In this document: positions 1-32,388 of the stretch, one piece after another | Layout: every line of letters starts with the position of its first letter | Position numbering within the stretch: position 1 is the first letter of the stretch | From: a virus | Strand: one strand, 5' to 3' | DNA length: 32,388 nucleotides | IMG/VR virus record: IMGVR_UViG_3300020473_000084 | Coordinates: 1-32,388 of that record | Notes under the pieces: model-generated | Databases searched by the model: none | What the model saw: only the letters and a program-made list of their open reading frames with translations | What the model was told of the DNA's origin: nothing | Position numbers and translations under genes: made by a program

Positions 1-363
1 GTTTTTCCTACAAGTTAATTCTATTGCGGAATCGTCTTGGCCAGTTGTTGTGTCCTGAATTTTTACGCCAATGCTGGCATATCTAATCGTATTTCCTGCA
101 CTGTCATTGCCTTTGAATTGTATTTTACCCAGTCGATCGTTTTTTGCCGGAGACGTGCTATCTCTGGTTAAGGTCATGTGAGGTCCGGGAGCATTACTGT
201 CCGCTTTTGTAACTAATAACAAATTATTTTCACTGGTTGATTTATTTCTTACCACCAGTTTGTGATAAATTTGTTTCTTGTGAAAGTCTGGATCATTACT
301 CGTGATCGGTTTGCCTTCAGGATCGTCATCAGCAACTTTTAAAAGACTATATGTTTTTGCCAT
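1..363 (-). CDS. Virion fibre-like protein, 3' part outside window
   Basis: About 121 residues are visible, starting MAKTYSLLKVADDDPEG; the rest runs off the left edge. The start is well supported by a strong Shine-Dalgarno (AGGAGG) a few bases upstream. The ATG overlaps the stop of the preceding gene in a TAATG arrangement, so it is probably translationally coupled to the large fibre-like gene at 363-5456. Residues around 82-116 (SPAKNDRLGKIQFKGNDSAG, then VKIQDTTTGQDDSAIEL) closely resemble residues 99-144 of that neighbour (SPADADYLGQLKFVGENDAD, then AKIQDASDGTEDGILEF). The two adjacent genes therefore share a module. I infer a virion surface or tail-fibre component. The exact function is unknown. 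Confidence 0.75.
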   Translation of the reverse strand, partial: MAKTYSLLKVADDDPEGKPITSNDPDFHKKQIYHKLVVRNKSTSENNLLLVTKADSNAPGPHMTLTRDSTSPAKNDRLGKIQFKGNDSAGNTIRYASIGVKIQDTTTGQDDSAIELTCRKN

Positions 364-3300
364 TATTCCTCCTTAATGTATTTTTTACCTGTTAATTGTT
401 CGATATCTCTGATCATTTCTTCCATGTTCACCCTTACAGTTTTGCCTGTTTTAGTGTTCCTTGAGAAGTATTCCCATTCACCTTTTTCGTTGTGCGGAGA
501 TATCTTAGTAACGTTACCCGCTTCGTCCTGAACATAAACTTCAGCACTTGCGGATTCGTCTTTGGCGTATATATGAGCACTGTTACTCACAGTTGATGGG
601 TCACCCGATTCGACTGCCATCCTCATAACACCGGTCAATCCAATACCAGTATTTGTTGTTTGAAATTTTTCACTATTATTGAAGTATAAAGTTTGTCCTG
701 AACCAGCATTGGTTTGAATACTAGTTTTAGTACCAGCGGCATTTTGAAAGTATGTTGTGCCTGATCGAATAAAAATACTACCTGTGCCTGCGTCATCGAT
801 ATAACTGTTACTACCATCATGATAAATTTCTAAGTCACCACCTGTACCTAGTTTTAATTTTACATCATCATTGAGTGTAACATCTGCTGTGAATGTTTTT
901 GCACCTGAAATTGTTTGTGCGTTAGTTGTTAACACAGACAACGAAGTTGACGCACCTGCAGGATTACGTAATAGTTGTACCCTGTATCCATTGACAGTGG
1001 TTGATCCACCGCTGGTGCTGGCCGCGGATACTGTGACTGTTGAACCACTTAATGCCGCTGTGAATGTTAATTGATCAGTGGTTTTTGTTGACACTATTGG
1101 ACCTGTTGCTACGTAGGCGTCTGTACCATCAGTAACAACAAACACTTCACTTATTGATGCCGCTGATTCTGAACTGTTGTTTCCAACAAATACATAGTGG
1201 GCACCGTTGTAAGAGTCTGTGCTGAATGTGTCTACTGCTGTTGCGGAACTTGATACAGATACTTGTCCAACTGTTTTTGTGTTATCACTGACAGCGTCTG
1301 ATTCTGAGTCACCCAACAATATTCTATACATTTTTACTGCTGTGTTTGCCTCATTACCCGATGCTCTAAGTCTAACGTTGCCACTGTCAATATCAGCAGT
1401 CAAAGTTAATAATGAATTACTGCCGGTAAAGATATCGTTATAAATTGTTATAAATGCATCTGTGCCGTTATGCACCACTAAACATTCTATATTTGTTAAT
1501 TCGGTTTTGGTTGAATTGTTGGCACTAATATAATATTTTGCACCTCTGTAAGTTGATGCCGACCAACTATCTAAATTTTCAACTGCACTGTCTACGTCTG
1601 AGTTTAAAACAAACGCAGTGTTACCTGATTCCGAAGCCGATGTGTTATCTCCTAAACCTATTCTGAAAAATTTTACAGAGTTTACATCTGCTGTTCCTGT
1701 ACCTCTTAATCTCACAGTTGATCCTGATAAGTCAGCATCAAATGCCACTTGAACATTAGATCCTGATCTCACTATACCGTGAGCACCCACAAACGCACTT
1801 GTATCATTATGCACTAAACTTACCGCCTGTGTGGCAACTTCGTCATTAATTTCATCTCTTGTGACCATTTGATAGAATGCACTGTCAAAAGATGATCTGT
1901 CAAAGGTATCAATATTGACAGCAGAAGTAGAAATACTTGTTGCTTCGCCTGTGGTTGTTCCACTTGCTTCTGTTGCCGTTGCCGTTTTGGCTATGTTTAC
2001 CCAACCCGTTGTGTCATATCTTTCATACGAATCTGTAGATGTGTTGTATCTTATCATACCAGTTGCGGCACTGCTAGGTCGATTGCCTGTGGTACCTTTT
2101 GGCAATGTTAGTGCGCCTGGCTCTAGTTTTAAGTTATTGTGCGTAATATATAAATCGTCTGATGTTTGTTGAGATCCTCTGTAAATGTTTGAAGATTCCA
2201 TTGCCAATCTAGCATAATACACAACATTGTTGGCTGGCGATCCCGCCATCCTTAATCTTGCTTTGCCTCCCGAAACATCTGCTGAGAATGTCGCCAAATC
2301 ATTTCCACCAGTTTCGGTAGAAACTATTGTTTCAGAAATACTTGCACCTGTACCGGCACTATTCACAACAAGGTTTATCTCACTGTTTTGATATTCAGTA
2401 TTATCACTGTTGCTGATATTGACAAAGTATCTTGCAGACTTGAATTTGAAAACATCAAACGAATCTACTGTTGTAACAGCCGAGTCTAAATCTCCAATTT
2501 TTCCATATGTAACATTGTCAAAGGTTCCAAGTATAGTTTTAGAACCTAGTCCTACTCTATATAATAAAGCAGTTGCAGTTGTGTTACTATCAGACAATGC
2601 TGATAATGTTACTGTTGATCCTGATATCGCGGCACTGAAAGTGTGTCTTATTCCGCTAGTGCTTGATACTTTTGCATAATCATTTAGGAAACAATCTGTA
2701 CCATCATGAACCAAACTCATTTCTGATATTTGATATTCACCTGCTGTACTATCTTTTGTTAGTATAATATATTTTACGCCTTGATAATCTGTTTTTGTAA
2801 ATTGATCTAATGTAGTTGCAGTAGAACCAATTGCTGTTGATGCCTTAATGATTTTTGTATTGGTTGCATCTTTTTGTTCGTTGTGGTCTCCAAGTGCAAC
2901 TCTATGACATCTCAAATTCGTGTGTGTGGATACGTTTGTTACTGCTGAAAGTTGAACTTTATTGCTTGATATTGCCGCTGTAAAATCACATATCCTAGTT
3001 GAATCTTCGTTGACATCGTATACTGATATGTAAGGTGTTGAATCATCGTGTATAATACTTACTTTTAGGTGACCAATCATGTTGAGGTCGGTATCTTCGA
3101 TTTCGATATCGTATATTGCACCTCTAAATTCTGCAATATCAAATTCGTCAATAACTTTTGATGTTGTACCTAATTTGAAAAAATTAAATATTTTAGTTGC
3201 ATGGTTATCGGTTCCTGTTCCGCCACCAGAGTCAGCGAACGATACGGTTCCTGCACCGTCTGTCATTAATACTTGCGTGTTACTTCCGTCTGCTGTTGGA

Positions 3301-5456
3301 AGTGTGTAAGCACCGTTGACATTAATTGTTCCTGTTGTTTGAACTCCTGTAGAAATTGTTTTTAATTTTTGTGATCCGTAATGGAATAGTTTTACTTCAC
3401 CTGTTGAACCATCTGCTATAATATAATCCGCTAAACCACCACTGCCGTCGTCGGATCCTATCACAACATCTTTGTTGTCAGCATAAGTTCTGATGTTTAT
3501 ATCACCAGTTGTTTCGTTAACATTAAGATTAGTTCCAGTGTGTTTGATGTTAGCATCTGCACCAGTACCCAATCTTAATTCAACACTATCGTTGAAAGTA
3601 ACATTACCGGTTACTGTTGCTCCATTTATTGTTGGAGATGTTAATGTTTTGTTTGTTAATGTATCAGTAGTTGCCCTACCAACTAATGTGTCAGTAGACG
3701 TAGGTAACGTTATTGTGCCTGTGTTTTTGATTGTTCCAAACTGTGGTGTGTAATTGAAGTTTAATATACCAGTTCCTGTTGCTTCGTAGTTTGTAAATTC
3801 TTTTGAAATGGACATCCTAGCAACATAAATTTCATTATTTGCTGGTGATCCAGCCATTCTCAGCCTTGCTTTACCGCTGGATACATCTGCTGTGAAAGTT
3901 GCTAAATCAAAAGTACCTGTGCCTACACTGGTTTGTGATATTGTTGCATCACTTTTTGCAGAATTTACGTTTAAAGTTATTTCTGCATTTTGATACTGTG
4001 TGTTGTCGCTGTTAGCAACTGATATAAAATATTTTGCAGAAACAAACCTGTACACATCAAAGTCATCGATTGTTGCTACTGCTGAGTCGACATCCTTAAT
4101 TTTTTTGTATAATACGTTGTCGAATGTTCCAATTTTTGTTTTAGATCCCAAATCGATTCTGTATAACAGTGCAGTGGCAGTTGTGCCCATTGCTGTTGTG
4201 CCTGACAAAGTAACAGTTGATCCTGATATTGCGGCACTGAAAGTCATAGGAGCAGTATCTCTCGAACTTACTGTTCCGTATGTGTTATGGAACACAGTTG
4301 TACCGTTGTGGACCAAACTCATTTCTTGAATTGAATAGTCGTCTTGTGTTGTATCTTTAGTTAATATTATGTATTTTGCAGATTGGATATCTGTCTTTGT
4401 AAAATAATCTAGTTCTGTTGCTGTTGATCCTACTGTGCTTGTAGTTTTTATAATTTTTGTGTTTGTATTTGCAACGCTCTCATGATGATCACCTAGTGCA
4501 ACTCTTTGCATTCTCAATGTAACGTTAGTAGATGTATTGTTTGCGGCAGATAATTGCAAATTATTTCCGGAGATCGCCGCTGTGAAGTCTACTATCCTAG
4601 TTGAATCTTCGTTGACATCGTATACCGATATGTAAGGTGTGGTACCGTCATGAACAACAGAAACTTTTAAGTGTCCTGTAAAACTATTTCCTATGTCTTC
4701 TATCGATACATCATAGATAGCACCTCTGTACTCTGTTAGGTCAAATTGATCTACTACTGTTGAACTTGTTGTAAGTTTATAGTAATTTATTTCTTTTACT
4801 GCTGTGTTAGTTCCACCACCACCGCCTGTTGAATCTGCGAATGATAATGTTCCTGATCCGTCTGTTGTTAAAACTTGACCGTTGTTACCGTCAGCACTTG
4901 GATAAGTTAAACTTGATGCTGTTAATGTCCCAGCAACTTCTAAACTTGTACTATTAAGTAATTGAAGTTTATCTGATTTTAATCTAGCAGTAATTGTTTG
5001 CGAGCCTGCTTTTATATTGGCAAATTCTAATATTCCATCCTCAGTGCCATCGCTGGCATCTTGGATTTTTGCAGTCATTTTTGCATACACAGTAGATTGA
5101 TCTGCATCATTTTCACCAACAAATTTTAGTTGTCCTAGATAATCAGCATCAGCCGGACTAGCACTTTGTCTATCCAGTTTAATTACTGGACCTGCTGATG
5201 AACTATCTTCTGTTGTGGTTATTGTGAATGAATTATCTGTTGAAGTGTTTGATATACTCGCAGAAGTAAGTCCAGTAATAGCCGATGCTGTTACTGTTCC
5301 GTTTACGTGTAATGCTGTTGATGGTTCAGAGGTGCCAATACCTACTCGTGAGTTTGTTACATCTAGGTATAACAGGTTTGTTTCAAATGCCAGATCCGTT
5401 CCATTTCGCGTTAAGTTCGCTTTTAGGACCGACCCAGAAATACGACCTATGGCCAT
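363..5456 (-). CDS. Giant modular tail-fibre-like virion protein (1697 aa) with nine copies of a ~110-aa domain
   Basis: Residues 1-50 are the MAIGRISG...LDVTNSRVGIGT N-terminal module shared with the 536-aa and 1049-aa proteins of this window. Residues 217-550, 750-1087 and 1163-1496 each hold three copies of a domain of about 110 residues. Typical landmarks are DxFD..., a GAIYD or AKYYI strand, a VHDGT or VHNGT turn, FTAAISG, and an end near LGDxxE or LGSKT. Blocks 1 and 2 are near-parallel duplicates. Between and after them are fibre linkers common in T4-like phages (LTNKTLTSPTINGATVTG near 600-617; KLGTGGDLEIYHDGSNSYI near 1535-1553). The C-terminus is charged (KGEWEYFSRNTKTGK...MEEMIRDIEQLTGKKYIKEE). 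The start has a Shine-Dalgarno (GAGAGGAG) and a late promoter about 85 nt upstream. I infer a long virion fibre. Receptor binding is plausible but not shown. Confidence 0.8.
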   Translation of the reverse strand: MAIGRISGSVLKANLTRNGTDLAFETNLLYLDVTNSRVGIGTSEPSTALHVNGTVTASAITGLTSASISNTSTDNSFTITTTEDSSSAGPVIKLDRQSASPADADYLGQLKFVGENDADQSTVYAKMTAKIQDASDGTEDGILEFANIKAGSQTITARLKSDKLQLLNSTSLEVAGTLTASSLTYPSADGNNGQVLTTDGSGTLSFADSTGGGGGTNTAVKEINYYKLTTSSTVVDQFDLTEYRGAIYDVSIEDIGNSFTGHLKVSVVHDGTTPYISVYDVNEDSTRIVDFTAAISGNNLQLSAANNTSTNVTLRMQRVALGDHHESVANTNTKIIKTTSTVGSTATELDYFTKTDIQSAKYIILTKDTTQDDYSIQEMSLVHNGTTVFHNTYGTVSSRDTAPMTFSAAISGSTVTLSGTTAMGTTATALLYRIDLGSKTKIGTFDNVLYKKIKDVDSAVATIDDFDVYRFVSAKYFISVANSDNTQYQNAEITLNVNSAKSDATISQTSVGTGTFDLATFTADVSSGKARLRMAGSPANNEIYVARMSISKEFTNYEATGTGILNFNYTPQFGTIKNTGTITLPTSTDTLVGRATTDTLTNKTLTSPTINGATVTGNVTFNDSVELRLGTGADANIKHTGTNLNVNETTGDINIRTYADNKDVVIGSDDGSGGLADYIIADGSTGEVKLFHYGSQKLKTISTGVQTTGTINVNGAYTLPTADGSNTQVLMTDGAGTVSFADSGGGTGTDNHATKIFNFFKLGTTSKVIDEFDIAEFRGAIYDIEIEDTDLNMIGHLKVSIIHDDSTPYISVYDVNEDSTRICDFTAAISSNKVQLSAVTNVSTHTNLRCHRVALGDHNEQKDATNTKIIKASTAIGSTATTLDQFTKTDYQGVKYIILTKDSTAGEYQISEMSLVHDGTDCFLNDYAKVSSTSGIRHTFSAAISGSTVTLSALSDSNTTATALLYRVGLGSKTILGTFDNVTYGKIGDLDSAVTTVDSFDVFKFKSARYFVNISNSDNTEYQNSEINLVVNSAGTGASISETIVSTETGGNDLATFSADVSGGKARLRMAGSPANNVVYYARLAMESSNIYRGSQQTSDDLYITHNNLKLEPGALTLPKGTTGNRPSSAATGMIRYNTSTDSYERYDTTGWVNIAKTATATEASGTTTGEATSISTSAVNIDTFDRSSFDSAFYQMVTRDEINDEVATQAVSLVHNDTSAFVGAHGIVRSGSNVQVAFDADLSGSTVRLRGTGTADVNSVKFFRIGLGDNTSASESGNTAFVLNSDVDSAVENLDSWSASTYRGAKYYISANNSTKTELTNIECLVVHNGTDAFITIYNDIFTGSNSLLTLTADIDSGNVRLRASGNEANTAVKMYRILLGDSESDAVSDNTKTVGQVSVSSSATAVDTFSTDSYNGAHYVFVGNNSSESAASISEVFVVTDGTDAYVATGPIVSTKTTDQLTFTAALSGSTVTVSAASTSGGSTTVNGYRVQLLRNPAGASTSLSVLTTNAQTISGAKTFTADVTLNDDVKLKLGTGGDLEIYHDGSNSYIDDAGTGSIFIRSGTTYFQNAAGTKTSIQTNAGSGQTLYFNNSEKFQTTNTGIGLTGVMRMAVESGDPSTVSNSAHIYAKDESASAEVYVQDEAGNVTKISPHNEKGEWEYFSRNTKTGKTVRVNMEEMIRDIEQLTGKKYIKEE
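969..4808 (-). repeat. Ninefold domain repeat inside the 1697-aa gene, arranged as 3 x 3
   Basis: Three blocks of three domains lie at about 3807-4808, 2196-3209 and 969-1970. The first two blocks match almost end to end: both contain STPYISVYDVNEDSTRI-like or TTPYISVYDVNEDSTRI stretches, KYIILTKD, and GKARLRMAGSPANN at matching positions. The third block is more divergent but keeps the VHN(G/D)T and LGD landmarks. A tenth copy forms the C-terminus of the 536-aa protein (residues about 434-533). Confidence 0.75.
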
Positions 5457-5541
5457 ATTAAGGCTCCTCTCTTACAATAATGTTAGTATGGCAATACACC
5501 ATACACAGCCTGATTACATTGCCGGCTGACCACAGTAATAG

Positions 5542-5549
5542 TATTTATC
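5542..5549 (-). promoter_or_regulatory. T4-type late promoter (GATAAATA) for the 1697-aa gene
   Basis: On the minus strand this reads GATAAATACTATTACTG, a close match to the T4 late consensus TATAAATA. It lies inside the loop of a perfect 10-bp inverted repeat (5531-5540 and 5559-5568, CACAGTAATA and TATTACTGTG) that also spans the stop codon of the upstream 65-aa gene. Confidence 0.6.
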
Positions 5550-5550
5550 G

Positions 5551-5748
5551 CTACCAATTATTACTGTGCTTTTGCGAGATATGACCTAGAATTTTGCCTT
5601 TATTTTTTCCAGTTTTCACGGTGTAACCAGAAGTGCCGTTTCCGTTTATTTCAACAGCGGTTCTGCTGTTGAATAAAACACTTTGCTTTTTCTTATTCTT
5701 CTGAGTTGTGCTGTACTTTTTTAAAGTATAGTGATGTCTATTTGGCAT
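5551..5748 (-). CDS. 65-aa basic protein under glutamine-riboswitch control
   Basis: This is a small Lys/Arg/His-rich protein starting MPNRHHYTLKKYSTTQKNKK and ending in HSNNW. It has no signal peptide or membrane segment. The start is firm: AAGGAGGG lies 4 nt before the ATG. The leader is a recognisable glutamine riboswitch, and a late promoter ends right before it, so this gene is its own transcription unit controlled by glutamine. I do not recognise the family with certainty. The length (65 aa), basic composition and riboswitch suggest a comparison with cyanobacterial glutamine synthetase inactivating factors. A central stretch (KNKKKQSVLFNSRTAVEING) looks loosely like the IF7 segment I recall, but that is from memory and unverified. 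It could equally be one of the unassigned small proteins found downstream of this riboswitch class in marine sequences. Confidence 0.8.
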   Translation of the reverse strand: MPNRHHYTLKKYSTTQKNKKKQSVLFNSRTAVEINGNGTSGYTVKTGKNKGKILGHISQKHSNNW

Positions 5749-5752
5749 TTCA

Positions 5753-5760
5753 CCCTCCTT
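5753..5760 (-). promoter_or_regulatory. Ribosome binding site AAGGAGGG, target of the riboswitch
   Basis: This is a strong Shine-Dalgarno directly before the 65-aa gene. On the minus strand GGGTGAA, which overlaps it, is complementary (one G-U pair) to TTCATCC in the 5' strand of the riboswitch. Ligand-free RNA could therefore mask the site. This is inference from pairing only. Confidence 0.6.
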
Positions 5761-5774
5761 TTTACAGTTAGGTG

Positions 5775-5819
5775 CGTTCCTTCGGCATGGTGCCTACTTC
5801 CGTCCTTTTTGGATGAACG
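5775..5819 (-). promoter_or_regulatory. Glutamine riboswitch (glnA RNA motif)
   Basis: Read on the minus strand, P1 is CGTTC pairing with GAACG at the two ends. Then comes a short P2 (TCC, AAAAA loop, GGA), the conserved core CGGAAGTA, P3 (GGCA-CCA-TGCC), and the conserved GAAG before the 3' strand of P1. Order, spacing and invariant core match the glnA class of glutamine-sensing aptamers known from cyanobacteria and marine metagenomes. A late promoter (5826-5833) would start transcription at about 5820, exactly at the 5' edge of the aptamer. The controlled gene is the 65-aa protein. The 5' arm TTCATCC can alternatively pair with GGGTGAA at the Shine-Dalgarno, which suggests that glutamine switches translation on. 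Confidence 0.9.
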
Positions 5820-5825
5820 AAAAAA

Positions 5826-5833
5826 TATTTAGT
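5826..5833 (-). promoter_or_regulatory. Late promoter (ACTAAATA) for the riboswitch transcript
   Basis: The minus strand reads ACTAAATA, followed by T-rich sequence and then the riboswitch. The same octamer lies 8 nt before the plus-strand gene at 14411. T4 late transcription starts about 6 nt past this element, placing the start at the first bases of the aptamer. Confidence 0.55.
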
Positions 5834-5844
5834 GCTAAAACAAG

Positions 5845-5869
5845 AAAGGGCGACATAAAGCCGCCCTTT
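5845..5869 (-). terminator. Intrinsic terminator after the 341-aa gene
   Basis: AAAGGGCG and CGCCCTTT form the stem. On the minus strand a T-rich stretch (CTTGTTTT) follows. The stem sequence is nearly identical to that of the terminator after the major capsid gene at 18295-18322. Confidence 0.8.
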
Positions 5870-5890
5870 AGAGTATAATTTAAGTTTAAA

Positions 5891-6916
5891 TTAGTTGTTT
5901 GTTCTTACAACTGCGTTTACTAAACCAATTCCCGCATCAGATTTGTTTTCTAATGCTCTACCAATTACGTTAAATGGTGAAATTGTTTCATCAGCCGATG
6001 CCGCTCTTGCTGTTCCTTTGATAGAACTTGTAACTAATCTTTGACCTTTAGTTACTGCACCTGTTACTCTAACTGGAGTTCTTCCTGTCATTGCAACAAA
6101 TGGGTGTGATTCACCTGAACCAGCGCCTGCGTTCATCATGAATGCTGGTTGTGTAGATACTACACCAAACGCATTGTCTGATAAATCTGTTGTTGTTTCA
6201 GTTATTTCTGCAGTACCACCGATAGTTACAACTGCTCCTTCTGCCATAGGTTGATCCGCTTGGAATCTTTCACCTAAGTCGGCGTATAGAGCCGAAGTTG
6301 CTTTGGCGTGTAACACGTTTGCACGTATGTCGACCAAATCATTTCCAGTTGGATTACCTGAGTTGCCTTTTACTCTTCTAAAGGCTGTCCAAGCACCACC
6401 ACTGTTTCCGTAGATTGTTGTGCCGTCATCTGCAAACCTTTCATCCCAAACCCATAAAAGGTTCTGTTCTGTTGCTGTTGAAGTAGCACCTCTGTTTACT
6501 TCAAGTCCAGTTAAATCTGGCATTCCAGCATTAGATGAAATGTTTCTGTTCAATTCAAGAATGTTGTCTTCAATTGACATTGTTGTTGTGTTGATCACTG
6601 TGTTTGTACCGTCGATTGTTAAATCTCCGTGTACTCTAACCCCTGAGTCGGTTACTGTTAGTTCAGCATTACCGTCACAAGTGACAGTTACCGTTCCGTT
6701 CGCCCCTGTGTCAGAGACTGTAACGTTGGTGTTAAGTTGCGAAATACTGTTTTGTGATAAACCCGCTAACGAGTCATCAACGTATTTCTTATTAGAGAAG
6801 TCACCGTCACTCGATGGTGCACCTGTGGCTCCGCCTGTAATAGTATTGGCACTTGCTGATATTACTATATCACCAACTGATATACCATTATGTACTCTAA
6901 AGTTACGTGTTGTCAT
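5891..6916 (-). CDS. Virion structural protein with a conserved fibre C-terminal domain (341 aa)
   Basis: The N-terminal part (VHNGISVGDIVISA) is fibre-like. Residues about 95-160 are the module GDLTIDGTNTVINTTTMSIEDNILELNRN...GLEVNRG...LLWVWDE shared with three other proteins in this window. The C-terminal third (LYADLGERFQADQPMAEGAVV, then AFGVVSTQPAFMMN, HPFVAMTGRTPVRVTGAV, ISPFNVIGRALENK) is a domain that ends many phage fibre-like proteins and resembles Peptidase_G2-type self-cleaving fibre ends. I cannot confirm the catalytic residues. Shine-Dalgarno GGGAG lies about 10 nt upstream of the ATG. It has its own late promoter (6974-6981) and a strong terminator downstream, so it is probably a monocistronic late gene. 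Confidence 0.8.
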   Translation of the reverse strand: MTTRNFRVHNGISVGDIVISASANTITGGATGAPSSDGDFSNKKYVDDSLAGLSQNSISQLNTNVTVSDTGANGTVTVTCDGNAELTVTDSGVRVHGDLTIDGTNTVINTTTMSIEDNILELNRNISSNAGMPDLTGLEVNRGATSTATEQNLLWVWDERFADDGTTIYGNSGGAWTAFRRVKGNSGNPTGNDLVDIRANVLHAKATSALYADLGERFQADQPMAEGAVVTIGGTAEITETTTDLSDNAFGVVSTQPAFMMNAGAGSGESHPFVAMTGRTPVRVTGAVTKGQRLVTSSIKGTARAASADETISPFNVIGRALENKSDAGIGLVNAVVRTNN

Positions 6917-6945
6917 GGTTCCATATCTCCCGCATGATTGTTAAT

Positions 6946-6966
6946 AAAAATAGGACTATTGTCCTA
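6946..6966 (-). terminator. Hairpin plus T-run between the 536-aa and 341-aa genes
   Basis: The minus strand reads TAGGAC-AATA-GTCCTA followed by TTTTT, a compact terminator-like hairpin. It lies downstream of the 536-aa gene, but also just after the late promoter at 6974-6981. For the 341-aa transcript it would therefore be the first 20 or so nucleotides. It could be a terminator for upstream transcripts and a 5' stabilising hairpin for the new one. Confidence 0.55.
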
Positions 6967-6973
6967 GCAGTAA

Positions 6974-6981
6974 TATTTACC
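6974..6981 (-). promoter_or_regulatory. Late promoter (GGTAAATA) for the 341-aa gene
   Basis: The minus strand reads CTAGCGGTAAATATTACTG. It sits between the arms of a short inverted repeat (CTAGC at 6964-6968, GCTAG at 6982-6986). The flanks CAGTAATA and CGCTA recur around the promoter at 5542-5549. Confidence 0.5.
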
Positions 6982-7014
6982 GCTAGAACTGTAATTTTAT
7001 GTGTTATACTATTA

Positions 7015-8625
7015 TTATGCCGCTAATGAGTATTGGACAGTAGCCGCTGTTACACCACCTGTACTCAATGCTTTAACTTCAACTGTACCCGAGTTATAGT
7101 TGAATGTTATTGTAGCCAAGTCAGTTGATCCAGTATTTGTTATTGCGTGTACTGTACCAAATGCAGTAGAACCGTTGTGTACTACAACACCTTTCATTGC
7201 CGAGTACTCAGTGTTAGCCGCGTCTTGTAAGACAATGAATATCTCTGCCGCTCTGTATGTACTTGCGTTGAAAGTCATGATGTTAGTTGCTGTTGATGTA
7301 AAGTTTACTGAACTTGTTTCAGTTCTTGCAACTCCACCTGAAGCCAATGCTGTGTTATCAAAACCAACGATTGCAAATATTCTAGCACCACTGTGTGGAG
7401 CAGAAGTAAATGTAATTGTTGTTGAACTGATTGTGTAGTTTTCAGTTGGTTCTTGGTAAACGTTGTCTATGAAAACTAGTACGTTTGCCACTGCCGCCGG
7501 AGCCGAACTAAAGAATCCTGAGAATGCAGTAGTTGATCCGTCGCCTGTTGTTGAAACTTTTGAAATAGTTGGTGTGTCACCTGCTGTCGCAACTTGTACG
7601 AAAGTAGAACCATCAGTACATATTTCGTATGCACCAAGTGTTGAGTTAAATCTTATTACACCTGTTGCCGCTGTTGGTCTCTGTGCTGTTGTTCCAACCG
7701 GTAATCTAAATGCACCTGTTCCACCTGATCCGTCTAATGCGTATGCTGGTGAACTAGTTTGGATACCAATTGCGTCCGCTGATCCATCTAAAAAGAATGC
7801 GTGTGTCTGTGCCGCTGATTCCATTCTAAAGTCAAGATCGTTTGCTGATGCTTCGTTGAAAGTAACCGCTCTTGAGAATGTAGCACCACCTGTGATGTTT
7901 GCGTTCAAAGATGCATATTCGTCAATTGTAACGTTACCTGCTGTTGTACCATCCTCTGATGCTGTAATTGCCGCCACAAACTCGTCTGCTGATTCGTCCC
8001 AAATAAATGAAACGTTTGATAATGAACCTCTGTTGAAAAATAAACCTTGGTCAAATGTGTTGGCAACTCCACCTGAATTGTTTTTCGCTAATTGAATTAG
8101 GGGATCTTCGATAACCAATGTAGTCGAATCAATTGTTGTTGTTGTACCATTTACCGTTAAGTTTCCAGATACTGTTAAGTTTCCTGTAACACCGCCTGAT
8201 GTAAATGATAAACCAGTGTTGTCCACTTTTAAAATTTCCGAACCTGCTATGTCGAATCTTATAATATCTTCGTCTGTGCTTTCTTCAACTTGAATTTTTG
8301 TATCAGAGTCAGCGTCTTTAACTTCCGAACCAGATGCCAAGTTGGCCCAAGCCGCGCCTGAATAACCTTCAATCGTTGATAGTGTACTGTTGTACCTGAT
8401 ATCACCGTTTGCTGGTGAGCCTGGTCTTTGTGCTGTTGTTCCTGATGGAATTCTTATTGCGTCTGTTGATGATACGTGTAGTTTAACTGCCGGTGAGGCT
8501 GTTCCTATACCTACTCTAGAGTTGGTTACGTCTAGTGCTAGTAAGTTTGTTTCAAATGCTAAATCTGTGCCCGACCTTTGCAGGTTGGCTTTTAACATCT
8601 GTCCTGAAATTCGTCCTATTGCCAT
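7015..8625 (-). CDS. Modular fibre-like virion protein (536 aa)
   Basis: Residues 1-52 (MAIGRISG...LDVTNSRVGIGTASP) match the N-terminus of the 1697-aa protein almost residue for residue. After that come GTTAQRPGSPANGDIRYN (62-79), the TIDSTTLVIEDPLIQLAKNN...FFNRG...FIWDE module (164-211), a second GTTAQRP...GVIRFN (311-327), the GDGSTTAFSG...NVLVFIDNVYQEPTENYT module (361-398), and one copy of the ~110-aa repeat domain at the C-terminus (434-533, with VVHNGSTAF). The start has AGGGG about 10 nt upstream and a late promoter (8676-8683). The architecture shows a virion fibre or appendage. The shared N-terminus suggests that it docks at the same virion site as the 1697-aa and 1049-aa proteins (inference). 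Confidence 0.8.
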   Translation of the reverse strand: MAIGRISGQMLKANLQRSGTDLAFETNLLALDVTNSRVGIGTASPAVKLHVSSTDAIRIPSGTTAQRPGSPANGDIRYNSTLSTIEGYSGAAWANLASGSEVKDADSDTKIQVEESTDEDIIRFDIAGSEILKVDNTGLSFTSGGVTGNLTVSGNLTVNGTTTTIDSTTLVIEDPLIQLAKNNSGGVANTFDQGLFFNRGSLSNVSFIWDESADEFVAAITASEDGTTAGNVTIDEYASLNANITGGATFSRAVTFNEASANDLDFRMESAAQTHAFFLDGSADAIGIQTSSPAYALDGSGGTGAFRLPVGTTAQRPTAATGVIRFNSTLGAYEICTDGSTFVQVATAGDTPTISKVSTTGDGSTTAFSGFFSSAPAAVANVLVFIDNVYQEPTENYTISSTTITFTSAPHSGARIFAIVGFDNTALASGGVARTETSSVNFTSTATNIMTFNASTYRAAEIFIVLQDAANTEYSAMKGVVVHNGSTAFGTVHAITNTGSTDLATITFNYNSGTVEVKALSTGGVTAATVQYSLAA

Positions 8626-8675
8626 TGTTTAGTTCCCCTTTAAATTATCGATAATTGTTTTTGCAAAACTGCAAG

Positions 8676-8683
8676 TATTTATT
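8676..8683 (-). promoter_or_regulatory. Late promoter (AATAAATA) for the 536-aa gene
   Basis: The minus strand reads AATAAATACTTGCAG, giving a leader of about 45 nt. The leader contains a small hairpin (TTGCA-GTTT-TGCAA) and a 14-nt palindrome (AATTATCGATAATT). Confidence 0.6.
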
Positions 8684-8704
8684 TGCATTTGGGTTTTTTC
8701 AGTG

Positions 8705-8712
8705 ATTAAATA
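8705..8712 (+). promoter_or_regulatory. Late promoter-like site (ATTAAATA) for the plus-strand gene at 8724
   Basis: ATTAAATA ends 11 nt before the ATG at 8724. Together with the minus-strand site at 8676-8683 it makes a divergent promoter pair in this 98-bp intergenic gap. Confidence 0.45.
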
Positions 8713-8723
8713 CACCGTAAGCC

Positions 8724-9263
8724 ATGAAAAACACGTATATTACTATTGTTGGAACGTTGCCCATACAGTTCGATCTGCATGAATCCATGCGTATAGGTCC
8801 TGTGGTAGCCAGTAGTAATAACAACAAAACCATCACATTTCCATATGCAACCGTAAACAGTGAACAAAACCTCCAAGATATGCTGAATTCTCCGGTTTTT
8901 AAGAATACAAAATTGCTTTGCCCTGAAGAATTATTCAAGAAATATGTATTTTTTGATGGGGTTACTTGCCTGCCGGATTTTCCTGGTTTGAAAACTTTAG
9001 AATTAGACCCCAATAAATGCACACCACAACTTTTATCATTGCTTTTGTCCGTGTATTTTGCTCCTAAGATTATTTTTTTACTTGGATATGATATTTCAAA
9101 TCCCATAGAATTGTCTAGATTAAAAAGTATTGCAATATCCAACCCGGCCACAAAATTTATGTACATTTGTAATCCACCAAGAACATATCAATTAGACGAT
9201 TTAGAAAATGGATTTTGTGACAATTATATAAAATATCAGGAATTTATAGATGCAAGAAAATAA
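8724..9263 (+). CDS. Unknown 179-aa protein, plus-strand insertion in the fibre region
   Basis: I do not recognise this gene securely. The protein alternates hydrophobic strands and loops, with YITIVGTLPIQF at the N-terminus and a core PKIIFLLGYDISNPIELSRL near residues 113-132. The LGYD turn resembles the ILGFDYQG stretch of the DUF115-like protein at 22338-22967, so a related Rossmann-like fold is possible but weakly supported. There is no good Shine-Dalgarno, and a late promoter-like site lies 11 nt before the start. It overlaps the next plus-strand gene by 14 nt. The pair interrupts a run of minus-strand virion genes, like a small inserted accessory cassette. Confidence 0.65.
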   Translation: MKNTYITIVGTLPIQFDLHESMRIGPVVASSNNNKTITFPYATVNSEQNLQDMLNSPVFKNTKLLCPEELFKKYVFFDGVTCLPDFPGLKTLELDPNKCTPQLLSLLLSVYFAPKIIFLLGYDISNPIELSRLKSIAISNPATKFMYICNPPRTYQLDDLENGFCDNYIKYQEFIDARK

Positions 9264-9612
9264 TTTTTACAAATATAGCATCAAGTTGAGATGGCCTGCA
9301 ATATGCAGAAATAGATCTGTTGAAACTTTGAAAGAAAGACCGGATATTGTTGAACAAATGAATCATTACAGAGAAAAAGTAAACAATGTTCTTAAACTTA
9401 TATGCAGAAAAAAATATCAAATAGATCCTAGTCATTCAATGACAGGTGTAAGATTATGGTTTTGTTCGGGACAAGATGTGTATGACTTTATAATTAGACA
9501 GCCGGAATTCAATTGGGAAATTATATCTGAAATTAATATTGTAAATGAGATTACTGGCGAGATGCTGTCTTACAGTATAATATATACACCTTCTGGAATA
9601 ACAATAGATTAA
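9250..9612 (+). CDS. Unknown 120-aa protein, second gene of the plus-strand pair
   Basis: I do not recognise this family. The protein is soluble in character, with a basic N-terminal half (LRWPAICRNRSVETLKERPD, a helix with REKVNNVLKLICRKK) and a strand-rich C-terminal half (WEIISEINIVNEITGEMLSYSIIYT). The start overlaps the 3' end of the 179-aa gene by 14 nt, suggesting coupled translation. Its TAA stop (9610-9612) interlocks with the TAA stop of the convergent minus-strand gene (9609-9611) in a TTAA sequence, with no terminator between them. Confidence 0.65.
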   Translation: MQENNFYKYSIKLRWPAICRNRSVETLKERPDIVEQMNHYREKVNNVLKLICRKKYQIDPSHSMTGVRLWFCSGQDVYDFIIRQPEFNWEIISEINIVNEITGEMLSYSIIYTPSGITID

Positions 9613-10628
9613 TCAGCAAAACCGTGCATTACAACTATTCTTGCACCCGAGTGTGCGGCTTCGCCTGCGGTTGTAATTGTTGAACCACTCATTGTATAGT
9701 TTGTAGTTGGTTCCTGCATAACACCATCAATATACACTATAACATTTTTAGGATCAGTTGGAGTTTCGGTCATTGTGAATGACGTGGTTGACCCATCGCC
9801 TGAAAATATATCTTTTTTAATTTCTTGTGCTTCGTGTTCAGTTCTTAATGCAGTAAAAGTCGACCCATCTTCTGAAACTTCGTATTTGCCTGTTTCTGTA
9901 TTGAACCTAATGACACCTGTCTGGGCCGATGGCCTTTGAGCAGTTGTACCTTTAGGAACAACAAGTCCTGTTGTGTTATTGAAAAGAAATTCTCCTGTAC
10001 CTGATGTATCAAATGTAAAGTCCGCATTAGTTACATCTTGATTGATTGTAGAACCACTGAATGTAAAGTTACCTGTGTTAGCAACTACATTTTGTATACC
10101 AATATCGCCTGTGTATCTGGCTCCTGAAATATAAACTGATTTTCCTGAAAAATTTACACCGTTTGGTAGGTTAGTACCAATAAAATGTAAAACTCCTGAT
10201 TGGTAATCAAAAAAGTATTCGTCATTGTTACCTGAACCAGCGGCAAACACTCTTGTACCTGATCCCGCGGCGTTTCCGGCATCTCCTGTTGTGTGTATAT
10301 AAACTTTTACTCCATATGTAGAACCAAATTCAGGTGGTATCCAGTCGGTTGATCCTGTTTTCCAAGTTCTACTAGTAGATGCAGTTGCGTCTGCTGTTGT
10401 TTGTACTGGAGCAGTAGTTGGATAAACTGTTACCACATCGGTGCTAGATGCTGGCATAGTAGCCGTTATACCATTGGCTTGGTTCCAGGTCTTGTCACCT
10501 CTTAATAATAATGGTGATGCAATGGCTTCGTTGGGAGCCGCCTTTAGGGCATTGGTGTCTGTTTTGGTAGCACCGTAACCCAGTTTCTTCCAAAGGTAGT
10601 CTACTTTTTTTGCATCAGTTATTGCCAT
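9609..10628 (-). CDS. Modular virion structural protein (339 aa)
   Basis: The N-terminus (MAITDAKKVDYLWKKLGYGATKTDTNALKAAPNEAIASP) is typical of a T4-like marine phage virion protein class. The middle contains VPKGTTAQRPSAQTGVIRFN, and the C-terminus holds IFSGDGSTTSFTMTETPTDP, then NVIVYIDGVMQEPTTNYTMSG and HSGARIVVMHGFAD. These two modules are also in the 536-aa and 155-aa proteins. Its ATG overlaps the TAA of the preceding 167-aa gene (TAATG), with AGGAG upstream, so it is translationally coupled. It is probably a virion surface or tail component. No enzymatic motif is visible. Confidence 0.75.
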   Translation of the reverse strand: MAITDAKKVDYLWKKLGYGATKTDTNALKAAPNEAIASPLLLRGDKTWNQANGITATMPASSTDVVTVYPTTAPVQTTADATASTSRTWKTGSTDWIPPEFGSTYGVKVYIHTTGDAGNAAGSGTRVFAAGSGNNDEYFFDYQSGVLHFIGTNLPNGVNFSGKSVYISGARYTGDIGIQNVVANTGNFTFSGSTINQDVTNADFTFDTSGTGEFLFNNTTGLVVPKGTTAQRPSAQTGVIRFNTETGKYEVSEDGSTFTALRTEHEAQEIKKDIFSGDGSTTSFTMTETPTDPKNVIVYIDGVMQEPTTNYTMSGSTITTAGEAAHSGARIVVMHGFAD

Positions 10629-11131
10629 TACTCTGCTACTCCTACCGACAATGCTGTTACACTGTCATCTGAATTTAATTTTAATCTTACTAGCAACACA
10701 TTACCCGTTGCATTTGCTAAACTTTCTGTTCCAAGTGTGAATGTAAATTGTTCACTTGAATAACTTGTTCCGTCAGCAACTACATCTCCACCTGTCTTGG
10801 CACAACCGTTTGATCCATTTCCTCCTGAACCTGTGTTGGCTCCTGGTACTCCCGAACCTCCGTATTGTGTAGAACAATCCAACCAACCATTTACTGATGA
10901 TGCTGAATCAATTGCAGTACCCGGCGCCGCGATAAACATACCTGATACTTTTCCGGTCATTGTGATCGAAAACTGAGAAGCAGGTGTTCTTCTGAAAGCG
11001 AATGTATAATACTGTGTTCCTGACCTGCCGGTATTTAAGTCTGGACCTGCCGGAAGATATCCACTGCTTAAATCCGTTGTAAAGTGTTTTATTGTTCCAA
11101 ATCTTGATATGGCTTCGGAAGTCCCCGCCAC
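10628..11131 (-). CDS. C-terminal part of a virion protein, separated from the PKD protein by one stop codon (167 aa from GTG)
   Basis: The protein is Gly/Ser/Asn rich and strand-like, with SRFGTIKHFTTDLSSGYLPA, YYTFAFRRTPASQFSITMTG, a Gly-rich loop near GANTGSGGNGSNGCAKTGG, and a C-terminus ending TALSVGVAE. The only plausible start in this stretch is a GTG at 11131, with a weak AGGTG 8 nt before it. The same reading frame is open upstream for 22 more codons (PSIQFNSATNYYTSNAWSGA...) to the TAA that ends the 1049-aa PKD protein. The natural reading is that both were one protein. Either a nonsense change split them, or readthrough or internal initiation makes the second part. Similar sequence following the ...RISGFGAS end in fused homologues is what I would expect, but I have not verified it. 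Confidence 0.6.
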   Translation of the reverse strand: MAGTSEAISRFGTIKHFTTDLSSGYLPAGPDLNTGRSGTQYYTFAFRRTPASQFSITMTGKVSGMFIAAPGTAIDSASSVNGWLDCSTQYGGSGVPGANTGSGGNGSNGCAKTGGDVVADGTSYSSEQFTFTLGTESLANATGNVLLVRLKLNSDDSVTALSVGVAE

Positions 11132-11197
11132 GGTAACAGCACCTGACCAGGCATTGCTGGTGTAGTAATTAGTGGCAGAATTGAATTGAATGCTGGG

Positions 11198-14100
11198 TTA
11201 CGAGGCTCCGAACCCTGATATCCTAATGGCGTCATCTGTATGTGTACTTCCGTCGCCAAGAGAATCTGATACTGTTATACCTCCTGCTTCATTGTCCAAT
11301 GCCAATAAAGTATTTGAATATAACTGAATTTTTGTTGATGTTTCTGAATAAGAACCAGAACCATTGGCGTTCTTTGCTCTCATTTTTATTGTTTGAATTG
11401 AACGCCTTTGAGTATTTAAAAGTGGTACTGTGAGTGCTCCTATAGTGTAAGGACTACCTACTCCAGTATTTTTTATAGGTACACTACTGCTCAACATTGT
11501 TGACGCACCATCGATGTTTGCGTATGTGAAATCTAGGTTATCGATAATGTGTCCAGATGTACTTTCTTGGTTTGTTCCTGGATCTATCTCAACCGGAGAT
11601 GTTGTATCTTGGTATGCTTGTCCTGTAAAGTTTGCAATCGTTGATCCTGTTACAGTCAAACTTGGAGAACCGTCGTTATAGTACGGAACACCAGAAATAT
11701 ATCTTATATTTCCTGCCGCATTTTGCGTTACAGTTCCGATAGTTGACGTTGGTGTTCCAGTAAGTAAGTCTCTTACCACATAAACTAAATTAGTGTTACC
11801 ACCTGCTGAACTTTCAATACGTTGTGCATTTGATCCTGTTGAATAATCTGTAAGTGCCTGTGTAATCTTTGCTGTTGCAACCAAATATAATCTCTGAGGG
11901 TATGAACCATCCACTTCGTCATAGTCTCTGTGATTGGTTGTGACCAAACTTGTGAATGTACTATTGTTTGCACCACCCTCAGATGTTGTGAATGTTCTGT
12001 TGCCTCTGTCGGCATTGTTTATCTTTGCTGTGACAGTTTGGTTAACAGTTGCACCTGTGCCGTTTGAGTTGTTTGTTAAGAAATTTGTCACAGTATTTGT
12101 GTCAATTGTGCCAGATGTGTAACGTCTTGCAGTGGTTGTGTCCAGCGAGTCTCCAGCGGTCTGTGAAGTGAATGAACTACTGGCATCATCAAAGTTTGCA
12201 CACAATTTAGGTGATGTACCTTGTGCTGAGTCGCTCAATGTCAAACTTTTTGAAGACAAGTTTGCCGGCGCACTTGGTGTCGATTTCATTACAAAAGTTA
12301 TTGTTTCTTCGTCATCTTGTTCAAATGTGTCCGGTGTGCCGTGTGCTCTAAATCTGAAATTTATATTTCCTGCTGAAGTACCTGAGTAGTCTTTATCTAG
12401 TGTGGCACCTATTGTACCTGCTGTTGAACCATCTTCTACCAGGTTTGTTAAACTTGATGAATCACTAAAGAAATCATAGGTATAATCGTCGGCATTTTGT
12501 GAAGTGTTAGTGAATCTTGCTATTGCTCTATCTGTTCCATCAAGGTCAGTTAAGTCATACAATGACAAAGTATTATCTCCGGAACCGGTGTTGACTGTGA
12601 CAGCCGTGCCGGCAATGTTTGCTCTCACATCAGGCTCTACTATTATTTTCATATCCGCTGAAAATGGTGATGTTGTATGTCCATTTGCCAATGATAAACT
12701 GGTTGTGAACGTTGATGTTACTCCGTTTGACTGGTTACTTGCACTTAAATTAAATGTGTTTGCGATTGTTTGGCCTGTGTCACCAGTTGATCCTGATCCA
12801 ACTGCAACTACTGTATTAGAATCACCTTCACCAAAATTGTAAGTGTATTGTTGTGTTGCACTAAAACTAGAATTAGCACCTGGATTGGTTGCTGTGTTGT
12901 TTGTAAACGTCACAGGAAATCCTGATGTTGCTTCTTCGTTGATTCCTCTTACTGTGCTGTCAGCGGCATTGTAAACAACTGTGTGAGTAGAATAAACTTC
13001 AAAGTTGCTTGTTGCCTGTGCTGGTATGACAGATGGATCTGCTGTTGAGTGTGTCAACAATCTTAGACGTATTTGATATTTCGTATCGCCAGTTCCTGTT
13101 CCTGCTACTGTGCTTCCATCATCCGCCGCAGAGTTAGTATAGGTGTGTGCAATTCTAGTCGCACCTGCACCTGCTAAACTTGATCCTCCAGCGGCTCCAT
13201 CATTTGCAACTGTGTTTTCAGAACCGTCGCCCCAATCAATGTCATAAGTGACTGTGGCTCCGGCTGTGTTTGTAGTATTATTTTGTAGGTAAACAGTTGC
13301 GCCATTGTTTGCAGTGGTTATAGGTGAACCACCAGATGATGCCGCGTAAATGGCAAACGCAGGAACCGGTTGTGCTGTGTAAATTGTAATCGTAACATTA
13401 GTTTGTGAATCTCCTGAGTTAGCAAAAGATCCAGCACTGTCTGAAGTTGCAGTGTTGTTGTATGCTTTAACCGTGATTGTGTAAGGTTGTCCTGAGTTAT
13501 CGTTGTATGCGTGTGACGGAGTTGTAGAAGTCACTGTTTCTACTGCTGTTCCGTCTCCCCAATTGATATCATATCTGTTTGCTCCTCCACCAACTGCTGA
13601 AATGTTTAATGCAACCGTTGTTCCTAAAGATCCAGATGTTGGTGATGCAGTGTAAGTTACGCTTTTCACGTAGGTTGAATTTCGTATATTTTCCATTGTT
13701 TCGTTTATGCTGTCCAAAGCATCTGTTACACTTGATTCGTTTCCAAGTGTTATCAGACTTCCATCACCAAAGGATGAATCAGTTGGAGTCCCTATCGAAA
13801 CGTTCGTTCCAATCACGCTACCGCCTGATGCTAAACTTGCCGTTATTGTGTCGTCTGTGTATTTTTTTGTTGCCGCATCGCTGTCCGATGTGGGTTCACC
13901 AATTTGTAATTTTGCTAAAGTTGAACTAGTGCTAAGGTCAGTGATTGTTGATCCATCTGAAGTTGTTGTTGCTAATTTAAAAAGATCAGAATCTTCATCC
14001 CAAAAGATTACAGCATTGTTTCCTGCACCTCTGTTGATCATTATTCCAGCATCATTACCCACGGATCCTGAACTGTTTAACACTAATAAATTATCCTCTA

Positions 14101-14347
14101 CTTCTAAGTTTGTAGAGTCTAATGAAGTTGTATTACCTTGTACAATCAAATCACCTGTAATAGTTTGGTTACCTGTGATTCTTGTGTTACCTGTAATGTC
14201 TAATTTGAAATTTCCTGGTGTATCTGTACCAATTCCTATTCTTCCATTGGCCACATCTAACTTTAAAAGATCCGTGTTAAAAGCAAGGTCTTGCTTACGG
14301 ATCAGGTTAGATTCTAATATTTCACCTGCTACTTTTGTTATTGCCAT
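11198..14347 (-). CDS. PKD-domain virion protein (1049 aa)
   Basis: Residues 1-50 (MAITKVAGEILESNL...LDVANGRIGIGTDTP) are the shared N-terminal docking-type module. Residues 70-155 are the SLDSTNLEVEDNLLVL...GIMINRG...VIFWDE...KLQIGEPTSDSDAATKKY module, also found in the 277-aa protein. PKD-like immunoglobulin domains follow: residues about 229-298 with RYDINWGDGT, about 328-432 with YDIDWGDGS, and about 456-550 with a degenerate YNFGEGDS. More divergent strand-rich repeats continue to the end. PKD domains on virions often bind carbohydrate or protein surfaces. No Shine-Dalgarno precedes the ATG, and the late promoter at 14361-14368 ends only 13 nt upstream. The gene stops at a TAA that interrupts an otherwise open frame. 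Confidence 0.8.
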   Translation of the reverse strand: MAITKVAGEILESNLIRKQDLAFNTDLLKLDVANGRIGIGTDTPGNFKLDITGNTRITGNQTITGDLIVQGNTTSLDSTNLEVEDNLLVLNSSGSVGNDAGIMINRGAGNNAVIFWDEDSDLFKLATTTSDGSTITDLSTSSTLAKLQIGEPTSDSDAATKKYTDDTITASLASGGSVIGTNVSIGTPTDSSFGDGSLITLGNESSVTDALDSINETMENIRNSTYVKSVTYTASPTSGSLGTTVALNISAVGGGANRYDINWGDGTAVETVTSTTPSHAYNDNSGQPYTITVKAYNNTATSDSAGSFANSGDSQTNVTITIYTAQPVPAFAIYAASSGGSPITTANNGATVYLQNNTTNTAGATVTYDIDWGDGSENTVANDGAAGGSSLAGAGATRIAHTYTNSAADDGSTVAGTGTGDTKYQIRLRLLTHSTADPSVIPAQATSNFEVYSTHTVVYNAADSTVRGINEEATSGFPVTFTNNTATNPGANSSFSATQQYTYNFGEGDSNTVVAVGSGSTGDTGQTIANTFNLSASNQSNGVTSTFTTSLSLANGHTTSPFSADMKIIVEPDVRANIAGTAVTVNTGSGDNTLSLYDLTDLDGTDRAIARFTNTSQNADDYTYDFFSDSSSLTNLVEDGSTAGTIGATLDKDYSGTSAGNINFRFRAHGTPDTFEQDDEETITFVMKSTPSAPANLSSKSLTLSDSAQGTSPKLCANFDDASSSFTSQTAGDSLDTTTARRYTSGTIDTNTVTNFLTNNSNGTGATVNQTVTAKINNADRGNRTFTTSEGGANNSTFTSLVTTNHRDYDEVDGSYPQRLYLVATAKITQALTDYSTGSNAQRIESSAGGNTNLVYVVRDLLTGTPTSTIGTVTQNAAGNIRYISGVPYYNDGSPSLTVTGSTIANFTGQAYQDTTSPVEIDPGTNQESTSGHIIDNLDFTYANIDGASTMLSSSVPIKNTGVGSPYTIGALTVPLLNTQRRSIQTIKMRAKNANGSGSYSETSTKIQLYSNTLLALDNEAGGITVSDSLGDGSTHTDDAIRISGFGAS

Positions 14348-14360
14348 AATACTACATAGG

Positions 14361-14368
14361 TATTTACC
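14361..14368 (-). promoter_or_regulatory. Late promoter (GGTAAATA) for the PKD protein gene
   Basis: The minus strand reads GGTAAATACCTATGTAG and ends 13 nt before the ATG at 14347. The expected leader is only about 6-7 nt and has no Shine-Dalgarno. It is divergent to the plus-strand site at 14395-14402. Confidence 0.5.
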
Positions 14369-14394
14369 AGAATGCTCTAGCGGTTAAGAGTTGC

Positions 14395-14402
14395 ACTAAA
14401 TA
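14395..14402 (+). promoter_or_regulatory. Late promoter (ACTAAATA) 8 nt before a start codon
   Basis: ACTAAATAGTAGTAAT runs directly into the ATG at 14411, with no Shine-Dalgarno. The layout is the same as at 17059-17066 (TATAAATAGTATTAAC, then ATG), so a leaderless late transcript is likely. Confidence 0.5.
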
Positions 14403-14410
14403 GTAGTAAT

Positions 14411-15277
14411 ATGGCACTATTACCTATTAACAAAATTGAAAAAATCAAGGAATCTGAAGTAAAAGTACAACAGATAGAATTCCAACCCAATACGATTTCG
14501 GGTGATGTGATTGACGGCGGCCAAATTACAAATTTTAATTCAACAGGTATCAAAGATGACTCCAGCACCACTAAAATTATAGTGAAAGATGACCATGTTG
14601 AAGTAGCAAATGACTTGCATATTAAAGGAACAGTAAAAGTTCAAAATTTAGAATATGTACAGGCACAGGTACCAAAATTAAATGTAACTGACGCTGTAAT
14701 GGTGGATCACAACGAAGTAATATGGAAAGATAGATTAGGTGCTTCGGTTAAAAAATCAAATCTACAAGAGGTTGGAATATTAAAAAATTTACAAGTAAGA
14801 AATACTTTTTATGTTTCCGATGGAAGAGTCGGAATAAACACAACGGCACCAAGTGCAGACTTTTCAGTAAACACAGGAGGCTATGAAATTATAACAACCA
14901 TGCATGAAACAAATGCATATGTTGGTACACATACACACGTTCCTTTTGCAATTGGTACAGATAACACACCAAGGTTAACTTGTAGAGCAAACGGTGATAT
15001 TGTTGTAGGATCAGAATTAGGTAAGTCAGTCAAGATGACTGTGTATGGAAATCTTGGAGTTGGTGTAAAATATCCAAATGAAAGTTTAGAAGTAGACGGC
15101 AATATAAAATTTGCAGAAAGAACATTCGCTTCTGGAGAAAAAGAACCGTCAGACGGAAGATGGGATACTGGTTCAATTATTTGGAACGAGAAACCAGGAC
15201 TAAACAAACCTGTTGGTTGGGTTTGTGTTAAAGGTGGTAAGCCAGGAAACTGGAGACCTTTTGGACTAATAACCTAG
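14411..15277 (+). CDS. Fibre-like virion protein on the plus strand (288 aa)
   Basis: The N-terminal stretch (MALLPINKIEKIKESEVKVQ) precedes fibre-type strand repeats (HVEVANDLHIKGTVKVQNLE, FYVSDGRVGINTTAPSADFS). The GRVGINTTAP motif is the same G(R)VGI-T turn as in the N-termini of the larger fibre proteins. The C-terminus (DTGSIIWNEKPGLNKPVGWV, then PGNWRPFGLIT) is a typical Trp-rich fibre end. It has no Shine-Dalgarno, and a late promoter lies 8 nt upstream. It ends in a 12-bp convergent overlap with the small membrane protein gene on the minus strand. Probably a virion fibre or tail component. Confidence 0.75.
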   Translation: MALLPINKIEKIKESEVKVQQIEFQPNTISGDVIDGGQITNFNSTGIKDDSSTTKIIVKDDHVEVANDLHIKGTVKVQNLEYVQAQVPKLNVTDAVMVDHNEVIWKDRLGASVKKSNLQEVGILKNLQVRNTFYVSDGRVGINTTAPSADFSVNTGGYEIITTMHETNAYVGTHTHVPFAIGTDNTPRLTCRANGDIVVGSELGKSVKMTVYGNLGVGVKYPNESLEVDGNIKFAERTFASGEKEPSDGRWDTGSIIWNEKPGLNKPVGWVCVKGGKPGNWRPFGLIT

Positions 15278-15451
15278 TTCAAAGCAACAACTAAATCTTT
15301 CTTGTAAAAAATAATGATAGACTAGAAGTCCAATGATGATTCCTTCGAGCCATGCAATATAGGCCGAGATGATAGGATACTTTCTTATAAAAGCAATTTT
15401 AAAATTCCAAAGTTTTTTAAAGATATTACTCGCCCAGTTTATGAAGGCCAT
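15266..15451 (-). CDS. Small membrane protein (61 aa), last gene of a minus-strand operon
   Basis: Starting at ATG 15451, the protein reads MAFINWASNIFKKLWNFKIA, continues with a basic amphipathic part, then one membrane span (IAWLEGIIIGLLVYHYFL, residues about 32-49) and a short Cys-containing tail. It overlaps the 3' end of the 155-aa gene by 26 nt in another frame, and overlaps the convergent 288-aa gene by 12 nt. The Shine-Dalgarno is weak, so translation is probably coupled. A longer frame with an upstream start is possible but would lie wholly over the 155-aa gene, so I prefer this start. Membrane location suggests a lysis or envelope role, but nothing specific is shown. Confidence 0.55.
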   Translation of the reverse strand: MAFINWASNIFKKLWNFKIAFIRKYPIISAYIAWLEGIIIGLLVYHYFLQERFSCCFELGY

Positions 15452-15893
15452 GAATAATCGTGATAATGTGTCCATTTGTTGAACCATCGTTGGCAGGCGG
15501 AGCAGAACCAAAAGTAATTTGTTGTCCTGATACTGTGTAGTTTGTTGTTGGTATCTGATAAACACCTCCAATAAAAACTAAAATGTCTGTTGCATCGTTC
15601 ACAGTCTGACTAAATGTTGCGGCTGATGATCCGTCAAGTGTGTTACCTGCACCACTTCCAAATGTTACTGTTGTGTCGTCGCCTTGAAATCTATCTACTG
15701 TAATTGTTTTTTCTCTGGATCCTTCTGATACGTTGTACCAAGATGCACCGTTATATGCTTGATAAGTTGATGTTGTTGTGTTGTAAATTAATTGTCCATT
15801 AACACCTGCAGGTCTTTGAGCAGTTGTTACATTTGGGATGGTAACGCCAAAAGCATTGTCACCTATCAATGGGTTTTTTGCAAATCTACCCAT
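15426..15893 (-). CDS. Virion structural protein (155 aa)
   Basis: The N-terminus is MGRFAKNPLIGDNAFGVTIP. A TTAQRPAGVNGQLIYNTTTS module follows, then ASWYNVSEGS, then the ILVFIGGVYQIPTTNYTVSG module shared with the 536-aa and 339-aa proteins. It ends IIHGLHKLGE. It starts 5 nt after the 104-aa gene, with AGGA about 12 nt upstream. It is the third gene of the 17050-to-15266 operon, which runs 277, 104, 155, 61 aa. It is likely a small virion surface or tail component. Confidence 0.75.
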   Translation of the reverse strand: MGRFAKNPLIGDNAFGVTIPNVTTAQRPAGVNGQLIYNTTTSTYQAYNGASWYNVSEGSREKTITVDRFQGDDTTVTFGSGAGNTLDGSSAATFSQTVNDATDILVFIGGVYQIPTTNYTVSGQQITFGSAPPANDGSTNGHIITIIHGLHKLGE

Positions 15894-15898
15894 GGTTA

Positions 15899-16213
15899 TT
15901 ATAATCCTATAGTTGAGATTGTAGCGTTGAATTGTGCCGCTGAATCCGGTGCCGCGATATAAATTTTTGCACCTGTTTCTAAAATCATTTTTTCTGTGTC
16001 AAGTATGTAGGTGTCTCTGGCTTTGATAGTCAAGTTTGAATAAATTAAATGGTTCGCACTAACTGATGCACCATTAGGTACAACATATACATCAACAGTT
16101 CCATCGCCATCTGTTTTATTTGTTATGTAAATTACAGTAACAGCAGTTTCCGCCGATGCCGTAAAGGCCGCCGAGCCTGTTGTTGCCGCTACTTGAAAGT
16201 TTGTTATCGCCAT
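15899..16213 (-). CDS. Small virion structural protein (104 aa)
   Basis: This is a compact beta-rich protein: MAITNFQVAATTGSAAFTAS, VTVIYITNKTDGDGTVDVYV, then HLIYSNLTIKARDTYILDTE and KIYIAAPDSAAQFNATISTI. The pattern is that of a small phage head or tail protein, with alternating strands and no helices or membrane span. Shine-Dalgarno AGGA lies 6 nt before the ATG. It sits 3 nt after the 277-aa gene and 5 nt before the 155-aa gene, so the three are co-translated. I know similar small conserved proteins in T4-like marine phages, but their exact position on the virion is not something I can state. Confidence 0.75.
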   Translation of the reverse strand: MAITNFQVAATTGSAAFTASAETAVTVIYITNKTDGDGTVDVYVVPNGASVSANHLIYSNLTIKARDTYILDTEKMILETGAKIYIAAPDSAAQFNATISTIGL

Positions 16214-16216
16214 TTT

Positions 16217-17050
16217 TTATCCTAATGCGATGGCCAATGCCGTCGCTTTGCTTTTACTTATCAGTTCTCCTTCAGTACCAGAACTGATGTTTGAGTTAAT
16301 AAAGAACAATCCAGTACCGCCTCCACCTGATGTTTTGTTGTAAATTTTGGTTACAGCAGTTGCAGTTGGTGTACTAGCCGCCGCTGAAAATGTTAAAGTG
16401 TCGTTGATAACCACATCACCTGTTCCGTTTGATGCAAGTGTTAGGTTTGCATTTGATGTTGCTGATGATATTGATTCAATATTTGTTAAATTTTGTCCTA
16501 GATCAATTGTTATTGTATCTGGTTCTGATCCTGCTGTGCTGATGTTTGCTCCACCAACGAATTGTACAAGTTGTCCTGATTCAACAGTAATTGCAGTTGA
16601 ATCGTCACCTGCGACTTTAAGTGAGAATGAACCTGCCGCACCATCAACATAAGTTTTTGTTGCCGCATCTGATCCACTAGTAGGTTCGCCAACTTGTATT
16701 TTTGCCAAAGCCGTGTCGGCTATTGCAGTACCAGTTCCATTACTAGTAGTAGTTACTGCTTTGAAAACATCGTCACCTTCGTTCCAATAAAAAGCCGCGT
16801 TGTTTGCCGCTCCTCTGTTGACCATGATACCAGAATCAATATCACTTGGTGTTGAATTGTTTCTGCTTAACATGATGATCGGATCATCAATAGTTAAAGT
16901 TGCAGTATCTATGGTTGTGCTTGTACCCTCAATATCTAGGTCACCCAAAACTTTCAGTGTTTTAGCGTCTACTACGACCGAATTTGACCCACCCGAACCA
17001 GTGCCGGCTTTAATTGTATAATCACCTGATGTACGTAATGTTTTTGCCAT
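16217..17050 (-). CDS. Fibre-like virion protein (277 aa), first gene of a four-gene operon
   Basis: The N-terminus is MAKTLRTSGDYTIKAGTGSG. Residues about 37-135 hold the GDLDIEGTSTTIDTATLTID module, then DSGIMVNRGAANNAAFYWNE and AKIQVGEPTSGSDAATKTYV. This matches residues 66-165 of the PKD protein closely. A strand-rich middle ends in GLFFINSNISSGTEGELISK and a hydrophobic tail SKATALAIALG. There is no Shine-Dalgarno. The perfect late promoter TATAAATA at 17059-17066 ends 8 nt before the ATG, so the mRNA is expected to be leaderless or nearly so. Confidence 0.75.
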   Translation of the reverse strand: MAKTLRTSGDYTIKAGTGSGGSNSVVVDAKTLKVLGDLDIEGTSTTIDTATLTIDDPIIMLSRNNSTPSDIDSGIMVNRGAANNAAFYWNEGDDVFKAVTTTSNGTGTAIADTALAKIQVGEPTSGSDAATKTYVDGAAGSFSLKVAGDDSTAITVESGQLVQFVGGANISTAGSEPDTITIDLGQNLTNIESISSATSNANLTLASNGTGDVVINDTLTFSAAASTPTATAVTKIYNKTSGGGGTGLFFINSNISSGTEGELISKSKATALAIALG

Positions 17051-17058
17051 GTTAATAC

Positions 17059-17066
17059 TATTTATA
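17059..17066 (-). promoter_or_regulatory. Perfect late promoter (TATAAATA) fused to a terminator
   Basis: The minus strand reads TATAAATAGTATTAAC, then ATG. The upstream terminator (17072-17097) ends in TTTTCTTT, which runs directly into this promoter, so stop and restart of transcription are packed into about 40 bp. Confidence 0.75.
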
Positions 17067-17071
17067 AAAGA

Positions 17072-17097
17072 AAAGGGGGAGCAATAACTCCCCCTTT
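17072..17097 (-). terminator. Intrinsic terminator after the 136-aa gene
   Basis: AAAGGGGGAG and CTCCCCCTTT form a 10-bp stem with a 6-nt loop. On the minus strand it is followed by a T-rich tract (CTTTT). It ends transcripts of the 136-aa virion protein. Confidence 0.85.
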
Positions 17098-17119
17098 ATA
17101 AGCACGTGTCTGTATGATA

Positions 17120-17530
17120 TTAGTGTTCTATGATATCAATGTTACCCTTGCCAGATACTTGTCCTTCATCCGTTGCTTCATCAGTTCCTAATGAATACGG
17201 CACAGTACCAGTATTTCCGCCCGAGTCTACGTAATGAATCGTGTTGTTGTAGAATTTTTCTACATATGCAACAGTTGAGTCATCAAGTATTACTTTAACA
17301 TTGAAAGTACCATTATCAACCAAAGTTCCTAAAGCGACTAAAGTCATCACTTCTTCAGAAGAGTCGTTCAAGTGAACTTTGAACTGTTTTGATCCTCTTT
17401 GTGAAACAATGTATGAACCTGTACCTGTAACATTTGAACCGCCTGTTCTATAAACTGAAACAGCAATAGAGGCAGTTGTGCCAGGGTTAAAGTTCGCCAA
17501 CATCTTACTTTTTTTGATTGGTCTTCCCAT
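17120..17530 (-). CDS. Small virion protein (136 aa) with a structured leader
   Basis: The N-terminus is MGRPIKKSKMLANFNPGTTA. A beta-rich body follows (ASIAVSVYRTGGSN, GSYIVSQRGSKQFKVHLNDS, KVILDDSTVAYVEKFYNNTI), then an acidic C-terminus ending GKGNIDIIEH. Proteins beginning MGRP and carrying the YIVxQxGxxxFxV pattern are common among marine T4-like phages near the capsid gene. I take it as a virion, possibly head-associated, protein, but the role is not established. Shine-Dalgarno AAGGAG lies 7 nt before the ATG. The gene is a single transcription unit, with a late promoter (17631-17638), a 72-nt cloverleaf-like leader and a strong terminator. Confidence 0.75.
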   Translation of the reverse strand: MGRPIKKSKMLANFNPGTTASIAVSVYRTGGSNVTGTGSYIVSQRGSKQFKVHLNDSSEEVMTLVALGTLVDNGTFNVKVILDDSTVAYVEKFYNNTIHYVDSGGNTGTVPYSLGTDEATDEGQVSGKGNIDIIEH

Positions 17531-17546
17531 TTGTTTTCTCCTTTGT

Positions 17547-17618
17547 CAGAGCCTAATGTGAGTTCTACTCACTACGCGGTTTATTCCGCATAAGTCCGTA
17601 CTTCGAAGTACGGCTCTG
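17547..17618 (-). ncRNA. Cloverleaf-like structured 5' leader of the 136-aa gene
   Basis: On the minus strand a closing helix (CAGAGCC with GGCTCTG) encloses three arms. The first is the palindromic CCGTACTTCGAAGTACGG. The second is TATGCGG-AATAAA-CCGCGTA, with one G-U pair that favours the minus-strand RNA. The third is GTGAG-TAGAA-CTCAC. Total length is 72 nt, and it ends right before the Shine-Dalgarno. Transcription from 17631-17638 would start about 7 nt upstream of the element. It is shaped like a tRNA but lacks a T-loop and an anticodon loop of 7, so it is not a normal tRNA. It could be a riboswitch, a translation control element or a stability element. Confidence 0.6.
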
Positions 17619-17630
17619 TTTGACTGTATG

Positions 17631-17638
17631 TATTTATG
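17631..17638 (-). promoter_or_regulatory. Late promoter (CATAAATA) for the cloverleaf leader and 136-aa gene
   Basis: The minus strand reads CATAAATACATACAGTC. The predicted start near 17625 lies just upstream of the structured leader. Confidence 0.6.
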
Positions 17639-17669
17639 TGTTTTTTGAGAATTATAAAGTGTGTGGTTA

Positions 17670-17705
17670 AAAGGCCGACTCAACAAGTCTCCATCATCGA
17701 CCTTT
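17670..17705 (-). terminator. Terminator after the 35-aa membrane protein gene
   Basis: On the minus strand AAAGGTCGA pairs with TCGGCCTTT (one G-T pair), with an 18-nt loop, followed by TTAACC. The G-T pair is a pair only in minus-strand RNA, which supports the direction. Confidence 0.6.
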
Positions 17706-17711
17706 AAGTGA

Positions 17712-17819
17712 TTAACCTTGAACTTCTGGTGCAGGTTGACCTGACCAAAGAACCCAAGCGAATATGATTACGACTACTGCCGCACCTATCCAAAGTTTTT
17801 TATCTTTTAAATGTTTCAT
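17712..17819 (-). CDS. 35-aa single-span membrane peptide
   Basis: The protein is MKHLKDKKLWIGAAVVVIIF followed by AWVLWSGQPAPEVQG. It has a basic N-terminus, one membrane span (residues about 9-25) and a Pro-rich tail, so it is likely N-in in the inner membrane. The start is firm: AAGGAG lies 6 nt before the ATG. It is followed by a terminator and preceded by a 10-bp hairpin and the 77-aa membrane protein gene. Two small membrane proteins side by side next to the capsid gene could serve lysis or envelope remodelling. No family is recognised. Confidence 0.7.
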   Translation of the reverse strand: MKHLKDKKLWIGAAVVVIIFAWVLWSGQPAPEVQG

Positions 17820-17847
17820 AATAATCTCCTTGACTTTATTTAATTGA

Positions 17848-17880
17848 AGAGTGGTGTAAAAAAAGTAGTCACACCACTCT
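17848..17880 (-). repeat. 10-bp inverted repeat between two small membrane protein genes
   Basis: AGAGTGGTGT and ACACCACTCT flank a 13-nt loop that is T-rich on the minus strand. The T-tract after the stem is poor, so it may be a weak terminator or an mRNA processing and stability hairpin between the 77-aa and 35-aa genes. Confidence 0.55.
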
Positions 17881-17910
17881 CCGAGGTTAATGTATTTCTA
17901 GATTTTTATA

Positions 17911-18144
17911 TTATTTTCGATTGTAGATATGATATAAAATCCAAACTGCTACCAAACCAATCAGACCTTGATCTGAAAAGCCTTGCAGTACGCCCTGGAC
18001 GTTTCCTATTACAGAAACATTTGGCCAGAACGGAATACCTTGACCGTTAAAAAGAATTTCTAAAACAATTCCTAACGCGATAAGTGAAACACCTACGTCA
18101 GCAATTCCTTTTGCCCATCCTTTTATTTTGTTAAGATAATCCAT
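17911..18144 (-). CDS. Small membrane protein (77 aa) downstream of the capsid gene
   Basis: The protein is MDYLNKIKGWAKGIADVGVS, then a first hydrophobic segment (LIALGIVLEILF, residues about 21-32), a FWPNVSVIGNVQGVLQGF linker, and a second span (GLIGLVAVWILYHIY, residues about 61-75) ending RK. Two membrane segments are predicted. The start is firm, with a full AAAGGAGG before the ATG. It resembles a small conserved membrane protein that I associate with the capsid neighbourhood of marine T4-like phages. Its function is unknown, and head-membrane contact during assembly or lysis are both possible. A late promoter-like site lies at 18189-18196. Confidence 0.75.
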   Translation of the reverse strand: MDYLNKIKGWAKGIADVGVSLIALGIVLEILFNGQGIPFWPNVSVIGNVQGVLQGFSDQGLIGLVAVWILYHIYNRK

Positions 18145-18188
18145 GTTGGACCTCCTTTGATTTAAGATTACATTTGTAATCCTTCAAT

Positions 18189-18196
18189 TATTTAGA
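18189..18196 (-). promoter_or_regulatory. Late promoter-like site (TCTAAATA) for the 77-aa gene
   Basis: The minus strand reads TCTAAATAATTG, 44 nt before the ATG at 18144 and downstream of the capsid gene terminator, so it would restart transcription for the small membrane proteins. Confidence 0.4.
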
Positions 18197-18294
18197 ACTC
18201 TAATATGTGGATAAAGTTATGCTATTTGGTCTGTGTACAGTATGAACACAAAAATATTTTTTAATATATGTTGTTAATGATTTTTTTGCCAAAA

Positions 18295-18322
18295 AAAAAG
18301 GGCGACCGAAGCCGCCCTTTTT
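18295..18322 (-). terminator. Strong terminator of the major capsid gene with a C(UUCG)G loop
   Basis: The minus strand reads GGGCGGC-TTCG-GTCGCCC, extended by A and T runs, then a run of nine T. The C(TTCG)G tetraloop is an exceptionally stable cap. The stem is nearly identical to the terminator at 5845-5869. Confidence 0.9.
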
Positions 18323-18343
18323 GAAAATAAAATAAGCCTTGGC

Positions 18344-19516
18344 TTATTTGAATTTTAAGTTACCAGATGTGATACCTACTAACCCAACGTAGTCAGCCGC
18401 ATTACCAAGTGAAGATGCAGTGTTTGTTAACTCTACATATCCGTATCTTGTTAAGAAGCCTACTACTGGTTCGAAAGTAGCCGGATCTAGTACAACACCG
18501 CTTGACATTAAAGGTATGTAAGGGCAGTAGAACGCCGGAGCGTCTGCCTCACTTGCACCTTTGTAACCAACTAGTACTGATGTACCGTCAGTTGCGTATG
18601 CATCAACGTATACTCTCATAGAAGCATTTAACGTACCAACAAATTTTGTGTTAGTCGGTGCTTCGAAAGTACCTTCAGTTGATCTAGCGAATGCTGAAGT
18701 TGTTGCAGATTGAAGAACTGTTAAAGCAGTTGGAGATACTACCGCGTAGTTTCCAGCGCCTCTTCTTGTTCTTGTTGCGATTTGGTTAGCAACTCTGTTG
18801 ATTAACACAGCCAAAGCCGCGTGTTCATCACCAACGAATGTTGCAGTACCTGATACAGCAGACTGGTCAAAAGTCTCAGAAGCCGAACCGGCTAATGTTC
18901 TTAATGATCCAATGATCTCTTGGTCGATCTCAGCAGTAATCTCTTGTGCTAACGCCGCCATGATTTCTGCTTCTACATCGATACCTTGCTGTGCTTGAGC
19001 ATCTTGAGCCGCTTCAAAAGTCCATCTTGCAGATAGTTTTCTTGATTTCGCCTCAACAGGTTGTTTTAAGATTTGGATTGACAATCTCTTACCAGCAGTA
19101 CCTTCAAGAGCCGCCGTAGCCGCACCTTTTGGAGTAGTGTTGTTCTGGTTACCTGAGTATGCTTTCGCAATTTTGAACGGAGATAATGCTTCTTCACCAG
19201 CAGTTGTGTTCGAACTTACTGTGTCTGCATATCTTATTCTTAGTGTGTGAATCTGTCCAACCGGACCAGTCATTGGTTGTACACCAACGATCTCGTTCGC
19301 GATAACAGTAGGCATAACCCTACGTATTACTGGAAGAATCACTCTGTTTAGAGTAGCAACATTACCGGCACTAGTTGCACCAGCAGTGGCTTGTTCTGAC
19401 AAATACTTTTTAGTATTTTCAAGAACAACATCCATTGTTTTTTTCTTGTTGCCTTCTAAACCTTCAGTTAGGGCCTGTTTTGTTTCGCCCCATTTAGATT
19501 CAAATAGTTCTGACAT
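18344..19516 (-). CDS. 23: Major capsid protein (T4 gp23 type, 390 aa)
   Basis: This is the HK97-fold shell protein. Landmarks of the gp23 family are the helical N-terminal delta domain (residues 1-41), then NVATLNRVILPVIRRVMPTV, VGVQPMTGPVGQIHTLRIRY, ARWTFEAAQDAQAQQGIDVE, RTRRGAGNYAVVSPTAL, and the C-terminal PYIPLMSSGVVLDPATFEPV followed by RYGYV. YLSE-QATAG at residues 38-46 fits the gp21 cleavage rule (L/I-X-E), so maturation after E41 is likely. The protein is clearly shorter than T4 gp23 (521 aa), consistent with loss of the insertion domain. AAGGGG lies about 10 nt before the ATG. It is the last gene of the head operon and is closed by a very strong terminator. Confidence 0.97.
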   Translation of the reverse strand: MSELFESKWGETKQALTEGLEGNKKKTMDVVLENTKKYLSEQATAGATSAGNVATLNRVILPVIRRVMPTVIANEIVGVQPMTGPVGQIHTLRIRYADTVSSNTTAGEEALSPFKIAKAYSGNQNNTTPKGAATAALEGTAGKRLSIQILKQPVEAKSRKLSARWTFEAAQDAQAQQGIDVEAEIMAALAQEITAEIDQEIIGSLRTLAGSASETFDQSAVSGTATFVGDEHAALAVLINRVANQIATRTRRGAGNYAVVSPTALTVLQSATTSAFARSTEGTFEAPTNTKFVGTLNASMRVYVDAYATDGTSVLVGYKGASEADAPAFYCPYIPLMSSGVVLDPATFEPVVGFLTRYGYVELTNTASSLGNAADYVGLVGITSGNLKFK

Positions 19517-19540
19517 TTGAATATTCCCCTTTTAGTTTAG

Positions 19541-20611
19541 TTAATTGTTAAGTCCCGCTAATTTACGAAACTCCACCATTTCAGCATCTTCTCTCGTACC
19601 TCTGTCACCTTTTGCTTCAGAAATAATTTTCTTCTGTGTAGCAATTGGTTGTTCAGCCATTACGTGAGGCAGATACTTGTCGAATGAAGCCTGTAAGTTG
19701 TCTGTTTGAACTGATTCTAACAGTTGACTCATAACTTCACCCTTCTCTTTGCCCAATGGTTTGAGCATTTCAGCCATCTTTTCCTTGCGTTCCATCAAGT
19801 CTGCTTGTCTTTTGGACTCAGCATCTTTTGACTCAATCACCGCTTGTTTTTCTTCGACAGCCTTCTCAGCGTCTTTTAATTTAAGTGCAGTTTCATCCAC
19901 AACTTTCATTAACTTCGCAGTCTCAGATTTCTCATTTAAGTAAGAATTCTGGTACTCAGAAGCAAACGCCTCGAATATTTTCTTGCCAAAGTTGACTTCT
20001 CTAGCCGCTGTAATGTCATCTTTCAAAGTTTTTAATTCACTTTGAAGTTTGTTGTTTACTGCGTCTTCTACAACTTTAGCAGATTTTGTAATGAAAGCCT
20101 CTTTCATCTTAGCCATTTGTTTTTTGGCTTCGGCTACTAGTTTGACTTTCGTTTCCACAACGCCTTTTTTGTCTTCATGGAATTCTTTAATTTCTTTTGC
20201 AAGAGCCTTTACTACAAACTCTTCCATTTTCTTAAAGTTTTCATGAACACCTTTTCTGTCGCTGTGCAGTTCTGTTAACTCTTCTGAAAGTTTCTTCATG
20301 ATAAACTCTTGAAGTTTTTCAGAATGTTTGCCTACATTTTCTTTGTAAGCAATTTTTTCTTGTGCAAGTGCTTTTCTGTCTTCAACAAATTTTGTGATTT
20401 CCTCAGATAATTTCTCAGTCATCATTTTGTCGATAGCCTCGATCATGTTGCTTTTGTCGTGTTCGTATCTTTTAGCAAACTCTTCTCTCAACTCAGCACC
20501 TACAGTTTCTCTGTTTTCTTTTACTTTTGAATCCCATGCTTCAGCGATAGCCTTTTGAGTATCTTCTGATATTGCACCTGATTCAACTAGTTTTGATATT
20601 GCATCAATCAT
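19541..20611 (-). CDS. 22: Prohead core scaffold (T4 gp22 type, 356 aa)
   Basis: This is a highly charged, almost entirely helical coiled-coil protein directly between gp21 and gp23, as in T4. The C-terminal third (MERKEKMAEMLKPLGKEKGE, LLESVQTDNLQASFDKYLPH) fits the gp22 scaffold family. An internal repeat is clear: residues about 63-82 (MMTEKLSEEITKFVEDRKAL), 104-122 (IMKKLSEELTELHSDRKGV) and 133-151 (VVKALAKEIKEFHEDKKGV). It is expected to form the prohead core and be degraded by gp21 during maturation. The ATG overlaps the gp21 stop (TAATG), with AAGGA upstream. Confidence 0.93.
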   Translation of the reverse strand: MIDAISKLVESGAISEDTQKAIAEAWDSKVKENRETVGAELREEFAKRYEHDKSNMIEAIDKMMTEKLSEEITKFVEDRKALAQEKIAYKENVGKHSEKLQEFIMKKLSEELTELHSDRKGVHENFKKMEEFVVKALAKEIKEFHEDKKGVVETKVKLVAEAKKQMAKMKEAFITKSAKVVEDAVNNKLQSELKTLKDDITAAREVNFGKKIFEAFASEYQNSYLNEKSETAKLMKVVDETALKLKDAEKAVEEKQAVIESKDAESKRQADLMERKEKMAEMLKPLGKEKGEVMSQLLESVQTDNLQASFDKYLPHVMAEQPIATQKKIISEAKGDRGTREDAEMVEFRKLAGLNN

Positions 20612-21240
20612 TATTTTAGGTCCTTTATTATGTTAGTTAACGCATCTTTCAGATGCTTTTGTGCTCTTTTGTCATTTCTCACTTCTTCCGCCAGACCCTT
20701 TGCTCTCAATCCACCTCTTGTGTTTAGCAAGTGTTCGTAAATTGGCGTTGGGTAAGCACCTGGGGCCGAAGGTTGGGCCACAACATCAACGGTAATGATC
20801 TCAAAGTCTGAAACTTCGCCGCTTCCGTACTCGGAAATATTTCCGCTACCTCTACTAGAAACGCCTAGTTTCACACCTGATTCCAACATCGTTTTGACAA
20901 GTTGACCCATCGGTGTTGGCAAAATTTTCATTTTGCCGTATCCATTTGGACCGTCCATCCACATCTCAGTAATCATGTGAGACACTCGGTCCAAATTAAT
21001 TTTTAAATCGTCTGGATGATCTACTTCACCTAATACAGAATAACCTGAACTTATTTGGTCATTAAGTGTTTTAACTGCTTTGCCAATTTCGTTTACTGGG
21101 TAAACTCTTTGGTTAGCATTTTTAATTCCACCTTGAATACAGATCCCTTTCATGTACAAGTCCTTGCCGTTGTCGCCTTCGTGCAAGATCTGTACTCTAG
21201 CCTGATCGTAAGTTAGATGTTCTCTAAGGTATAGTGACAT
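20611..21240 (-). CDS. 21: Prohead maturation protease (T4 gp21 type, 209 aa)
   Basis: This is a serine protease of the phage prohead family. It cleaves capsid and core proteins during head maturation. Expected active-site residues are H75 in GEVDHPDD, S128 or S129 in LGVSSRGSG, and D152 in TVDVVAQPSAPGA. The N-terminal KGICIQGGIKNANQRVYPVN segment is also typical. The length is close to T4 gp21. GGAG lies 7 nt before the ATG. Its stop overlaps the start of gp22. Confidence 0.95.
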   Translation of the reverse strand: MSLYLREHLTYDQARVQILHEGDNGKDLYMKGICIQGGIKNANQRVYPVNEIGKAVKTLNDQISSGYSVLGEVDHPDDLKINLDRVSHMITEMWMDGPNGYGKMKILPTPMGQLVKTMLESGVKLGVSSRGSGNISEYGSGEVSDFEIITVDVVAQPSAPGAYPTPIYEHLLNTRGGLRAKGLAEEVRNDKRAQKHLKDALTNIIKDLK

Positions 21241-21265
21241 TCAAACTCTCCAATGTTCAGTTCAA

Positions 21266-22237
21266 TTACGCTTTCGCGTTAACTGGACTCTTTGCTGATT
21301 TATCTGAATGATCCGCTTTGTCCGCCTTCATCTCTTTTTTGTAAGATGTTGACTTATCTTTTGCTGGAGTATTCTCGAAATCACCACTCATTTTTTGTGC
21401 TGTTGGAGCCGGTCTTCCTTTTTCTTCTGCTCCGCCTTTAGCGATATTATGTGTTGAACCGCCTGCACTCTTAACTTTTGAGTTTACTGGTGACGTTTTC
21501 GAATCAGCATGGTCGGCTGTGTCCGCTGACTTTTGGATTTTGTATTCTTTTACAGTTTCCTTAGTCGCTTCTTTGCCTTCCATTGGTACTGGTGCAGTTT
21601 CTGGCGCTGGTTGTTCAATTGGAGCCTCTAGTGACTCTTCTTTGTCTTCATCGCCTTTGTCTGCCATCATTTTTTCGAATTCTGCTTTTAATTCATCCAA
21701 AGCATCTTCCAAATCAACTACTCTGTCTTCCATGTCTTCTGGCTCTTTATCACCATCTGCATCCATGTCCATATCTTTTTCCATGTCATCAGCGGCTTTA
21801 TCGCCCATTTCTTCCTCATCAGCAGAGATGTCTTTGATTAATTCATCAGTAGCATCGCCACCAACTTCTTCAATTGACTCTTCTTCTGTTTTTTCTGATT
21901 CGTCAGTAACTTCTTCTTTTGAAGTTTCTTCGACAGTTTCGTCTTCTTTAGATTCTTCTGAAGTTTCTTTAACTTCTTCGTCTTTAGCAGTTTCTTCTAC
22001 TTTTTCTTCAGCAGTTTCTTCTACTTTTTCTTCTGACGCTTCAGTCTCTTTAACTTCTTCTTTTGCTTCGTCTTTGTTTTCTTCTTTAGCCTCTGAAGTT
22101 GGTACTTCTTCTGCTAAACTTTCGTAGATGTCTCTTGATTTTTCAACTACGATTTCGTGGAACAGTTGTTCCGCTTTGTCGTTCTCTTCGTTGATTAGTA
22201 ATTCTAATAACGATTCGAATTTATTTTCTTTTGTCAT
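21266..22237 (-). CDS. Very acidic prohead core-like protein (323 aa)
   Basis: Residues 1-45 (MTKENKFESLLELLINEEND, HEIVVEKSRDIYESLAEEV) are a folded helical part. Residues about 48-130 are a Glu/Lys low-complexity stretch with short tandem units (KVEETAEEKVEETAK). Residues about 130-205 are acidic with DMEKDMDMDADGD, and the C-terminal third is basic and Ser/Thr/Lys rich, ending SAKSPVNAKA. The position (between portal and gp21) and acidity match the T4 gp67/gp68 prohead core proteins. Sequence identity cannot be judged, so I leave the symbol blank. AAGGAG precedes the ATG, with a late promoter-like site 47 nt upstream. Confidence 0.75.
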   Translation of the reverse strand: MTKENKFESLLELLINEENDKAEQLFHEIVVEKSRDIYESLAEEVPTSEAKEENKDEAKEEVKETEASEEKVEETAEEKVEETAKDEEVKETSEESKEDETVEETSKEEVTDESEKTEEESIEEVGGDATDELIKDISADEEEMGDKAADDMEKDMDMDADGDKEPEDMEDRVVDLEDALDELKAEFEKMMADKGDEDKEESLEAPIEQPAPETAPVPMEGKEATKETVKEYKIQKSADTADHADSKTSPVNSKVKSAGGSTHNIAKGGAEEKGRPAPTAQKMSGDFENTPAKDKSTSYKKEMKADKADHSDKSAKSPVNAKA

Positions 22238-22284
22238 TACACGTGCTCCTTAATATTGGCAAGTTTTGTACTTATAAGTGTTTA

Positions 22285-22292
22285 TATTTACT
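22285..22292 (-). promoter_or_regulatory. Late promoter-like site (AGTAAATA) for the core-gp21-gp22-gp23 operon
   Basis: The minus strand reads AGTAAATATAAACAC, 47 nt before the ATG at 22237, in the gap after the 209-aa gene. Confidence 0.45.
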
Positions 22293-22337
22293 ATCTTTAT
22301 GCAAATATACGGAGATATATGACAAAAAAGGGTATTT

Positions 22338-22967
22338 TTAGGTTGGTCGTTGTGTTAGTTTGAACAGTTCAACGAACTCTTTGGTGTTCATGTGGCCTAA
22401 ATTTTCATTCCATTCGAGGTCTTTTGGCTTGAATGCACCTTCGGGACACACTCTATAGAACTTTATTTCCTTGAAATCGGCTAGGCAACGTTTGGTTTGA
22501 TTCATCCAATTGCCATAAAAAGTTGCTTCGTCGGTACGTTTTTTGTAGTTTCTTGTGTCACCAAATATGTTATTGAGTTTTGCCGCTTTTGTATTTGGGT
22601 TGATCACGTGTCCTTGATAGTCAAAACCCAGTATATAAATGTGTTTGAATCCTTTTTCACAGGCCATTCTGAGAGCAGTTGGACCAGAACTCCAGCCAAG
22701 ACTTGGTTGAAACCATTGAACGTGGTTCAGTATTGTGGGATTTTTGTTGTATTGTGCATTGAAGTTGCTCCAAACCTGATTGTTTTGCATATAATCAGAT
22801 TCTGCAATCTCGTTTATCATTTTTGGATCAACGGCAATTAGATAATCAGGACGTTCTGTTCTGTAAACGGCGTTACAGGCAAACACCGTGCCGTGTTTCT
22901 TAAGATCTTCAATGGCGATACCCTTACGTGATTCACCGTTGCCTAATACAAATGCTGTTGTTGACAT
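22338..22967 (-). CDS. DUF115-like (glycosyl- or pyrophosphotransferase-type) protein, 209 aa
   Basis: The N-terminal TTAFVLGNGESRKGIAIEDL is the nucleotide-binding-type VLGNGxS loop typical of DUF115/MptE-like and related glycosyltransferase-like proteins. DYLIAVDPKMI and KHIYILGFDYQGHVINPNTK follow as further fold landmarks, then KIKFYRV-type strands. Substrate and reaction are not known from sequence. Such proteins act on sugar or pterin phosphates. It is co-transcribed inside the head operon, with its ATG overlapping the stop of the 80-aa gene (TAATG). That is an odd place for an enzyme-like gene; it may modify a head protein or be a hitchhiker. It is not a known T4 head gene. Confidence 0.7.
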   Translation of the reverse strand: MSTTAFVLGNGESRKGIAIEDLKKHGTVFACNAVYRTERPDYLIAVDPKMINEIAESDYMQNNQVWSNFNAQYNKNPTILNHVQWFQPSLGWSSGPTALRMACEKGFKHIYILGFDYQGHVINPNTKAAKLNNIFGDTRNYKKRTDEATFYGNWMNQTKRCLADFKEIKFYRVCPEGAFKPKDLEWNENLGHMNTKEFVELFKLTQRPT

Positions 22968-23209
22968 TATAACTCTAAGTTATCGTCTTGTGCAGGTTGT
23001 CCGTACATCTTTTGGACAAATTTTGATTCTTCCTTTTGCTGTGCATCGTGGGCCTCTGATGCTAATCTCATTGAATTAATGTCTTTGAGTGTAAGACGTG
23101 TTTTTCTTGTGTCTGCTTTATCTAAAACAGATATATCGTTTTCAGGCTCATAGGTTTTATCCTGTTTTGCGCCTTCTTCGTCGTATGTAAAGAACTCAAA
23201 TAGTTTCAT
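22967..23209 (-). CDS. Small conserved protein after the portal gene (80 aa)
   Basis: The protein is MKLFEFFTYDEEGAKQDKTY, an acidic stretch, then TRKTRLTLKDINSMRLASEA and a C-terminal helix ending KFVQKMYGQPAQDDNLEL. The pattern (short acidic N-terminus, RKxRLTLKDIN, C-terminal xxMYG) is that of a small protein that follows gp20 in marine T4-like phages, in the slot of T4 gp67. I infer a prohead core accessory role. A leader of about 14 nt separates it from the portal stop. An AGGA lies about 12 nt upstream. Confidence 0.7.
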   Translation of the reverse strand: MKLFEFFTYDEEGAKQDKTYEPENDISVLDKADTRKTRLTLKDINSMRLASEAHDAQQKEESKFVQKMYGQPAQDDNLEL

Positions 23210-23214
23210 ACTCG

Positions 23215-23222
23215 TATTTAAT
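23215..23222 (-). promoter_or_regulatory. Possible late promoter (ATTAAATA) before the 80-aa gene
   Basis: The site is ATTAAATA, 5 nt before the ATG, overlapping the end of the portal gene. The spacing would put the transcription start at the start codon, so it is a weak candidate that may be a chance match. Confidence 0.25.
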
Positions 23223-23223
23223 C

Positions 23224-24957
23224 CTAAACTTGGCCTCCGCCGCCGGTACCACCCGGTGCTGTTCCACCGCCTCCTGGTGTTTGTCCAGGTGCTCCTGGGC
23301 CACCTTGATCTGGATTAGGTACTTCAGGGTCAGCAGTTGGTTCTGCAAATTGGTCTAAATCACCCGATATTCCTGATTGTGTAACTCCGCCGGAACGTAA
23401 TTGTTGATTTTTAGTTTGTTTTTTCTTAGGAACTGCATTTTCTTCTGCCCATAAATCAGAGTTCTGAGCCATTTCTTCTTCAGTAAGTCCAAGATATCTT
23501 TTTAACGCAAATCTTTTCGAAATATATGGAAGTTCTTGTATCTGTGCAAACGTTCCTATTCTAACTTGATCCATCTCTGTTTGTCTGTATTGTGCAAAGT
23601 TTTGTGGTGGATTAAGTTTTAGATCAAAAACCGAATTGTCTATGTTGTAACCATGCTTTTTAATATAAAGTTTAAACTCTTGATCAAATGTTGGATTTAA
23701 AAGAGACTGTAATCTCGCACAGTACTTGTTGAATCTTAATTCTTGTATGTAAGCAGTACCTACTCTACCGTCATTGTACTGTTGCTGTCCATCATCTGGA
23801 CCAGTCGGCAAGTACGAACTTGGTATTCTCAAACCTCTGAACAATTTGTTTGTAAAGAATTTAAGATCGTCTATCTCACCTAAGTTTGTACCACCCGGTA
23901 GTGTATCAACTTTAGATCCTCTTCCTTCTGCTGTTTGCGGAAAGAAGTAATCCTCATTAATGCTCATAGGGTTATATGTTGCATCAATATAGTTGACACC
24001 ACCTGATGTGCTTGGAATTCTTCTTTGATTGATTTCGTTTTTCACTCTCTCAACGAATTGCATAGCCAAGTGTGTTGGCATATTACCTACGTCGATATAA
24101 AATACTCTTCTTTCAGGTGCTCTTTGAACCCTGTAAATGATAATTGCGTCTTCTAATAATTCTTTTTGTTTGTAAACTTTGAAAACTTGTTCTAATACTG
24201 ATTGTCCAAACGGAAATAAGTTGTCTAATCCGTCTGACATTGACATATGTACAACGTGTTCGGCATTTATACTGTATTGATTCATTGTTCTGTAGAATCT
24301 TCCACCAGTCTGTCCACCAAATCCTGACATATTTGGAGATTGTCCTGCACCTGCATAACTTTGTGAGTATGCCGCAGTGCCTCCACCTGTTGTTCCTGCA
24401 CCACCATAAGTTTGATTTGGTGTTATTGCAGTTGCACTTAATCTTTGTAGGTTTGGATTAATATCTCTTATAACATATTGTTCGGGTGTTTTTCCCTCGG
24501 ATTCATTTACAACAATTCTATCTACTTTTGCGTTGTCTATGTACAACCATTTCAATGTTTCTGGATCTCTCACAAAGAAACAATCGCCATACTTCAATGC
24601 ATTCCTGAATATTCTAAAAATTCTTTTTTGTAATTTGTTTGTTTTTGTCCACTGCTGAAGTGCTTTCTTTAAAAGTTTTACTTCATGTTCAGTAGTTTCG
24701 TCTTTGAAAACTAAATCAAACGGTGTGCTGTTTTCTTGATTTTGTTGTGTAGAAAATTCTGCAAGTATATCAAGTGCCGCATTGATTTCACTGTCTGAAT
24801 CCATTTGATCATACTGAAAATATCTCTGTATCCTGTTTGGATGTCCTGTGTAAACATCTGGCAGATATGAACTGTAATTTCTTTTCGCGAAATTCGGAAC
24901 TTTCTCTCCGGATAAAGGAGACAAGTTTGCGTCTTTAAAGTATTTTTTCCAAGCCAT
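23224..24957 (-). CDS. 20: Portal vertex protein (T4 gp20 type, 577 aa)
   Basis: This is the dodecameric portal through which DNA enters and leaves the head. Family landmarks are the N-terminal MAWKKYFKDANLSPLSG and the RIQRYFQYDQMDSDSEINAA segment, then LDILAEFSTQQ, YGDCFFVRD, AEHVVHMSMSDGLDNLFPFG, RAPERRVFYIDVGNMP, VNYIDATYNPMSINEDYFFP, LPGGTNLGEIDDLKFFTNKL and RVGTAYIQELRFNKYCARLQ. The C-terminal 60 residues are Gly/Pro-rich and probably disordered. The length is close to T4 gp20 (524 aa) plus this tail. Only a weak Shine-Dalgarno is seen. The gene starts the head operon, 39 nt after the tape-measure gene. Confidence 0.96.
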   Translation of the reverse strand: MAWKKYFKDANLSPLSGEKVPNFAKRNYSSYLPDVYTGHPNRIQRYFQYDQMDSDSEINAALDILAEFSTQQNQENSTPFDLVFKDETTEHEVKLLKKALQQWTKTNKLQKRIFRIFRNALKYGDCFFVRDPETLKWLYIDNAKVDRIVVNESEGKTPEQYVIRDINPNLQRLSATAITPNQTYGGAGTTGGGTAAYSQSYAGAGQSPNMSGFGGQTGGRFYRTMNQYSINAEHVVHMSMSDGLDNLFPFGQSVLEQVFKVYKQKELLEDAIIIYRVQRAPERRVFYIDVGNMPTHLAMQFVERVKNEINQRRIPSTSGGVNYIDATYNPMSINEDYFFPQTAEGRGSKVDTLPGGTNLGEIDDLKFFTNKLFRGLRIPSSYLPTGPDDGQQQYNDGRVGTAYIQELRFNKYCARLQSLLNPTFDQEFKLYIKKHGYNIDNSVFDLKLNPPQNFAQYRQTEMDQVRIGTFAQIQELPYISKRFALKRYLGLTEEEMAQNSDLWAEENAVPKKKQTKNQQLRSGGVTQSGISGDLDQFAEPTADPEVPNPDQGGPGAPGQTPGGGGTAPGGTGGGGQV

Positions 24958-24996
24958 ATCTAATTTTACACTTTTCTTTTAACAATAGCAACCATA

Positions 24997-27162
24997 TTAT
25001 GCCATTAAAGCACCACCTGTTGATGCCCTCGTAAATTTTGCGGTATTTTCTGTTGCCCTACGAGTACGGTCATTAATGCCTACAAGCATATTTACACTTG
25101 CTAACAACTCTTTTATGTTTTTATTCGTTGCCTCTGACTGGTTTACCATGGATATTAAACTATTTTCCATACGGTCGGTATTGAATATTGATTGAAGATC
25201 TGTGTTGGCTGTGATCGCACTGCTCTTGCCAGGCATAACCAATTCAGGTCCACGTTCTCCTACCAAGTATGGAGTGTTCGCGGCCATATTGCCACCAAAC
25301 TGTTTGGCCCCTAATGCTCCACCGGCCTGTGTACCTAGTCCAAATCCTACAGCGGCTCCAACCGGTCCACCAACTGCGAATCCTAACAGTGCACCTAGTA
25401 TACCACCACCTAATCCAAATTTTCCTTGTCGCTTTTTGTCCGGATCATCACTGGCCAAGTCTGTTGCCACATCTGCTCCACCAAGTAATGCTCCTAGTAG
25501 TGGTAATCGTCTCAATGCATTTTTTCCGAAATTTGCAACTTTTCCTAATTTTGATACTTTGCCTTTTTTGCTTCCGCCTCCGCCAAAGAAACCACCGCCG
25601 CCACCCATACCACCGGCCGCTCTTATTCCTGCCGCGGTACCTAGTGAAACAATAGTGACCTGCTTCGCGAAGTCTAATAATAAAGTACCAGCAAGGGCCG
25701 TCGTTAATGCCGCGGCCATTATTTGTGGATTGTTAATGGCAAAATCTGCTATGCTTAATATTTTAGGAGTAAGGGTCTCAATAAACGTTACAAGTCCTCC
25801 TAGTTTTGGACCAAATGCTTGTAATAGTCCTGTTTCTATGAGTTGGAATTGTGCTGATAATCTTTTGAACGCATCTTCGAATAGTGTTAAAGTCTGTGTG
25901 AGGCCTGATGAGTCTTTCTTAGCCTGTTCTCTATTTTTTTCTTCTAAATCTATTTGTCTGTTTCCTAGATCAATTACAGCACCTTGTACATTCAAAAGAT
26001 CTACAACACCTTTTGAAGTGATTGCTGAAAATCTTTCACCACTCTTTTTGGCAAGTGCTATTGCCTGTTCTAATGCCTGTTCTTGTGTAATACTTCCATT
26101 GATTAAGGCTTGTATTACAGGTTGGATACCTCTTATGTTGATCGCTAGTTTCTGTGCTTCTGGTGTGATCGCTCTACCACCGTTGGCAATCAAATCTTGG
26201 AAGCCTGTTGCCAGTTGTGGAGAAAGTTTTGTAATGGTTCCTGCAAACCCTTCAAGTCTCTGCCTTGTTTCGTCAGTTTGCATTGTCAAGAATGCTTGGA
26301 ATCTTTCGTTGGACCTTGCCATTTCAATCCCATCCATTACTTGATCTCTTTGTAATCCTGTAACTTTTGCCAACCCGTCTAATGCTTTTGCAAAGTTCAT
26401 TGAACTTTGTATTCTTTGTTGGGCAGTCATGTTTTCCAATGTTCCGGCTCTTCTTGCTCCTTCTAAGTTTGTAAGCATTGTCTCGTTGATTTCGTCAACT
26501 GTGAAACCTAGTGGTGCAAGTGTTTGTATTCCAAATTTTCTGAAGTCGTTTGCAAGTCTACCAAATTGTTTTGCCCCTTCAGACGTTGTCCCAAACATTG
26601 CCGCTAACTGTTCTGAATTCTGTTTTACTAAATTTGCGAAATCATCCAATGGTAATCCTGCTTGGTTGGCCGCAATCCTCATATCGATAATGCTTTGACC
26701 AAACGATGCACCTGATTGTGCTAGTCCTCTAAATGTTTCTATGCTGACGTCTAATCTATTTCCAAGGAAGCCAAGTAGGTCACCTGTTCTACCAAGTCCT
26801 TTGAAATTGTCTGATAAAGCACTGATACTGCCTTCACCCTTGAAGGCCGCTTTTGCCAAACCAAATACTGCGTCACCGGTTTTCTTGAAACCACTTGCTA
26901 AAACCTCAGAAGCCTTTATCAACTTTTCAGTTGAACTTATTTGGTCATCTATCTGCTTGAGTTGTGCTTTCTCTAGTTCGCCTATTTCTTTTTTCTTGAG
27001 AACCTGTACTTTTAGGTATTTGAGTTCACGGAGTTTAAGTTCCATGGCGTCTTTGTTAGTTTTCGCCTCTTTTAGGCGATCGTTGTATAACCTTTGTCGA
27101 GCCTCCCTTAACTTGGGATCATCAATTACCGATTCTAACAGTTCTTTTATTTCGTTGTCCAT
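24997..27162 (-). CDS. Tail tape-measure-like protein (721 aa)
   Basis: It has an N-terminal coiled coil (residues about 1-90, with KLREARQRLYNDRLKEAK). A long helical middle (GLPLDDFANLVKQNSEQLAA) follows. Then come a hydrophobic segment (IMAAALTTALAGTLLLDFA), a Gly-rich linker (GGMGGGGGFFGGGG), a second Ala/Gly hydrophobic stretch (GGGILGALLGFAVGGPVGAA), and the motif NTPYLVGERGPELVMPG near the C-terminus. That last motif is the hallmark of tail length tape-measure proteins. T4 gp29 plays this role. Membrane-active segments fit a role in DNA channel formation at infection. Its late promoter is at 27225-27232. The start has only GGGG upstream. Confidence 0.75.
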   Translation of the reverse strand: MDNEIKELLESVIDDPKLREARQRLYNDRLKEAKTNKDAMELKLRELKYLKVQVLKKKEIGELEKAQLKQIDDQISSTEKLIKASEVLASGFKKTGDAVFGLAKAAFKGEGSISALSDNFKGLGRTGDLLGFLGNRLDVSIETFRGLAQSGASFGQSIIDMRIAANQAGLPLDDFANLVKQNSEQLAAMFGTTSEGAKQFGRLANDFRKFGIQTLAPLGFTVDEINETMLTNLEGARRAGTLENMTAQQRIQSSMNFAKALDGLAKVTGLQRDQVMDGIEMARSNERFQAFLTMQTDETRQRLEGFAGTITKLSPQLATGFQDLIANGGRAITPEAQKLAINIRGIQPVIQALINGSITQEQALEQAIALAKKSGERFSAITSKGVVDLLNVQGAVIDLGNRQIDLEEKNREQAKKDSSGLTQTLTLFEDAFKRLSAQFQLIETGLLQAFGPKLGGLVTFIETLTPKILSIADFAINNPQIMAAALTTALAGTLLLDFAKQVTIVSLGTAAGIRAAGGMGGGGGFFGGGGSKKGKVSKLGKVANFGKNALRRLPLLGALLGGADVATDLASDDPDKKRQGKFGLGGGILGALLGFAVGGPVGAAVGFGLGTQAGGALGAKQFGGNMAANTPYLVGERGPELVMPGKSSAITANTDLQSIFNTDRMENSLISMVNQSEATNKNIKELLASVNMLVGINDRTRRATENTAKFTRASTGGALMA

Positions 27163-27190
27163 GCTTTATTATTACCCCATTATATACGCA

Positions 27191-27198
27191 TATAAATA
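27191..27198 (+). promoter_or_regulatory. Perfect late promoter (TATAAATA) for the plus-strand hub operon
   Basis: TATAAATA lies 35 nt before the ATG at 27234. It faces the minus-strand promoter at 27225-27232, so each transcript starts between the two promoters and crosses the other promoter. Confidence 0.75.
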
Positions 27199-27224
27199 TT
27201 GACATACATACACTTGTATAGTAC

Positions 27225-27232
27225 TATTTATA
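27225..27232 (-). promoter_or_regulatory. Perfect late promoter (TATAAATA) for the tape-measure gene
   Basis: The minus strand reads TATAAATAGTACTATAC. The predicted start near 27218 gives a leader of about 56 nt before the ATG at 27162. It directly faces the plus-strand promoter 26 bp away. Confidence 0.75.
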
Positions 27233-27233
27233 G

Positions 27234-28097
27234 ATGGAAAAAATGACAGAAAATACCAACCCGTTACACAAATACTTTAGGACTCCTAGTATATATGTGT
27301 CACTACCATGTGGGGCAACATATGACCCGAAAGTGTTAGAGATGCCTCAGTCAGGAGAAATAGGTGTTATGCCTATGACTGCCAAGGACGAGATCATATT
27401 TAAAACACCTGACGCATTGATGAACGGACAGGGTGTAGTGGATGTGATACAGAGTTGTATTCCGGCAATCAAAGATGCATGGCAACTTAAAAATTATGAC
27501 CTTGACACAGTATTGATTGCGATCAGAATAGCAACTTATGGCGAAATGATGGACATGAATTACACTGTGCCTGGTACGTCAGTCAAAGTGGATCACAGTT
27601 TGAACTTGCCTGCACTATTAGAAAATATTAAAAGTGTTAGAATTGAAGACACAATCACATTGAAAGATGGATTAAAAATTACAGTTGAGCCGTTGGTGTA
27701 CAAAGACATCACACAGACAGCATTGACAACTTTCCAACAACAGAAGATGTTTAGCCAGGTAAGCAACTCGCAGGCACCTGATGTTGAGAAGACTAAAAAA
27801 TTTAATGAAGCATTCAATCACTTGAATGAACTGACAACAGAGTTGATGATGAAAAACATCAGCAAGATCACAATACCGGATGGCACAGTCGTTGAAGACA
27901 AGACACAGATCAAACAATTTATTGAGAACGCAAACGCAGTCATGGTAAATGAAATCACAGAAAAACTTGCTGACATAAGATCACAGGGATCTGTTAAACC
28001 ATTAAAAATGAAAGCAACCGAGGAGCAGATCAAGATAGGTGCACCTGCCAACTACGATGTTCCTATTACATTTGATACTGCAAATTTTTTCGTATAA
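27234..28097 (+). CDS. 26: Baseplate hub protein, gp26-like (287 aa)
   Basis: Landmarks are NPLHKYFRTPSIYVSLPCGA, then GEIGVMPMTAKDEIIFKTPD (residues about 40-60), DVIQSCIPAIKDAWQLKNYD, DTVLIAIRIATYGEMMDM, and C-terminal helices. This pattern is that of the T4-like gp26 baseplate hub family, which helps build the hub at the tip of the tail. It is longer than T4 gp26 (about 208 aa). The start could be at 27234 or at the ATG at 27243 (MTENTN), which has GGAAAAA upstream. It is followed 2 nt later by a gp51-like small gene. Confidence 0.8.
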   Translation: MEKMTENTNPLHKYFRTPSIYVSLPCGATYDPKVLEMPQSGEIGVMPMTAKDEIIFKTPDALMNGQGVVDVIQSCIPAIKDAWQLKNYDLDTVLIAIRIATYGEMMDMNYTVPGTSVKVDHSLNLPALLENIKSVRIEDTITLKDGLKITVEPLVYKDITQTALTTFQQQKMFSQVSNSQAPDVEKTKKFNEAFNHLNELTTELMMKNISKITIPDGTVVEDKTQIKQFIENANAVMVNEITEKLADIRSQGSVKPLKMKATEEQIKIGAPANYDVPITFDTANFFV

Positions 28098-28099
28098 CT

Positions 28100-28321
28100 T
28101 TGCTGTCACAAGTGGATTCTGACATTGTCAAGACACTTAAGGACATGGAAAACACAGCAAAAGATATCAAGATGGATATTTTTAGATTGTGTTGGTATAT
28201 GCGTGGCGGACTCACCTACTCAGAAGCAACTTCTTTGAGTCCAGACGAGCGTCAAATCATTGGTAAAATAGTTAAGGAAAACATCGAAACTACCAAAAAA
28301 ACGGGTCAACCTTTCTTCTAG
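28100..28321 (+). CDS. Small hub-assembly-like protein, gp51-type (up to 73 aa)
   Basis: The conserved core MDIFRLCWYMRGGLTYSEAT and a C-terminal ENIETTKKTGQPFF match a small protein that follows gp26 in T4-like phages, in the role of gp51 (hub assembly catalyst). The identification is by pattern and position. The start is uncertain: the longest frame starts at a TTG (28100), a GTG at 28112 is possible, and the first ATG is at 28144, with AAGGAC directly before it. Translation is probably coupled to gp26. Confidence 0.6.
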   Translation: MLSQVDSDIVKTLKDMENTAKDIKMDIFRLCWYMRGGLTYSEATSLSPDERQIIGKIVKENIETTKKTGQPFF

Positions 28322-28373
28322 AATATAGTATACTTTAATAGTATTTGAATATGCAGATAATTAACACTTACAT

Positions 28374-28709
28374 ATGTCCGAAAGAGATCTAGTCAAAGAA
28401 CTCAAAGCACAAATCGTCGACCTCACAGCAGACCGAGACGATGCTCTGGCGAAAGTAAAGTCCAAAGAATCACGTATGAAACAGGTGTTGATTAAATTGG
28501 AACACGCCACGCAGGATGTTCAGGCAACTGGCCACAAAATTGGTGAACAGAACAAAATGATCTCGGAACTTCAGGCCAAACTCAATACCAAGGAAGAGTT
28601 ACTGCAAGAAGCATTAACTAAAATAAAGATGCTCAAAGGACATGATGATTCAACAGAAGAAACAGACCAAGAAGAACCGCAAGAAGAAGACACCGACAGA
28701 GAAGATTAG
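28374..28709 (+). CDS. Coiled-coil protein with acidic tail (111 aa)
   Basis: The protein MSERDLVKELKAQIVDLTAD is helical throughout, with heptad-like patterns over residues 1-88 (VKSKESRMKQVLIKLEHATQ, KMISELQAKLNTKEELLQEA) and a strongly acidic tail (STEETDQEEPQEEDTDRED). It overlaps the next gene by 68 nt in another frame. There is no clear Shine-Dalgarno. It sits between hub genes and an unknown protein. The function is not recognised. Confidence 0.65.
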   Translation: MSERDLVKELKAQIVDLTADRDDALAKVKSKESRMKQVLIKLEHATQDVQATGHKIGEQNKMISELQAKLNTKEELLQEALTKIKMLKGHDDSTEETDQEEPQEEDTDRED

Positions 28710-29187
28710 GACATGGTTGGATGAGTTCGTAACCAAACCAAATCCGGTCTTTGGAAACTTGCCACCTTGCCCTTTCGCTAGGAAGGCCATATTGGACAAC
28801 AAGGTGCATTTCATAGAGATGCCTCCCATAACAACATATTCAACACTGTATCAGTTCATATGCGAAGCGGACTTCGAAGAGATAGACGTGTTGTGCATGA
28901 TCATAGAGCCTGACAGGTTGACTGCAAAAGAGACCGTGGAACTGGCGCATGACCTAAATCAATATTTCATGAGCAAGGACGTGGTTGTGTTGGAGGATCA
29001 TCCCGACATAGATGAACGTGTCAAGGACGTGAGATTGAACAACGGTGAGTACATACTGTTCCTTGTGCAAAGTTTGAGCAAGTTGAACAAGTTCAGCAAG
29101 ATGTTGGAATCAGGCCCCTACTATAAGAACTGGAGCAAAAGTTATCTTAAAGATGTGAAAGGTTTTCGACATCCGAAAACAAAGTAA
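28642..29187 (+). CDS. Unknown protein with a PPCPFARKA motif (181 aa)
   Basis: The N-terminus is basic and overlaps the previous gene (QQKKQTKKNRKKKTPTEKIR). The body starts near RTWLDEFVTKPNPVFGNLPP and continues with CPFARKAILDNKVHFIEMPP, then FEEIDVLCMIIEPDRLTAKE and a helical C-terminus ending FRHPKTK. Homologous-looking proteins with PPCPxAxxA occur in T4-like phages, but I know no function. The second ATG at 28645, with AAAGGA 4 nt upstream, is a slightly better start than 28642. The 3' end overlaps the convergent 255-aa gene by 41 bp. Confidence 0.65.
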   Translation: MMIQQKKQTKKNRKKKTPTEKIRTWLDEFVTKPNPVFGNLPPCPFARKAILDNKVHFIEMPPITTYSTLYQFICEADFEEIDVLCMIIEPDRLTAKETVELAHDLNQYFMSKDVVVLEDHPDIDERVKDVRLNNGEYILFLVQSLSKLNKFSKMLESGPYYKNWSKSYLKDVKGFRHPKTK

Positions 29188-29914
29188 GCCTGCTGTCTCT
29201 TCTACACAGTTTCTTGTATAATTTTTTATCGGTGCTCCACTCGGTACCGGTCCACCATTCAAAACCCTTCCATGATGCCTTGTATTCCGAACTCTTCTCG
29301 TAGCCACTGCCCAGGTAGTAGTGTGACACACAGTTCTCCCGTGCCCAAGACAATTCCATGTCCAGTGACAATGCACTTATGGGAATACTGTTGGCGTGGA
29401 TGACGCTCTCAACTCCCTGCAACATGGTTGGATTTTCTTCCTTCGCCTGTGCTGTGAGTATGTCCTCTTGGTACTTGTAGTATTTCTGTTTGGTGAATCC
29501 CACTATGTTGTCCGGACTGTCGATGTAAAATATCAGGAACCTGTCTCGGTCATGGTAAAAACGGAACGGATCGTAGTCCGCGCCAAATTTTTTATCCTTC
29601 ATGTACTGTCTGTATATCTTGGGCAGTCCCAACAGCGACACCATCTCGTTAGCCTCTATCGTTTTCATGCCCAGCGGTTTGCCATTGTGTTCGAACTTGC
29701 GGAACCGCGGTTCGTATTTGCGTAAATCTATTCTAGTGCTACGTGATTGGTACCACACTTCTTTGTTTTTGTAATCGTGGTCCAGTGCCAACCAACCCTG
29801 CTCAACTGCGTCGTCCTCTTCTTCAGGTTGCACGATAGCCATGGGTCGGCATATTACTAAATCTTGATCTTCCTGTTTGCCCAAAACGTGATCGAATATC
29901 AGTTCCATATACAA
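29147..29914 (-). CDS. Putative acyltransferase-like protein (255 aa)
   Basis: The N-terminal half is hydrophilic (MYMELIFDHVLGKQEDQDLV, QGWLALDHDYKNKEVWYQSR). The C-terminal half carries FRFYHDRDRFLIFYIDSPDN, SALSLDMELSWARENCVSHY and YYLGSGYEKSSEYKASWKGF, then EWWTGTEWSTDKKLYKKLC. The YLGxxYxxxxxYKAxxxxxE arrangement recalls aminoacyl-tRNA-protein transferase and GNAT-type acyltransferase ends, and similar proteins occur in cyanophages. This is a pattern-level guess. There is no strong Shine-Dalgarno before the ATG. It is the gene downstream of the structured non-coding region and is convergent with the 181-aa gene. Confidence 0.6.
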   Translation of the reverse strand: MYMELIFDHVLGKQEDQDLVICRPMAIVQPEEEDDAVEQGWLALDHDYKNKEVWYQSRSTRIDLRKYEPRFRKFEHNGKPLGMKTIEANEMVSLLGLPKIYRQYMKDKKFGADYDPFRFYHDRDRFLIFYIDSPDNIVGFTKQKYYKYQEDILTAQAKEENPTMLQGVESVIHANSIPISALSLDMELSWARENCVSHYYLGSGYEKSSEYKASWKGFEWWTGTEWSTDKKLYKKLCRRDSRLTLFSDVENLSHL

Positions 29915-29932
29915 TACTTAAGGTCAACTCAA

Positions 29933-30282
29933 AGATGGCTTACAGCCATCTGAAACATCGCTACGCTCGTTTCCTTTTCTTAATTTACGCATCTGTAAAA
30001 AAACTAAACGCACAATGCGTACTCTTGTAGTAGATGAGCAGTCACAATTCGGCTATTTCTAGCCGAACCGACTTGAACTTGTAGTGAGTTCGCAGTCACC
30101 GTACATCGTTGCCGTAGCCGGGCGGTTGTGCTGTACCCGTTCACTCATTCATCCAACGCGAGTAGATATAACCTTTGTACGATAATTCTATATCTACTTG
30201 GGGTTGCTTTTTCCCAGAGCCCCATCATTTTTGCATTTGCATCAAGGGATTCACCTGTCGCTTGTTAAGCCGCATTTCCCTG
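29933..30282 (-). ncRNA. Candidate large structured RNA
   Basis: Read on the minus strand, the region contains TTCGGCTA-GAAA-TAGCCGAA (a perfect 8-bp stem with a GNRA tetraloop, 30048-30067), AGATGGCT-GTA-AGCCATCT (29933-29951), ACGCA-TTG-TGCGT (30008-30020), GACT-GC-GAACT-CACTACA-AGTTC-A-AGTC (30070-30097), a 9-bp GTAGATATA/TATATCTAC helix (30162-30197), TGGGG/CCCCA (30199-30224) and CAGGGA/TCCCTTG enclosing GCTT-AAC-AAGC (30243-30282). The GAAA loop and the gene downstream on the minus strand favour that direction. It does not match tmRNA, RNase P, SRP or group I intron signatures that I know. It could also be a very long leader of the 255-aa gene. Confidence 0.45.
30024..30099. repeat. Imperfect direct repeat, 22-nt units 54 nt apart
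   Basis: Plus-strand units are at 30024-30045 and 30078-30099. Each is CTTGTAGT, a variable 6-nt core, then GCAGTCAC. The two outer octamers are identical and the core differs at five of six positions. Confidence 0.7.
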
Positions 30283-30390
30283 CTCACTTTCGAGATGCTA
30301 TGTTTTTGCCTATGAATTTCAGTTTAAGATTGATTTGTGCCTATCGCTGTTATATAGTACTATAATGATTAGTACTAAAGGATATTTGAG

Positions 30391-30837
30391 TTGATGTCAA
30401 TGGAAAATTGGATTTACCAATCTAAAACAATAGAATCACTACCAGAAGACTGTGTTGGATTTGTTTACCAAATCACAAATACAACTAACGGTAGGATGTA
30501 TATTGGTAAAAAACTTGCAAAGTTCAGCAAATCACGTAAACCGTTGAAGGGCAGAGTTAACAAAAGACGTTACAAAATTGAAAGTGATTGGAAGGATTAT
30601 TACGGTTCCAGTGATGCCTTGCACGAAGATATCAATAAACTAGGCAAGGACAAATTCAAAAGAGAGATACTTTATTATTGTAAATCCAAAGCAGAATTAT
30701 CATACGTAGAAGCAAGGGAGCAGTTCGCTAGAAAAGTTTTAGAATCGGAAGATTATTACAATGGTCATATCAGGGTTAGGATACATGGCTCTGGTATTAT
30801 GAGAGAAAAGAAAAGCAAAGGAATTTTAAATGATTAA
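30391..30837 (+). CDS. GIY-YIG-type endonuclease-like protein (148 aa)
   Basis: The N-terminal VGFVYQITNTTNGRMYIGKK has the paired FVYxI and xxYIGKK strands of the GIY-YIG nuclease fold. SDWKDYYGSSDALHEDINKL and KFKREILYYCKSKAELSYVE follow, as seen in short phage homing-type nucleases (Seg/I-TevI relatives). It presumably nicks or cleaves DNA and may promote its own spread. The first listed codon is a TTG; the ATG at 30394 (MSMENW) is an equally good start, with AAAGGA upstream. The last 8 nt overlap the next gene. It stands at the edge of the hairpin-rich region. Confidence 0.75.
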   Translation: MMSMENWIYQSKTIESLPEDCVGFVYQITNTTNGRMYIGKKLAKFSKSRKPLKGRVNKRRYKIESDWKDYYGSSDALHEDINKLGKDKFKREILYYCKSKAELSYVEAREQFARKVLESEDYYNGHIRVRIHGSGIMREKKSKGILND

Positions 30838-31573
30838 AATTTTGAGATTTATAGGCGGGTTCGGCGGCGATAACATTATCAAGATGGCAGTTGATAGTGA
30901 CAGCACATTGTTGTCCAGTGTTAACTTTGAGGGTCTAAAAATAAACGGAGTTCAAAAAGATGACCCAATGCCAAAAGAAAAACGTATGTACGGAATGGAA
31001 CAAGTTTACAATCTATGGGACGAAAAAACAATTGACGTTGAAGCATTGAAAAAAGAGATAGAAAGTCTTAAAGCACAAAATACCAAAATGATTATTAAAA
31101 GTCATTTGTATATTGATGCGTTCGATGACGTAACTGTAGATATTATTCCAACACCAAAAACTTTGTCTTGGGCATTAAGTTGTAATTGGTTGAAAACAAG
31201 CACTAGGTACACACATCCATTGGAATTTCCTATACCAGATCAAGAAGTTAAAGAAAGATTCATTCTTTACCAAACAGCACAGAGGTTGATACAAGTTATG
31301 CGTAATGATAGTGCAACACCTAAAATTTATATAGACGATCTATTCAAAGATTTCAAACAACTGCAAAGTGTTTGTGGCGATGCCGGAATAAAACTTAATA
31401 ATCATTGCGAGAAATGGCACAAGAACTGGCAGGAGAAGAATAGAAAGTATTTGCCTTCGCAAATTTACAAAGATATGTTGGAAGAAGAATCTCCAAACTA
31501 CAATCACATAGACCTATCCAGGATTGAAAAATATACCTTGCTGGCTTTAAAGGGAAGTTTTAAAATTATATAA
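30830..31573 (+). CDS. Unknown protein, possibly sulfotransferase-like (247 aa)
   Basis: The N-terminus MIKILRFIGGFGGDNIIKMA could be a phosphate-binding-type loop. The KMIIKSHLYIDAF stretch and the later KIYIDDLFKDFKQLQSVCGD, then GIKLNNHCEKWHKNWQEKN, follow the order seen in sulfotransferase-type proteins (IKSH strand, then IxxDDLxxDxxxL...GIxL...W...N). Identification is tentative. AAAGGA lies 9 nt upstream of the ATG, and the start overlaps the stop of the GIY-YIG gene. A terminator usable in both directions follows at once. If correct, it would decorate a virion or host molecule with sulfate (inference). Confidence 0.6.
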   Translation: MIKILRFIGGFGGDNIIKMAVDSDSTLLSSVNFEGLKINGVQKDDPMPKEKRMYGMEQVYNLWDEKTIDVEALKKEIESLKAQNTKMIIKSHLYIDAFDDVTVDIIPTPKTLSWALSCNWLKTSTRYTHPLEFPIPDQEVKERFILYQTAQRLIQVMRNDSATPKIYIDDLFKDFKQLQSVCGDAGIKLNNHCEKWHKNWQEKNRKYLPSQIYKDMLEEESPNYNHIDLSRIEKYTLLALKGSFKII

Positions 31574-31575
31574 AA

Positions 31576-31601
31576 AAAGCCTCCACGTTAGCAGAGGCTT
31601 T
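31576..31601. terminator. Bidirectional terminator between convergent genes
   Basis: AAAGCCTC and GAGGCTTT form an 8-bp stem with a 10-nt loop, with an A-run on the left and T-rich sequence on the right. It serves the plus-strand 247-aa gene and the minus-strand 63-aa gene. Confidence 0.8.
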
Positions 31602-31630
31602 AGTTTAAGATTGGATCCAATCAGCAATAA

Positions 31631-31822
31631 TTACGCCGCAGTTTTTGCCGCGTTTTTAGCCTCTTGAATTTCTTTTCTTCTTGCTTTGATCAATTTAGAA
31701 AGATTCGCAAGTGCTTTTCTGGCTCTAGTCGCAGAAGCCTTAACACCTTTCTCTGTGAACTTACCGTTCTCTTCAGAGTAATTTTGAATCTCTGTCATGA
31801 TCGACTCATGTGTTTGTGACAT
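31631..31822 (-). CDS. Small basic helical protein, nucleoid-protein-like (63 aa)
   Basis: The protein is MSQTHESIMTEIQNYSEENG, then KFTEKGVKASATRARKALAN, then LSKLIKARRKEIQEAKNAAK. It is Lys/Arg/Ala rich and helical. The KASATRARKALANLSKLIKARRKEI core resembles small DNA-binding, histone-Hc1-like proteins found in marine T4-like phages. I infer DNA binding or nucleoid organisation. AAGGAAGGA lies upstream of the ATG at suitable spacing. It is a separate unit ending at the terminator shared with the 247-aa gene. Confidence 0.7.
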   Translation of the reverse strand: MSQTHESIMTEIQNYSEENGKFTEKGVKASATRARKALANLSKLIKARRKEIQEAKNAAKTAA

Positions 31823-31909
31823 ATTATCTGTCCTTCCTTATTCGTACGATATAATTAATTAACATATGTTTAATTTAAGCACATAAGAACTGGTTTTGTC
31901 AATCATTTT

Positions 31910-32388
31910 CTAAACAATAATTTCCACGTCATTTGCATAATTGGTAAAACCATTTTCTTTGGTAACTTTTAGTATCGAATTTACTCTGCCTACCAACTCA
32001 TCTTTGTGTGAAATTAAGAAAATATTTTTGTTCTGCGTTCTGCTCATCTCTTTTAACACTGCCATTGAACTTTCAACACCCGAAATATCCATTCCTGCAT
32101 CTATAAGTTCGTCAATAAACAACAAGTTGATCTGTTGATAAAGGCTTTCCCAAACATCTCTGAACGCCCAACTTAAACTTAATATCAATCTATTTCTTTC
32201 ACCTCTGCTTAAATTATCAAAGTCTAGTTCTCTACCAAGTTCTTCAATCTGCACAGTTAAATCGCTTTGGAAAACTACTGTGTGTGGTAATTTAACTTTT
32301 CCTAAATAAAATGCTAGACGCTGATTCAAGTATGTCAAGTTTTGTTCTATAATTCTTGTTCTAATGAATGAATCTTTTGCAGTTAACA
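31910..32388 (-). CDS. 46: Recombination endonuclease subunit gp46, C-terminal part
   Basis: The frame is open to the right edge of the window, so the N-terminal part is outside. Visible hallmarks of SMC/Rad50-type ATPases are LSRGERNRLILSLSWAF (ABC signature), then INLLFIDELIDAGMD (Walker B with catalytic acid) and NIFLISHKDEL (H-loop). With gp47 it forms the T4 Mre11/Rad50-like nuclease that resects ends for recombination-dependent replication. An in-frame TTG at 32338 is not the real start, since sense sequence (DSFIRTRIIEQN) precedes it. Confidence 0.93.
   Translation of the reverse strand, partial: LTAKDSFIRTRIIEQNLTYLNQRLAFYLGKVKLPHTVVFQSDLTVQIEELGRELDFDNLSRGERNRLILSLSWAFRDVWESLYQQINLLFIDELIDAGMDISGVESSMAVLKEMSRTQNKNIFLISHKDELVGRVNSILKVTKENGFTNYANDVEIIV

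Follow-up and report, generated by a model that had tools for sequence, protein, structure and literature searches.

The window analysed here is the whole of the virus record IMGVR_UViG_3300020473_000084 (32,388 bases), and every element of the glutamine cassette that it carries lies on the minus strand; coordinates are given below in the direction of that strand. The virus encodes T4-like portal and major capsid proteins, as indicated by PHROG profile matches, and the nearest matches to its capsid protein come from large T4-like phages (73% with Sinorhizobium phage Phosso). No close DNA relatives of the window were found in phage records. The locus begins with an intrinsic terminator-like hairpin at 5869-5845, a 10-pair stem followed by a T-rich tail, which closes the upstream transcription unit. 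Next comes a TAAATA late promoter core at 5831-5826; its context, CTAAATAT, resembles the T4-type late promoter element TATAAATA, which stands at a fixed distance before the transcript. It is followed by a glutamine riboswitch aptamer (RF01739) at 5821-5771, an expression-platform hairpin at 5774-5751, the Shine-Dalgarno (SD) sequence AGGAGG at 5759-5754 and an ORF at 5748-5551, with its ATG at 5748, which codes for a basic protein of 65 aa (13 K/R, 1 D/E). The gene behind it, for a fibre-like virion protein (5456-363), is preceded by a TAAATA core at 5547-5542. Since there is a terminator just upstream and the next gene has a TAAATA core of its own, the transcription unit of the 65-aa gene looks, from its sequence, monocistronic.

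The preliminary description of this DNA had proposed a complete phage-borne glutamine aptamer directly behind a late promoter, with a strong SD and the gene of a small basic protein downstream, and each of these elements was confirmed. The Infernal and Rfam check (cmscan at the gathering threshold) matched the aptamer to the full RF01739 model, positions 1-53, with 55.6 bits against a threshold of 35 and an E-value of 7.9e-10. The pairs were checked in all three stems: P1 (5819-5815/5779-5775), P2 (5813-5811/5805-5803) and P3 (5794-5791/5787-5784). The distance from the TAAATA core to the first P1 base, C5819, is 12 nt, and the transcript would start at about 5820-5819, at the first aptamer base or adjoining it. 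From the aptamer core to the ATG there are 25 nt on the same strand, with the SD in between. The downstream-peptide RNA RF01704 had no cmscan match in the window even at E-values up to 1. The window also contains a second cis-regulatory RNA, freshwater-2 (RF02980), at 17613-17528 on the minus strand (75.3 bits). It lies ~18 nt behind a TAAATA late promoter core (17636-17631) and extends as far as the beginning of a 136-aa ORF (17530-17120).

The 65-aa protein belongs with the pelagiphage phrog_32989 proteins (profile match at residues 9-53, E-value 1.7e-8); we call it and its relatives family A. A single-sequence protein search of viral contigs returned no relatives because its patterns were specific to the window. 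An alignment of 24 family A members followed by a renewed search of the viral contigs gave 310 relatives, 80 of which were kept. Among the 77 loci with a readable ORF, a pattern search detected the aptamer within 130 nt in 72, and the number of homologues with an aptamer in this protein-first comparison rose to 75 once three aptamers with a long P3 were read by eye; the aptamer is absent from two loci (L205 and L209). In L196 and L197, where the aptamer occupies a stretch some 160-35 nt ahead of the family A start codon (4001), an insert of ~90 nt in P3 has an open frame of ~30 codons (MFNIYEKTILFFVCLYMCYVLYHMIVGTFT). In L172, with the aptamer some 110-35 nt ahead of the family A start codon (3998), P3 is a long hairpin of ~70 nt with a loop resembling a tRNA T-arm; ARAGORN finds no tRNA in this hairpin.

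The median dN/dS in family A, ~0.26 over unsaturated pairs, corresponds to purifying selection and argues that the protein matters. The invariant part consists of R4 and the pattern 'V..N..GT.GY..K.G.NK'. The gene neighbours of family A vary from contig to contig. The idea, put forward earlier, of a virion gene under metabolite control stands as far as the aptamer and the late promoter are concerned, but the locus is rather a self-contained unit with neighbours that differ between phages.

The arrangement is not limited to family A. When viral contigs were scanned for exact occurrences of the aptamer core, at least 120 loci were found, a count that is a lower bound and comes from partly redundant contigs. 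Among those listed, 116 loci could be assessed, and in 106 of them an ORF of 20-78 aa, preceded by an SD, opens 14-45 nt further on, compared to 1.9% for the same layout at random positions in the same contigs; no downstream ORF above 100 aa occurred among the aptamer loci listed. The downstream ORFs of the loci listed make up about eight unrelated families, with borders that rest on short sequences: a DUF4278-like family 'YRG', family A of the window, C ('YCR'), D ('..NPFYP'), E, F ('MNFKWDL..') and G (78 aa), besides singletons. Families C, D and G had no match when searched in phage isolates. At many of the C and D loci (L005, L021, L033, L049, L102 and others) the 3' end of a second aptamer is seen just upstream, in a tandem arrangement.

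The late promoter accompanies the aptamer in a family-specific manner. TAAATA was found 10-16 nt before the aptamer at all distinct loci of families A (19/19), F (5/5) and G (4/4), while the background was 0.5%. At the same spacing it was present at five of the eight loci of family E; it does not accompany the aptamer in families C and D.

Immediately 3' of P1, the sequence GCACCU pairs with GGGUG(U) over the SD. In the window, C5774-U5770 pair with G5755-G5751, with inner pairs C5767-G5758 and U5766-A5759; the hairpin folds at -9.4 kcal/mol and covers the SD. We observed that the two arms covary across unrelated ORF families (GCACCU:GGGUGU, GCAUCU:AGAUGU and GCACUU:GAGUGU, and further GCACUU:AAGUGC, GCUCU:GGAGU and GCGCU:GGCGU). 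A MAFFT alignment of the platforms misaligned some of the 3' arms, therefore the pairing was judged from duplex energies, with permuted partners as the comparison. For 21 distinct platforms, hand-chosen as hairpin-type, a choice that favours the permutation result, the mean energy was -8.39 kcal/mol with the platform's own partner compared to -6.49 kcal/mol (sd 0.36) with permuted partners, and 0 of 20,000 permutations did as well. A family-wise test made without that choice agrees: for families A, C, D, F and G the own partners gave -7.2 to -9.1 kcal/mol and swapped partners -4.4 to -6.4 kcal/mol. The YRG and E loci produced no signal for the GCACCU-type hairpin in the family-wise test; most of them have another SD hairpin, ACUUUAC:GUAAAGG.

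A different switching helix had been drawn in the preliminary description, between UUCAUCC in the aptamer (5817-5811) and GGGUGAA at the ribosome site (5755-5749). These two segments can indeed pair (duplex energy -9.3 kcal/mol), but the pairing is peculiar to the window. As a switching helix it is not supported: over 83 loci, 5405 of 20,000 permutations were equally good, i.e., shuffled partners match it.

On the host side, 80 genomes were drawn from the order to which a Pelagibacteraceae MAG belongs; RF01739 was detected in 39 of them, mostly in 2-8 copies and often in tandem, and was absent from the other 41. The aptamer loci of marine alphaproteobacteria precede amt, glnA, gltB and other genes, and SAR86 loci carry the aptamer as well. 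In cyanobacteria the aptamer precedes IF7-like and DUF4278 genes. Host transcripts of glnA, gltBD and amt rise when pelagiphages infect (PMC12753301), which makes glutamine a sensible signal.

We consider it probable that the locus in the window is a self-contained, glutamine-responsive cassette in which late promoter, aptamer and SD hairpin form a translational ON switch that operates late in infection. Transcription would begin from the T4-type late promoter, at the first base of the type I glutamine aptamer or right beside it. As long as glutamine is absent, GCACCU 3' of P1 would pair with GGGUG(U) over the SD, and translation would be blocked. With glutamine, which the window copy of the aptamer is expected to bind, the aptamer would claim the C beside P1 for a long-range pair within the aptamer and the SD hairpin would weaken, upon which the 65-aa protein would be made, late in infection. 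The level of glutamine would then decide the synthesis of this protein, as the preliminary description had also supposed. In the S. elongatus structure paper, by Ren et al. in 2015, a linchpin G-C pair reportedly caps P1 and a short helix below P1 is said to melt on binding, which fits an ON switch. A plain secondary-structure model of the window lets P1 and the SD hairpin coexist and abut (-18.5 kcal/mol). When the two bases beside P1 were held unpaired, so as to imitate the bound state, the cost was ~4.5 kcal/mol and a 3-bp remnant still covered part of the SD. Given this remnant, the model makes an OFF switch or weak switching possible, while the ON direction is favoured for the window cassette.

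An OFF switch would work by P1, stabilised by glutamine, stacking on the SD hairpin, so that high glutamine would repress the gene. The coexistence of the two abutting helices in the model speaks for such an arrangement, and so does the presence of the same aptamer before amt, glnA and gltB in SAR11-type and other marine alphaproteobacteria, where shut-off by glutamine is expected. However, the host aptamer loci compared have longer, different linkers that lack the phage SD hairpin. The 5' arm of this hairpin is built from conserved aptamer nucleotides that immediately follow P1; moreover, in cyanobacteria, IF17 synthesis under the gifB switch is described as going up when glutamine is high (PMC7760959). 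On balance we find repression by glutamine unlikely. Far less credible still is that the aptamer regulates nothing and is carried along in degenerate form, the ORF being simply a late gene. The aptamers of some relatives do score below the Rfam cut-off, but the aptamer holds the same place in 75 of 77 homologues across divergent contigs and is accompanied by a covarying platform.

Riboswitches have been described as rare in phages (PMC9004378), phage-borne glutamine riboswitches are already known (PMC9004378, PMC9964418), and a 2020 survey of pelagimyophages found no riboswitch (PMC7029224); the glutamine case described best so far had been linked to a tmRNA. The window aptamer has in common with the type I glutamine riboswitch (glnA RNA, RF01739) the full-model match, the conserved core, P1-P3 and the location in a 5' leader; it differs in the phage late promoter ahead, the 65-aa ORF behind and the SD-sequestering hairpin directly 3' of P1. 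The downstream-peptide motif RF01704, a related glutamine-class RNA of cyanobacteria, likewise precedes ORFs of 17-100 aa (Weinberg 2010, PMC2864571), whereas the window aptamer belongs to another Rfam family (RF01739) and the isolate relatives of the window ORF family are SAR11 phages. The gifB riboswitch with IF17, and IF7, are likewise cases of a glutamine aptamer controlling a small protein; there, however, the proteins have no detectable homology to that of the window and the host is a cyanobacterium.

The marine T4-like phage Melnitz carries the same aptamer class at 46398-46446 (52.8 bits), and the glutamine riboswitch was assigned by its authors to tmRNA/ssrA (PMC9004378). There is overlap between the aptamer and the terminal part of the annotated tmRNA, and the annotated CDS at this place is on the opposite strand. 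We found in the Melnitz sequence (MZ577097) an unannotated 32-aa ORF (MTLYQQWCYLKAQKEYRRRQKILMYFRIRLKG) at 46469-46567, 25 nt after the aptamer core, with an SD and a GCACUU:GAGUGU hairpin. Judging from this layout, the 'riboswitch-controlled tmRNA' is more simply read as another copy of this cassette, placed ahead of a 32-aa ORF that was overlooked, and the ssrA assignment looks doubtful. In the isolated SAR11 phage Mosig the cassette stands directly before Mosig_00116, a family F gene, and S-PM2 has an aptamer scoring below the threshold ahead of the YRG gene S-PM2p190.

As to the role of the 65-aa protein, searches of Pfam, NCBIfam and PDB gave no match. Its AlphaFold model, a helix at residues 2-27 and a beta-hairpin, is too weak (mean pLDDT 68); a Foldseek search of viral models with it returned nothing at E-values up to 0.001, and the second match, above that value, was a podophage homologue of the protein. 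No homology to the GS inactivating factors IF7/IF17 emerged from profile comparison with the IF7 family, NF052599 (hhalign probability 1.0% for family A, no NCBIfam match). SAR11 podo- and siphophages have shorter family A homologues without the riboswitch in their late lysis/packaging region, which shows that the family A protein does not need glutamine control; the phrog_32989 podo- and siphophage homologues checked have neither the C-terminal '..H..KSTNNW' tail nor an RF01739 match. HTVC027P, too, has a family A-like ORF, though as a weak match. In HTVC019P (2471-3206) a family A gene is followed by phrog_20984 and then phrog_24646, and in HTVC104P (1501-2236) a family F gene is followed by the same two. 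In HTVC023P the family F gene is next but one to the endolysin. With both families occupying the same slot before phrog_20984 and phrog_24646, A and F, though unrelated, seem from this gene order to be interchangeable there. Both are also found under the riboswitch in T4-like relatives.

Most likely the 65-aa protein is not a virion component but a small accessory or regulatory protein of the late phase. Because the homologues that lack the riboswitch occupy a slot of the late lysis/packaging region that family F can fill as well, we make the tentative guess that it may adjust late timing, of lysis or packaging. A competing guess, which concerns the protein and leaves the switch as it is, would make the tiny proteins inhibitors of host nitrogen assimilation in the manner of IF7/IF17, closing a glutamine feedback loop in infection. 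The same aptamer stands before IF7-like genes in cyanobacteria, the phage proteins are of small size and in many cases basic, and the rise of host glnA, gltBD and amt transcripts in pelagiphage infection would suit such a loop. Nevertheless, hhalign probabilities against IF7 are 1.0% for family A, 0.1% for E and 0.2% for C, the Pfam, NCBIfam and PDB searches were empty, and the podophage homologues without the riboswitch lie near late packaging and lysis genes; an inhibitory role of this kind is improbable in our view.

Judged against the open-licence literature, the general cassette (aptamer, SD hairpin and tiny ORF, here together with a late promoter) appears to be new, and so does the re-reading of the Melnitz riboswitch. 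A broader proposal, to which we lend cautious and partial credence, is that aquatic phages repeatedly put unrelated tiny proteins under one cassette of glutamine aptamer and SD hairpin. It could act in T4-like phages as a late nitrogen checkpoint, and the proteins would be effectors able to stand in for one another, adjusting late timing or the flow of host nitrogen to the glutamine pool.

The cassette points to a common, overlooked route by which phages tie gene expression to the nitrogen state of the host. It looks like a widespread, uniform module before tiny genes that annotators can miss, and the covarying platform gives a direct prediction that could be tested with Pelagibacter phage Mosig and HTCC1062, a pair that can be cultured. 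This would help to show how phages that infect streamlined bacteria sense cell metabolism late in infection.
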